Assembly: GCF_001267155.1 (NCBI RefSeq)
Contig: NZ_CP012357.1
Location: forward strand, 620,001-684,000
Reading direction: 5' to 3'
DNA length: 64,000 bases
DNA from: Spiroplasma litorale
GTDB lineage: Bacteria; Bacillota_I; Bacilli_A; Mycoplasmatales; Mycoplasmataceae
Part shown: piece by piece, positions 1 to 64,000 of the stretch
Layout: each line of letters begins with the position of its first letter
How positions within the stretch are numbered: position 1 is the first letter of the stretch
Position numbers and translations under genes: made by a program
Notes under the pieces: model-generated
Database searches by the model: none
Seen by the model: the letters and a program-made list of their open reading frames with translations, nothing else
Told to the model about the DNA's origin: nothing

Positions 1-924
1 TTGTTTTACTGTTGCATATATATGATTTCTTGAAGTTTCTGATCAAGAATTAACATCATTTGCAACATCATCTGATCCATCAAAACCTGCGATATAACCT
101 TTTGTTTTACCTTTTTCATCTTTTGAACTAAACCAAGATTTCATTCCTTCATTTAAATCAATTGCTTTTTTCATACCAAGTGCCATTGGATCGTTACCAG
201 CTCAAATTATATGTGCATTATTTGCTGATTCTTTACCATTCCACTCATCTGTAAGTACATCTCCAGCTGCATCACCTGTATTTTCATTACCTTTTGCAAC
301 ACTTCCTTGATTAAAACCTTCACCTTTTCTATTCACTATTTCTATTCAGTCGGCATTATCTAAAACGAATCCTTGGAATCTTTTGCGTTCAGCATCGTTA
401 TCCTGATTTGATCACATCGCATAAACTTTAACTTTATTTTCTTTATTATCATTTGAAGGTAGTTCACCATAAATTTTTTTGTATATATCTTTAAACATTT
501 GTTGACTTGCTTTTGTTTGTTCAGAAACAAAGCCTGCAGCACCTCTTTCGCCTACTGCTTTATCATATTCAGTATCAATATTTAGAACAGGAATATTTTC
601 ATCAAGAGCAGGTTTAATTGCTTTATTATTTTTTACATTTGCTGGATTAATTATTATTGCTTTATCATCTTTTGTTATTGATGATTGTACGTTTGTTTGA
701 TCTTTTGCACCACTAACGTCTGCTTGTGAGTCATATGTGTTTAATTTATAACCTTTTGATTCAGCATATGTTTTTCCTGAACTCATCATATTTTGAAAAT
801 AAGCATTATTAAAATTTGAGATTAGTAATCCTATAGAATCACCATCATTACCACATGAAACAACTGATACTCCTACAGAAGATACTAAGTTAACACTAGC
901 TAGAATTGTCATTAATTTTTTCAT
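1..924 (-). CDS. Sugar-binding lipoprotein of a CUT2-type ABC importer (partial, runs off the left edge)
   Basis: Substrate-binding lipoprotein, expected on the outer face of the membrane, which hands a sugar or nucleoside to the permease encoded just upstream. The start is ATG with an AAAAGGAGAA-type ribosome site. The signal peptide has a VVSC lipobox with the lipid-bearing Cys at residue 24. The following sequence has the periplasmic-binding-protein look of RbsB-type proteins: an SIGLLISNFNNAYF first strand, IIINPANV, and an NDPMALG motif near the window edge. An in-frame TGA (412-414) must be read as Trp, giving 308 visible codons and no stop. It is the last visible gene of an ATPase-permease-binding protein operon. 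The substrate cannot be read from the sequence; ribose, galactose or a nucleoside are all possible. Confidence 0.85.
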
Positions 925-940
925 TTTTTCTGTTCTCCTT

Positions 941-2698
941 TTAAATAACTTTTAATAAAATAACTTGTTTAATAATTCATTGTTTAATTTTATTTACTAT
1001 TTTATATTCAGTATTAGAAAGTACTGCAACCATTATTATAAGACCTTTTAAGATTGATTGAATATCACTTGATAGGCCAATTAAATTTAATGCATTTTTT
1101 AAAACACTAAGTGAAAATCATCCTAATATTGTAAGAAATATACCTCCTTTTCCTCCAGTTAATAATGTACCACCGAGAACAACACAAGCAATTGCGTCTA
1201 ATTCTCAAGCATTACCAGCTGAAGGGCTAGCTGTTTGAATTCTTGCAGCATATATAAATGAACCAACACCTATACAAAGTCCTCCAAATACATATACAGA
1301 AGTTAATATTGTTTTTGCTTTTATTCCTGAAAGTTGTGCACTTCTATAATTACCGCCAACAGCATATACATGTCTACCATAAATAGTAAATCTTAGTATT
1401 ATAAAAGAAACTATTGCTAATAAAAACATTATTCAAACAACAATACTTAAACCTAGAAACTTTGTTTGTATAAGTTGAGTTAAATAATCATTATCAAATG
1501 ACTGAGATGTATTTTCTAATATAAATTGTGTCGCACCACGTCATACCATCATAAGTATTAAAGTAATAATAAATGACGGAAATTTTAGTACACTAACAAA
1601 TATTCCTGATATTAATCCTGAAAATCCACAAAATAAAATAACAGCTATTATTGATAATCAAACATTAGTACCACTAAGAATAAGTTTGGCCGCTAATGCA
1701 GTTGCAAAAGCCATTGTCGAACCAATTGACAAATCAATTCCACCAGTAAGTATAATCACAGTAACTCCAATTGCCATACAACCAATATCAGCATTCAAAT
1801 ATAGAATATTTTTTCAGTTATTAGCCTTAAAGAAACCAGGTTCAATAATACCAACAATTATTGCAAAAGCCATTATAATAAATATTAATTTAATGGCATT
1901 TATAGCACTTAAACTTTTATTAATAAATTTATTTTTGTTTGAAAAACTAAATATGAAGCTTTTTTTTAATTTTATCGAATAATTTTTTGATGTTTTTGTA
2001 TCTTGTAAATTATTGTACTTATCAACATACAAATTGATTTGATCTTTATAATTATTTTTTTTATTTTCATATTCAATAGGTCCAATATTTTCATTTTGTA
2101 AATCTAATTCTAATTTATTTAATTTTTTAGAATAATTAGAATTTAATATATTATTTTTTTTACTTAATATTTCTCTTTTATCTTTTTCTATTAAAATATC
2201 ACTTTTATTATTAATATCACTCTTTAAATTTTGTGTTTTGTTTTCTAATTTATTTAGAATTGTAGATTTTTTATCCTGGTATTTTTTTATTGAAATTTTA
2301 TTTTTTTTAGATTTAGTTTTTATAAGTTTATCTCATTTAACATTTTTTTTATCTATAAATAAATTAATCTTATTAATTTTATTGTTGTGATTTTTGTAAT
2401 CACCATTTTCAATTATCTTTTTATTTTTTTCATATTCAGATTTTGTTATTTCTAAGTTATTATACTTATATTCATTTTTGTCTAAATATAAATTTTTTAA
2501 ATTTTCTAATTTATCAATTTTAGCTTCTAATTTTTTTATACAACTATCTCTATAAGAAGACAAAAGAAAAACAAAATCTAATTTCTTCTCTTCTTTTATT
2601 TTAAAAAATTTATTTATAGCAGTTTTTTCGGACTGCTCCCTTAAATTTATTTTATCTAAAATAATCTCTTTACTATTCTTTTCTAATAAATTATTCAT
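941..2698 (-). CDS. CUT2-type ABC sugar permease with an N-terminal coiled-coil extension (585 aa)
   Basis: Integral membrane permease of the RbsC/BPD_transp_2 family. Residues from about 250 to the C terminus hold the hydrophobic segments and the family motif LTGGIDLSIG, followed by AVGGN and LGGTLLTGGKG. Two or more in-frame TGA codons read as Trp join the pieces into one frame from ATG at 2698 to TAA at 941-943. The first ~225 residues are unusual: highly charged Lys/Glu/Asn/Leu-rich sequence that looks like a long cytoplasmic coiled coil, which RbsC proteins (about 320 aa) lack. The gene starts 14 bases after the ATPase stop and ends 16 bases before the lipoprotein start, so the three genes form one operon. 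Confidence 0.85.
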
Positions 2699-2712
2699 TT
2701 TTATCTTACTTT

Positions 2713-4221
2713 CTATATTGAATGTTTCATAATTTCTTCAGGTGAAAGTCTCTCTCCTTCAATTTCAGTAATTATTCTTCCGTTTCTCATAACAATCACC
2801 CTATTACAAAGACCTAATATTTCAGGTAAATCACTAGATATTACAATTACACCTATTCCATTTCTTTTTGCTTCATAAATTAAATCATAAATTTCTCTTC
2901 TACTTCCGACATCGACACCTCTTGTAGGTTCATCGAAGACTATAACTTTTGGCTCTGCAGCAAAAGCTTTTGCTAATAAAACTTTTTGTTGATTTCCTCC
3001 ACTCATACTGCCAACCGAGTTTTCTGCACTTAGTGTTTTTATAGACATTTTAGATATAAATCTTGAAGCTAATTTTCTTTCTTTCTTTAAATTAACAAAA
3101 CCGCACATTGATATTTTTTTTAATGAAGATAATGAAATATTTTTTCTTATTGGATTATCTAACAATAGTCCATCATTTTTTCTATCTTCTGTTACATAAT
3201 AAATACCATTTTTTATGGACTTTGTAACATTGTTTAATTTTAGTTCTTTATTATTCAAAACAACTCTTCCAGATGCTTTTGAAAATAATCCAATTAATGA
3301 TTTGAACAATTCACTTCTTTGTGCTCCTACTAAACCAGAAAATCCTAAAATTTCATCTTTATATAAATCAAATGAAATATTTTTAACAAACTCATTCGAC
3401 AAATCTTTTACACTTAAAATTTTACTGTTATATGTAGGTCAATCTTTTAAAGGATATTTTTCAGTAATTTCACGACCAACCATTTTACTAATAATTTCAT
3501 CTTCATTAAGTTCATTTACAAGATATTCACCAATATAATTTCCATCTCTTATTATTGTTATATAATCACAAATTATAGGTATTTCTTCAAGTTTGTGAGA
3601 AATATAAAATATTGCTATATTATCTTTTTTTAGCTTTTTTATTATTTCAAATAACGATTCTGATTCGGATTTACTCAAAGATGAAGTTGGTTCATCGAAG
3701 ATAATTAATCTACTTTTTCTTAAAATTGCTTTAGCAATTTCTACCATTTGTTGCTCTGCGATAGTTAGGTTGCACATTAATTCATTTAGATTTATATCGA
3801 GTTTTAAAGTTAATAAAATATTTTTAGCTAACTTTTTTTGTTTTTGATAATTTACAAAACCGAACTTACTAATTTCATGACCTGCAAAAACATTGTCCAA
3901 AACTGTCATATCATTAAAACAGGCAATTTCTTGGTGAATTATTGATATACCGACTTGCTCGGCTTCTTTTACATTTTTAAAGCCATTTTTTTCTTTTCCT
4001 TGCCAAAAAAATTCACCTGAGGTTTTTTGAATAACTCCACTTAAAATATTCATTAAAGTAGATTTACCTGCACCATTTTCACCCAATATACCCATTGCAA
4101 TACCTTCGAAGGCACGTAAATTAACTCCTTTTAAAGCTATAACATTTCCAAAACTTTTTTTAATATCTTTTAAAACTAATAATGGGTCATTTTGAATATT
4201 AACATTAAATATATTTTCCAT
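2713..4221 (-). CDS. CUT2-type ABC sugar importer ATPase, two nucleotide-binding domains (502 aa)
   Basis: RbsA/MglA-type ATPase on the cytoplasmic face that powers the permease encoded downstream. Domain 1 has Walker A GENGAGKST (residues 47-55), the signature-like segment LTIAEQQ and Walker B LIIFDEPTSSL. Domain 2 has a degenerate Walker A region (GLVGAQRSE), signature MSGGNQQK and Walker B VIVFDEPTRGVD. A weak second Walker A is normal for this family. One in-frame TGA (3436-3438) reads as Trp and joins the halves. The start is ATG at 4221. It is the first gene of the sugar operon; the 160-base upstream gap contains a GAGGAGGAG-type ribosome site and promoter-like AT-rich sequence. Confidence 0.9.
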
Positions 4222-5634
4222 AATTTCTAAATTTAATATATATTTTAAAAATTTCTCCTCCTCTAAAAGTATTTTACTCTTTTTTAGAAAAAAATAAAAT
4301 AAATAATTAAAATAAATAGAAAAAATTCCAAATACTTTAATTATTTAATGCTTTAGAAAAAATATATTTTAAACATTTGAATTAATTTTATTTTAATTTT
4401 AATATGTTTCCATTTACATCAGGAAAATGCGATACTATGATTATTAATTTGTTATTAATAAGCTCATTTAATATGTTATATGAAATAATAGAACTGCTTT
4501 CATCCATTGCATTATCAAATTCATCTAATAAAATTATTGCTCTATTTTGTAGCAATGTTCTGATAATCAAAAGTTTTTGAAATTCCCTTTTGAAAATAGA
4601 TTAACATCATCTTCAAAAATTGTATCTAAGCATAAATTTAGTTTATTAATTTTTTCTAATAAGTTAAATTTTTCAAGTAATTTATATATTTCTTTTTCAT
4701 CAACATCATTACATCCATATGCTAAATTATCCTTAATTGATATGTTAAATAACCATGAATCATGGCCAATATAAGATATTGAGTATTTATGATCAGATGA
4801 TAATGATTTATTTATAGAAATTTCACCTTCATAGTCAGTAATAATGACTGCAATACATTTTAATAAAACTAACTTACCAACACCATTTTTACCTTGAATA
4901 TAGTTTAATAATTTATTTTTAAATGTAAAATTAACATCCTTAAATATAGATTTATTATTAATTGTCATTGAAAGATTAGATATAGTTAAATCTGTGACTA
5001 ATTCATTTAAATTTTCTTTTTTTATAGTATTTTCATCATATTTAAAATTAAATTTATCTTTATTTAAATTATTAATTAATTGCATAAGAGGCAAAAACAT
5101 CATACCAATTGATATTAAAAAAATTGAAAGTAATGTTGCAATTTTTGAACTATCTGTTGCAAAAATGTAACCTGAAAATATTATTAGTGGTGCAATTGTA
5201 AAAGGACAAGAAAAAGTTATCAAAGCATCAAAAAGATTACTATAAATTTTACTTAATCTAAGTTTTCTAGTTTTACTTTTTAATAGTTTATCTTCATTAT
5301 TTATTTCATCATTTAATTAATTTAATAGCCTTATTTCATCAATATTTTTACATAGATTAACAAAATAAAAATTTTCTTTATTAATTATTTCTTTGTTTTT
5401 ACGATCATTTACTCTTTTTAAATATAGTAGTAAAAAACTTAATAATACAAAAGAAATAAAATAAACCATTATTACAAAATAAAACATATAACTTTTAGTA
5501 AATAAAATAATAGAATCTCCAATAAATATTAATACTATTTGACTTATTGTTAGAGGAATTTTTTTTCAATAGTTTTTATTATTTTCAATTAAAGTATTTA
5601 TATAATTGATATTTAAATTTTTAATTTTACTATC

Positions 5635-5649
5635 ATTTGATGTATTACT
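5635..5649. repeat. 15-base target-site duplication, left of IS-B copy 1
   Basis: ATTTGATGTATTACT here is repeated exactly at 6893-6907 on the other side of the element. In the interrupted exporter it equals five in-frame codons (SNTSN on the minus strand). Confidence 0.8.
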
Positions 5650-5680
5650 GTGCTGTAACATTTTTCCGGACACATTTATT

Positions 5681-6526
5681 TTATAACTTTATTCTCCTTT
5701 CATTATAAAATTTTGAGTATAAATTAAAATTATATACATATTCTTCAATTGATTTATATTTTTTATTCTCTATTATAGCTTCTCTTTTTAATACGCTTCA
5801 AAAGCCTTCTATATAACCATTATCAGTTGATCTACCAACTCTAGACATGCTTATATTTAAGTCAAAATTCATCAGCATTAATTTATATGTATAGGATTTA
5901 AACTCTGAACCATTATCAGAGTGAATAACGCTATTTGGTTTAAAAACTCCAAACTCATCAACCATTTTTAAAAATGATTCAACAACAAGTGATATACCTT
6001 TTGATGTCTTTGTAATTAATCCATAAATTTTTTTCTGCTTAATATTATAAAAACCACAAGTGTAAAGTCTTGATTTATTAATGACTTTTTCTGTTATGTC
6101 AACACTAAAAACATCGCCAAATTTTTTCAAATCTGCGTTTGTTTTTATTAATCTTTCATATTTACCAACTTTTTCTATGTGATTTTTTGTTTTCTTTGGA
6201 GTTTTGTAATTATTTACTTTAAAATTTGAAAAAATCATATATCTTCTTATTTTTTTATGAGAGCATATATTATTTAAATCAATCGCTAATCTTCTTGAAC
6301 CATATGTTTTCCCAAAATCAATAAAACTTTTCTCAATATTTGATAGTAATTCATAATCTATATGTTTAAACTTTGGTTTTTTATTTTTAATTCAATCATA
6401 ATATGTTGATTTACCTAGTTTTATTATTTTGCAAAGTTTTCTTATTGTTATTTCGTTGCTCAAAATTTTTTTATTGTATACAACAGTGCATTTATATATG
6501 CAAAGTTGTCACTTATTTACTTTTTT
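5681..6526 (-). CDS. IS-B transposase OrfB (rve DDE domain), read by -1 frameshift from OrfA
   Basis: Catalytic part of the transposase, which cuts and joins the IS ends. The open frame runs from just after a TAA at 6527-6529 to TAA at 5681-5683, with internal TGA read as Trp. Visible DDE landmarks are VFSVDIT (first Asp), VIHSDNGSEF (second Asp) and STDNGYIEGFWSVLKRE (Glu). There is no convincing own start. OrfA ends in an A8 run (6521-6528) where a -1 slip leads directly into this frame, as in most IS3 elements. This reading frame is intact, but OrfA of this copy is not, so autonomous activity is doubtful. Confidence 0.8.
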
Positions 6527-6814
6527 TTATTTATTAACCTTCTTAAATCCGAATACATTTCATCTCTTAATTCTTGATCATTAAGTTGTTTTTTTTAGCT
6601 GTTTATTTTCTTTTTGTAAGCTTTTAAGTTTTTCTTCTAAATGTGTTTTTGAATTATCAAAAGCTTCTTCTCCAAATAAATTATAGTTTTTAACTCAATT
6701 TCTTAAACTAATTGATGATAGTTTATAACTTTTTGAAAAATTTTCGTATTTAGAATTACTTTCTAAAAATAATTTACATATTTTTATTTTTTCTTCTTTA
6801 GTGTATCTTTTCAT
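6519..6814 (-). pseudogene. IS-B OrfA (HTH), frameshifted in an A-run
   Basis: The start is ATG at 6814 after a GGAAAGAGG-type ribosome site. The product begins MKRYTKEEKIKICKLF, typical of the IS3 OrfA helix-turn-helix, followed by a Leu/Lys/Gln-rich zipper. At about 6587-6594 the coding strand has eight A where copy 2 has seven. The extra base ends the frame at once (ACA ACT TAA). Without it the frame continues to the A8 slippery run at 6521-6528. It is probably a null allele, but a slippage-corrected product is possible. Confidence 0.65.
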
Positions 6815-6892
6815 AAAAAAACCTCTTTCCTTATAATTTTATAATCTTATTTAGATTAATTTTAAATTATGTCCGGAAAAAGGTTACACTAC

Positions 6893-6907
6893 ATTTGATG
6901 TATTACT
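6893..6907. repeat. 15-base target-site duplication, right of IS-B copy 1
   Basis: Exact copy of 5635-5649 (ATTTGATGTATTACT). Confidence 0.8.
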
Positions 6908-7320
6908 ATATATTTTTTTTAATAAATTTTCTTTAAAAATTTTATTTCTATTTTCTGAAAGTTTATTTGCAAAGTAAAAACAAAAGTAAATAAAAATAAA
7001 ATTTAAAATTACAACAAATACTGATATTAATACTCAATTTGTTCAAAGCATTTTTTGATTAAAAAATATATGAATATACATATAGTTCATTATATAAGAT
7101 ATTTGGATAAAATGTTTGTATATATTCTTTGCATAACTTATTATTTAATCCTGCTAATTTACCTAATTTTACATAATATCTTGCAATTAGTAATGATATT
7201 ATTTGTTCACATAACATTAATTGTATCAATAATAATATTGTTGAAAATAAAACAAAAAATAATAAAAGTATGAAGTATTTATTTTTTAAAATTGTTTTCA
7301 TAAAAAAAATAGATTAACAC

Positions 7321-7571
7321 CTATTTAAAATCATCTTCAAAGATAATGTTTTTATTAGCATCAATCTTAAGAGATAATATTGATTTATTATTATAATTAA
7401 TATACTTCATACTTAATTTAGTTTCTTTATGTTTTATATTTATAAATTTTAAATTCGGATTTATGTGTCACAATTTTTTAAACTTAAACCAGCAATTTTA
7501 TAATCAATTAATTTTGAATATAATTTATTTATAAGTTTATTAGAACTCATTATTAATGATTGTTTTAGCAT
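7321..7571 (-). pseudogene. Small unknown protein gene (~85 aa), frameshifted
   Basis: It has an ATG at 7571 with a strong GGAGGATGAA ribosome site and starts MLKQSLIMSSNKLINK. The first frame ends at TAA 7461-7463. Shifting one base in the A6 run near 7486 opens a second frame that continues KKLWHINPNLKFIN and ends in EDDFK at TAG 7321-7323, just 20 bases before the decayed ABC exporter. The position suggests the two once formed an operon (for example a peptide plus its exporter), but I do not recognise the product. Confidence 0.45.
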
Positions 7572-7648
7572 TTCATCCTCCTTTAAGTAAAGTTTAACAC
7601 ACAATTTATAGGTCATAAAAAAAGAATTGATAACATGTTGAATAAAAC

Positions 7649-7674
7649 AAAACACTGGCTTGAACCAGTGTTTT
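7649..7674 (-). terminator. Rho-independent terminator of the Ig-like lipoprotein gene
   Basis: A ten-base stem AAAACACTGG / CCAGTGTTTT with a six-base loop, followed on the minus strand by a T-rich run. It lies 40 bases after the stop of the lipoprotein gene. Confidence 0.8.
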
Positions 7675-7713
7675 AATTATTTTATTATTTTTAATAATTA
7701 GAAAAGTTATAAA

Positions 7714-9255
7714 TTATTTACTTGATACTTTTACTTTGAAAGTAATTGATTGTGCACCTTCGTAAGTTAATGTAACATCTTGGTCTTGTTCTGTATCTTT
7801 ATTAGATGAAACTAAAAACACAGTGTAGTATGGATCACCTTCACGACCAGCTATTTCAACATTAAGATATTCATTTTTTACAAATGTTGTTTTTAAAATA
7901 CCTTTACTTGTTTCGTTATCAATATATATTAAAATAGATAAGCTTTGATAGTGATTTAATTCATATTTACGTTCTTTATTAATTCCTTGAATTACTGGGT
8001 CTTTAACTTCGGCTTTCGAAACTTTTACTTCAACTTCTTTTGAAACATTACCATAAGTTAACTTTACAATACATTTTTCTGTTGCACTCAAACCATAAAG
8101 CACTAAATCAAATTCACCACTTCTATCAGTATCTCAATCCCTCATTGAAAATGCATCAACATTTTCTTTTCCTTCAATAATTTCAACAGTTATTTTTTCA
8201 TTCTTAATTGGATTTTCAACTTTAATTTTTGCAATAGATTGACGTTTTTCAAATACTTCTAACTTACCAATTTCATTAAATACAGGTTTTTCTTTAATTG
8301 TTGCATTAAATTCCTTTGTTGCTTCTCCATAATTTACACTTATTGATATTGCTTCTTTTTTAACTTTTTTTGCATTTAATTCAATTAAATAAATTCCATT
8401 TTCAGCATTTAAATCAGTCTTTATAACATCTATATATTCTGAATCTTCACCATTAGTTAATTTAACTTCTAAATTCAAATCTTTTCTTGGGTTAAATACT
8501 ATTGCTTCTCTTTTAACTGTTGATTCTACTGACATTTCTAAATCTGCAATATCACTAATTTCTGGCTTTGCATTTGGATCGTTGTTAACAACAACTAGTT
8601 TAAACATTGATTGTACTGCTCCATAGTTTACAATAATATCAAAACTTCCAACTTTTATTCCTTTTATGTTTAATACAATTGGGTTTTCTATGTTTTCATC
8701 AGTTCCACTATTAGTTTTAATTGTAGCAATATCATCTTGAACTATTGTCAATTCATATTCACTACCTTTAATTCTATTTGCAACATCTAATTTAAATGGA
8801 GTTTCAATTTCTTTTGAAATTTTAGGTAATTCATTTATTGGGTTAAATGATGGTCTATTTTCAATTTGGCTTAAAACTTTGCAATCAAATGTTTTAACTG
8901 AATCATCATATTTAACAGTAACTTTTGCTTCTTTATTTGCTCATTTACCAATTAATTCAATTAAAAAATAGTTTTGATTTTCTTCGCTTATATTTTCTTT
9001 TAAAGCAGCATGTAAAACTTCTTCATTTGAAGATGTTACTTCGATTTTGGCATTTTTAACAATTTTATTAATTCTTACTAAAACAATTTTATTATCTTGT
9101 TCATACAATGATTGATTTTTAATATCATTAATTTTTGCACTATCTTTTTGTGGGTTTGATTCACTATTATCAGTAGTATTTCCACATGAAACAGCAACTG
9201 CTGAAGCTGATGTCACTAAACTTAATGATGATAATATACTTATTAATTTTTTCAT
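7714..9255 (-). CDS. Lipoprotein with repeated Ig-like domains (513 aa)
   Basis: Predicted surface lipoprotein. ATG at 9255; the signal peptide ends in AVSC with the lipidated Cys at residue 24. The rest consists of roughly 95-residue units that each end in a beta-rich segment such as VTVKYDDSVKTFDCKV, DIIVNYGAVQSMFKLVV, ISVNYGEATKEFNATI, VKLTYGNVSKEVEVKV and VTLTYEGAQSITFKVKV. That is the pattern of bacterial Ig-like (BIG2-type) repeats. Two in-frame TGA codons read as Trp. A terminator follows. A role in host contact is plausible for the domain type but not shown by the sequence. Confidence 0.8.
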
Positions 9256-9406
9256 TTCTTATTCTCCTAATATAACTATAAATAATTTAATAACCTATAT
9301 GGTTATTACACATATATATTATCAAATTTTTTTTATTATAATAAAATAACATTTTCTATTCAACATAAATTTTTATAAAAAAAATATTATATTCATTATA
9401 TTTTTT

Positions 9407-9412
9407 TATAAT
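9407..9412 (+). promoter_or_regulatory. Candidate -10 box for the MATE gene
   Basis: TATAAT in the 182-base gap between the two divergent genes, 26 bases upstream of the MATE start codon. No clear -35 is visible. Confidence 0.4.
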
Positions 9413-9437
9413 ATATTAGATTAAGGAATATAAAAAA

Positions 9438-10883
9438 ATGAAAAAAGAAAAGTACATAGCTGAACCTTTTGAAAAAATTAAAACCCCTTTTTATAAAATT
9501 GAAAATACAAAAGACATTTTTGGTATGGCTATACCTATTTTTGTGCAATTATTATTTACAATATTAATAACTCAAATAAATCTAATTGCAATTAACAATT
9601 ATAAAGGTGGTGCCTATGCTGAAGGAACATCTAAGGCAGTATTAGCATATAATACTTTACAATTTGTACCAAGTTTAATTGCTACAGGAACTATTATTGT
9701 TGCTGGAAACTTAATCGGTCAAGGAAGAAAAGAAGAAGTATCTAGGGTTATAGTAACAGGTATATTAGTTAATTTAGCTATTATGTTACCAATATTTATG
9801 ATAATTACAATTCTTAGTGATATGATTGTTGGTTGGGTTGAAGCTTCTGCTAATGAACCAATTAAAGATGTAAGTGGTCAATATATACTTGAACCAACTG
9901 AATTAAAATATGTATCAGATTATTATCGCTTTACTAACATTAATTTAGTAATGATGAGTGTTTATCAAGTATTTGTTGCAGGTTTACAATCAATTAAAAA
10001 AAGTAAAGTTGTTACAATTGGTACAATGATGGCAAATGTTATTGATTTAAGTTTAATATCAATACTATTGTATGGTACAAATATACCTCCAGTATATAGT
10101 TCTTTAGTATTGCCAATAACTGGATTATTTCAAATATTTTTTATGATGTTTATGTGCTTTAAGTACTTAGATTTTAAAATTAATCGTCATAAACAACTAA
10201 GCTGAAATTATGCAAAAGAAACATTAAGAACTGGTTTACCTATTACTATTGAAATGGGAGTTTGAAATCTATGTAACTTTGGAACATCAGTTGCAATAGG
10301 TCAATTACATTTGGGTACAGGTAATCATTGAATTATATTGCACAGAAATGCAAGTAGTATTGGTCAATATTCTTCTGCATTTATTCAAGCAATTGGTACA
10401 GTAACTGCTGTATTTGTTTCAAGAAAAATTGGCGAGAAAGATAAACAAGGTGCATATGAAATTGCATTGGATTGTTGAAAAGCTGCAATTTATGTTACTT
10501 TAATATCTAATTTAGTTATGATTGCAGTAAGTTATCCTTTATTATGAATATTAAACTCTAAAGATACAGCTGTTCCATGAGGTGTTTCTTTACTTACAAT
10601 ATTTTCAATAAAAATATTATTTGACACAGTCAACATGACACTACTAAGATCTTTGTGAAGTGTTGGTGACTTATGATTCCCTATCATCGTTTCATTTATT
10701 ACAATGGGTATTGGTATGGTTATTCTTCCATTTATAATTGTTAAAGCACTTAATATTGTTGAAGGACCTGGATTATTGTTAATATATACAGCAGTTATTG
10801 TTGATCCATTGCTAAGGTCAATTGTATATGTAAGAAGATGATTAAAAGGTAAATGGCAAAAATATATTCACATTGTGAAGTAA
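9438..10883 (+). CDS. MATE-family multidrug/toxin exporter (481 aa)
   Basis: Polytopic membrane protein of the MATE family, expected to export organic cations or drugs using an ion gradient. ATG at 9438 after an AAGGA ribosome site; TAA at 10881-10883. The sequence shows about 12 hydrophobic segments in two halves, starting with DIFGMAIPIFVQLLFT and the characteristic LGTGNHW...SSIGQYSSAFIQAIGTVTAVFVSRKIGE stretch. At least nine Trp codons are TGA. The length is normal for the family. The gene stands alone on the plus strand, with IS-A copy 1 starting 30 bases after its stop. Confidence 0.85.
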
Positions 10884-10913
10884 AGAACTTAAAAAAAAAA
10901 AAAAAATCTGTTT

Positions 10914-12174
10914 TGAAATTATCAATTAAAATTGACATTAAAAAGATACTTTCTCCATACGAATTTCGTATGGAGTTTTTTTATGTTTTAATGAAGGTCT
11001 AACATAATTATAAAACTCTATATAGTCTGAGATAATTTTATAAATATTTGAATGATGTAGTTCTTTTACTTTATATGTATATATACATTCATTTTTAAAA
11101 GTTCCAAAAAAAGACTCACAGGCACCATTATCTGGTGAATTTCCTCTTCGTGACATAGAAATATTTATATTATTAGTTTTACATAATCTTTCTCAAGTTT
11201 CATTTGTATATGGTGATCCTTGATCTGAGTGGATTATCTTTGGTGCACCTCTTTTTTTAATGGCGCTTATTAAATTTGTATGACATAATTTATTATTAGG
11301 ACTAACCGATAACTTTCAATCAATAATTTCTGAATTAAACAAATCCTTTATAACAGATAGATATACGTTTCCATTAATAGTTTTTATATAAGTTACATCT
11401 GTTACTCATTTTTCATTTATATTTTTAGATTTAAAGTTTCTATTTAGTAGATTTTCAAATCTTAATGGACCTGATTTATATAGTTTGGAACTTTCTTTTT
11501 CTTTGCTGCTTTTAAACTCATTATTTTCATATATCTATAAACAACTCAAGGGTTTAATCTTTCTTTAAAGTATTTGTTTAAAAATAAAGTTATCATATTA
11601 TAACCATATCTTTTTTTAAACAAGTAAAAAAGGCATCTTATCTTAATTGCTAAAATTCTATTATAATTTTTATACTTTGGTTTTCCGTTTTTAAGTCATT
11701 TTAAATATCCATACCTTGAAACTTTTAAATATAAACAAGATAATTTCAAAGAAAACATTCTTTTAACATTAAAAATGGCGAAGTACTTTTCCTTAGTTGT
11801 CTTCGCCAAATGCTTTTTTAAAGCTCGTTCCAGTTTCAAAGCCTCTCTTAATTCTTCAATGCTCATATCATCAGGTTCTTTAAAAATTCAATCATGAGAT
11901 TTAAATTTTTTGATATTTCCTTTTGCTTGTGTTCCGCTACCTCATTCAAGAGCGCCTTCACCTTTAACTTTTACCTCTGATTTTCATCTTTTAATTGTGC
12001 TAGTACTAATATCAAACTTTAATGCCGCATTTAAAATACCAATTTTTTTTGATTCATTAATTATATAAAGTTTTTCGTTTTTTGTTCATTGTTTTGCCAT
12101 ATAAAAAGAACACCTTTCAATAAAATTTTAACAATAAAAGTACTTTTTTACTGTCAATTTTATTTTAGATGTTC
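10914..12174 (-). mobile_element. IS-A copy 1, IS3-family element (1261 bp)
   Basis: The right end is TGAACATCTAAAATAAAA (minus-strand reading); the left end is a diverged version beginning TGAAATTATC. It is flanked by GTTT on both sides (10910-10913 and 12175-12178), a 4-base target duplication. It is nearly identical to copies at 30769-32031 and 61721-62982. Confidence 0.85.
10938..12100 (-). pseudogene. IS-A transposase, one-base deletion
   Basis: IS3-type transposase with an N-terminal helix-turn-helix (start MAKQWTKNEK at ATG 12100) and a C-terminal DDE core (TDVTYI, IIHSDQGSPY, DNGACESFFGTFKNE). Compared with copy 2, which reads through as one frame, this copy lacks one base near 11476 (TTATATAG against TTATCATAG), which breaks the protein in the middle of the integrase domain. 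The catalytic HSDQG motif is intact here. Confidence 0.75.
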
Positions 12175-12248
12175 AGTTTCACATAATTTTATAATTTTTT
12201 AAATTATTTTTAATTAAATTATGAAAAAGATTTTTTTTATATCTTATT

Positions 12249-13688
12249 TTAATATAAGGAATCATCTATAAATTTTTTAAACCAAAAATAGCTGTTTTTT
12301 TTATATCTTTTTTTAGAGCCATTTCCATAATCATCTTGATCAACATAAATAAGACCGTAACGTTTTGACATTTCATTGCTACCGGAAGAAATAACATCAA
12401 TTGGAGTTCAAGTTGTATAACCAAATACATTAACTCCATCCTGAATTGAATTTTTAAGTTCATTTAAATGAAGTTTTAAATATTCTATACGATTATCATC
12501 AATTATTGTAAAATCGTTTTCTAATTTGTCATTAATTCCTATTCCATTTTCAGCTACAAATAAAGGCAAATTATATCTATCTCATAAATCATTTAAAGTT
12601 ATTCTTAACCCAATTGGATCAATTTGTCAACCTCATTCACTTTCCGTTAAATATGGATTTTTACCCATTTTCACAAGATTTGCTTCTACTTTTGAATTTT
12701 CTGTTAAAGAATTTACACCACTCATATAATAACTAAAAGATATATAATCTATCTTATTATCTCTAATCAACTCTAGTTCATCTAATTCTATATCAAGATT
12801 AATATTATTATCTTTAAAGTATTTAAGCATATATTTTGGGTACACACCTTTAACCATTAAGTCATAATAAAAATAAACCTTTATTTGTTGATCTTTTAAA
12901 TTATATAATACATTTTCTGGTTTACAATCCAACGAATAACATGTAAACTGAGCTAACATACAACCTAATTTAAATTTTTCATTAATCTTTTTAGCTATTT
13001 TTATAATTTTTGCATTTGCTACAAATTGATTATGAAGTGCCTGGTAGCAACTTTCTAATAAATTTTCTTCTTTATCCACTATAATCCCAGCACTAACTCA
13101 TGTAGAAAAAATAGTTGCATTGATTTCGTTAAATGGAATCCAGTACTTGACATAGTCTTTAAATTCATTTAAAACCACACTTGCATAATCAATATATAAA
13201 TCTATAACTTTTTTATTTTTTCAACCGCCATATTTTTTTACAATTTTATAAGGCAAATCAAAATGTGATATTGTAACTATAGGTTCTATGTTATATTTTT
13301 TACATTCTTCAAATACATTTTTATAAAAATCTATTCCTTTTTTACAAACTTTATTATCATCTACATTTGGTATAATTCTAGATCAAGAAATAGATAATCT
13401 AAATGCATTCATACCCATTTCATAAATCAATTTAATATCTTCCTTGTAATTGTTATAAAAATCTATTCCTACTCTTTTTGGAAAAAACAGGTTAGATTCA
13501 TTTTCAAAAGCAAATTTAATTTTTTTAGAATTAGTTATTTTTGTTTCTTTTATATCTTTTCTATTTTTAATATCTTCAAAATATTTTAAATCAGCTACAG
13601 TTAATGACTTACCATCTTTATTGTAAGCACCTTCAATTTGCGGAGCTGAAGTAGCTCCTCCAATTAAAAAACCTTTAGGAAACTTCAT
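12249..13688 (-). CDS. 6-phospho-beta-glucosidase, GH1 (479 aa)
   Basis: Cytoplasmic family-1 glycosidase that would split 6-phospho-beta-glucosides delivered by the adjacent PTS. The N terminus MKFPKGFLIGGATSAPQIEG is diagnostic for GH1. The acid/base Glu is E188 in WIPFNEINA and the nucleophile is E380 in VAENGIG. The C-terminal TTWTPIDVISSGSNEMSKRYG is typical of phospho-beta-glucosidases. Three or more in-frame TGA codons are Trp. The start overlaps the end of the PTS gene by 14 bases, so the two are translationally coupled. The length is normal, and IS-A copy 1 lies 74 bases after the stop. Confidence 0.9.
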
Positions 13689-16116
13689 TTTTATTTCTCT
13701 TTCTATTTATATATAACAAATCTTCTTTACGTTCATTCAATTCGAAATGTATGTCAAGTGAGTGAATTGAATTGTAATAATTATTCATAATTTTATTTGT
13801 ATTATTATTTATAGTAAATATTTTTTTTAACTCCCTTTCAATTTTAGATAACAAATTATTCTGCAAAAATTCTAAACTTTTCAAAGCTTCTTTATAATTT
13901 TTTAAAAACTCATTTTTTTTATTTTCTAATTTTAGAATTTTATTATTATTTTTTAATTTATTTATTTTTTCTTCAACAATATTTAATTTATCTAAATTTT
14001 GATTAATATGATATTTATTTTTTTGCATTTCAAATTTAACAATCATTTCATTTTGCTTATCTAATAAATTAATAATTTTAGATTCAATTTTAGAATTTAA
14101 AGACAGCATTTTTTCTATCCTTTTAATTTCAAGCTTTTCTTGCTTTGAGAATTTAAAATTTTGATTGATATTATTTAATAATTTATCAATTTCTTTTTCA
14201 CTTAAAATATTATTTATTTTTATAAACTTTACTAAAGTTTTATTAGTTTTTAATATAAGGAAATTTTCATTATGTCTTTCTTTATACATTAGGAAAGTGA
14301 AAACATATGAAGCAAAAATTGATATAAATGATCCTAAAAAGAATATTCCAATTTGATATGCGCCTCCTGGTATAAATCTAGTTACACCTAATAATCCCAT
14401 ACCACCAGCAACTGATGCATTAATATTCAATAGACCAGTTATTAATCCTGCTAAACCTGCACCTAATGAACCTGCAATGAAAGGTGTAAACTTTGGTAAA
14501 GTTATACCATATATAATAGGTTCAGTTATTCCAACTATAGCAGACGGAATTGCAGAATAGGCAATTTCTTTTGTTTTAAAGTTGTTGGTTCAGTTACCAA
14601 TGCAAATCACAGCTCCTAATTGTCCAAAAACTCCAAATACAGAAGCCGCATATAATGGACTAGGTAAATTTTGAATTACAGCCATAATAATTGGCACATG
14701 AACACCTGTAAGTACAAGAGGCTGTCATAAAAGTGCAAACAGCATTGTTCCAATGCCATAAGGAATATCGCCAAGTCATTTTACAGCAACTCCTACAAGA
14801 CCCTCTACAACACCTAAAATTGGTCCTAGGATAAACATTATAGATGTCATTACAATACCAAATGATATTGCAGTTCTAAAACAAATATCAATTGATGTTG
14901 GCATTCAACTTTTTACTCATTTATCAACATATACATATAATGATCCAGCAACTATTTGTGGGATAATAGAATTATAATATCCTCCTAATTTTATTTTAAT
15001 GAAACCTCAATCAAATAAAGTATAGTTAATACCTCACATTAAATATGGACTTGCAATTGCAACACCAATTAAAGCGCCGACAATTATATTTCCTTTAAGA
15101 TATTTAACAGTACTTATGCATAAAAATATACCCAGCATACCAATTCCAACTTCTGAAATAATATATATAAATGCTGAAAATAATTTTGCATTTCTCATTT
15201 GATCATAATTTTTTATATCATCAATTACATTAAATTGTATTAATAAAGATTTTATAGCCATAAGAATACCGGCAGCTAAAATTATTGGAATTGTAGGGAC
15301 AATTACTCCACTTATAAATCCTAGAGCCTTATCTTTAAATCCTTTTTTAACTGCTTTAATTTTAATATTTGTATCTTCTGGTATAATTTTATCTATTTCT
15401 TCTTTTACTTTATAGACATCTCCACCAATAATGATTTGTAATTCTTGACCACTTCAATTTATACCTTTAACAATTGATAGCTTTTTTATTTTTTCTTCAG
15501 AAACATTATTTTTATCATTGATTATAAATCTTAATCTAGTCATGCAGTTATAATAACTAGTAAAATTAGTTTTGCTTCCCACTAGTTTGATTATTTCTTT
15601 TGCGCTTGTTAAAAACTTACTCTCTTTTTGTAATTCTGTTTTATTCGAATCAGTTTTTTTTAAAAATAGATATCCAATTAATTCTCCTTGTTTTACTTCT
15701 CCACTTTTGTTAAGTTGAAAATTAACTGACTCATCATTGTCAAAACAAATCATTGTTTGTTTTGACAATTTATTTTTAGCAATTAAATCGTAGTCTACTT
15801 TTAGAATTAATTCATTCACATTTGAAATATTATTAATTTCTTTAAAGTATTCAAATGGTTGTCCATTCAATTTAACAGTGTCAATTCCGATATGAATCAA
15901 AGCTTTTGGACCATATATAGACTTAATAAAAAAAGCATGTTTTGTTTCAAAGAGCATTTCTATGCTAGATTCATCAAAGATACTATGTACTTCATTTGAA
16001 CTAGGTTCAACTAAAAAACCATCACCTAATATTTTTGAAGAAAAAGTTTCATCTTCACACTCGGTAATTGATTTAATAACACCTGAAATTGGTGCATAAA
16101 TTTCTATTTTTTCCAT
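13675..16116 (-). CDS. Beta-glucoside PTS EIIABC with a C-terminal coiled coil (813 aa)
   Basis: Sugar uptake and phosphorylation protein. Domain order is IIA (residues ~1-150, with His60 in FETKHAF and active His75 in ALIHIGIDTV), IIB (active Cys191 in YNCMTRLRF) and IIC membrane domain (~260-610, including GITEPIIYGITLPKF). After the last membrane segment, about 200 charged Lys/Glu/Asn/Leu-rich residues form a predicted coiled coil ending NSIHSLDIHFELNE, which ordinary EII proteins lack. Start: ATG 16116 with GGAGAA upstream, rather than the longer open frame to 16173. Two in-frame TGA are Trp. The neighbours are an RpiR regulator and GH1 phospho-beta-glucosidase. Confidence 0.88.
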
Positions 16117-16185
16117 TCTATTCTCCTTTAAGTATATCTTTGCAAAAAATAGAAAATTATTCCATAAAAACATATATTAAATAAA

Positions 16186-16208
16186 TTAGTTTCCAAAAAG
16201 GAAACTAG
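16186..16208. promoter_or_regulatory. Inverted repeat between rpiR and the PTS gene
   Basis: TTAGTTTCC, a loop of five A, then GGAAACTAG. It overlaps the stop codon of the RpiR gene and lies 70 bases upstream of the PTS start. It could be an operator for the regulator, or a weak intercistronic terminator; no T-run follows on the minus strand, which favours an operator. Confidence 0.4.
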
Positions 16209-16939
16209 TTAACTGTACTTATTATTTGAGCGATTAAATAATCTAATATTATTGTTCTCATGTAATAATTTGTTGAAGAATTAGTTATGTCGAAAATAAT
16301 TTTGGCATCACATTTATTAATTCTTTTACTTAAAGCTCTACTCGTAAGAAAAATTATATTATTATTATTTTTTACTTTTTCATAAACTTTAAAAATACCA
16401 TCAACTTCCATACCACCAACCATGAATAATATCGTTGTTTGATTTTGATTTATATCAATATTATAATTAGCAACCAACATATCTGTAAAAAATACTTTAC
16501 ATCCTTTTTTATTTAGATAAAAATATAAAGTTTTAGCATGATTAATTAATTGATGCGATGCAACTATGTAAGTATTTTTTTTTAATAATTTTGCAATAAT
16601 AACTAACTCATTTTTATAATTATCAAAATAATTTATGCAATTTACTATATAATCTTTTGTTTCTTCATAAGTATTAATTTCAATATTATTATTAAGTATT
16701 TTTATATAGTTTTCTCTTTCAAACTTTAATCTACTAACCAATTCTCTATATCCTGTAAATCCTAATTTTATACAGAATTTCGATATCGCTGATTTACTTA
16801 CAAAACAAATTATAGATATGTCTTGAATTGATAAAAAATTATTTTTTTCAAAACACTCTAAAAGATTTTTTATTATGATTTTTTTTAATTCATTTTCTGT
16901 TTCATTATATATTGATATAAGTTTTTCTCTAAGATTCAT
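16205..16939 (-). CDS. RpiR/MurR-family transcription regulator (244 aa)
   Basis: DNA-binding regulator, probably sensing a sugar phosphate. The N-terminal helix-turn-helix is visible as SIQDISIICFVSKSAISKFCIKLGFTGYREL, which is written here only to identify the HTH_6-type fold. The C-terminal half has the alternating hydrophobic pattern of a SIS domain (NTYIVASHQLI, TTILFMVGGMEVDGI). I chose ATG at 16939 because an AAGAAGG ribosome site precedes it; a TTG 15 bases further up is in frame but has no site. It is the first gene before the beta-glucoside PTS and GH1 genes, which it likely controls. Confidence 0.8.
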   Translation of the reverse strand: MNLREKLISIYNETENELKKIIIKNLLECFEKNNFLSIQDISIICFVSKSAISKFCIKLGFTGYRELVSRLKFERENYIKILNNNIEINTYEETKDYIVNCINYFDNYKNELVIIAKLLKKNTYIVASHQLINHAKTLYFYLNKKGCKVFFTDMLVANYNIDINQNQTTILFMVGGMEVDGIFKVYEKVKNNNNIIFLTSRALSKRINKCDAKIIFDITNSSTNYYMRTIILDYLIAQIISTVN

Positions 16940-17035
16940 AGTTACCTTCTTCAATGACGTACGAATTGATTATAAAACAATGTTTATGTTTTGACAAATA
17001 TCTTCACTTAATTTAAATATTTATTTTAAATTAAG

Positions 17036-19295
17036 TTATATTTTATAAGTTTGATTAAATAGTGACTCTAGATCACATTTTTCTACTATTCCATTAACTC
17101 TAAAACGTTGGAATTGAAAATCTCCTTCATTTTTTATCTCATTTTGATTATCAGCTGCTTTAATGGTTATTTTATACATTCCAATATTATCTGAGTTAAT
17201 TGCTGAGCTTTTTTTAAAACTATGTCATTTATTTTAATTGGATTTAATGCTTTATTTATGGTTACAAAAGTTTCTAATATAACTTTAGCAACCTTTTCCT
17301 TATTAGACAAATCATCCTTGGATTGCATTTCATAAAAACTATATGTATATACTAATCTATTTTCTTTATCAGATAAATCTAATGAACTTGCTATAAAAAA
17401 TATATTATCTAGTTTTCCTTTAACAACCTTAGAATATGAACTTGCAGTTAAATTAAAATTACGATTTATTGGTTGTCCTTGTACAGACTGATAGTTATCA
17501 AGAATTAAATTATTTAAATACTTTTTATACCCATTTAATTTAAATAAATTAAAAATTAGTATTTCTTTATCATTACTATTTAAATCGCTATTTTGTTTTT
17601 TATTTTCAAATCCTTTAATATAACCAATTTCTATTTCAAATTTGCTTATATCAAACAAATCTGTAACTGTTACCTTAAATGAACTATTGGTTGCGTTTTT
17701 ATATTTTAATGTAATATTAGTAGTTCCAATTTCTAATGGTTTAACTGTTAAAAGATTTTTATCATCATCATAAGTACATTTGCAATATTTGAAGATTGAT
17801 TTTCAATTGTTAGTTTTTCACATTCAATTTTATTTTTAATATTTACATTTTGTGTTATTGGGTTGTCTTTAATAGACATTTCAATATCATTGACTTTATC
17901 AATTACAGGAGTATTATATTCAGTTACACTTATTTTTAAGTATTCAGATTTAGTAGAATTAGTTGCATAAAACTCTAATGTTTCTTACCAACCTTGACAG
18001 CTTCTATAGTAATTAAAGATTTTTCAATAGTTGCTTTTATAAAATCGGGGTTGGATTTTGTTTTTAGATCAAGTATTTCATTATTATATTCAACAGTTTC
18101 TTTGGGCTTTACACCATCAATTATATTTAAGTTAACTTCTTTTTTACTTAAGTTAATGTCAACTTTATTTTCAATTTTATATAAAATTACAGTTAAAGTT
18201 TCTTTTAAAGAATTTGTAGAACTGAAACTTATTATTGTTTCACCAACATTTATACTTTCTAAATTTACTTTATTTGATTCTTTATTAATTGTTGCTTTAA
18301 CAATATCTGATTGATAATATGAATCTATTTTTAAATCAATTACTTTTTTATTATAACCAACTTCTAAACTATGACCATATTCAACCCTAAAAGGAGATAA
18401 ACTATCGTCAAATATTTTTCCTGGAATTCCAAGAAACTATGCCTTTAAAAAATTTGATATAAAAATTTAACATAATAATTCCCAATAGACGTGTTTTTAT
18501 TTATTTCTAATGTAATTAAATAATTTCCATATCTATATGAATTTTAAAATCATCATGGGATGATTTATTGTCAATTTCTATGTCTTGAATATTTTTATCA
18601 TAAGAAATTGCTTTAGTAGTATTAATTTTTTGAATAAAAATAATGTCATTTTTTTCAAACATTTTATTAATCACATTAGAATTAGCTTCACCATTGTTTG
18701 AATTAGGCAAAAATAAAAATAATACTCCAGCTATTAATAAAGTGAATATTAATAATAATATAATTCATATTTTTTACTTTTTATTGGAGATTATTACTTG
18801 TTTTTCTTCAAGGGTAACCTCTTCTTAATCATCGTTATCATCAAAATTAATTGTTTTATAGTGACTGTTTTTTCTAAATCAGGTTTTATCAGTTTTTCTA
18901 ATTCTTTTTCTTTTATAGCTTAATTAATTTTTTTCAACTACTTTTTGAGAATCATCATGTTTAATATTTTTATTACCAAAATTATTTTTATAATTATAAT
19001 TAAATATTAAATTTGGGTATATTCATAGGTTACTAAATTCTATTAGTGTTAAACTATCAAATGGAATGTTATAATTTACATCATATTCAATAGTTGCAAT
19101 GTATACAGGTACTTTTATAAGGGTAATATATTGATTTGATCGATAATCTTTGGAAATATAAAGCTTTGCAATATAAACAAATGTGTCGCTTACATAATTA
19201 AATTCAAATAAAATATTATTACCTCTAATATCAACAACATAGTAATAGTTGTTTTTAATTATAATGCAATACAAATTTTTCTCACCTCAAATCAT
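17036..19295 (-). pseudogene. Decayed surface protein with TM anchor and Ig-like repeats
   Basis: Pieces in three frames line up as one former gene of about 750 codons. The N terminus (from ATG 19295 or TTG 19274) is followed by an acidic stretch, then a single membrane segment (IWIILLLIFTLLIAGVLFLF near 18770), then Ig-like BIG2-type units (INVGETIISFSSTNSLKETLTVIL, AVKVGKKTLEFYATN, EIGTTNITLKYKNATNSSFKV), and a C-terminal portion ending LFNQTYKI at TAA 17036. Stops or frameshifts occur near 18940, 18830, 18780, 18440, 17987, 17775 and 17210, mostly in A or T runs. It is related in style to the intact lipoprotein at 7714-9255 but has a TM anchor instead of a lipobox. Confidence 0.65.
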
Positions 19296-19428
19296 ATATA
19301 GAATATTAATAAAAATACAAAAACTTAATATTACAATTAGTATTTAAATACAAATAAATACACTTATATTATATAAAAACAAATAATTAAATTATATGTT
19401 TTTTACCTTAAAAATAAAATGACAAATA

Positions 19429-19454
19429 AAAAAGTTCATTAAAATGAACTTTTT
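19429..19454 (-). terminator. Rho-independent terminator
   Basis: Stem AAAAAGTTCATT / AATGAACTTTTT with a two-base loop and a flanking T-run, directly after the lipoprotein stop at 19460. Confidence 0.8.
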
Positions 19455-19459
19455 GATAT

Positions 19460-20032
19460 TTAAACTAAAGCTACAACTTTTTGATATATTTTTTCAATGC
19501 TATTTACAGATAGATTTTCATCTTTATTTTCAAAGATTCCCTTATAAACAAATAATGTAAAATTTGAATCTCCTTTTGTTCCTTTTATAGTCATTAAATG
19601 AGTTGTGATAACATTTACGTCACCTTCTTCAACACTTGGATTTAGATCATCTAATTCTTTAAATATTTCTTTTATTTTAGCACCTAAAAGACTAGAATTT
19701 TCATCATCTGAATCAGAGAAATTAATAACCTGACCATCTAAATTAATTTTACCTATTTTTGGTAATTCAGTTGTATCTTCATAATTTACACCTAATTTTT
19801 TATCTTCACCAACTTGTAAAGGTTTTTTAGTACTTAAAATAGTTGTCAATTCTTCATCTTTTAAAATATTGACAACATCTATATTTTTTTTACCCTCTTT
19901 ATATGTTAGTTCTGGAGCAGGTTTTATATCATCACCTTTAGCATTATCTCCACATGAAATTACATTAGCTGTAATTCCAATTGTTGAACTAGCAACCCCT
20001 AAAGTTGCAAATAAACTTAATAAATTTTTCAT
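19460..20032 (-). CDS. Lipoprotein of unknown function (190 aa)
   Basis: ATG at 20032 with a strong AGGAGG-type site. Signal peptide MKKLLSLFATLGVASSTIG continues to VISC, giving a lipidated Cys at residue 27. The mature part is acidic and mixed alpha/beta with no motif I recognise (KLGVNYEDTTELPKIGKINL). It is monocistronic, with its own terminator, and divergent from the membrane protein at 20157. Confidence 0.75.
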   Translation of the reverse strand: MKNLLSLFATLGVASSTIGITANVISCGDNAKGDDIKPAPELTYKEGKKNIDVVNILKDEELTTILSTKKPLQVGEDKKLGVNYEDTTELPKIGKINLDGQVINFSDSDDENSSLLGAKIKEIFKELDDLNPSVEEGDVNVITTHLMTIKGTKGDSNFTLFVYKGIFENKDENLSVNSIEKIYQKVVALV

Positions 20033-20156
20033 ATTATTTCCTCCTATAAGTTACAAATAAGATTATATCAAAATTAATAAATATCATTAAATTTTTATTA
20101 TAAATATTAATTATTAATATTTTATAAGTTATAATCAAACTATAGGGGGATATTAT

Positions 20157-20723
20157 ATGAAATTTAGATATAAGTATTTAATCAATTCAATTGCATCAAT
20201 TATTATTTTTATAATATTGGCTATTACAATATATTGTATTGGTATTAATATTACTAATTCATATGATAATTCAGAAGTATTATTTAAAGGGTGAAATAAG
20301 TATGAAAACGGTTTTAATAGCCTTAATAATTTAGGTTCATTTATTGAACGATCAAATTTCAACAACTTCTCAATATTATCATTTGCATTTTCAATTATTT
20401 TATTTGTTATTTCATTAACTTATTTTATATATTGTTTTGTGTTGTACTTATTAACTTTTATTAAACCTGAATTTAAAGTAAGTTCAAAAATTCAACTAAT
20501 AGTTAATGTAATTTTTATTTTTTTAATAATATTATTTTCTCTTTTATTTATAATGTCAATGGTTTCTATTTATTTAGACTTTAAAAAATTTATTGGATTT
20601 GAAGATATAAAAATGCAAATTGGTACTAACTTTTATATTAGTGTTGTATTAAATGTGTTCTGTTTTATTATTTTAATTTCACTAGTAACAGTATTAAATA
20701 CAAAATATAGAGAAAATAAATAA
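20157..20723 (+). CDS. Membrane protein of unknown function (188 aa)
   Basis: ATG at 20157 after an ATAGGGGGATA ribosome site. About four hydrophobic segments are visible (residues ~8-30, ~75-100, ~115-140, ~160-182), with an Asn/Ser-rich loop after the first. No family recognised. It converges on the pnuC gene, whose stop lies 16 bases beyond this stop; both ends share an ATT-repeat tract (20725-20741). Confidence 0.6.
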
Positions 20724-20738
20724 TTATTATTATTATTA

Positions 20739-21473
20739 TTATTTAATGCTTTCATTTGATTTTTTTAATTTTATTCAATTTATAATTCCATAAACTGAGT
20801 TAATTAAATATGAAATGTACATTATAACAAATATTATTGCAGTTGTTTTTTCATAGACTTCATTTTGAATATTAATTATTATAATTACTCACATTGTTAA
20901 ATTCATTATATTTGCCAAAATTCATAGAATTCATTGATCAACATATCTAAAAACCATCAATAAAATTGCGATTATTGTACTTATTAGTATGAAACAGTCA
21001 AATCATACGTTTTTTGCAATTGAAAAATTATACATTATTAAAGAATAAATTAAATACATCACCATTAACATCATAAAAGAAAACATAATTCCTTTAAAAG
21101 ATAACCTTCTTGCAATTACATCATCCTTTTTGTTTCTATTTTTAATTCATAAAAAGAAACCTACAATATTCATTGGTATATAAAAACATGTATGTAAAAT
21201 TACTGAACTAATAAGTATACCTTGAAATGCAATTATTATATACATAATTGAGTTAACTGTTGCGATTATAAAAGCACTTAATTTACCTTTTGCACCTAAA
21301 ATTACACCAATTGTACCAGTTATCCCTGCAATAATGGCTACAACACTATCTTTTGCAATTATTCCTAAAGTTAGGATAAGTATCGATGACGAAATTAGTA
21401 ATGTTAGTTCAAATATTTTTCATCCTGATATCTCGTTTTTTAAAAAACTTAAAAATTTATTTTTATTATTCAT
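20739..21473 (-). CDS. pnuC: PnuC-family nicotinamide riboside/NMN transporter (244 aa)
   Basis: Membrane transporter of the PnuC family, which brings in nicotinamide riboside or related vitamers. About eight hydrophobic segments are visible, with the family hallmark region ILHTCFYIPMNIVGFFLW followed by a basic, charged loop, and WILWILANIMNLTMW later. Several Trp are TGA codons. ATG at 21473; the start lies 12 bases after the kinase stop, so it is the third gene of an operon with the ADP-ribosylglycohydrolase and PfkB kinase. Specificity within the family cannot be read; NAD precursor uptake is the likely role. Confidence 0.8.
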
Positions 21474-21484
21474 ACGTACCTTCA

Positions 21485-22336
21485 TTAAATTATATATTTT
21501 ATTACATTTTTGTTTGCATACTCAACAGCATCATTAAATGAATTATTTTTATTAATAAGTCATGAAATTATTAGTCCAATGTGGGTATCTCCTGCACCAG
21601 TTGTATTATAAATTTTTGTTTTATTTGATATTTTAAATTCTAAGTATTCACCATTATTATAATATGAACTACCTTCGCTTCCAAGAGTTACAATAATAGC
21701 ATTATTACTTTTTTGATATAAATCTTTTAAAGCTATTAAAATATCATCGGTTTTGCTATATTCTAATAATTCTTTTTTATTTAAATGAATAATTGGTTTT
21801 AGTTTCATTATTCTATTCATCAAATCATTGTCAATATTGGTTATATTTGGTCCTGGACAAAATATAAACTTCTTGTCTTTATAATTTTCTAATTCACTAA
21901 TAATTAAATCCCCACTATTATCTGACATTCTATACCCTTCAAAGTATATATATTCATATTTATTTAAGTTATATTTATTAAATCACTTTTTTTTAAACTG
22001 TTTTTCAATTCCTTTTGAAGTTACAAAAGTTCTTTCGCCATTATTTTCAACCAAAGTCAAGCAATAACCATTATCTTGACTCTGATCAACTACAAAATTA
22101 TTATATTTATTTTTATCTAATTCTTCTTTGACATAATTTGCAACTATTCCTTTACCAACTGGTGAAAATAAATCAAAATTAATATTTTCATTTTTTAAAA
22201 CTTTTGAAACATTAAAAGCACATCCACCAACTCTAAATTCATTATTTTTACATAAAACATCAGACCCACTTTTAGGAAGTTTGTCAATGTACATAATTAT
22301 GTCTACAATTGCCGCGCCAATAACAAGAACTTTCAT
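21485..22336 (-). CDS. PfkB-family carbohydrate/nucleoside kinase (283 aa)
   Basis: Cytoplasmic kinase of the ribokinase family. The N-terminal VGGCAFNVSKVL motif and the C-terminal NTTGAGDTHIG motif, with catalytic Asp250, define the family; HLNKKELLEY (around residue 185) is the NxxE-like segment. Two in-frame TGA are Trp. ATG at 22336 follows the ADP-ribosylglycohydrolase stop by one base. Ribose, adenosine-type or pseudouridine-type substrates are all conceivable. The neighbours argue for a product of ADP-ribose or nicotinamide riboside breakdown, which is an inference. Confidence 0.8.
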
Positions 22337-22337
22337 A

Positions 22338-23342
22338 TTATTTTTTACCTTTATCTAATAAATATTCATAAATTAAATTTGCATATTTGTTCAAATTTAT
22401 ATTATTATTTTCATCAATTATTTTTACCCAATTTTTATCAAGTTTATCATAACCTTCAATTGCTCCACAAATTGCACAAGCCATTGCGCCAATAGTATCA
22501 GTATCTCCACCCATATTAGCAGATAACAAAGCTGCTTTTTTTACATTTTGTGAATAATATGCAATTGCAATTGCAGAAGGCACTGATTCTATAGTGCTTA
22601 CACCAGCACCAATTACGTCATATAATTCATTAATAAATTCATTATCATTATATTTATATTGATCTGCAATTTTAATTGCAAGTTCAATTCTTTTAGATAA
22701 TGATGGACTAAAAGTTTCTGACCCTATTTTTAATGCTATTTTGTCAACTAAATATAGTTTTTTTAATGTTTCAATGAATTTAAAATTGTTTAAAGAACAA
22801 CAAACTGCCATTGCTATAATTGAAGCACCCGAAATAGCAATATCACTTGAATGAGTTATTTTAGAAATTTCATAAACAAATTTTACTAATTGCATTTCTT
22901 CATTTGGTGAAAATAGTACTCCAATTGGAGCGATTCTCATAGAAGCACCATTTGATAGTGCTTTTTTAGTAATAAATTTATTATCTTTATTATTTTTTAT
23001 TAAATTCAAAGCTTGTTTAGAAGTTGGTCCTAATATATTATTTTCAAAAGCTTTATTATTTAAAGCTCATTTTAATAAATTATCTCCAATAATTTTTGAA
23101 GACGGTTGAAAATTATTTTCTATTAAGGAGTCAAGTATCACTAATGCTTGGGCAGTATCATCAGTAAATTGTCCTTTTGTGTAGTTTTTTGCAACTTCAT
23201 TTTCTAATGGTCCATCTAAAAAAGTAGATATTCCATTTTTAAAATAATTTTTAACTTTATTTTTATTTCATAATTCAGAAGGCATTCCCATTGCATCACC
23301 TATTGCCATTCCGTATAGTGCCCCTTTAATTTTATTTAGCAT
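22338..23342 (-). CDS. ADP-ribosylglycohydrolase-family protein (334 aa)
   Basis: Member of the DraG/ARH hydrolase family, which removes ADP-ribose from proteins or small molecules using two Mg ions. Metal-binding motifs are complete: GDAMGMPSE (residues 15-23), QFTDDT (58-63) and MGGDTDTIGAM with Asp280 and Asp282. ATG at 23342 starts MLNKIKGALYGMAIGD, exactly where the family begins. It is the first gene of the three-gene operon with a PfkB kinase and PnuC. Some family members act on ADP-ribose-like metabolites rather than proteins, which would fit this setting. Confidence 0.88.
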
Positions 23343-23388
23343 ATTCAAATTCCTTTATTACTAAAATAATTTTATAACTAAAATAAAC

Positions 23389-23420
23389 AAAAAACTATTC
23401 ACAATGTGAATAGTTTTTTG
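23389..23420 (-). terminator. Rho-independent terminator of the lactose-type PTS operon
   Basis: Stem CAAAAAACTATTCAC / GTGAATAGTTTTTTG with loop AAT, three bases after the EIIA stop. Confidence 0.85.
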
Positions 23421-23422
23421 TT

Positions 23423-23743
23423 TTATTTTTTTGAAATTAATTTATATACTTTAATAAATTTTTTAGCCATAATGATTAAAGTTTGTGTGCTTAGCATTTG
23501 ATCTTCTGCATGAACAAAAAGTAATTTAAAGGGATGATCAATTCCATTTGCCTCTTGTGAAATTACCTCCATATGTTCTTGTTCAGCTTCTATCATCAAA
23601 TTTTCAGCATCTTCAATTAGTTTTTCTGCAATGTCAAATTTAAAATTTTCAGCTTCATCAATTGCAATAATTGCATTTGATTTTGCTTCTCCTACTAAAG
23701 AAATAATATTCATACTTATTTCTTCTCAATTAATTTGTTTCAT
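23423..23743 (-). CDS. PTS lactose/cellobiose-type EIIA (106 aa)
   Basis: Phosphocarrier subunit of a Lac-family PTS. The conserved helical protein has active His78 in PFKLLFVHAEDQMLST with Asp81 nearby. The start is ATG 23743; the codon read as Trp at residue 6 is TGA. Its ATG shares a base with the TAA of the upstream glycosylasparaginase gene. It is the last gene of the operon and is followed by a terminator. Confidence 0.9.
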
Positions 23744-24702
23744 TATTCTATTGTTCCTCTTCTTTTTTTATCATAATTTTCAAGTCATTCTTTAGAAGGT
23801 TTTTCAATTTGCAAAGAAGTAAGTTCAGAATTTGGTTTTGCGATATATATTTCAACATCTTCATTTTGATTACCCACTACAAATGAAAATTCACAATTTG
23901 TACCCACTCCTCAATTGCCATCCTTATCCAATGCAACAATTGATATTGCTCCACAATAACCTAATTTTAAGTTTAATAAATCATTAAATTCTTTAACTAC
24001 TTGCTGAGGCGCATCTTTAACTGATATACCATTTTTTAATTTTTCAACAACTTGAAAAGATAAACAACCTTTAAGTATATCTTCACCTAATCCGGTTGCA
24101 GTTGCTCCTCCAATTGAAGACACACAATAAAAACCGCTTCCTGCAATTGGTGAATCACCAACTCTACCTGGTTTTTTCATAAACAAACCGCTTGTAGATG
24201 TAGCTGCAAACATGTTATTTGCAACATCTAATGAAACCATCCCAACTGTATCATGACCATCATATGGAGATAGCTGTGGATTTTCTTTCAACTTTTTAAT
24301 TTTTAATTCATAATGTTGAATTGCACGTTCACTTAACATATCTTTAATTTCAAATCCATTTTTTTTAGCATATTCTTCTGCGCCTTTACCTACTAAAAAT
24401 GAATTAAATTTTGAATACGACAATTCTCTTGCAAGCTTTATTGGGTTTTTAACATTTTTTACACCTGCTATTGCACCAACTTGAAAAGTATTACCATTCA
24501 TAAAACCCGCGTCTAATTCAACATCACATTCTTCATTAGGTAATCCACCATATCCAACTGACTTATAATATGGAAAATCTTCAATGTAAGATATAGCATT
24601 AACAATTGCATTTCCTTTTGGGTCAGGTTTTTTAAGCAAATTTATATTTTCTTTTATTGACTCAAAAGACATTCTTCAAGTTCCAATAAATGCATATTTC
24701 AT
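23743..24702 (-). CDS. Glycosylasparaginase, N4-(beta-N-acetylglucosaminyl)-L-asparaginase family (319 aa)
   Basis: N-terminal-nucleophile hydrolase that in characterised relatives releases the asparagine side chain from GlcNAc-Asn. The precursor cuts itself so that Thr152 (in DGHDTVGMVSLD) becomes the N-terminal nucleophile of the beta chain. Other landmarks are the DAGFMNG segment (64-70), GRVGDSPIAGSGFY and GGATATGLGE. ATG at 24702 starts MKYAFIGTWRM; no signal peptide, so the enzyme is probably cytoplasmic and acts on something imported. It sits between the EIIC and EIIA genes of the same PTS, which links its substrate to that transporter. Confidence 0.88.
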
Positions 24703-24705
24703 ATA

Positions 24706-26652
24706 CTATTCCTCAATTTTTATTTTTTCTATTTCTTTGCCTTTATCCATAATTTTATATTCTGAAACATTATTTGCTTTGGCAATTTTTATTACCATTG
24801 ATTTCATTTTTTCATCATTCAATGCAGTTGCAACTGTTTTTCCATTTATTCTAATTTTATAACCACCATATTCAACAACATCAACTGTTATTGTTTTATC
24901 AGCCTTAGAAATAATTTTAATATTTTCTTCTAGTTTTAAAATTGAAGCTTGTTCTTTTTTAAACATTCTTTGTTCGTGAATGACTTTTATTCTTTCATCA
25001 TTTGGTAGATTTTTAATTCTTAGTTTTTCTTGTTTATTATCTAATCTAAGTTTTTTTCTTAATTCTTTTTTTTCTATTGCTTGTTCTTTTGCAATTTTGT
25101 TATCATTTGCAACAGCTGCAATAGCTTCTTTTTTTGTCATTCCTTGATCGATATATGCTTTTAAGTTTAAATTATAGTGATATTTATTTGCAATTAATAC
25201 AAAAGGAATATATCAAACAAATGCAATTGCTAAACAGAACCACGATAACAACAATGCACGCCAATCCAATCCGGTTGATAATAATGCCCCTATTCCTGGA
25301 GGCAGGGTTCAAGGAACCATTATATATGATTTATTTACTCAACCAAGTGGTCCCACAAATATTCAAGCAACAAATGTTGTTAAGGGCATTGCAATCATTG
25401 CTGCAATACCATAAACTGGGTGCAACATAATTGGAATACCAAATGTAACCGGTTCATTAATTGAAAACACTGCTGGAACTGCGGCTAATTTAGCAACATC
25501 TTTTTGTTCTCTAACTCTACCAAATATTGCAATTGCAATTAATAAAGCACCTGTGTGTCCTCAACCAGTTGTTTGAGAATAACTTTCAATAAATTGAATA
25601 TTTACAACACCTAAAGCATTACTTGCATTCGCTGCATTATATCCAAATTCAGAGACTGCTTGTGCATTTTGAACAAACATTTGTAGTAAAAATGGATAAA
25701 ATGCTCCATTTACAACTGATGAACCATTTAGGCCAAAGAACCAAAAAAATCCAACAAGAAATTGATATAACATACCAAATCCTAAACCTACATTGTTTCC
25801 TGAAATGATTGCCATAAAAGGTGCAGAAACCGCTTTATAAAATAAACCTACTATACCATAAGCTCCACCTTCTAAGACTAAATTACCAGAAGTACTATTG
25901 ATATCTCAATTTGTATATTTACCTATTGATCAAGCACCTGTATTTATAGTTGAAACAATTATAAGAGTTAATGCAACTGGAACTAATAATGAAAATCCAG
26001 TTGCCACCATTGGTGGTACAGATTTTGGCATCTTAATAAGCAATTTTTTATTATTTGCAAAAAATCTGTATAATTCTATAACTAAAAAGGTTTGAATTAT
26101 TGCTGCAAGCATTCCTTTTGAATCATAAAAATAATTAAAATATTTTCCTGAACTTGCAAATGTTGCTGCTGTAATTAAAAACAATACTAGATTAAATACA
26201 GCTACAAACATTGGTTCTTTTAATCCACGTTTTTCTGCATATATAAACCCAAGCATAACTGCAGCCATTAATGAAAAAGTCCCCATACTATAATCAAAAA
26301 TAGTTTGAAATATTTTTTCACCAATTTCATTCGCTACTGCTCAAGAACCATTAAGTTGTCAAGATTCTGCTAATGTTGTTTCATTAATAACAACAGTAAC
26401 ATTATTTGTTGCCTTAGCTAACAATCCTAAAAGTGATGTTTCAAGATTTCCTCCTGCACCAAATATTAATATTCCTAAAAGAAACGATATAGATCCTCCA
26501 ATTATTATTGGAGTTAATATACCAAATGCATCACGAATTGCAGTCAAATGTTTTTGACTTGCAAGTTTTGTCATTGCTGGCATTAATTTTTCATTAAATC
26601 AATATTTAACGCCTTTTTCTTCAGGATTTACTTCACGAGTTTTTTTACCCAT
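24706..26652 (-). CDS. PTS lactose/cellobiose-type EIIC with a long C-terminal tail (648 aa)
   Basis: Membrane channel of a Lac-family PTS. Residues ~1-490 match the IIC domain: GGSISFLLGILIFG near the start, the WFFGLNGSSVVNG segment, and PAVFSINEPVTFGIP, the sugar-site motif. After the last membrane helix come about 150 charged residues, first Lys/Glu-rich and helical, then a small beta-type domain (TVDVVEYGGYKIRINGKTVATALND). Such a tail is not usual for this family. ATG 26652 with GGAGG upstream; many Trp are TGA. It ends three bases before the glycosylasparaginase start. Confidence 0.87.
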
Positions 26653-26663
26653 AAAAACACCTC

Positions 26664-27995
26664 CTATTTATTTGAGAGATAATTAATTATTCCTTTTACC
26701 ATTGAGCCACTTGACCTATTATCAATGACCGCTGTACCAGCTATATCAAGATGTAAAAAATCTACTTTTGGTAAAATGAATTCTTTTAAAAAAGCTGCTG
26801 CTTGTGCTGAACTACCATGTTTTGATTTTATTGGACTGTTAGTTAAATCTGCTAATTCTGCACTTTTAATTTGTTTTATATTTTCTCTGTGAATTGGTAA
26901 AATTCAAACTTCATCACCAACTTCATCTGAATTTATTTTGAATGTTTTAGCTAAGTCATAATTATTTGTAAATAATCCTGTCATATATTTTCCAAGTGAT
27001 ATAGTGATTGATCCAGTCAAAGTTGCAATGGTAATTACTTCTTTACATTTATACTTATTTTGAGCAAAGCTAATTGAGTCAGCTAATACAAGTCTACCCT
27101 CTGCATCTGGGTTATCAATTTGAATTGTTTTACCTGAGTAAGATTTAATAACTTGACTTGGTAAAATCGCATTTCTACCTATTGAGTTTTCACATAAAGG
27201 AACAAAAACAACTAAATTTATTTTCAATTTCTTATATGCAACATATTTTATAACTGATGTTGCAACAGCACCACCACATTTATCCAATCTCATTGTTCTC
27301 ATAGAATCACTTGATTTTAATGCATAACCACCTGAGTCAAAGGTTATACCTTTACCAATTAAAGCAATAAAGCCATCGTTTGAATTTTCATACTTTAATT
27401 CCATTAAATAAGGTTTATTTTTTGAGTATTTACCAATTGCTGAAATTAAATTTAAATTATTTTCTTCAATTTCATCTAAATTATATATATTTGTTTTAAT
27501 TGAATCCTTATATTCTTTTAAATTTTCTTCTACTGCTTTTACAAAACCTTCAGGAGTTCCGTCATCATAAGAATCTAAATCAGCTAAATTTTTAGATTCA
27601 TATACAACTTTTATAAATTCATTTATGTCTTGAATATGATTTTTATAATTATCTATTTCACTATTAATAAATGTAATTTCAATATCATAAGTATTTTGAG
27701 TTTTTTTAGAATAATATTGTCAGTAATTCATATATATTAATTCAAATACTATAATTAAAAAATCTTTGTCATAAAAATTAGTTACTTTTGATAAATCAAA
27801 TTGTACTTTTTCATATTTATTTAATTTAATTTTTTTTATACTTTCAAATATTTCTGATATATTTTCATCAAATTTTATTGGTAATGTGTATGAATTTTCT
27901 GCTTCAATAATTTTTAACTCATTTTCTTTATTTAATAAAAATTCTATATACTTAATTGATTGATCTTTAATTTTTTTGTAATTCAGATATATCAA
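26664..27995 (-). CDS. pepA: Leucyl aminopeptidase, M17 family (443 aa, TTG start)
   Basis: Cytoplasmic two-metal aminopeptidase. Catalytic motifs are GKGITFDSGG (Lys215, Asp220), MRLDKCGGA (Asp238) and NPDAEGRLVLAD (Asp297, Glu299, Arg301). I chose TTG at 27995 because AAGAGGTT lies nine bases upstream and the resulting length suits the family; the open frame itself extends to 28049. The start overlaps the end of the DUF3284 gene by 29 bases in another frame. Being inside a PTS operon suggests it finishes digestion of an imported glycopeptide or amino-acid conjugate, an inference. Confidence 0.82.
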
Positions 27996-28494
27996 TTTCT
28001 TTAACCTCTTTATTAATTTTGAATATAATTTCTTTAGAATTTTTATCATATTTTTTATTAAAATTCATTTTTGCAATAGTGCCTTTAAAACCATAAATTG
28101 CTCTTGTAAACTTGATTGTTTCTGAAAATTTTATTTCAGTCTTGTTTTCTTTTATTTTTGTAAGTTCAAATCTTGTTCAATAGTCAATGCCTTCAATTGT
28201 AGTTCTTAACTCATAAACTTCAAATAACTTTAATTCTGTTAATGTAAATTTATTTGTACTAACTTTTGACTTAAATACATCATTAACTGAATATTCAGAT
28301 ATTTTTCTCCAATTAGCACTTTTTAAAGAGCTAAAAGATAATTTTATAATTCCATAAAAACATTTTTCGATTGGGTAAGGTAAATTAAAACTATTTTTTT
28401 TAGTATGATAACTTTTCAAATTATCAATAATACCTAATTTGTTATCATTATTTTCATTTGAACTTATTTTATTTTTCTTAAAAATAGACATCAT
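27967..28494 (-). CDS. DUF3284-like protein of a PTS operon (175 aa)
   Basis: Cytoplasmic protein resembling the DUF3284 family, often found beside cellobiose-type PTS genes in Firmicutes and Mollicutes. Visible features are PYPIEKCFYGIIKLSFSSLK near residue 40, a central beta-rich part (GIDYWTRFELTKIKENKTEIKFSE) with one TGA Trp, and the segment RAIYGFKGTIAKMNFNKKY. The start region (ATG ATG, 28494-28489) lies inside the 3' end of the EIIB gene, and the end overlaps the TTG start of pepA. The function of the family is unknown to me. Confidence 0.65.
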
Positions 28495-28796
28495 TATTTT
28501 ATTTTATCCTTAATTGTATTTATAACTAACTCACCATTCATAGTTCCATAGGCTCTCATGTCAATAACTTCAACTGGTGTTCCAGTTGATGCTTTTTGAA
28601 ATCTTCCTAGTTCAAATCTAACTTGTGGTCCTAATAAAACAAAATCTACTTCATTTACAAGAGAAATTGCTTTTGAAACTGGTTGTGCTCAAATTTCATA
28701 TTCTAGTCCTATTTTTTTTGCAGCTTCTTGCATTTTTTGAACCATCATTGAAGTGCTTAGTCCAGCAGCACATGCAAGTAATACTTTTTTTGCCAT
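28464..28796 (-). CDS. PTS lactose/cellobiose-type EIIB (110 aa)
   Basis: Small phosphotransfer subunit with active Cys9 in MAKKVLLACAAGLSTSMM and the Rossmann-like pattern VDFVLLGPQVRFEL. ATG at 28796 after GGAGAG. Because TGA is Trp here, the frame runs past the TGATG that would look like a coupled stop/start and ends at TAA 28464, overlapping the next gene by 31 bases. It is the first gene of the operon EIIB, DUF3284, M17 peptidase, EIIC, glycosylasparaginase, EIIA. Confidence 0.85.
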
Positions 28797-28858
28797 AATT
28801 TCACTCTCCTATTTTATTTTGATATTTTGATGTATTATCTTTTGTAGAGGTAGTATAA

Positions 28859-29053
28859 ATGACTATTAAAATTTTAATCATTTTTATTTGCATTTTTATT
28901 GTGGCACCCTTTTTTGTGTGAACTTTTATAAAATTTGTTAAGCACATTAAGGGATATCAGTTATGATTTAAAATTTTTTTACGTTTAACTTTTATAATAA
29001 GTTTTTCAATTGCATTAATTTTACTTATTGCGCTAATTATATTACTCTACTAA
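28859..29053 (+). CDS. Small two-helix membrane protein (64 aa)
   Basis: ATG at 28859 with GTAGAGG upstream, TAA at 29051-29053. Sequence MTIKILIIFICIFIVAP opens a first membrane helix; a basic loop (KFVKHIKGYQ) leads to a second helix ending IALIILLY. Two Trp codons are TGA. It faces the PTS operon divergently and is followed by a hairpin with T-run (29083-29120). No family recognised. Confidence 0.55.
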
Positions 29054-29082
29054 GGAATAAAACCTCATAATTATTCTCTTAT

Positions 29083-29120
29083 AAAAAATTCTAATATCTA
29101 ATATTTTATTAGAATTTTTT
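29083..29120. terminator. Bidirectional terminator between the small membrane gene and rpiR
   Basis: AAAAAATTCTAATA and TATTAGAATTTTTT form a 14-base stem; T-runs flank both strands. The stop codon of the RpiR gene lies inside the right arm. Confidence 0.7.
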
Positions 29121-29927
29121 TTCATTTTTTTGAAATAATATAAAACTGAAAAATATTAAGTTTAATATTTTAAATAAACCCATACCCCTAATCGAATATA
29201 AATTTCATAACTTATTTTCTTCTGATGTAAAGTTTACTAATAAATCTGGTTTTTCAGTTCCGAAATCAAAAATTATTCCTGATGTTATATGTATTCAATT
29301 TGCACCATTTCATTTTGATTCTTTACCAAATTTTATTATAGAATCATTTTTATTAGACAACGATATTGAAATAACCAAGTCGTTTTTTGAAACAACATTA
29401 GACAAACTCTTTAATAAATGCACATCTTGTTCAACAACGCAAGCTTTACCGGCTGCTAAAAGTTTATTTTTAAAATCAACTGATTGATTATAGTTTATAT
29501 TCATACCACCAATAATCACTTTGTTTGATAATTTTATAATTTTTGCCGCTTGATCAATAGTCCCGTTTTTAATTAATTCAATAATAGATGATTGTTGTTT
29601 TTCTTCTATTTCTTGATACTTTTTTTCAAATGCTAAAGTATTGTCAATATTTTTTGTGTTAATAATTAATTCGTTATTATTAATTTTTAAACATGAGTTT
29701 ATTTCCAATATCGATTTTCTAAAATCATAAAAACCTTTATAGCTAAAAATTTTACAAAACCTTACAATTGTTGATGCTGATTGGTTTGTATAAGTAGAAA
29801 TTTTTTTTATTGTTAATTTATCAATATCATTTCAATTATTTAATACATAGTTTGCTATTTCTTTATTATTTTCATTTAATTCAGAATACTTGGATTTAAT
29901 ACTCTTATAAAGGTTGCTTATACTCAT
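29109..29927 (-). CDS. RpiR-family transcription regulator (272 aa)
   Basis: Regulator with an N-terminal helix-turn-helix (KKISTYTNQSASTIVRFCKI, residues ~40-60) and a C-terminal SIS-like sugar-phosphate domain (KVIIGGMNINY, DLVISISLSNKNDSII). ATG at 29927 with GGAATT upstream. TGA codons read as Trp carry the frame to TAA 29109. It lies upstream of and on the same strand as the lactose-type PTS operon, separated only by the small plus-strand gene, so that operon is its likely target. Confidence 0.78.
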
Positions 29928-30503
29928 TGTGTAATTCCTATTCCCTTATATTATATACAATATAAATAAAACATTTAAAAATACACATAAAAAAACATCT
30001 ATAACAAAATTATATAAAAGATATATCTTTTATAAAAAATTTTATTTTAAATTTTTTTTAAGAGTTTCTTTAAATCTTGGGGATTAATATTATACCGCTA
30101 TTATATTTAAATTTAGAATATTCTTCGTTATCAGTATAACTAGCTACAAAAAATAGAATTTAAGTAATTTTATAACTTTTTTTAGTAATCATCAAATGTT
30201 TCATTATAAACTTTAAAAAAAACTAGAAACTTTTCTAACATAATAAATTTTTATTATTCACATTTAAAAATTTATTTTGCAAAATCTAATTCAGTAAGAT
30301 TTTTATCTATATCACTGAATTATTTTCACAATCATTATTACCACATTATATTACAAATTTTAACAGCATTAATGTTAACATTCTTATCTTCTTTATTTTG
30401 CTTTAAAAAATATTAATTAAATTAATATAACATATTTATTTTGCCCTAATTAGTTAGATTTTAAATATTATTAAATTATTTTATTAAATTTAAACAAATA
30501 TAA
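29928..30503. other. Gene-free AT-rich stretch with a possible lipoprotein remnant
   Basis: No open frame of useful length. On the minus strand near 30290-30400 there is a sequence reading like a broken lipobox (CGNNDCENNSVI after a stop), which may be the last trace of a lipoprotein gene. Otherwise nothing recognisable. Confidence 0.3.
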
Positions 30504-30768
30504 TTAATATACACAATCAACATATGCTAATGCAATAGATAGTATTTGTATATCTCTCATCAACTTTTTAATAAGCACTTCTTTAAAACTATTATAATTT
30601 TTTACTTTTGAATAATCAATTTCCCCGAAAGGAAAATCAGGAATTACAGATTTACTTCTTTTATTTATTACATAAAAATTATTATTTAGACCAATTTCAT
30701 GAAAATTAGAATCTCTAATGTTTGTAAGTCTTTCAATAAACTTTGGTGATAAAAACAAAGGTCCCCTT

Positions 30769-32031
30769 TGAAATTGTCAATTAAAATTGACATTAAAAAG
30801 ATACTTTCTCCATACGAATTTCGTATGGAGTTTTTTTATGTTTTAATGAAGGTCTAACATAATTATAAAACTCTATATAGTCTGAGATAATTTTATAAAT
30901 ATTTGAATGATGTAGTTCTTTTACTTTATATGTATATATACATTCATTTTTAAAAGTTCCAAAAAAAGACTCACAGGCACCATTATCTGGTGAATTTCCT
31001 CTTCGTGACATAGAAATATTTATATTATTAGTTTTACATAATCTTTCTCAAGTTTCATTTGTATATGGTGATCCTTGATCTGAGTTGATTATCTTTGGTG
31101 CACCTCTTTTTTTAATGGCGCTTATTAAATTTGTATGACATAATTTATTATTAGGACTAACCGATAACTTTCAATCAATAATTTCTGAATTAAACAAATC
31201 CTTTATAACAGATAGATATACGTTTCCATTAATAGTTTTTATATAAGTTACATCTGTTACTCATTTTTCATTTATATTTTTAGATTTAAAGTTTCTATTT
31301 AGTAGATTTTCAAATCTTAATGGACCTGATTTATCATAGTTTGGAACTTTCTTTTTCTTCACTGCTTTTAAACTCATTATTTTCATATATCTATAAACAA
31401 CTCAAGGGTTTAATCTTTCTTTAAAGTATTTGTTTAAAAATAAAGTTATCATATTATAACCATATCTTTTTTTAAACAAGTAAAAAAGGCATCTTATCTT
31501 AATTGCTAAAATTCTATTATAATTTTTATACTTTGGTTTTCCGTTTTTAAGTCATTTTAAATATCCATACCTTGAAACTTTTAAATATAAACAAGATAAT
31601 TTCAAAGAAAACATTCTTTTAACATTAAAAATGGCGAAGTACTTTTCCTTAGTTGTCTTCGCCAAATGCTTTTTTAAAGCTCGTTCCAGTTTCAAAGCCT
31701 CTCTTAATTCTTCAATGCTCATATCATCAGGTTCTTTAAAAATTCAATCATGAGATTTAAATTTTTTGATATTTCCTTTTGCTTGTGTTCCGCTACCTCA
31801 TTCAAGAGCGCCTTCACCTTTAACTTTTACCTCTGATTTTCATCTTTTAATTGTGCTAGTACTAATATCAAACTTTAATGCCGCATTTAAAATACCAATT
31901 TTTTTTGATTCATTAATTATATTAAGTTTTTCATTTTTTGTTCATTGTTTTGCCATATAAAAAGAACACCTTTCAATAAAATTTTAACAATAAAAGTACT
32001 TTTTTACTGTCAATTTTATTTTAGATGTTCA
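30769..32031 (-). mobile_element. IS-A copy 2, IS3-family element (1263 bp)
   Basis: Same element as at 10914-12174 and 61721-62982. Right end TGAACATCTAAAATAAAA on the minus strand; left end the diverged TGAAATTGTC version. A 3-base duplication CTT flanks it. This is the only copy with an uninterrupted transposase frame. Confidence 0.87.
30793..31956 (-). CDS. IS-A transposase, single full-length frame (387 aa)
   Basis: IS3-type transposase that would excise and insert the element. ATG at 31956 (MAKQWTKNEKLNIINESKK) opens a helix-turn-helix region, followed by a middle region with many Lys/Arg, then the DDE core: EKWVTDVTYI (first Asp), a second-Asp motif reading IINSDQGSPY, and DNGACESFFGTFKNE (Glu). 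With TGA as Trp the whole gene is one frame, so no frameshift is needed. The usual His before SDQG, present in copy 1, is Asn here, which may weaken catalysis. Confidence 0.8.
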
Positions 32032-32824
32032 CTTATATCATCTTTTCTTACATTTATGTCATACATTTTATTAAATTCAATAGACTCTGTTTGAAAGTTT
32101 TTATCAAATAATTTCCCTTTTGTAATTTTTATATTATTAAATGATTTATCGAATTTTGTATTTTCTAAATATAATTCATAATAAACAGTATAGTTTGTTA
32201 CTTCATTTTTACCTTGTTTTATTTTTGTTTCGATTGGTTTATTTGTAAAATAAGTACAAGGAACTCCTTTAAATTCAAAAGTTAGTACGTTTGTTTTATC
32301 TAATTTTTCTTGAAAACTTTGTTTAAAGAATTGAATTTTTTCATTATAATACTCAAAATTTTTTTCACTAAAAGATAAATTAAATTTCTCAATTTTATTT
32401 TTTAAATTTGAACTTTGGATCATTTCAAAAAATAGTTTTTCCATTTTTTTGTTTGAAAATTGTGCTTTATTAATATCAAAAACCGATATATTTATTTTTT
32501 TATAATTGCAATAACTTACTATTAATAATACTAAAAAAACTATAGATACAATACTAAAAAAAATAAAGACATATAAAGCTATTATTGAATTATTATTACT
32601 ATTACTAATAAAAACAATAATAGAGAATGATATAATTAGTGCTATTAATGAGCAAACTAGTAAAACCCCTATTGCATTACGTTTTTGAAATTTAGAAACG
32701 GTTTTTTTAAAAATTAATTGAAAATCAGCATCATTTACAAATAAAGCATCAATTTTTTGATTTAAAACATTTTTATCCATAATACCCCTCAAATTATTAT
32801 AACTTATAAGTAGTATAATGAAGC

Positions 32825-34285
32825 TTATATTTTATTATTAGTGTTTAAAAAATTATCATTTATAAACGAATCTAAAAAAATACTAAAATCAACATAATTT
32901 ATTTTATCAATATTAATAAAACTTTGTTTTAATGTTATCTTTCTTTGTTTTAAATAACTTTTTAATAATGTATAAGATGAATACATTATAACAAATACAC
33001 TAAGTCATTTAAAAACATCAGTTATTATGTTTTTATCAACTTCTAATAATGTAATTAAAAAATAGAATACAAATGTATATGATATTAAAATTCCAATTAA
33101 TCCACCAATTGACATAAAGAAACTAGTTTTAGGCATATAATTATTTTTTTTATAAAATTTATAAGCATTAATATGCATAGTCAATCCAGCACTACATGTC
33201 ATAATTGGAAAAACCACTAAAAAGTTAATTCCTAAAAATGAAATTACTGCCATTGCAGGAGCATATAAACCAACTCCAAAACTCATCATAATTCCTAAAA
33301 ATAGAAAGGCAATACATCCAATCAATAGTTCTCACCAAACATCTGATACCCCTATTTTAGTACCTGATGGAAATACTTCAATACCTTTTACAGTTAATAA
33401 CATTAAAATTGAAGTAATAGCTAAAACCACACCCATTATTAAAGCAATAAGCTTTTTACTAATTTTGTTAACTATACTACTTCCAATTAAAGATCCAATA
33501 ATAGCAGATAAAACGAATGATAATAAAGTAATTAAATCTACTTTTACACTAGTCATAAACAATACTCCAGAAAATAAGTTTGGTATTGCCATACCAACAT
33601 TTAAAGTTCCTGGTAGTTTTTTATCATCTTTAATATATTTAGTAACTTTTAACAATCCTGCACTTGTTGCAAAAGCACCAACTCCTAATGTATCAAAAAA
33701 ACTTGCTGTAAAACCAATTCCACCAGAAACATAAGACTTGTTGTGTGTATCTAATACAAACTTTTTAGCAGAAAATAGCAATAAAAAACCAAAGAAAAAT
33801 AAATCAATTGCTAAAATTGTCATTGATATTGAAAAAGCAATTATTCCATTTTTAGACGTAAGATCTACTTTATTTACAGCTAGATAACTTACCAACAATG
33901 CTAAAAGCATTAATGATGGAATCATAATAACACCAATTAATTTCATGTTTTTAATTGATAACATTCTTTTATATATATTTTTATTATGATTATAATTTTT
34001 AACAAAATCATCATACTTATCATTTGCATTTATAAGATTATTATTGATAGTCTCTTTAAATTTTGTATTTTGATTTTTAAATGTAGCTTTTAGTACTTTT
34101 AATGAATCTTTTCTTGTTTCAGAATTAATTAATTTACTCTTAAAATCTGAATTTATTTTTTTTCGTATATTATTAATTGTTTTAACAAAAATTTCATATT
34201 TATTTGATATTTCAAATATATTATTAATTTCTTGTATTACATTTTGTTGATATGTTATATCAATATTTTTTGTTTCATCATCCAT
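32825..34285 (-). CDS. TauE/SafE-family membrane transporter with an N-terminal extension (486 aa)
   Basis: Polytopic membrane protein of the sulfite-exporter (TauE/SafE) family. After about 115 soluble, helical, charged residues and a pair of helices, the family core shows YVSGGIGFTASFFDTLGVGAFATSAGLLK, followed in the second half by FFMSIGGLIG. It has about ten hydrophobic segments and two TGA Trp codons. ATG 34285 after GAGGTG. The transported anion is unknown; the family handles sulfur-containing or organic anions. The 5' extension is not typical. Confidence 0.78.
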
Positions 34286-34331
34286 AATAACACCTCGTTA
34301 TTATTTTACTCTCATATATATTTTTTATAAT

Positions 34332-34363
34332 AATTAAAAAGTCACGTTTGTGACTTTTTAATT
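34332..34363 (-). terminator. Rho-independent terminator
   Basis: AATTAAAAAGTCAC / GTGACTTTTTAATT, four-base loop, seven bases after the lipoprotein stop. Confidence 0.85.
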
Positions 34364-34369
34364 ATTCAA

Positions 34370-35872
34370 TTATTTTTTTTCTATTTTGAATTTTAAAGTA
34401 ACATTATTATAGAATATATTATTAAAAGTATCTTCTTTTGGCAAAGTTACTGTTGCTGAAGTTTTAGAATTATCATCATATTTAAAACTTTTATTATTAA
34501 TAGTTTCTCAGCAATCAGATGTAATATTATTTGCATCCATATAATCTTTATATTTTGTAGTTAAATATTCATTTACAGCTCTTAGTGCATACAACGGAAG
34601 AGAAGTTGAAGTAACTTTTAGGGTTCCTAAATCTGTTTCTGTAACTACTTTTGTTATATCAACTTTTTCATAAATTTTTGCATTAATAACTCCAGTAACA
34701 TAATATCCTTCAATATTCATTTCTCAACCTTTTTTAACAGTTATACGTATTAGTTTAATTTTTTCATTATTATTTTGTAAAGTTGTTCCATTTTCATCAC
34801 TATAATAATTTATATCAACCATTTCCTTTAATTGGTCAAATGTTATTTTTATACCTAATATTGAAGCTAGTTTAAGTAATCTTTCTGTAAATGTTTTAAC
34901 ATTATTAAACATCTTTTCTTTACTAGTAATTTCTTCCGAAGATGCTGTAACTCCTTTTTTAAATACTGCAGGACTAAAAGATGCATAATCACCTTCACCT
35001 TTTATTAAATCATCAACAAGTTTAAGATCAACTTCAGTAGCTTTGTTGTATTCAAAAGTTACATCTATTAAACCAAAAAATGATTCACTATTTTCAGCTG
35101 CTTCAATTGTTGCTTTAGTTAGTTCTTCATTTAATGAATTTTGTTTTAATTTTATATCTGATGATTTTATATTTTCTTCTTTATTAACTAGAATAAATTT
35201 ATTGATTATCTCTTCATCTGTTGGTTTAGAATCTTTACCATATAATTTTTCTAAATCCCCTTTTAAAGTTGATAAATCTTTATTACTACTTTTTTCAAAT
35301 TTATAAGTTACATTAACTTCTCCTTTAAAACTAGTTGATGTTTCTAAAGCTTTTAATTTTGCTGATGTTGTTGTTTGAGTTCCGTCAAATTGAACATCAT
35401 TCTCTTTTAAGTTTAAGTTTTCGTTTACTTTATTAATTGAAGTTATTATTTCTTTTATTGTAGGTAAATTACCATTTCCTTTAATTGTTCCTAAGTCTTT
35501 ATTTTTTAATGTAGACAAATCAAATAAATTTTTTTGATAATTATAAGACAGTGTAACTTCTCCAATAAAACTAGTTGATGTTTCTAAAGCTTTTAATTTT
35601 GCTGATGTTGTTGTTTGAGTTCCGTCAAATTGAACATCATTTTCAGTTAAGTTTAAATTTTTATTTATTTTATTCAACTCTTTAATAACCAAACTTAATG
35701 AAGGTAATTTATCATCACCATTTAAATTACCTAAATCTTTGTTTTCGATTTTGCTTAAATCTATTTTATCCTTATTCTTGTCTTCAGTTTCAGAAGTTCC
35801 TCCGCACGCTAGCACCAATGATGGTGTTGCCATCACAGAAATTGATGCTAAAAAACTAATTAATTTTTTCAT
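34370..35872 (-). CDS. Lipoprotein with internal tandem duplication (500 aa)
   Basis: ATG 35872; signal peptide MKKLISFLASISVMATPSLVLAC with Cys23 lipidated. The mature protein has three or four related units of about 80 residues, each starting near DLSxLxNKDLGxLxG and ending in a beta segment (GEVTLSYNY, GEVNVTYKF, GLIDVTFEY). Units 1 and 2 share an exact 26-residue stretch (ENDVQFDGTQTTT and following) with no DNA change over 76 bases, so the duplication is recent. The remainder (from about residue 280) is different and unrecognised. Two TGA Trp codons. A terminator follows. Confidence 0.8.
35326..35401. repeat. Exact 76-base direct repeat, copy 1
   Basis: Identical to 35566-35641; offset 240 bases (80 codons) inside the lipoprotein gene. 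Confidence 0.85.
35566..35641. repeat. Exact 76-base direct repeat, copy 2
   Basis: Identical to 35326-35401. Confidence 0.85.
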
Positions 35873-36030
35873 TATTTTACCTCTTTCATTATAATTTTTA
35901 ACTATAATGAAAATAAAAATTTTTAAAAGTAAATTTTTATTTATTAAAAATTATTTACTATATTTAAAAAAATTTTTACATTTAAATATAAAAATTTTTT
36001 TAATGATAAAAAATTTTTTATAAAAACAAA

Positions 36031-36066
36031 AAATACTCAATCAAACCTTAGTTTAATTGAGTATTT
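36031..36066 (-). terminator. Rho-independent terminator of the lipoprotein pair
   Basis: AAATACTCAATCAAAC / GTTTAATTGAGTATTT with one G-T pair and a four-base loop; follows the stop at 36111. Confidence 0.75.
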
Positions 36067-36110
36067 TATTAAAATATTTTATAAAGATTTATTAATATTT
36101 ATAATAAACG

Positions 36111-36599
36111 CTAATAAGTGGGTAAATCTTTGTATAAAAATTCAACATCGCCAAAAGAACCTCACAAACCACTTGATCAACTACCGTCAGCTCCATACAA
36201 AGAAAACTTTAGTTTATAATTTGTACCATCTATTGGTTTTAGATCTTCTTCAGAACTTTTATCATTATATGAAACTATCATTGTTCATATTCTTTTTTCA
36301 TCATCTTTTTTTATAGGGTCTGAGTAAAGAAATATATTTGAATTAACAGATTCTTCATTTCCATCTTTTACTATATATAAACTAGTGATTATTATAAAAT
36401 CATTGTCTAAAATCCAGTCATTACCTAATATAAAAATAACCGAAATTGTATCTTTCTTTCCCACAAAATCATTTTTACTTGAATACGCTTGATTTTTATA
36501 AGTATGATATCCAGACTCATCATTACTACATGAAATTGTAGTTGTAGATATTGTAGACAATAAAGAAATGCTTGAAAGAACACTTAATATTTTTTTCAT
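36111..36599 (-). CDS. Lipoprotein, paralogue 2 of a tandem pair (162 aa)
   Basis: ATG 36599 with a GGGGG-type site; signal peptide ends TISC (Cys24). The mature part contains ESGYHTYKNQAYSSKNDFVGKKDTISVIFILGNDW, written here in short form: it shares the ESGY..Y.N..Y.SKND..G..D.I.V.FILGN pattern with the gene upstream. One TGA Trp. Function unknown. Its start lies 20 bases after the stop of the paralogue, so both are one transcription unit ending at the hairpin at 36031-36066. Confidence 0.72.
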
Positions 36600-36619
36600 T
36601 TTATTTTCCCCCTATTAAA

Positions 36620-37075
36620 TTAATTATTATTGCTTTTATAATTAACATTAATTGTACCGACTTCTTCTTCTATGTCTGTAATATTAAATTTAATTTTATA
36701 TTTTGTATCTTTTAAAGGTTTAGTAGAATTATCATCAAAATTAAATATTAAATTTGCTGAATATAATTTTTCCTCAAATTTATTAGCTGAAATATTAGTT
36801 AATTTAAAATAATTAATTGTAGTATTTTGTTCTGATGAATCTTCTAAAATTTTTGCACTTATTTTAAAATCTGGTGTCTTATCTAAATTTTTATAATTAC
36901 CCAAAATAAAAAAAACATCAATTTTATCATCATAACCTATTAAATCATTTTTTGAAGTATACACTTTGTTTGAATAGAGATTATAACCGGATTCATATTC
37001 TCCACAAGATATAACGCTTTGAAGAGAAAATGAAAATAAAGAAACAGATCCAACTATTGTAAGTATTTTTTTAAT
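36620..37075 (-). CDS. Lipoprotein, paralogue 1 of a tandem pair, apparent ATT start (~152 aa)
   Basis: The frame encodes KKILTIVGSVSLFSF continuing to VISC, a good lipoprotein signal, and then ESGYNLYSNKVYTSKNDLIGY, the pattern shared with the neighbour. There is no ATG, GTG or TTG before the signal: the codons in front of KKIL are ATT ATT ATT, preceded by GGGGG at 37083-37087. Either ATT starts translation here or the ATG was lost and the gene is weakened. The first ATG in frame would remove the signal peptide. Confidence 0.6.
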   Translation of the reverse strand: MKKILTIVGSVSLFSFSLQSVISCGEYESGYNLYSNKVYTSKNDLIGYDDKIDVFFILGNYKNLDKTPDFKISAKILEDSSEQNTTINYFKLTNISANKFEEKLYSANLIFNFDDNSTKPLKDTKYKIKFNITDIEEEVGTINVNYKSNNN

Positions 37076-37240
37076 AATAATTACCCCCTAAATATATATT
37101 TATTATAACACATCAAGTAATTTAAAGTATTTTTTCTATATCTTAATTTTACATGCTTTTGAAAATACACTTTTTATCTAAAAATTTTTTTAAATCTAAA
37201 AGTTATAAAAAAATTATATGAGCTAAAAGAAATTTAAGTA

Positions 37241-37260
37241 GCCAGTAAAAATCACTGGTG
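37241..37260 (-). terminator. Possible short terminator hairpin
   Basis: GCCAGT, seven-base loop, ACTGGT; follows the 586-residue gene. The stem is short; the similar hairpin at 39169-39190 lies on its other side. Confidence 0.35.
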
Positions 37261-37327
37261 TTTTAGTTTAAAGGAGATGGGTTAAGTAATAAAATTAAAC
37301 CAATATTTTTACTTATAAGTTTTAACA

Positions 37328-39088
37328 CTATTTTAAATTACTTATGAGATTATCATAATTAAAATAACTGTCTAATAAGTATTCAAATATATCTAACATG
37401 TATTTTATTTTAATTAGATAACCATACATTAAGGTAAATATAAAACTCTCATCTAAATTTAATATATCAATATTATAATTTTCTGACATTATACACTCTT
37501 CTAAAATAATTTCCTCATTTGAAATATTTTTTATGTCGAAATTTAACTTTTTAAATATTAAATTTTTATCAATTTCTTTAAAATTATAATTGTAAGCACT
37601 CTTGATATCTGAAAATGATTTAATATCTAAATCTAAAGTTTGTTTTAATTTACATGTAATTTTTTCAAGTTCGTTATCTTTGTCAAGATAATTAGCACTT
37701 AAATTAATATATTGGTATATTGTTTCTTTTAATATGCTCACAAGCATTTCGAAAAATTGTTTGTAATTTAAATTATTATTATAATCAAATATATCTATAT
37801 CTAATTGCACTAAATTTAATATAATAATTTCTTTTAGTCAAAGATTTGTTTTTTTAAATACTCAATATTCATATAAATCATATATAAATAAATTTTTATT
37901 TTTTTTATTAATATCCGAATTGATCAAATCATTAATATATTTGCAAGTTGACTGGTCTATTTCAATATAATTCAAACTGTAATCTTTTAATATTTCATCA
38001 ATAAAGTAATTGTAATGATAATTATATTCTGAATACAATTCTACTGTTTTGTATTTCATATTCATATTTGATTTGTATTTTTTAAAATAGATATCTATCA
38101 AGTCATTAAAATTAAAATAATTTATATCTATATTATTTATAAGTAATGTATCTCCACTTATTTTAACATAACTTATAATTCTATATAACTCTGTTTTTTC
38201 TAATGGATCTCTTCTCATTTTTTTAAATATTGAATATTTCATATCTTCTTTAATTAAACTTAATACTCTATTATTTTCATATTCATAACTATAATCATAA
38301 CTTGAAAATAATCAAACATTTTGAATATAAACATCCACATCAATATATTTAAAATTATTGGTTGGATGAAACATAATAATATATCTAAAAATACCTGAAA
38401 ATAAAAAAACATATAATGAAGTTAATGATTCATATGTTAATTTATTAACTAATTCATCATTTTCTTCAAAGTCTTTATTAAAATAATATGTTGCTTCTTC
38501 AAAATCTAACCTATCTTTAAAAAAAGATAAAAAGTAGTTAAATATGTAATTTTCATTTAGGTCATCATTTTGAAATTGTAAAAAATTATAAAATAAGTTT
38601 TTGAATATATAGTCATTAAAATTGTGATTATAACCTTCTATATTATTATATTCACATATTAAATTATAAGATTTTTTAAAAGAACTTCTAAAAGTGTCAT
38701 AACAATTATTTAACATTAAAATTAAATCGTTTTCATTTTTAAGAACATCATCTTCAAAATTATTTTTTGATAAACTTAAAATTGATTCATAAAATATTAA
38801 AAAAGCGTCACAAATTATATTTACTAGATATATGTAATGTTTATATCATTCTATTTTTGACTTTTTTATCTTATGATTTTTGAAATGCATTGAATAAATA
38901 TTTTTAAAATATAAGACATCGTCAATTGTATTAATTTTTTTAAGCTTATAGATTTTTTCATCAAAATCATTATTTTTACTAAAAACTGATCGATATCCAT
39001 CTTTAAAATCTAAATAAAAACTATTAAAAATTCTAATAAGTGCTTTTTGGTATATAAAATTTAGTCCCTTTGTTTTAACTAATCACAT
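37328..39088 (-). CDS. Unrecognised protein rich in Tyr/Asn/Ile (586 aa)
   Basis: A single frame from ATG 39088 (MWLVKTKGLNFIYQKAL) to TAA 37328 when TGA is Trp. The product is mostly helical in look, with many Tyr, Asn, Ile and Asp residues, no signal peptide, no clear membrane segment and no motif I know. It has internal segments such as KNIYSMHFKNHKIKKSKIEWYKH and DDLNENYIFNYFLSFFKDRLDFEEA (each under 30 residues and shown only in part elsewhere). No strong ribosome site is seen. It stands alone between two look-alike hairpins. An orphan or phage-derived protein is possible. Confidence 0.6.
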
Positions 39089-39168
39089 ACATTTATTTTA
39101 TATTAAAATACAGTGGTTGTTTATTTTTAATTAAAATATAGTTTTAAACGATATAGACATTAAAAAAA

Positions 39169-39190
39169 AGCCAGTTTTTTGTCACTGGCT
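39169..39190 (-). terminator. Rho-independent terminator of the alpha-glucoside PTS operon
   Basis: AGCCAGT / ACTGGCT with an eight-base loop, followed on the minus strand by a run of eight T; 60 bases after the PTS stop. Confidence 0.75.
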
Positions 39191-39249
39191 ACTTAGGTTA
39201 CTTTTGTTTTTTTGAATACAATTCAATCTAATAAATATGATTTATTTAA

Positions 39250-41751
39250 CTATATTGTTTTTTTATAAAAACTATATTTTGTTTCAATATCTTGTTTTTC
39301 AGTAAGCATATAATTTATGTCACATGAATGTACTGCATTAAAATATGCAGAATTTAAATTAAGAATATAAGGGTGTTTAATTTCATTAGATATATTTAGC
39401 AAAATTGTATTTGACAATTTTAAAAACTCATCTTGTTTTTTTTCGACTTCATTTTCTAATTTTTTTCTATCTAATAATAAGGTGTATAACTTTTTCTTTT
39501 TTTCAACTGTTTTTTCAGAATAATCTAGAATTTTGAATTTTTCATTTAGTAATTTAATTTTTTCTATTTTTCCCTTATTTTGTAAATTGATTGCCCTTTT
39601 TATAATAAAAGCTTTTTTGTTTTCTAATCTTTCATCAATATTTTTTAAATAAACTTCAAGCTTTTGTGTTTCTTTTAGAGAATTATCAAAGTTTTTTATT
39701 AAATTTTTAAAATTATCATCTATAAAATTGTTTAATTTAATAATATTTTTGTTTAATTTTTCTTTCGATTCTTTTAGTGGTAAGTTACTTCAATTACTAT
39801 ATATTTTATAAACTAAATTATTAACTTTTTTTATTTCACTTAGTTCAGAATTTCTTTCTTTATAGAACAATATTGTTAGTAACATACTTGAAACTATTGT
39901 TACTATTCAAGATAATACGTATAACCCCATTTGAAGCCAACCACCTTCAACAACCCTTAGTATTGCAAATATACCTCCTGCAGAAACAGTGTAACTTGTC
40001 GCTGGGGTAAGACCAATGAAAAGTCCACCAATTCCAGCACCAACACACCCCATTAAAAAAGGTCTAAATTTAGGTAATGTTGATCCATATAGTATCGGTT
40101 CTGTAATTCCAAATCAAGTAGCAGGAATTGCTGCAAATATTGTTTTTTTTGAGTTAGAGTTTTTAGTTCTAATTAACATTCCAATTCCAGCACCCATTTG
40201 AGAAAAAACTGTAATTGTAAAACATAATCCTAAAACTGTTGGTTGGTTATTTGCAATTGACATATTCACAAAACCATTTATTGCAGTATGTAATCCTGTA
40301 ATTACAAGAAATTGTCATGTAAATGCAAATAAACCAGCTCCAATACCATAAGGAACTTCACCAATTCAAGTCATAATATAATATATTCCAGATTCTAAAA
40401 TACCTAAAACTGGACCTAATATAAATATAATTGGTAATACAGTTAATAAGTACGCTAAGAAAGGTCTAAATATAATATCAACTGTTGAAGGCATTCATAA
40501 TTTTATAAATTTATCTAAATATATGTACAAGACTCCTGCTGCAACCATAGGAATTATTGAAGAAGCGTATGATTGAACTTTAATGCTTACATCACCTAAT
40601 TTAAATAACTCTCAATTTAATCCCCCAGTTAAATAAGGATTCATTAATGTTATTCCTATAAAAATAGCTATATATATATTTCCCTTAAAATAATTAACTG
40701 TAGATACAACAAAAGCTACACCTAAAAATGCAAGACCTATATTAGCAATTGAAAAAACTAATGCCGAACCTAAGTCATAGTCAGTTAATAGTTTTGATAT
40801 ACCTCCAGCATTCATACTTATACTTACTTTTGCAATTGCATTAAGCTGCTCTAATATTGATTGCAGTGCTTTTAAAAGACCTGCGGTTATCATTATTGGC
40901 AAAACAGGTATTATTATTCCAGAAATAAAACCTAATGTTTTTTGTTTAAAACTTCTTTTTTTAGTACTTTTGTTTTTAATGTTATTTTTTGATGTTTTAT
41001 CTACAAGATTTTGATAAGCTTCTCTAACCTTATATGAATCACCACCAATAATGATTTGAAGTTCTTCGCCATTTCAATTAATACCTTTTACAATATTAAT
41101 TTTTTTAATATCATTATCATTTACCAAACTTTTATCTTTAACTATTAGTCTAAATCTAGTCATACAATTATATGCCTTTTTAATATTAATATTTGTACCT
41201 ACAAATTTATAAATATCTTCTGCGGCTTTTTCATATTTATTTTTAAAATCAAGATTACTTAATAAGTCGTTTGCTTTTTGTTTAATTACAAGGTTTAATT
41301 CAGCAATTATATCACCTTGTTTAACTTTTCCTAATTTAGTTAAATTAATTTGATAATCATTTTTATCAAATTCAAAAACTATTGGAGTATTTGTTTTAAT
41401 ATTATTTTTTTTAATTAAATCCAAATCAACTTCAACAATTTTAGTTTTATTAGATACTTTTTCTTTTGAATTATGTAATAATTTAAAACCATTTCCTTTT
41501 AAATTAACAGTATCTAAACCAATATGCATTAAAGCAATTAAACCATCATTATGTTTAAAGTGAAATGCGTGCTTAGTTTCAAAAATATTTTCAAGTCATC
41601 CATCATTTATTGGTGAGTAAAATGTATTAGAAGTTGGTTCTATATACAATCCATCACCAAGCATTTTCTCAGAAAATACACCGTCATTTAAGTCACTAAT
41701 CTTATTAACAAACCCATCACATGGTGCATATATATTTATTTTTTTATCCAT
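39250..41751 (-). CDS. PTS EIIABC, glucose/beta-glucoside superfamily, with C-terminal coiled coil (833 aa)
   Basis: Second A-B-C fused permease of the same design as 13675-16116. IIA has His61 (FETKHAF) and active His76 (LMHIGLDTV), IIB has Cys196 (YNCMTRFRL), and IIC runs from about 265 to 625 (GITEPILYGSTLPKF). A ~205-residue Lys/Glu/Leu-rich coiled-coil tail follows, ending NAVHSCDINYMLTEKQ, clearly related in pattern to the tail of the other PTS. ATG 41751. The gene follows GH31 by eight bases, so the sugar is likely an alpha-glucoside such as maltose or trehalose; this is inferred from context. Confidence 0.86.
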
Positions 41752-41759
41752 TTTGCTCC

Positions 41760-44036
41760 TTATATTTTTACAATTTTTGTTTTGATTTCTGACTTAACTT
41801 TTGCTTCACCTGATTGAAACACAATTTCAACTTTTTTTGAATTAATTCTAAAATTAATATTTAGATCATTTGGTTTTCCAAATACATTTATATCTAATTC
41901 ACAATTATCTAAATTATTAAATTTATAGTTTCCATCTTTTATAGTTGGAATAATTGAATTATTTTTAATAAAAACGGGTATTGTTTCAATAGGTGAATCT
42001 ATAGTGTATGTTTTATTTCCTTCATATTTTGTTTTTTTATCATAAAAATCAATCCATTGTCCTTCTGGTAAATAAATTTGACGTTTATATGTTTTGTTAT
42101 TTAATATTGGAGCAACCATAATTGAATCTCCCAACATATACTGATCATCTATTTTAGAAGCAATCATATCATCTTGAAATTCCAAAGATAATGGTCTTAA
42201 AATTGGTACACCTGTTTCAATTGCTTCATACTCACATTTTTTGTAATATGGTAGTAAACTTTTTTTAATTAATGCATATTTCTTAGAAATTTCGAGTTCT
42301 TTGTCACCAAAGTATCAAGGTTCTCTTGGACCTATTCCATGATATCTAGAAAATGGGGTAAACATACCTAATTGAGTTCATCTAATGTATAAATCTTCTT
42401 CTTTTTTATGATAAGGTTGAAAACCACCAATATCAGTACCTCACATAACATTTCCACTTAACGATAATGAAAGACCTGCTATTAAATGTAATTTTAGTTC
42501 AGAGAAACTTTGAACAGCATCACCAGATCATTTACCAACAAATTTTTGAGTACCTATAAATCCAGGTCTTGATAAAACAAATCCCTTATCTTTTCCAAAA
42601 TACTCTTGTGTTGCTTCATATGCTGCTTTTAAATACATATATGCATAGTGCTGCTTAAATTCCTCACCTTTACAACCATTATACATAACAGCTTCTTTTG
42701 GTAAACCATCACCATAATCAGTTTTAATAAAATCCACACCATTTTGTAAAAGGTATTTTATTTTATCTTTATATCAACTAAATGCCTTAGGATTGGTAAA
42801 GTCAATTAACCCAGCTCCTTCAATATGTTTGTCAATCCCAGATCAAGGATGTGCATAGTTTTCATTGTCTTTTATAGATTTAACTAAAAAATTATTTTCA
42901 ATAACGTATTTTGAAGTTTCTGAATTATCAACCTGAAAATAAGGGTTTATTCAGAAGCACATTTTAATATTATTACTATGAACTTCTTTTAATAGACTTT
43001 TAAAATCACCAAACGCCTCATCATTATATTCAAAATTACATGTTTTAGTATATCTATTTTTTATTCATTTAGGATCAAGAGTAATCACATCAAGCGGATA
43101 GTTGTTTTTTTTAGCATTAGAGATTTCTTTAAATAATTCTTCTTTATTGTTGTAATAAAGTCTATTTAGTCAAATTCCAAATGCTTCATCTGGTACTCCA
43201 GTTATTCTTCCTGTTAACTCAGTGTACTTACTTATAACTTCTTTCATATTATTTCCAATAAAAAGATAAAGTTCTAAATGTTCTTCATCAGTCATCATAG
43301 AATAAGCGTCTGTAACTGGTGATCCAATTTCAAAAGTTGTTCTATGACCTGAATTAAGTAATATTCCATAATTTTTATTAGATACAATAAAAGGAACTCC
43401 ACCATATGCAAGGTTGTGGTTGCAAGTACTTGAAGGATCAACATTATATATATTTGTTTCAACACCATTTTTTATTAAGTTTTTATACTTCTCTCCCAAA
43501 CCGTATATTAGTTCATCATTCTTTAATTCAAATGATATAAAAGGTTTTTTAATATCATTTTCAACTTGTTTAAAACCCAAAGGTGGTGTAATAAAATTTT
43601 CTAAATATTCATAACCTTTTCTCAAATTTGTTTCTAAAATTACTTCATTATTAGAATTAAAAACTATTAAATTAAAAGGATTTTTTTCAATAATAATTTT
43701 GTTATTATTTTTCAGATTTATTTCATAATTATTATCAGTTATATTTATCTTAGTTTTTATTTTTTTCAAATTATTATACAAACTATTTGAAAATCTATTT
43801 TCAGGTCATTGTTTTTGCGTATATCTCAAATTAATTGTCCCATTTTCATATTGAGTTATTATAATATAAGCTTTTTGATAACTTGTTAATCCAGTTTCTA
43901 ATCATATAGTATTATCTAACTCTCAATAATCACTAATTGAATTAGCAACATGATAAGTGCTATCAATTGTAAAAATTTTTTCTTTTTCTGATATTTGATA
44001 TTTAATCATATCTTTTGTTACGTTACTTTTTATCAT
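41760..44036 (-). CDS. Alpha-glucosidase, GH31 (758 aa)
   Basis: Cytoplasmic family-31 glycosidase. Conserved signs: the GLGEKY segment near residue 170, nucleophile Asp440 in DFIKTDYGDG, acid/base Asp506 in KWSGDAVQSF, then MWGTDIGGF and FSRYHG. Six or more Trp are TGA. I prefer ATG 44036 over the ATG two codons upstream because GGAGGAAA then sits at a workable distance. It is the second gene of the GntR / GH31 / PTS operon. The enzyme could also be an alpha-xylosidase-like member; an alpha-glucoside or its phosphate is the best guess. Confidence 0.87.
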
Positions 44037-44081
44037 TTTCATTTCCTCCATATTTAAATTATATTTAGTTAAAATATTAAA

Positions 44082-44105
44082 AAATGCTTGTTATAACAAG
44101 CATTT
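44082..44105 (-). terminator. Hairpin after the GntR gene
   Basis: AAATGCTTGTTA / TAACAAGCATTT, nearly no loop, overlapping the GntR stop codon; probably limits read-through into the GH31 gene. Confidence 0.6.
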
Positions 44106-44775
44106 ATAGGTTTTGAATAAAGTAATGTTCAAAAGAACTTGGTACATATCTTTCAATAGAAAGTTGAATAAATTCAAAATCATTATTTTGAATAACACTA
44201 TATTTTGTTGGTATTATTTTATCGTTAATATCTTTGAATATCTCAAAATCCTTATCAACAACATTAGACATTTTAATTACATTTAAAGAACAATCAAATT
44301 CATTTTTATACTTTAATAAATCTAAAGTTGACTTATTCAATTTAACTAAATCAAGTTCACCAACAAGTTGTTTATTTATTCATATTTGCGAGTAAGAATG
44401 AACAACACCATTATTTATTCTTATTTTTATATAAGAAACAAAATTATTAGGGTTTAAATTAAATTTATTTACAAAAAAGTCGTCTAGTTTTTCTTCTGAA
44501 AAATAAACTTTACTTTCTCTATTACCACTTGTTTTTTTATTTCAACTACCACCTTTATTTCAAAAATTTTTAATATTAACAAAATATCCAACAGCCTTTT
44601 TAGATTTAATAAAATTAGCTTTTTCCAGTTTTTTAAAAACATTTCTTGAAGTCAATCTATTTATATTAAATTTTGTCATTATTTGGTTTTCAGAATAATA
44701 TTTTTGACCATCTTTAAATTTATTATTATATAACTCATTTTCTAAAATTTTATATATATCATTTTCTTTACTCAT
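44104..44775 (-). CDS. GntR-family (HutC/TreR-type) transcription regulator (223 aa)
   Basis: The N-terminal winged helix-turn-helix (YKILENELYNNKFKDGQKYYSENQIMTKFNINRLTSRNVFKKLEK pattern, residues 8-55, key SENQI and TSRNVFKKLE) is GntR-like. The C-terminal part has the UTRA-like ligand domain (SYSQIWINKQLVGELDL, FEFIQLSIERYV). ATG 44775. It lies upstream of GH31 and the PTS on the same strand and likely controls them. A perfect palindrome (44793-44811) lies just upstream of its start. Confidence 0.82.
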
Positions 44776-44792
44776 AATTTACTTTGGTTTTT

Positions 44793-44811
44793 TAATTATA
44801 AAATATAATTA
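44793..44811. promoter_or_regulatory. Palindromic site upstream of the GntR gene
   Basis: TAATTATA, AAA, TATAATTA: perfect 8-3-8 inverted repeat 18 bases upstream of the start codon. It contains TATAAT, so it could be a -10 box, an autoregulatory operator, or both. Confidence 0.4.
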
Positions 44812-44823
44812 CAATTAACTATA

Positions 44824-45915
44824 TTATTTATATCTATATTTATAATAAACATCTAAAATAAAAAATGTTATTAAGATTATTATAAATGAAAAGCTTGTGT
44901 CTGTCATTCAATGACCTCTACACAATATTGTAGATAAATTCATATTAATTGCATTAAGCGATAAAAAGTAAACAAAAACAATCGATCAAATACTTGTTTT
45001 CTTATTTCTATCAAATTTAAGATATAAAAAAGTAACTAAACTAAAAGAAGATACTACATGACCTGATGGAAAACCATAATCATATGGGTTTTTATTTAAA
45101 AAATCTTCTTTTGATCTATTAAAAATAGAGTTCATTCTTCATCATGGTCATTCTCCAGTTACATTACCAGTATATGCATTAGTTGTCTCACTGTAATAAC
45201 CATACCTAAATCCTGATTCAATATAATTTTGTTGTTGTTCTAAACTCATCTTATTAAATAATTCATTAAATATAACATTGTAATAATATGGTCTTCCACC
45301 AAACATTTTTATACTACCAACAATTATGTAATTAATTATAAGAAATAAAAGAGCTTTTTTAGCATCAATATAAAATTTATTTAATTTATTTACATTTATT
45401 TTATGAAAGTTTTTTATTAAATAATAATTAATATATCCCAATATAGGAAATTGATAAAACCCTGAAAATATTTTACCTGTAATTTTATATTTAACTGATA
45501 AGAATATTTCTGCATCAATTCCAACTCCAAACCCAGTATCTGAAGTAATATAAAAAACTAATTCATAAATTCATCCTATTATAAAAAATGATGTTAATAT
45601 AGATAATATTAAATTAGTTATTCAATAATTTTGTTTATATCATTCTTTTTTATTTGCCTTACTCAAAAATTTATATTTAATTATAATCATAACCATAAAA
45701 ATGATAACTAAAAATAAATCAGTATTACCTGCAACCAAGTAATATTGACTTACATACTTTAACAATTCTGATTTATCAAATAAATTTTCGAATCACTTTG
45801 CAACTTTTATATCATTTTGATATGGGGAAGAATAAATAAAAAAAATAATAGAAAAAATAAGTAGTATTATTCCCGGTATATAAATATAAAGGTTTTTATT
45901 TTTTAAATTAAACAT
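44824..45915 (-). CDS. PAP2-family membrane phosphatase (363 aa)
   Basis: Integral membrane phosphatase of the type-2 phosphatidate phosphatase family, acting on lipid phosphates or polyprenyl diphosphates. The three catalytic motifs are visible: KMFGGRPYY (about residue 200), FPSGHVVSSF and CRGHWMTD near the C terminus. About eight hydrophobic segments. ATG 45915 with AGGTGAAA upstream. A large loop (residues ~205-260, ELFNKMSLEQQQNYIES) between motifs 1 and 2 is longer than common. Monocistronic; it marks the left border of the defence region. Confidence 0.8.
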
Positions 45916-46078
45916 AATTTCACCTTTTACTATTTATATATTACATTAATTTTAGAAGTGTAAATATAACAAATATTATTAAAAAAATAATAATCATGGT
46001 TACTTAAAATTACTTTTTTTTATTTTACTTAATAAATAAATATATTTTTGATTTATTTCTTTTTTTTTATAAAAAATA

Positions 46079-47923
46079 TTAATCTCTAATAAATAAATTT
46101 TCTAAAAATTCTATTTTTTGTTGTTTTTTAGTATCTGTAAAAACACTTGGAGTTACTAATTTATATATAAACCTACTATACAAATCTTTTTTAAATGAAA
46201 ATGCAGAGGCAGAATAAGGTTTATTTGATTTATCTAAATTTTTTGTATATAATTCATAAATTTCATCATAGGAAGCTTTTACAAAATCGGTTAAACCTGT
46301 TTCATCAAAACCTTTATAACTTAAAAAAATACTTTCATTATAAATTAATTTATTATTTAAAATTTCATCTGCCGAATCAATGCTTGTTAAGTAAGCAAAC
46401 TCATCCTTGTAATTATAAATTAATCATAATGTTGATATTAATCAATTCTCTATACTTTTAATTAAGGTTTGAACAATAGGGATGTCACCAAAATTAATAT
46501 AATTATTTATTTTTTTAATTAGTTTTGATGCATCTGTATAAAATTTAAAAACATTCAAATAATATTCTTCCTTTAATTTATCATTTTTGAATATCTTATT
46601 GTATAATTCATCACTAAAAATTTTAGATTTTTTTTGATTTGCTTCATATGGTTTCAAAAAAATTGTACTTAAAACATATTGTGCAAGCACATCATTTTCT
46701 AATACTAAAGGTTTCTTAATATTTAAATTTTCTGAAATATTTTTAATTACTTTATAGTTGCTTTCCCCTCTTTTTACATTTAGAACAAAACCATTTTTTT
46801 CAAAAAAATCTCTTAGACTTCTCATTTCTATTGAGTTTGATCTAAAATCACGAGGTTTTACAGGTTTCTGATTATTTGAAGATTTTGTAATTTTTTCAAC
46901 TAGTAAATTATAGTCATTATTTTTAGACTGTACAATTTTTGCGATTACTTTTACTTTATTGATGTTGTCTTTTAGTTCATTACTTTTATAAAATTTAGCT
47001 AAATTTGTAACTGTTTGAGCACCATTTACAATTGAAAAATTTGTTAATTTGACAAGATTATTATTTATATCTAAATCACCAATATTTTCTGCAACAATTG
47101 TAATTCCATTATTGTATATGATAAATTTTTCTGGTTCTTCATTAACGGTCATTTTTATGCTTTGATCAACTGATTTTGATGCTGCATCACCAGAAATACT
47201 ATACCTTATGTTTCTATCAAAAATTCTATTTTCAAATTTTTGATAACAATTAACAAGGGAAGTGGCCTCAAGTGTACATAATAAAATTTTTTCATTCTTA
47301 GTTTCATAACTAAATGTATTTGTTAGTTTAGTTTCAGCATTATTTTGGTTTACAAAAGTAAAATTATAAACTAGGTTACCATCTGTTAGGTTTTCATCCT
47401 CTTCTCCTTCTAATTTATTATTTAGTTTTTTTCTATCATAAAAGTTAAAATCTCCGTAATTATCAATATCGCTATAAATGCTTAATTTTTTATATAAATC
47501 TTTAATTTCATTATCAGATATATAATTATTAATTATTATATTTATATCGAAATTATAAGCATCATTTCTACAAATATTTTCAAGTAAATCTTTATAGTTA
47601 GGTCTTAAATTATCTGGAAATAATCCTTTTTTTAAGTTATCAATAAAAATAATTATATTTTTTATAGTATCATCTAGTTCATCTTCTTCTTTGATCATGA
47701 AAAATAGAATAGGTTTTTTAAAATCTTCTGCCTCATCATAAATAATAAGTTTAGGACATTTTGAATTATTTGAATAACAAATACTATTGTCATAATCGTA
47801 AATGGCATTTGGTAAATCTTTTTCTCTAGAAAAAATAAAATGACACATTATAATTAGATTTGTTGAATTTGAATATCTGCTTTTAAGTGCTACTTCAATA
47901 TATTCTTCCAATTTATTCTTCAT
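46079..47923 (-). CDS. AIPR-family protein, abortive infection/phage resistance (614 aa)
   Basis: Member of the AIPR family. The core is recognised from FIIYNNGITIVAENIGD followed by NFSIVNGAQTVTNLAKFY and, later, KITKSSNNQKPVKPRDFRSN, the classic order in this family. The N-terminal ~150 residues are acidic and specific to this protein. ATG 47923 (MKNKLEEYIE) is preceded by GAGGAAA; GTG 47938 is an alternative. It overlaps the 3' end of the upstream nuclease-like gene by 11 bases. The family is found in phage-defence islands and often near restriction-modification genes, as here. Its biochemical role is not established to my knowledge. Confidence 0.85.
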
Positions 47924-48644
47924 ACATAATTTCCTCACATATTTTCTTTATAAATTTATCATAACAGTTTACATATAATTTATTATCATTAAAAATATAA
48001 TTATTATCATATCTAAAATTAAAATTATTTTTAATTTCAAAATTATTAATTTCTTGTAAAATTTCTCGTTTACTAGAAAATTTTTGTATATCTAAATTGT
48101 CGTCATAGACGTTAATTAATAACCTGGACGGCATTAAATACTTATTGCTTTTAATTTTATTGTACATGTCTAAGTATTTATCAAAAAAACTTTGATTTAT
48201 TTTATAAAAACTTTTTACTTTTTTTGATTCATCATAAACAGGTGTTACAGATCTAGCATTTAGTATCCAAAATGTTTTAATATCATTCAATTGAATATTT
48301 GCGGTTTCTCCAATCATATTTGATAGTGAATTTTTCAAATTTTTTTGAACACTCGATAGATATAATTTAAGTTCAATTGTTGCAACAACTTTATTTTTAA
48401 CTACGTTTAATATTGCAATGTCTGCTTTTTTATCAAATAATAAACCTTCAACTTTATATTCTTTTTTATCAATTACTTTAGAACATATTTTATACTTTTC
48501 TTTATCTAAATAAAGTGATAAATGTCTATGTATTGCATAATGAAGAATGTCAACCTTTTTTGAGCTTCTTTCATAATTTATATGATTTGGTTGGCTTATT
48601 TTAAAAATTGTTTTTTCTAGTTCAAATAAAAAATCCTTTTTCAT
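47913..48644 (-). CDS. Probable PD-(D/E)XK nuclease-fold protein (243 aa)
   Basis: Cytoplasmic protein with a likely restriction-endonuclease core: VEGLLFDKKADIAILN (Asp before a strand) then KVVATIELKLYLSS, matching D...ExK spacing, followed by a helix with GETANIQ. The residues E-L-K make it an ExK catalytic pair. ATG 48644 starts MKKDFLFELEKTI, 12 bases after the methyltransferase stop. Position between an N6-adenine methyltransferase and AIPR suggests it is the cutting subunit of a restriction-modification system, or the nuclease arm of a larger defence system. Fold assignment is by eye. Confidence 0.6.
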   Translation of the reverse strand: MKKDFLFELEKTIFKISQPNHINYERSSKKVDILHYAIHRHLSLYLDKEKYKICSKVIDKKEYKVEGLLFDKKADIAILNVVKNKVVATIELKLYLSSVQKNLKNSLSNMIGETANIQLNDIKTFWILNARSVTPVYDESKKVKSFYKINQSFFDKYLDMYNKIKSNKYLMPSRLLINVYDDNLDIQKFSSKREILQEINNFEIKNNFNFRYDNNYIFNDNKLYVNCYDKFIKKICEEIMYEE

Positions 48645-48656
48645 TTATTTACCTCA

Positions 48657-50099
48657 TTAATTTTTTTGATTAATTTTATATATTTTATATGATAGGTATT
48701 GGTGCAAATCATTTGATGAGAAAAAATAATACTCCCCATTTTTATCTTTTCTCAAAATTTTTAAATATTCTATAAATTCTTGATCATATATGAGATTTTC
48801 GATATATTTTAAATCGTATTTTTCACTAATGACATAGTACCCACTATACGGGACTATACCAGGTTTTAATATTTTTGTTTTTATTGTATTAACTGTTTTA
48901 ATTATATTATTGATCACTAATTTGTTTTTATTAACATCTTTAATTCCTTGTGTTCGTGCAAATTCAAATCAGTTTTGAGATTGTAAACTTCTTTTAGAAA
49001 GAATTTCTTTATTATTTAATAATAAATTATACATATTTTTGTTTTCGTTTTTAATTATATTTAAAGGTACTGTATTTCCATCTTCATCGTATGGATAAAA
49101 CATTTTAGTTAATTTCATTTTAGATATTTTCATAGCTTCAACAACATATGAACCAGTGTACGAATCATTAATAAAGAAACTATCTAAATTTGTTGAAATG
49201 CCATTTCTAACAAATAAATCATTATTTTTCTTAACATTTAAAATTTCACTAAATTTTAACAACTGTTTAGTTTTTGAAAAATAAAAACAATCATTTATAT
49301 AAAACTCTTTTTTTTCTAAAATATCAATTTCAAAATTAAAATTATTAATAGAATCATACTCTTTATATTTTGTTTTCTTATTTTTAATTTTTGAAATGAC
49401 AGTAATTGCTGGATATGTAGTTATACCTTTGAAAGGATTAAAATGTCCTAAATTTATAACTGTTTCTAGCATCGATTTATCAATCAAATATTTTCTAAAA
49501 ACATTGGCTGCATTTGATGTAAAGTAAGAATTTGGTGTTATGTATATAAGTTTACCTTTTTCATTAAGCATATTTAAACCTATTTCAAAGAATATTAAGT
49601 ATAAATCAATCATCCCCTTAGTACAAAAATTATATTTTTTGTAGTCAATATTAAGATCATGAATTCTAATGTATGGTGGATTACCAACGACATAATCCAT
49701 TTTATTCAAAAACTGTGTACATTCTAATGTATCACCATTTATAATATTTCAATTTATTTTAACTTTAATTCCATTTTCTAATAAAACATTATTTAAATTT
49801 GAAATACATATTTTATAAGAAATAGGGTCAATTTCAATTCCGTGTATGTATTTTTCTAGATGTTTCTTAACATCTAATCTATTTTTTTTTAATTTTAATA
49901 ATTCTTTTAAATATCTTTTTGTAATTTCAACTAAAAAAGCCCCTTCACCACAAGAATTATCAACAATGTGTTTATTTAATATTTTTTTTCCTTTGTATTT
50001 AATTTCATCCAACATATTAATAACAATATAATTGGGTGTATAAACAACGCCATCTTTTATAATTCTTTCATTTATTTTTACACTATTTATGCTTTTCAT
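48657..50099 (-). CDS. N6-adenine DNA methyltransferase, TaqI/Eco57I-like (480 aa)
   Basis: DNA-modification enzyme. SAM-binding motif I IVDNSCGEGAFLVEIT (residues 46-61), catalytic motif IV VVGNPPYIRI (NPPY at 140-143), then a FxSNAANVFRKYLIDK region and a C-terminal target-recognition half (about 260-480). Upstream VVYTPNYIVINMLD is the typical YTP motif X. Two TGA Trp codons join three pieces. ATG 50099. It is the first gene of an operon with the nuclease-like and AIPR genes. The length suits a solitary methyltransferase subunit rather than a fused type IIG enzyme. Confidence 0.88.
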
Positions 50100-50211
50100 A
50101 ATATCTCCATGTTAATAAAATTATATATAATAATTTTTGCTATGTCTACAGATTTAAAAATAAATAAAATAAATAAAAAAATTATATATAATCAATATAA
50201 AGGTGATAATA

Positions 50212-51882
50212 ATGAATGGTGTGTTTAAAAAATTTAAATTTGATCAAAACTCAATAATAGTAGATGACGATTTTAAATTTTGGCCCCATATTTATATATT
50301 ATATTCAAGTAATAAAGAATCAATTAAATGTTATGTAGGCCAAACAAATAACATAAATCAAAGAATAATAAACCACATAAATGATCGAAATAAAGATTTT
50401 AAAGAAGTAATAACTTATACTAATAAGTTATTTAATATATCTTTTACGTATGAAATAGAATCTGGTTTAATAGAATTAATGTCTTCACATGATAAATTAC
50501 TACTATCTAACCAAAAGTCGGGTAATAGTCATAATTTTTTTGAAAAAAATAAAACCCCTTATTTTATGGAAGAAATATGAAAGCACTTAGATAAATTAGG
50601 TTTAGTAAAAAATAGCCTTAAAACAATAAAAAATAGCTTATTTTATCAAATTAATCCCTTAAAACCTTTAACAAATCATCAAAATAATATAATTGAAGAA
50701 ATAAAAAATTCAATTAAGAGCAATAAATTAAATTCTTATCTAATTAAAGGTCAATCAGGAACAGGCAAAACACTATGTGCAACTGCATTATTTTATTCTT
50801 TTTGTAACGATAATGAACTAAATAAATTAAAAATTGCTTATACTTCTGGAAATACTCAATTTAGAGACGATTTATATAGAACAATTAAGAATAAATCTTT
50901 TTATTTTAATTCCAAAAATATCATGAGTCCATCTCAAATCATAAAAGATTATGTTAAAAATAACTATGAAAAGTATGATTATATAATCGTTGATGAATCA
51001 CAAAGATTAAAAAAGAGAGAAGCCTTAAGCAATTATGACGTTTTTGATAAAAATTCTAATATATTAGGACTTAATAAAATGGAAACTAACGAACTTGAAT
51101 GATTAATGAGGGTGTCAAAAAATCAAATAATCTTTTATGACGATAATCAAACAATAAAGAATTCAGATTTAAATATAAATGAAGAAATTGAAAAATGCAA
51201 CTTTATAAAATACAATTTAGTTGATGAATTAAGAATGGAAAATGCTGATGAATATTTAAATTTATTAAAAAATATACTATTTAAAGAAAAAAATAAAATA
51301 GATAGGGATAAATTAGTAAAATATAACTTTAAGGTTTTTAAATCCTTTACCGATATGTATAATATGATTAATTTAATGAACAAACAACATAATTACTCAT
51401 TTTTATTATCAGGATTAGGATTTCCTAAAAATAATTTTAAAAACACAACTGGTTATAGCTCCAAAAAGAAACAAGTACTTGAAAAAGAAGATTTTAATAT
51501 TGACGGTATTAATTTGTATTGAAATGTAATAACTCAAAATTGAGTTGACTCAGAAAAAAACTGTGATTTAAAACTGAATATAAATGAGGTTGGTTGCGTT
51601 CATGTAATTCAAGGAAAAACTTTAAATTATGCAGCAGTTATAATTTCTGAAGAAATAGACTATATAAATAAAAAACTAGTTATATATAAAGATAGATATA
51701 ATGATAGAGTGATGAAAAATAATTATGATGAAAAGATTTTTTTAAAATATATATTAAACATATATTATGTATTATTGACAAGAGGTGTAAAAGGAACTTT
51801 TATATATATAAAAAATGTTGGGTTAAGAAAAAAAATTGAAGAAATATTTAAAAAATACAATATATCAGATTTAATTATTTAA
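50212..51882 (+). CDS. GIY-YIG nuclease fused to DUF2075/SF1 helicase (556 aa)
   Basis: Two-domain protein. Residues ~25-110 are a GIY-YIG-like nuclease: PHIYILYSSNKESIKCYVGQTNNINQRI region with YVG at 41-43 and Arg51. From ~150 on it is a DUF2075-type P-loop ATPase: Walker A GQSGTGKT (180-187), Walker B DYIIVDESQRLK, DDNQTI, and a C-terminal HVIQGKTLNYAAVII...LLTRGVKGTFIY, the family's helicase-type end. ATG 50212 with AAAGGTG upstream; six Trp are TGA. It is divergent from the methyltransferase operon across a 112-base gap. This architecture occurs in defence islands; nucleic-acid degradation coupled to translocation is the expected role. Confidence 0.82.
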
Positions 51883-52369
51883 CAATTATTAAATTAATTA
51901 TTTTTATCTAGTATAAATCATTAAACTATAATTAAATATATTTCATTAAGTAAAAATTGAATAGATTTTCACTATTCATTATTATGATTAAATATATTTA
52001 AAAACACAAAAAATTTTAATAAATTTTAAAAAAGGGCTATACAATAAAACAAATTTTTAAAAGAAATTGAACCTTCTGGTTCAAGAAATTTAAGTTGTTG
52101 AATTATATTTTTTTAATGTTAATGTTAGTTACAAAATAATAAATAAATTAAAAATAACGAGTTAGTTGATCTAGTTAAAATTAAAAGAAATTAAAAAAAG
52201 AACCGCTTACCAAATAGTAAACGTTGTACCAGACTTAATTAAAAAAATTTAGCATACATTATAACTTTCAAAAAATTTGGTGAATGTTTATTATTTATAC
52301 CTTATAATTAAAGAAAAAAAATTAAAATATTAGTAAAGTTTGCTTATAATTGGTTTAATAGGTAAAAAA
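51883..52369. other. Gene-free AT-rich stretch with one hairpin
   Basis: No credible gene. It contains the hairpin at 52067-52084 and a weaker inverted repeat (AATAGATTTTCACTATT) near 51959. Nothing else recognised. Confidence 0.4.
52067..52084 (+). terminator. Hairpin downstream of the GIY-YIG/DUF2075 gene
   Basis: TTGAACC, TTCT, GGTTCAA; 185 bases after the stop, with no strong T-run. Weak terminator candidate. Confidence 0.35.
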
Positions 52370-52693
52370 ATGTTTATAATTTTTAATTTAACTGAAAATT
52401 CAGAAATTTTTAAAAAAACTATTTGTGAAGTAATAAAAATTATTAATAAACATAAGATTAATTGTTTAATAATTCAAACAAATAGAGCAACTGCAAATAC
52501 ATCTTATGCCATTAATAATGTTATTGATTTATATCCAAATATTGTTTTATCAATGTCTGAATCGTGATTTAAACATAATGCACCAACAGAATCTTTGAAA
52601 GTTGATATAAAGATTTTTTTTTTTTTTTTTGCAGAATATGGCAATAAATTTGAAAGTTTTCAAAAATTTAATTATCATTTGATCAATTTATAA
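52370..52693 (+). CDS. Small unknown protein with a T17 tract (107 aa), possibly a remnant
   Basis: ATG 52370 with AATAGG upstream; one TGA Trp; TAA at 52691-52693. The product starts MFIIFNLTENSEIFKKTICE and contains CLIIQTNRATANTSYAINNVID. A run of 17 T (52614-52630) encodes five Phe in a row. An in-frame TTG at 52340 could extend it by ten residues (GLIGKK). I do not recognise a family. The T-run and short C terminus suggest either a decayed gene or one switched by slippage. Confidence 0.35.
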
Positions 52694-52927
52694 TTAAAAG
52701 AAATAACTTGCAAAATTACTTATATTATTAAAAAAACCAAGTATTATAAAATATTTTTAATCTCCTTAGGGTTGCATATTCTTTCATAAATAATTATTTT
52801 TTTTATTTTTATAAATCAATAATTTTATATTATATTTAATAAAAAGTTTTTTGCATTTTTTTCTAATATTATAATTTTAAGTTATATGAAAATCAGTTAA
52901 TTTATTTATTATTTAAAATTTGTTTTA

Positions 52928-52932
52928 ACAAT
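52928..52932. repeat. Target duplication ACAAT, left of IS-B copy 2
   Basis: Repeated at 54171-54175. Confidence 0.5.
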
Positions 52933-54170
52933 GTGCTGCAACCTTTTTCCGGACACATTTATTTTATAACTTTATTCTCCTTTCATTATAAAATTTTGAG
53001 TATAAATTAAAATTATATACATATTCTTCAATTGATTTATATTTTTTATTCTCTATTATAACTTCTATTTTTAATACGCTTCAAAAGCCTTCTATATAAC
53101 CATTATCAGTCGATCTACCAACTCTAGACATGCTTATATTTAAGTCAAAATTCATCAGCATTAATTTATATGTATAGGATTTAAACTCTGAACCATTATC
53201 AGAGTGAATAACGCTATTTGGTTTAAAAACTCCAAACTCATCAACCATTTTTAAAAATGATTCAACAACAAGTGATATACCTTTTGATGTCTTTGTAATT
53301 AATCCATAAATTTTTTTCTGCTTAATATTATAAAAACCACAAGTGTATAGTCTTAATTTATTAATGACTTTTTCTGTTATGTCAACACTAAAAACATCGC
53401 ATTTTTTTCAAATCTGCGTTTGTTTTTATTATTCTTTCATATTTACCAACTCTTTCTATGTAATTAGTTATTTTCTTTGAAGTTTTGTAATTATTTACTT
53501 TAAAATTTGAAAAAATCATATATCTTCTTATTTTTTTATGAGAGCATATATTGTTTAAATTAATCGCTAATCTTCTTGAACCATATGTTTTCCCAGAATC
53601 AATAGAACTTTTTTCGATATTTGATAGTAATTAATAATCTATATGTTTAAACTTTGGTTTTTTATTTTTAATTCAATTATAATAAGTTGATTTACCTAGT
53701 TTTATTATTTTGCAAAGTTTTCTTATTGTTATTTCATTGCTCAAAATTTTTTTATTGTATACAACAGTGCATTTATATATGCAAAGCTGTCACTTATTTA
53801 CTTTTTTTATTTATTAACCTTCTTAAATCCGAATACATTTCATCTCTTAATTCTTGATCTTTAAGTTGTTTTTTTAGCTGTTTATTTTCTTTTTGTAAGC
53901 TTTTAAGTTTTCTTCTAAATGTGTTTTTGAATTATCAAAAGCTTCTTCTCCAAATAAATTATAGTTTTTAACTCAATTTCTTAAACTAATTTATGATAGT
54001 TTGTAACTATTTGAATAATTTTCGTATTTAGAATTACTTTCTAAAAATAATTTACATATTTTTATTTTTTCTTCTTTAGTTTATCTTTTCATAAAAAAAA
54101 CTCTTTCCTTATAATTTTATAATCTTATTTGGATTAATTTTAAATTATGTCCGGAAAAAGGTTACACTAC
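52933..54170 (-). mobile_element. IS-B copy 2, degenerate IS3-family element (1238 bp)
   Basis: Same ends as copy 1 (GTGCTGCAAC... / ...GTTACACTAC) and high identity throughout. OrfA has a TAC to TAA change at codon 4 and a one-base loss in the AGAAGAAAACTT run; OrfB has at least one stop (TTAATAATC near 53632) and a lost base near 53400. It cannot encode its own transposase. ACAAT flanks both sides. Confidence 0.85.
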
Positions 54171-54378
54171 ACAATTTTACATTTATATAAATATTTAAAT
54201 TATTTATTATTAATATTTATTACAATTTTTTAATCTCAAATTTAATAAATATATAAATTAAAGTATATTATTATACGTATTTAAAAATAATAATTTGTTT
54301 AATATTTATAAAATATAATAGTTCAAACTGATAGAGTTTACTTTTTTATAATTAGTCGAGTAGTATATTTAATCATAT

Positions 54379-56882
54379 TTAAAAATCAGCATTTAGTTTT
54401 TTATTTATTAATTTTATAAAATAATCTCTTAAAGATAAATTTTCACTCTTAATATATAACTCATTATTAATTGAAGAATTACCCCCGACTATAACATCGG
54501 TCAATAAACTCCCGCTTACAAAATGTTCATCTTTAGTTATTTTAAATAAAGTATTGTGGTTTTTAGGAATTTTTAACTTATCCCAAAAATCTACTACTTT
54601 TTTAGAATATAATTCTCTATGATATGGATAAATATAAGAATCTTTCAAGAGAATAAATCCATCGTCTACTTTTTTTATAAAAGCTTTGTAATCATTACTA
54701 AATTTTTTATATAGTAGAGTGTCATTTTTTATACTTTTTACATCTTTAAAAAACTTAATTCCATAATTATATGGGAAAGATATTTTTTGTGTTTTTGCAT
54801 TATTAATTATGTAATTAAAATTATTAATAATAAATTCAGATTTTTCATCGTTAAATGATTTTGTTTTTTTTAAAAACAATAATATATTAAAATTTTTAAA
54901 ATTAACTCCAGATTGTTTGTAATATATATATTTATCATAATTAAAAATATCAATAATTACCCATTCATCATTAACAAATTCAAAAATTTCAAACCAATTA
55001 GTAAAATTATTGTTGAATATTAATTTATATTTTATTTTTTTACCACTATTTTTATCTATACATTCTAGGGGTCAAACTTTAAATTTATTACATAGATTTG
55101 ACATTGCATATTCATTTTGTTTTTTTATTAATGTTATAAAATCTTCTTTTATAAGTCTATCAATATAAAGCTTTACACCTTTAAAAATAAGTTCATTTTT
55201 ATCTATTAGTTTTTTTATATTAAAAGGTGACATGAAACATTGGAATCTATCAATTCAGTAATTTTTTATATTAATGTTTGTCGCAATATCAACAACCTTT
55301 AAAACTTTATTATTATATTTTCTAAGCCCCCTACCAAGTTGTTGAGTAAAAATTGTTTTTGATTTAGTCGGTCTTAAAAAAATTACATTACTTATTTCTT
55401 TTATGTCTATTCCTTCATTAAAAATATCAACAACACATAAAAAATTTATTTCTTTATTTATAAAATCATTAATTTTAATGTTTCTATTGATATCTCCTGA
55501 TACTAAAAAATCTGATTTGAATCCATTGTTTATTAATAAGTTATTAATTTTTTTTGCATGATCAATATTTATACAAAATATTAAGGTTGTTGAATCATCA
55601 AAAAAATAATCATTAATGGATTTTAAAACTAAATTATTTCTTTTATCATTATCTACTTTTATAATTAATTTCATTTCATTTGCTAAATCAGCTTCATTTA
55701 ATGTAATTCCACTATCGTCTTTTATTAAATAATAATCTATATCACAAACTAAGTTTTTTTCAATTGCTTCATGCAAACTCATTTTATATAATACATTATC
55801 AAAAATCGATGTTATATCTTTCATACCAGACATTCTTTCTGGTGTTGCAGTTAAAGCTATATTATTTTTGGGTTTAAAAAAGTTATATATATATTCAAAA
55901 ATATTTGTATTAGTGGAATTATCAAAGTGATGTGCTTCATCATAAAAAATAATTCCAAATTGATCTTTTGAAAATATATTTTTATCAATTAAATTTTTAA
56001 GTCTTTTATTTGTTATAAATAAATTTTTACCTTTTAGATAAATACTATCTATATTATTAATATTTTCATCATTTACTAATAAAAAATCATCATTTTTACA
56101 TATACTTTTAAATCTATTATATGCATTTGTTAATATCTCAGTTCTATGTGTGGTAAATAACATAAAGTCATTTTTAAATGCAGACTTATAATTCAAAAAC
56201 ATAAAAGCTGCTAAAAACGTTTTTCCAGTTCCAGTTGGTAAAATTACACTGTGGTTTATTTTTTCAAATTTATCATTTTCATATTTATTTAATATATCTA
56301 ATTGATAGTAGTGTGGTTTAAAATTATCATCTTCAATAGTATTTATTCTATTAAAATATTTATTTTCTAATTTATCTCATTCTTTTTTTGATAGATCACT
56401 GAAGTTTATTAAGTTATAACCTCCATTATTATTTCACATATACTCAATATCTTTATTAGCATGATGTTTTTGTTCATCATACAAAAGTATACAATTTTCT
56501 TTACCAAATAACCCACTATAACTAAAATTTGCACTTCCTGAGAATATCGCAAAATCTTTATCATAACTAAAAAAAACATTTTTTTATGTAAGGGTTTTTC
56601 GCCTCTTTTAACATTTTGTACTTTAATATTTATTGAATCTTTGTACATATCTGATATATATTTTAAATCATCATAATTAAATGATTCTCATGTTTCATTA
56701 AAAGTTGAAGTAATAACATTTATTATTCCACCTTTATTAACAAAAAAATCAAATTCATTTTTAAAAACTAAAAATGCTTCTTTTGATATAAATGGAGAAA
56801 CTATGTATATTAAATTGGATTTTTTTATATAATCTTTAAAAGTTTTAACTATATTTAAGTCATTTGAGTCAGAATAATACAT
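54379..56882 (-). pseudogene. PLD-nuclease/SF2 helicase defence protein with one frameshift (~835 aa if restored)
   Basis: The N terminus (ATG 56882 after AAAGGAATT) is phospholipase-D-like: KPLHKK then, in the next frame, FAIFSGSANFSYSGL, which together form an HxK...GSxN motif. A superfamily-2 helicase follows: PTGTGKT, IIFYDEAHH, ALTATPERM, VVDIFNEGIDI and QQLGRGLRK. The C-terminal ~300 residues are charged and unrecognised (DUF3427-like setting). A one-base change in the A7/T8 run near 56579-56590 puts the PLD and helicase parts in different frames; every other part is intact. It could be a sequencing error, a phase switch or a true knockout. Third gene of the operon with 56929-57354 and 57354-60824. 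Confidence 0.75.
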
Positions 56883-56928
56883 ACTAATTCCTTTTTATAA
56901 TTATAATATATTAAAAAATTAATTATAA

Positions 56929-57354
56929 TTATTTTTTTTCTTGCTGTTGTTTTTCTCTATTAATTAAATTAGTGTGTTTTAAAAAACATTTACTAGAGTT
57001 ATTAATTTCTTTATCACTATTATAATCAAGCTTTATTTTATCAAGTATAATATTTTTTAATTGTACACGTTTTTTAGGACCGTCATTAATTACAGAGTCT
57101 CTTATTTTAAAACTACTTCTTTTATCTAAAATTTCCCTACTTAATATTTTCATTAAATTATTATAATTTTCTTCAATTTTAAATTCATAGTATTCTTTAT
57201 TGACTTCTTCTAATGCTCTATCTATATAGATTTGTTTATATTTATTTAGAGTTGCAACACAATAACTATGAATTAGGTATCCTATTGTTAGAGTTAAAGT
57301 TACAACTATAATAACTACTGATATAATTAATAAAACAATCTGTCATGTTTCCAT
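56929..57354 (-). CDS. Small membrane-anchored protein of the helicase operon (141 aa)
   Basis: ATG 57354 overlaps the helicase stop (TAATG). An N-terminal membrane helix (WQIVLLIISVVIIVVTLTLT, residues 4-23) is followed by ~115 highly charged, helical residues (EEVNKEYYEFKIEENYNNLMK, SSFKIRDSVINDGPKKRVQLKN) ending in EKQQQEKK. No family recognised. Its fixed position between two helicase-nuclease genes suggests it anchors or senses for the complex at the membrane, an inference. Confidence 0.7.
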
Positions 57355-60300
57355 TATAATTCCCCTTCGTACATATTAATTTCAGATTTTATATTGTTAA
57401 TAAACCTATTTTTAGCTATTTTGTTTTTATCTCATCAATCAGTTGATAATATTCTTAAAAACTTTCATCCTCTATTTTCTAAATATTTTTGTCTATCATA
57501 ATCATTTTGTTTACTAAACACACTACTGTGAAAAGACAATCCATCACATTCGATTGCTAAAACATATTGTTTTTTTAAAAAATCATATATTGCTAAATCA
57601 ATTTTATATCCTGATGCTGGTACTTGTGTATGTAATTTATAACGCTCTTTATTTAATCAACCATTTATTTCATCATAAACTTCAACTTCAAATTCACTAT
57701 CAAATTCCAAGTTATAATCATCAGTTTCTAAATTAAAAAGCTTGGTTTCGTTTTTTAGCATCATTTCAATTTCTTTTTCATGCTTTATTGGATCTCTTAA
57801 TAATTCACAATATTTCAAAAAATCTTTAAAATCAAGCACTCCTTTTTTTTCTGAATTAATAATTGATGAGTTTATAGATTTTATAACATACATTTTTTCT
57901 TTAGCTCTTGATACGGCCACATTCAATCTTTTTTCACCATTAACTTGTGCTAATGGACCAAAATAATTTTTAAATATGTTTGTTTTATCATAAGAAAATC
58001 CTACTGAAAATATTATTATATCCCTTTCATCTCCTTGAACATTTTCAATACTCTTTACAAAAAGTTCTTCTCCATTTTCTTTTTGATACAAATTAAAATA
58101 TAGTTCAGCATTTTTTGAACTTTCTTTTTCTAGTAAATCTAGAATTAATGATTGTTGTTCTGAGTTAAAGGTGATAATTCCAATTGATTTATTTTTTATT
58201 TTTTCATTACTTAATATAAATTTAACTAATTCTAATACTGTATTTGCTTCTTCAATATTAATTCTATTTTCTCTTATTCCGTTTACTTCTATCAACTCTA
58301 TTGGTCATTTAGTGTACTTAACTTGTTTGCTTACTATTAATTTATTTTCATAATATTTAGCATTAGAAAAATCAATTAATTCTTTATTTTTACTTCTATA
58401 ATGATATCTAAGCATTGATGATTTAAACCTTCCTTTAGCAAAATCTAATAAACTTTCAAATTTCATAGCTTCTTTTGCTTCATAATTTATTTGGTTTACA
58501 ACATCTTCATCATCTTCTATATCTTCTAATACATCATTTTTCATTTTAAAAAAACTTGTTGGCGCAAGTTGTTTATCATCCCCTGATATAACATATTTTT
58601 TTGCACGATATAGTATTGGAATACATTTTTCAGTAAATATTTGACTGGCTTCATCAAATATTGCATAATCAAATTCATTTCTTTTTAATGGAATAATTTT
58701 ACAATCAGATAATATCTCAGGAGATCCAATTATTATTGGGAAAAATAATTTAATTAATGGTAGATAGTTTTTAAATAAAGTTGATATTCTCATATTTGTT
58801 TTTGTATTACTTATTTTTCTTCCAAGATCATTAAATAATGTTTTATAGCTTTTTTCTATACCATATATTTCATCTTTGTATACACCAAGTTTAATTTTAT
58901 TTATAATATTATAAAAATAATTATTTATTATATTTTTTTTATTAATATCAACTTTATTTTCAGATAAATTGTTTATTTTTTTATATCAATCATCAGCCAT
59001 AAAATCGAATAAATTTTTATTATTTGTTTTAAAAGAATTACAATATGAAGCAATTAAAACATTATTTGTTAATTCTAAATTTATTCTACTTGTATTTAAT
59101 ATTTTTTTTATAAAATCTATAATTGTTTTAACTTCATAACTTGAATATTTTGATAAAAATTCATTTGATACTGAAATTAATTGTGAACATTGTTCTGTAC
59201 CCAAGAATTGTTTAAATTTTTTTCTATTTCAAATATTTATTTTTGTTTTAATCTTGTTTTTTATTATATAGTTATAAAATAATTCTGGAAGTTGACTATT
59301 TTCATATAGTGCGTCTAAAATAGATTCATTATAAGAATCCTTGTTTAATAATTTATGCAATAAATTTAAATCCATAATTAAATTATTTTTACTCAATAAA
59401 AGCTCTTTTACACCTAAAAATAAGTTAATTTTATCTTTTTTTATTTTTTCAGTAGTTATTTCCTCAAATTTAATTAAATATTTAACAAATGTTAGATATA
59501 ATTTACCCTCATCTTTTTTAAATAATTCTTTATATTTTTTGACTTTATCATAATATCCATCTAATTTAACAGACACTTCATCATTTTTGATTTCATTATT
59601 ATTATAAATTTGTAAGTATTCATTTACATTATTGTATATTTTTTTTATTTTTTCAAATATTATGGCAGCAGAATCGTTATTGTGGAACATTAAAGCAAAG
59701 TTGTTTAAATCATGTAGTTTATCATAAACCACTTTTGAAGCCACTTTTTTTTCAGTTACAAATATTGCTGATTTATTTTTATTTATTATATTTGCTAACA
59801 AATTTACTATTACCTGAGATTTACCAGTTCCAGGTGGACCAAATATAAATGTTGAATTTGATAAAGATTTAATAACTGCATTTTTTTGAGTGAAATCAAG
59901 TGATGAAATATTAACAAAATCTGATTCTTTATAATCAATATCAACATTTTCTAAAATATCATTAGTCTCTTTAAAAATCTCATCTAAAAAACTAATATCT
60001 TCATTTTCTAAGATATTATATGCAGATAATATTGTGCTAGATGCTATATCATATATCCCAAATGAACATACATTTAAACAAAATGCCTGATTAAAGTATT
60101 TATTGTTTTTTTCTTGAAAATTTTTACCCGCTTCATCTCTTTTATATCCTTTAGCGTTTTCAAACTCTAAATTAAAAGTGTTTTCAAAATTTTGTGGATC
60201 AGTTAACCTATAACCAATATCATTGAAATATAATATAAACTTTTCAATTAGAAGTTCTTTATCACTTAATTGTAATTCTCCTAATTCTTGATACTCTCAT

Positions 60301-60824
60301 TTCTTTTTATTTTTTAATGCTAATATATTAAAAATGGAGTTATTTAATATTAATTCATCTTCTATGACTACTTTGTATAATGAACCTCCCATATCTTTTA
60401 TTGCAATTTTTTTCAATATTAATGGGGCTCTAAAGTAATCACCTTCATTTGTTGATGCACAACCTTCCACAAAATACAGACCCATATATAAAACATTAAT
60501 ATTTTTTTCATTTGATTGCATTTTACTCTTTTGGATTATTTTTTTTATATGTTTTGCGTAACTCAATATACCCTTTGGTGTTAAATTTTCATCAGTTACT
60601 TCAATATCATAAAAACTTATAAAAAAAGTTTTAGATTCCAATGCTTTTTTAAGCGAAATTGGGGATTTATCGTTTTGGTTCAATCTTAGCAATTCTAATT
60701 TTTCTAACAATTTAAAATCTATTGTTAAAGCAGATGGCAAAAAACTGTTATAAAATATTCCACTATTTTTATTACTATTTAATAACCTACTTTTAAAATT
60801 TTTTAATAACTCATTACTATCCAT
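57354..60824 (-). CDS. Large SF1 helicase (AAA_11/AAA_12 type) with C-terminal Vsr-like nuclease (1156 aa)
   Basis: Single frame through five TGA Trp codons. The N-terminal ~310 residues are a family-specific region. The helicase has Walker A FGPPGTGKSQ (328-335), Walker B FDEASQ (723-728), ISGDDKQLAPTSF, RYHYRSKNKELI, NVQGDERDIIIFSVGF and RLNVAVSRAKEKMYVI, the order of COG1112-type superfamily-1 enzymes. The last ~100 residues are a PD-(D/E)XK Vsr/DUF559-type domain: KIDLAIYD (Asp1076), LAIECDGLSFHS (Glu1092) and DRQKYLENRGWKFLRILSTDWW. ATG 60824. First gene of a three-gene operon. Similar helicase-nuclease fusions occur in phage defence. Confidence 0.85.
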
Positions 60825-61003
60825 ATCTATCCTTATTCTTATTATGATAATATCAAATTTTATATTTAATATAATAATTGTTTTTTATATTTTAATTAAA
60901 TTTCCATTGTTTAATATTATTATATAACTCTAATTAAAAACTTATAAAATAAGCATTAATACAGTTAATATAATATTTTTTAATTTATTTACTAGATAAC
61001 AAT

Positions 61004-61678
61004 CTATTTTGATTGTTTAATGATTTGTTCTTCTGTGATTTCTAAATCTAAATCTTCAAATATATAATTTTAATAATTAATTGGTGTATTTTCATCATAA
61101 ACACTAATAAAATCATTTTTATACTTATTAGATTTATCAAATATTGAATATGATATGTTTGAGTTTATAAATTTCGAATTGTTTATGTCGGTTTTTTTAA
61201 AATTTATATCTGATAAATTACAATTTTAAAATTTAACATTGTTTAAATTTGAATCCTCGAATATAGAGTTTTTAAAATCACAATTGTAAAAATATATATT
61301 TTCTAAATTACAATTTTTAAAATTTGAGTTTTCAAAATTAGCTTTACGTATAGAGTTTTGGTTTCAATAAAAATCGTTTAAATCTGTTTCATTAACATCA
61401 ACATTAAAGATCTTGCAATTAACAAATAATGAATTTGATAAATCACATAAATCAAAATTAACTTTAAATAGATTAGAACTATTTAACTCAATATACTTTA
61501 AAATATTATCTGTAAAGTTAACTATTTCAATATTACATTTGTTAAATACGGAGCACCTTAGTTTATTATTGTTAAATTCAATTTTTTTAATACTTGAACT
61601 TGTCATTTCTAAGGCATTGAATATATTACTATTAAATTCTGAATTATAATAAATTAAATTATTTCCATTAAAATTTGT
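61004..61678 (-). pseudogene. Truncated pentapeptide-repeat protein
   Basis: The frame has strings of five-residue units with central Phe/Leu (SNFKNCNLENIYFYNCDFKNSIFEDSNL pattern, shown in part), the signature of pentapeptide-repeat proteins with a right-handed beta-helix. Two in-frame TAA (61226-61228 and 61070-61072) interrupt it before TAG at 61004. The 5' end is cut by an IS-B end at ~61675, so no start remains. Such proteins can mimic DNA; the former role here is unknown. Confidence 0.7.
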
Positions 61679-61700
61679 GCTGTAACCTTTTTATGGACAC
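61675..61700. mobile_element. Solo left end of IS-B
   Basis: GTGCTGTAACC followed by TTTTTATGGACAC matches the IS-B terminal repeat (TTTTTCCGGACAC) with two changes. The rest of the element is missing; IS-A copy 3 begins ~20 bases on. It marks a deletion or IS-mediated rearrangement. Confidence 0.65.
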
Positions 61701-61720
61701 TTATGAATAATAACAATTAT

Positions 61721-62982
61721 TGAACATCTAAAATAAAATTGACATTAAAAAGATACTTTCTCCATACGAATTTCGTATGGAGTTTTTTTATGTTTTAATG
61801 AAGGTCTAACATAATTATAAAACTCTATATAGTCTGAGATAATTTTATAAATATTTGAATGATGTAGCTCTTTTACTTTATATGTATATATACATTCATT
61901 TTTAAAAGTTCCAAAAAAAGACTCACAGGCACCATTATCTGGGGGGTTTCCTCTTCTTGACATAGAAATATTTATATTATTATTTTTACATAATCTTTTT
62001 CAAGTTTCATTTGTGTATGGTGCCTCCTGATCTGAATGAATTATTTTTGAAGCACCTATTTTTTTTAATGGCGCTTATTAAATTTGTATGACATAATTTA
62101 TTATTAGGACTAACCGATAACTTTCAATCAATAATTTCTGAATTAAACAAATCCTTTATAACAGATAGATATACGTTTCCATTAATAGTTTTTATATAAG
62201 TTACATCTGTTACTCATTTTTCATTTATATTTTTAGATTTAAAGTTTCTATTTAGTAGATTTTCAAATCTTAATGGACCTGATTTATCATAGTTTGGAAC
62301 TTTCTTTTTCTTTGCTGCTTTTAAACTCATTATTTTCATATATCTATAAACAACTCAAGGGTTTAATCTTTCTTTAAAGTATTTGTTTAAAAATAAAGTT
62401 ATCATATTATAACCATATCTTTTTTTAAACAAGTAAAAAAGGCATCTTATTTTAATTGCTAAAATTCTATTATAATTTTTATATTTTGGTTTTCCATTTT
62501 TGAGTCATTTTAAATATCCATACCTTGAAACTTTTAAATATAAACAAGATAAATTCAAAAAAAACATTTTTTTAACATTAAAAATGGCGAAGTACTTTTC
62601 CTTAGTCGTCTTCGCCAAATGCTTTTTTAAAGCTCGTTCCAGTTTCAAAGCTTTCTTAATTCTTCAATGCTCATATCATCAGGTTTTTTAAAAATTCAAT
62701 CATGAGATTTAAATTTTTTAATATTTCCTTTTGCCTGTGTTCCGCTACCTCATTCAAGGGCTCCTTCACCTTTAACTTTTACCTCTGATTTTCATCTTTT
62801 AATTGTGCTAGTACTAATATCAAACTTTAATGCCGCATTTAAAATACCCATTTTTTTGATTCCTTAATTATATTAAGTTTTTCGTTTTTTGTTCATTGTT
62901 TTGCCATATAAAAAGAACACCTTTCAATAAAATTTTAACAATAAAAGTACTTTTTTACTGTCAATTTTATTTTAGATGTTCA
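61721..62982 (-). mobile_element. IS-A copy 3, degenerate IS3-family element (1262 bp)
   Basis: Both ends are the full TGAACATCTAAAATAAAA repeat. No matching target duplication was found (ATTAT left, TTTAG right), which fits a rearranged site. It separates the pentapeptide remnant from the CRISPR array. Confidence 0.85.
61745..62907 (-). pseudogene. IS-A transposase, several frameshifts
   Basis: Same protein as copy 2 but with a one-base gain near 62055 (ACCTATTTTTTTTAATGG), a one-base loss near 62652 (GCTTTCTTAATTC), a T-run loss near 62850, and substitutions in the RRGN.PDN segment (NPPDN). It cannot make full-length transposase. Confidence 0.75.
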
Positions 62983-63059
62983 TTTAGGACTTTTTAAAAA
63001 AATATTTGCTATGGTATTTACAATTATTTCCTTAAATTTTAATATTAATAATTTTTTTA
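62983..63059. other. Sequence between IS-A copy 3 and the CRISPR array
   Basis: 77 bases of AT-rich DNA. It contains CTATGGTATTTAC, weakly like the complement of the repeat end, but no promoter or clear leader. It is probably the leader-distal flank, because the adjoining repeat is degenerate. Confidence 0.4.
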
Positions 63060-64000
63060 ATTTTATTACTACATAATTTTACAGGGTACCATAACCCATT
63101 AATAAAACTAAACCTTCAAAGTTTGGTTCTACTACTACATAATTTTACAGGGTACCATAACATAATCTCTTTTGCAATAGATAAAGATTTTGTTCTACTA
63201 CTACATAATTTTACAGGGTACCATAACTCTCAAGAAGCTATTTGCTTCATTTTGTTTGTTCTACTACTACATAATTTTACAGGGTACCATAACAACAAAT
63301 TCGAATTACCAAATAATGCAAAAGTTCTACTACTACATAATTTTACAGGGTACCATAACTAACCTCGCTCATATTTATTTGACCAAAAAGTTCTACTACT
63401 ACATAATTTTACAGGGTACCATAACTTAACTCCGTTTGCTCCTACATAATTCAAAGTTCTACTACTACATAATTTTACAGGGTACCATAACACATTGTAA
63501 GTTGGTATCGGGTTTTTATTTGTTCTACTACTACATAATTTTACAGGGTACCATAACTGAATAGATGAATTGACACTGTTGTTGAAAGTTCTACTACTAC
63601 ATAATTTTACAGGGTACCATAACTTCAGTTGAGTCTGGGTCAAGTGTTTCGTCGTTCTACTACTACATAATTTTACAGGGTACCATAACTAATGAAAAGA
63701 AAGGAAAAAGAATAATGACGTTCTACTACTACATAATTTTACAGGGTACCATAACCTGCTATTGTACTTTCAAAACTGTTGACAAGTTCTACTACTACAT
63801 AATTTTACAGGGTACCATAACACCATTTTTGTTTGTGATAACGTGTGATATGTTCTACTACTACATAATTTTACAGGGTACCATAACGTTAATGAACATG
63901 AACTATTAGCATCTTTGGTTCTACTACTACATAATTTTACAGGGTACCATAACGCCTGTTCCTAATGCTAACAAAGTGAACTTGTTCTACTACTACATAA
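63060..64000. CRISPR. CRISPR array: 15 repeats of 36 bp, 14 spacers of 30 bp, continues past the right edge
   Basis: Repeat starts are at 63060, 63126, 63192, 63258, 63324, 63390, 63456, 63522, 63588, 63654, 63720, 63786, 63852, 63918 and 63984 (truncated): exact 66-base period. The repeat begins GTTCTACTACTACAT and ends CAGGGTACCATAAC; 36 bases with GTT/AAC ends fits type II (Cas9) arrays of Mollicutes. The first repeat differs at positions 1, 4 and 7, which marks the leader-distal end if convention holds, so the leader and cas genes should lie to the right. Transcription direction is uncertain. The open frames that appear here merely translate repeats. Confidence 0.95.

Follow-up and report, generated by a model that had tools for sequence, protein, structure and literature searches.

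The MTase, REase and AIPR operon

The window, by which we mean the whole stretch of DNA analysed here, covers 64 kb of the 1.23 Mb chromosome of Spiroplasma litorale, which has a very low GC content. Its genes are unbroken only under code 4, the mollicute code in which TGA is read as Trp, as in Spiroplasma and its kin; under table 11, TGA interrupts the methyltransferase and AIPR genes. Three complete open reading frames fill the minus-strand span 46079-50099 exactly, in the order DNA methyltransferase (MTase), restriction endonuclease (REase) and AIPR-family protein, referred to here as the trio. The features of the locus are:

50120..50148, minus strand: promoter-like site TAGACA-17-TATAAT, 11/12 consensus, the best of the region, just upstream of the MTase gene
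48657..50099, minus strand: putative gamma-class N6-adenine DNA methyltransferase, Eco57I-type, 480 aa (Pfam, PADLOC, GNPPY)
47913..48644, minus strand: predicted type II restriction endonuclease, PD-(D/E)XK fold, 243 aa (AlphaFold, VIA-align, PADLOC relatives)
48366..48461, minus strand: predicted REase catalytic residues E62, D75 and E91-x-K93 (alignment of 14 relatives)
46079..47923, minus strand: AIPR-family protein, 614 aa from the ATG at 47923, or 619 aa from the listed GTG (Pfam AIPR, PADLOC)
47390..47923, minus strand: AIPR N-terminal domain, PD-(D/E)XK-like, catalytic motif lost (structure and profile matches)
47012..47113, minus strand: AIPR core motifs NNG and IVNGAQT, ParB/Srx-like region (39 AIPRs)

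An initial reading of the sequence alone had described the genes as 12 bases apart or overlapping. Under code 4 this was confirmed: the MTase and REase genes are separated by 12 bases, and the REase and AIPR genes overlap by 11 bases from the AIPR ATG, which is preceded by a GAGGAAA ribosome site, or by 26 bases from the listed GTG at 47938. In number, promoter-like sites here come close to the mean for shuffled sequence. From its gene content the three-gene operon is of the anti-virus restriction-modification (RM) type, with an AIPR gene as its third member.

Neighbourhood of the operon

Several other genes of interest lie close by. Adjoining the operon and divergent from it, at 50203-51882 on the plus strand, is a gene for a 559-aa protein with a GIY-YIG nuclease and a Schlafen-group-3 helicase, matched in PADLOC by Nhi and AbiO. 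A phospholipase-D-like and ResIII helicase protein at 54379-56882 on the minus strand is apparently split (54379-56484 and 56409-56882); an intact 826-aa relative lies beside the trio of another genome (L016, 12019-14499). At 57354-60824, also on the minus strand, a 1156-aa DUF4011/helicase/REase_MTES_1575 protein similar to PDC-S37, ProA and Hhe is encoded. Since its relatives are found near the trio in two other genomes (L014, 459-3926; L013, 17884 to the end), both may belong to a common defence island. A CRISPR-like array of 13 register-matched copies with a 66-base period is present at the window's end (63054-63965). IS3-like transposase copies and fragments, some frame-broken, are scattered through the window and flank the defence genes (10938-12100, 30793-31956, 61745-62851, 5681-6463 and 52964-53248).

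The methyltransferase

Pfam places the 480-aa protein in Eco57I (2.4e-21) and N6_Mtase (1.9e-19), and the PADLOC Type II MTase profile PDLC03315 matches it over nearly its full length (2.9e-104). Its NPPY sequence occupies residues 140-143 (49671-49682), and GNPPY is invariant across nine MTase relatives. The Eco57I/N6_Mtase matches and the GNPPY supply the SAM and catalytic motifs expected of the methyltransferase in a type II RM system.

The restriction endonuclease

The 243-aa protein had been put forward as a likely nuclease. Pfam scans assigned it to no family, and its sequence profile found neither a PDB relative nor a sequence match to a solved nuclease, so its identity could be settled only by comparison of folds. 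The AlphaFold model is a confident one (mean pLDDT 87.7, pTM 0.88). Foldseek alone gave no match at E <= 0.001 for this model or for that of the AIPR protein. VIA-align matched the REase model to NucC (Z 11.9), BsaWI (10.3), BbvCI (10.1), AgeI (10.1), PspGI (9.4) and NgoMIV (9.0), and the PADLOC REase_II profile matches relatives of the protein. On the strength of the model and its structure matches, the nuclease proposal holds, and we confidently assign the 243-aa protein as a PD-(D/E)XK type II restriction enzyme.

In the alignment of 14 relatives, E62, D75 and K93 are invariant. A type II system also needs an endonuclease encoded by its own gene, and here the model shows the nuclease fold and E62, D75 and K93 are the predicted active-site residues. 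E91 is present in all seven REases that are linked to an AIPR gene, giving E-x-K, while the seven AIPR-less REases all have G-x-K or A-x-K followed by a conserved GET in a helix. The switch to E-x-K may have been a single evolutionary event in one lineage.

The REase was not found in a plasmid search, in phage records (queried with a Bacteroidota member) or in viral contigs, so there is no support for the trio being phage-borne. Viral contigs searched for AIPR gave one distant match.

Conservation of the trio

Is the association of these three genes particular to this chromosome? A family survey of 60 species found eight genomes, this one included, that encode the 243-aa REase. In seven of the eight, MTase, REase and AIPR are in identical order with overlaps or very small gaps, a conservation of order and spacing that is far beyond chance. 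The proposal that the trio would be conserved elsewhere is borne out: it recurs in six further Spiroplasmataceae species with differing surroundings, although in one of them (L018) the AIPR frame is broken once, with the MTase and REase intact. The remaining genome (L017) has a decaying pair with no adjacent AIPR.

The AIPR genes of the trio form one clade (support 98/87) and, in the family genomes searched, are found beside this REase only. Intact trio AIPRs score at least 755 bits, others in the class and phylum samples at most 179; the longer piece of the frameshifted AIPR scores 170 bits.

Elsewhere, the homologous REase and MTase genes are also found side by side, like those of the trio but with no AIPR gene. 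Such pairs look intact in Bacilli (L028, L029) and Bacteroidota (L002, L003), and have the G/A-x-K with GET form of the REase rather than E-x-K. Another family of the order has the pair without AIPR and with a broken REase (L030, L031). Among the sampled genomes, AIPR has been added to the RM pair in Spiroplasmataceae only.

These distributions bear on whether AIPR is simply a passenger, an unrelated defence gene that happens to sit in an island and is functionally independent of the RM pair. A passenger would be in keeping with the defence-island character of the window and with the many REase and MTase pairs that lack AIPR, but an order and overlap fixed in seven species with differing surroundings, and the ancestry that REase and AIPR share (see below), make this explanation improbable. 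The pairs without AIPR also weaken the earlier suggestion that AIPR is the target-sensing part of the system: because the same-family pairs in L028, L029, L002 and L003 look intact without it, AIPR appears to be dispensable in those lineages.

The AIPR protein

The third protein belongs to Pfam family PF10592 (3.6e-30; 106.1 bits against a curated cut-off of 25) and is the sole AIPR in the genome. In PADLOC its best match is AbiU (7.7e-28), over profile positions 190-478 of 537, followed by MzaE (2.3e-15). Membership of the MZA systems was considered and rejected: MzaE scores 62.9 bits against a cut-off of 1050, and an adjacent GHKL ATPase, Z1 helicase or DUF4420 nuclease is absent.

We collected 39 AIPRs for a survey of their signatures, the second pass of which was read by eye. 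The nuclease signature GGNDGGIDxxx...QxK is present at the N-terminus of 18 of the 39 and in none of the six intact trio AIPRs. A working PD-(D/E)XK site in the trio AIPR was therefore rejected, D...(E/Q)xK being absent from all six. The domain itself persists, as judged from the following comparisons, with its catalytic motif gone. The AIPR model is of moderate quality (pTM 0.44) and its structure-match Z values are all below 8; on it, residues 5-183 have low-Z matches, for the most part to restriction-like nuclease folds, among them HamA (6.5), the BspD6I small subunit (6.0), Can2 (5.6) and SduA (5.2). An hhalign comparison of N-terminal profiles aligns 168 columns of the trio with the nuclease-bearing AIPRs (E 2.8e-4, probability 41%), and in the trio other residues stand at the catalytic positions.

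A HEPN domain has been stated for AIPR N-termini (PMC3506569). A reading of AIPR as a HEPN RNase was rejected here, since Rx4-6H is not conserved and is absent from the window protein, and the N-terminus has no conserved R/H pair.

The core of the protein is better conserved. N276, N277, N305 and Q308 are found in all 39 AIPRs, and the full set of core residues common to all of them reads N, R, N, N, N, Q and N and contains neither an acid nor a histidine. Such a set fits binding better than metal-dependent cutting. Residues 212-358 have weak structural matches, again on the moderate model, to ParB-N (Z 5.3) and SspE (Z 4.6), a likeness to the ParB/Srx-type defence proteins GmrSD, SspE and DndB. 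The AIPR differs from these in its motif and in having no HNH domain, and the likeness is not backed by sequence homology: the alignment of the core with DUF262, in which NGAQT falls where DUF262 has DGQQR, is not significant (hhalign E 0.12). A ParB/Srx-like fold for the core is suggestive only.

The sequence-only reading had offered AIPR as a back-up effector. One form of this is an abortive-infection protein that does nothing as long as restriction holds, and that arrests or kills the cell once it fails. Makarova et al. proposed such a role generally for AbiU1/AIPR genes adjoining RM systems; AbiU, of Lactococcus abortive infection, is the closest PADLOC match, and AIPRs without RM neighbours occur on plasmids and phages. 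Here, though, the gene is fixed in an RM operon and in the family genomes searched its type was not found without the REase, unlike a free-standing effector. With the nuclease motif gone from the trio AIPRs and HEPN Rx4-6H not conserved, an abortive effector, the main rival of the role favoured below, seems possible but rather unlikely. An independent back-up nuclease is weakened by the same two findings, and is less likely than a non-cutting accessory coupled to the REase.

Loss of the AIPR nuclease motif goes together with a co-operonic REase when kinship is ignored (Fisher p 4e-5). As proof of a link this was rejected, there being only three phylogenetically independent pairs, which is not significant; L090 is a counter-example to the association of motif loss with a nearby REase.

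Shared ancestry of REase and AIPR

The genome of L015 separates the histories of the three genes. Its MTase branches off outside every other Bacillota MTase of its family (support 100/99), whereas its REase lies within the trio clade (97/94), as does its AIPR (98/87). AU tests rejected both a grouping of the L015 MTase with the trio (p 1e-4) and an MTase-like placement of the L015 REase (p 0.001), for groups picked post hoc from trees in which some branches are long. The evidence, good though not conclusive, is read most simply as joint inheritance of REase and AIPR with a replacement of the MTase in L015. As REase and AIPR kept the trio ancestry there and the MTase did not, AIPR appears to be coupled to the REase. 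The earlier claim that the genes act together is hence best supported for REase and AIPR, which have common ancestry even where the MTase differs. The E-x-K of all seven AIPR-linked REases, against G/A-x-K in the AIPR-less ones, is a further hint that these two genes belong together, although it may reflect one event.

Co-inheritance would also fit AIPR as an operon regulator that keeps REase levels safe, comparable to DndB, a distant relative in control of the dnd genes. The DndB N-terminus was placed in the AbiU1/AIPR family (Makarova et al. 2012), and a paper from 2015 is devoted to DndB as a regulator of phosphorothioation (PMC4507180). Against this, a Pfam scan found no helix-turn-helix or other regulator domain in AIPR, and NGAQT replaces the DGQHR that is characteristic of DndB. 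Type II systems often need control proteins, but their control genes usually precede the REase gene and AIPR is the operon's last. We consider a regulator of this kind unlikely.

AIPR genes beside other methyltransferases

Genome G007 (L079, 4776-8190) has an MTase gene of the trio's family and an AIPR gene that overlap directly, without an intervening REase gene. This arrangement could be taken to mean that AIPR aids the MTase, or provides target recognition shared across the system. The L079 AIPR, however, retains the GIDYIFSNEENCYIFQSK nuclease signature and is from a different AIPR branch from the trio, and so may stand in for the REase. MTase and REase pairs exist without AIPR, and L015 kept the trio ancestry of REase and AIPR beside a different MTase. 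An MTase partner is accordingly very improbable, and AIPR as a target sensor for the MTase is disfavoured.

The L079 MTase and AIPR genes may form a restriction system of two genes. The pair suggests that restriction can be carried out by an AIPR with a nuclease signature, and that the trio AIPR, freed from cutting, may have kept another function.

Other contexts were also seen. In L084 (6313-9144) a nuclease-signature AIPR gene adjoins a cytosine methyltransferase and a type III-like Mod gene, a candidate AIPR restriction unit. In L099 (3391-5536) a second AIPR gene lies beside an MZA-like operon; after it come a gene resembling adenine methyltransferases, with a DPPY-type motif, and one for a DUF6996/DUF6997/DUF7226 protein. 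The AIPR contexts sampled include eight MZA-like operons, two of DpnII type, a single type I and a single type III.

Comparison with known systems

That AIPR is associated with RM genes is already known (Iyer et al.). A 2012 survey found the association to be frequent (PMC3506569), MZA-like systems contain AIPR (PMC9523054), and the type II RM operon Pin25611FIII of Prevotella intermedia includes an AIPR gene and a Z1-domain protein (PMC5608340). The MZA (mzaABCDE) and MORC/Z1 restriction operons likewise have AIPR beside a DNA methyltransferase and a PD-(D/E)XK protein (DUF4420) (PMC2292703, PMC9523054), but the trio operon and its immediate neighbours are without the GHKL/MutL ATPase, Z1 helicase, cytosine MTase and DUF4420 of MZA. 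Pin25611FIII, like the trio, combines a type II REase, an MTase and AIPR in one operon; it has a Z1-domain protein that the trio does not, and the likeness is one of gene content. New here are three points: this REase family in a minimal operon of three genes, the disappearance of the AIPR nuclease motif from the trio, and the evidence that REase and AIPR are coupled. These were not stated in the literature searched, which included few subscription papers.

Proposed role of AIPR

The nuclease fold and the conserved trio bear out the part of the sequence-only reading that saw a restriction-modification system; AIPR as its back-up effector or sensor did not fare as well. We tentatively favour a type II RM system in which AIPR would be a dedicated, non-cutting partner of the REase. 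The MTase would mark adenines at a specific site of host DNA and the 243-aa PD-(D/E)XK enzyme would cut DNA that lacks the mark. In AIPR, a nuclease-like domain without its catalytic motif would be followed by a ParB/Srx-like core, whose invariant residues are rich in amides, and by a C-terminus of helices. The protein would bind DNA, nucleotide or both and act on the REase, gating or boosting its cutting without cutting itself. Computation supports the gene identities, the REase fold, the conserved trio, the lost AIPR motif and the common ancestry of REase and AIPR; the ParB/Srx assignment, the binding and the effect on the REase are inferences. Counting against this role are the pairs that look intact without AIPR (L028, L029, L002, L003), the frameshifted AIPR beside intact MTase and REase genes in L018, and the counter-example of L090.

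A broader view, which we hold to be speculative and somewhat doubtful, is that AIPRs are two-module restriction factors made up of a PD-(D/E)XK nuclease and a ParB/Srx-like sensor. In some cases, as L079 suggests, an AIPR would still be the restriction subunit that accompanies a methyltransferase. In the Spiroplasma trio the nuclease would be dead, and AIPR would have turned into an obligate regulator of a separate type II REase whose active site went from G-x-K to E-x-K in that lineage.

For over a decade AIPR has carried the label of an abortive infection protein associated with restriction systems, with no mechanism to go with it. A minimal trio without a helicase or GHKL ATPase makes its role directly testable, and natural variants are at hand in the AIPR-less L028 and L029, in L079 with no detectable REase, and in L015 with its divergent MTase. 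The architecture may then be read as a nuclease domain, active or dead according to lineage, joined to a conserved sensor-like core.

Follow-up and report, generated by a model that had tools for sequence, protein, structure and literature searches.

We analysed a window of 64,000 nucleotides from the 1.23 Mb genome of Spiroplasma litorale (G000:C1:620001-684000), the window being the whole of that stretch. The genome reads TGA as tryptophan (genetic code 4), and the open reading frames were read under this code; the coordinates given for them in a preliminary description of the locus are correct under code 4, and gene A contains eight TGA codons. The genes and other features of the region are the following.

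57354..60824, minus strand: gene A, 1156 aa, a DUF4011-like region, an Upf1-like SF1B helicase and a C-terminal Vsr-type (MTES_1575) endonuclease (from Pfam, PADLOC, motifs and fold)
57354..57354, minus strand: one-base overlap between the stop of A and the start of B (TAATG)
56929..57354, minus strand: gene B, a 141-aa single-pass membrane protein with a conserved soluble domain (from the open reading frame, hydrophobicity and homologues that accompany A in seven further genomes)
56409..56882, minus strand: gene C, PLD half in the first frame, 157 aa, outside the A-B unit (residues 1-103 share 56-60% identity with intact 836/837-aa proteins of G196/G194)
54379..56484, minus strand: gene C, SF2 helicase half in the second frame (ResIII/DEAD and Helicase_C), 701 aa, outside the A-B unit (51-53% identity to the intact proteins of G196/G194)
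56569..56576, no strand assigned: eight-base homopolymer at the frame break of C, A8 on the plus strand, where the homology switches frame
46079..51882, no strand assigned: context genes, namely an AIPR/AbiU-like gene, a 243-aa gene of unknown family, a type II N6-methylase and a divergent GIY-YIG/Schlafen-type helicase (from Pfam and PADLOC)
63054..63965, no strand assigned: CRISPR array of 13 units with 66-nt spacing

Gene A encodes an SF1 helicase with a Vsr-type tail, as had been proposed. Four Pfam families exceed their gathering scores within the single chain, which places the protein in the broad DUF4011-helicase-Vsr superfamily; the scores are 87 bits for MTES_1575 (residues 1045-1145), 73 bits for AAA_12, 55 bits for AAA_11 and 29 bits for DUF4011, the last match being N-terminal, and the C-terminus matches both REase_MTES_1575 (a Vsr-type nuclease) and DUF559. 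The characteristic motifs are intact (Walker A GPPGTGKS, DEASQ, and ID...ECDG...R.RQ in the nuclease), and helicase and nuclease motifs are retained throughout the clade in which A is accompanied by B. The protein resembles Upf1, Senataxin and Dna2 by sequence as well as by fold, in a structure model that is good for the helicase, fair for the nuclease and poor for residues 427-625. Among the PADLOC profiles, PDC-S37 scores 460 bits and Hhe 229 bits. Relatives of A encoded on viral contigs are 23-43% identical to it, and a literature search found no mechanism described for DUF4011-helicase-Vsr proteins. A candidate fusion of a membrane helix to an A-type protein (locus L050 of G166), in which the reading frame extends upstream and includes a hydrophobic stretch, was considered and rejected: the peptide KGERN-M (AAAGGAGA-like coding) immediately ahead of a later ATG points to a ribosome-binding site at that position, and translation probably does not include the extension.

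Gene B is, judging by the TAATG junction, translationally coupled to A. Its length, the one-base overlap and a single hydrophobic N-terminal segment (about residues 6-28) agree with the preliminary description, which had called the product a membrane-anchored linker. The membrane anchor stands, whereas the notion of a mere linker does not, since the protein has a conserved soluble domain that is under purifying selection. The conserved motif is D.R....ik.SV..rGP.K...Lk..v....D. In most members the charges on either side of the helix speak for a cytoplasmic C-terminus, the positive-inside signal being weak in those of G157/G159 and G204. The earlier question whether the 141-aa protein belongs to a known unrelated family can be answered in the negative for five libraries (Pfam, NCBIfam, PADLOC, PHROGs and PDB sequence), where profile searches returned no named family, and the library matches that did appear were isolated, confined to single members, of E 0.0009 or weaker, and in no case common to the members. 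Structure prediction for B by itself is confident in the N-terminal helix only (mean pLDDT 65.8) and yields no fold of the soluble domain. That domain is enough on its own to detect distant B-like proteins in the genera g9 and g50 (E down to 1e-11). Their genes stand by themselves; in g9 they adjoin ribosomal-protein genes, and one lies in a prophage, close to the gene for a portal protein. No A or nuclease gene was found beside them in the g9 and g50 genomes. B may have been recruited from a small membrane protein of this kind, of chromosomal or phage origin.

We searched for A in 320 genomes of the order and examined the closest loci together with their flanks. Strong matches to B (profile E below 1e-30) occur in 8 genomes and always directly beside A: B follows A in the window copy and in G196, G178, G205, G204, G159, G157 and G200, with spacings of -17 to +20 bp at these other loci. 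The eight genomes span four genera, and this recurrence indicates that the adjacency is not due to chance; a class-wide sample of 395 contained no additional strong pair. The preliminary description had regarded the combination as distinct in one Mollicute, and the pair is indeed real, although it is more widespread than a single organism. When 25 A proteins are placed in a tree, those accompanied by B fall within one clade of nine (support 100/99), outside which A-type proteins stand alone, and the distribution of B requires two changes, one gain and one loss. The loss is found in G182, whose A is the closest to the window copy and is followed by a pentapeptide-repeat gene in place of B. This A is nevertheless intact and under purifying selection (78% identity and dN/dS 0.13 relative to the window copy), so B is not strictly required; the strongest argument against an obligate B comes from this genome. 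Between G157 and G159 both genes evolve under purifying selection (dN/dS 0.089 for A and 0.132 for B). Pairwise identities of A and B are correlated (r=0.95, Mantel p=0.0001, 28 pairs), which is expected of any co-inherited pair and consequently demonstrates joint inheritance, not contact. A and B constitute a conserved two-gene pair in which B has a single origin. A literature search found no publication on it, and as far as we could find the pair has not been described before.

The pair is patchy and mobile, and it moves as a two-gene unit. The insert of G157 and G159 consists of A and B only and separates rpsI from a tRNA-Ile upstream of leuS. This site is empty in the congeners G158, G161, G162 and G163, whose tRNA-Ile and leuS follow rpsI within about 285 bp. 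The pair of G200 has ptsH on one side and ptsI on the other. Both of these sites are outside defence islands. The window, by contrast with them, is a defence island, comprising the AIPR/AbiU-like gene, restriction-modification, the GIY-YIG/Schlafen-type helicase and a CRISPR/Cas9-type system; beyond the window, the CRISPR array is followed by a gene for a 1076-aa Cas9-like protein and by cas1/cas2-like genes (the Cas names come from reading the sequence, not from a profile search). In G196 the pair is located near AbiU-like and NsnA-like genes.

We propose that the pair serves in defence as a two-gene module, with B keeping the helicase-nuclease at the membrane so that it can cut incoming DNA, and we assign this reading a probability of roughly one half. 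The defence role is supported by context, namely the island surroundings in G000 and G196, and by the resemblance of A to the antiphage families PDC-S37, ProA and Hhe. The contact between A and B, the membrane location of A and the choice of DNA as target belong to the proposal itself. A would be a cytosolic Upf1/Dna2-like helicase (5'-3' by family) joined to a Vsr-type endonuclease, providing motor and nuclease in one chain. The C-terminal domain of B, most likely cytoplasmic, would bind A and keep it at the membrane, where foreign DNA from phages or mobile elements would be attacked on entry and from which position the chromosome would be spared. A precedent for such an arrangement is SNIPE, in which one N-terminal helix with the N-terminus outside holds a nuclease at the membrane, phage DNA is cut during injection, and the protein lacking the helix attacks the chromosome (PMC13190303). 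The membrane-attached degradation system suggested in the preliminary description is accordingly a fair inference for the A-B pair, though not in its three-gene form.

The most serious alternative is that B is a regulator, either an inhibitor or a sensor, that keeps a toxic A switched off until injection, depolarisation or another signal at the membrane releases it, by a logic similar to that of Zorya. Tight coupling of the two genes and a soluble domain bigger than a bare anchor needs are compatible with it, and Zorya and Kiwa provide examples of membrane sensors or parts joined to DNA-acting partners (PMC12904381). Against this, the intact A of G182 persists in the absence of B and would not be lethal alone unless controlled otherwise, and B has no evident extracellular domain for envelope sensing. 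We consider this explanation unlikely, if still worth weighing.

A housekeeping role for the pair, in DNA or RNA repair or processing, is less likely again. A belongs to the Upf1/Dna2-like helicase superfamily, two of the insertion sites lie in housekeeping regions, and DUF4011 genes can be part of the core genome, for example in P. aeruginosa (PMC10250203), so that family membership alone does not prove a defence function. A housekeeping pair is difficult to reconcile with the patchy distribution (8/320 genomes), with insertion sites that differ from genus to genus, with the decay of A in G195 and G187, and with the defence-island location in G000 and G196.

We also considered B as a membrane effector of abortive infection, which would oligomerise or depolarise the membrane after A has sensed foreign nucleic acid. 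Small membrane proteins are common among abortive-infection effectors, and B is encoded directly after a sensor-like helicase. However, A has intact nuclease motifs of its own, conservation in B covers the soluble domain and not the helix only, and the distant relatives of B are encoded singly on chromosomes, some of them next to ribosomal-protein genes; we regard such a role as improbable.

The preliminary description had presented the locus as a three-gene operon ending in a fused PLD nuclease and SF2 helicase. The 46 bases between B and the next open reading frame are confirmed, but the fusion is not continuous here, which that description had overlooked, the two halves being in different frames with the break at A8. 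The helicase half matches ResIII (81.9 bits) and Helicase_C (42.9 bits) in Pfam, and the intact relatives in G196/G194 carry PLD domains of PLDc_2/RE_NgoFVII. Intact relatives are uninterrupted single genes of 818-837 aa whereas the window copy changes frame at A8, and the latter is therefore broken there; no second frame break was seen in it, so that mutation, assembly error or slippage may each be the cause. Full-length relatives are found in G196 (about 15 kb from the pair), in G194 and G199, and in G191, where an A-type gene is about 80 kb away. C-type genes come close to A-type genes in other genomes too: the C-type gene of G166 lies 15 bp upstream, fragments of C flank A in G197, and the distance in G198 is about 5 kb. 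Their order and strand differ each time, for which reason we regard C as a common neighbour in such islands rather than a component. A survey of the neighbourhood of B homologues, which had been proposed as a check, bears out A and B as recurrent neighbours and does not extend to C, since no C-type gene lies beside the pair at any of the seven other loci. The best reading of the sequences is that C would be an independent system of one gene within this island, frame-broken in this copy. That A, B and C act together as a three-component system is highly improbable: the genes are co-directional and close in this genome and PLD-SF2 helicases recur near A-type genes (G166, G197, G198 and G196), yet C is missing beside the other seven pairs, occurs without the pair in G194 and G199, is not part of the A+B insert of G157/G159, and is broken in the window.

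Returning to the module with B as membrane anchor, we tentatively entertain a more specific version, which we hold to be somewhat less probable than the general one: that the pair is an undescribed two-protein immune system in which B, from a family seen here only in this bacterial order, brings a Dna2-like helicase-nuclease to the membrane, where it would unwind and cut DNA on its way in; such a system would be an equivalent of SNIPE that is driven by a helicase and divided over two proteins, in bacteria that lack a wall. If this were true, it would 1) provide a second, independent case in which self and non-self are told apart by position at the membrane, with an anchor that is separable, 2) offer a testable mechanism for the widespread DUF4011-helicase-Vsr proteins, and 3) represent a defence module particular to Mollicutes, where the lack of a cell wall changes what DNA entry looks like.

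Comparison with known systems delimits the proposal. Mokosh, to which the locus had been likened, resembles A through the SF1 helicase core only, which matches MkoA and MkoC (105 and 95 bits); A has no PLD domain, the B and C pieces have no PADLOC match to MkoB (PLD), and type I and type II Mokosh were rejected. Hhe (NCBIfam NF042953) shares with A the arrangement of a DUF4011 region, an SF1 helicase and a Vsr-type nuclease, in that order, but its model is about 1800-1900 aa long compared to 1156 aa, and the score of A, 312.8 bits, is below the equivalog cut-off of 2000; to our knowledge Hhe is a single-gene family with no known membrane partner. The best-scoring annotated relatives of A are ProA (NF058533; 462.4 bits, below the equivalog cut-off of 1500) and the PADLOC candidate PDC-S37 (459.8 bits, the best stretch being profile positions 788-1343 of 1550), whose models of 1903 and 1550 aa are again longer than A; a literature search found nothing that explains ProA. 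The closest solved structures to A are those of Dna2, Upf1 and Senataxin, which are eukaryotic housekeeping enzymes. Dna2 also joins a nuclease to an SF1B helicase, although that nuclease is of another type and N-terminal. Zorya and Kiwa resemble the pair in combining a membrane component with a DNA-acting component, but no counterpart of the ZorA/ZorB motor or of KwaA/KwaB was found, B having no PADLOC match and A matching none of them. SNIPE (DUF4041-GIY-YIG, PMC13190303) is a single polypeptide that lacks a helicase and carries another kind of nuclease, whereas in the pair the helix is on the separate protein B and the nuclease shares its chain with an SF1 helicase; neither A nor B has a Pfam match to DUF4041 or GIY-YIG, and the likeness, which does not involve homology, consists of a single N-terminal membrane helix, a nuclease predicted to be cytoplasmic and a proposed action on entering DNA.

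Around A, the DUF4011/SF1 helicase/Vsr-type nuclease gene, and B, which encodes a 141-aa single-pass membrane protein, we find the following features in the window and in the 8 kb following it (L105), and the genes at 46079-51882 constitute a further defence-like set.

Within window 46079-51882: AIPR/AbiU-like protein, 619 aa
Within window 46079-51882: 243-aa protein, family unknown
Within window 46079-51882: Eco57I/N6-type methylase
Within window 46079-51882: GIY-YIG + Schlafen-group-3-type helicase fusion, 559 aa
Window 63054-63965: CRISPR array, 13 units, 66-nt spacing
L105, immediately past the window end: Cas9-like gene, 1076 aa, with cas1/cas2-like genes

A pentapeptide-repeat gene adjoins A on its upstream side in S. 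litorale (window 61226-61606), and another lies downstream of the intact A of G182, occupying the place of B (L031:7485-8855). Decayed copies of A were also recorded.

L049:7811-9299: decayed A copy, G195
L039:3876-8522: decayed A copy, G187

The gap between rpsI and leuS that A-B occupies in G157 and G159 contains a different gene in G160 (L234), where leuS is preceded by an ORF encoding at least 417 aa; this suggests that the gap adjoining tRNA-Ile is an insertion hotspot.

Proteins resembling B were also observed near mobile-element and prophage genes. In surroundings rich in mobile elements, a bacterial HMG-box protein is encoded immediately upstream of a B-like membrane protein (L220:9042-9314, Pfam HMG_box, E 9e-17; L226:9442-9714), and at L224:6062-9616 an ORF that has a B-like soluble domain but lacks a membrane helix lies near a prophage portal gene and packaging-type genes.

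Many genomes of genus g8 carry A-type paralogues that lack the nuclease Glu, with IICD replacing ECD (L106:8225-11887, L043:5313-8927), followed after 8-9 bp by a conserved protein of ~485 aa. Its 511-aa homologue in G166, which has no match in Pfam, lies 2 bp downstream of an A-type ORF that is itself preceded, 15 bp upstream, by a 1012-aa PLD-SF2 helicase (L050:2601-11100); these three genes possibly form another helicase-nuclease operon.
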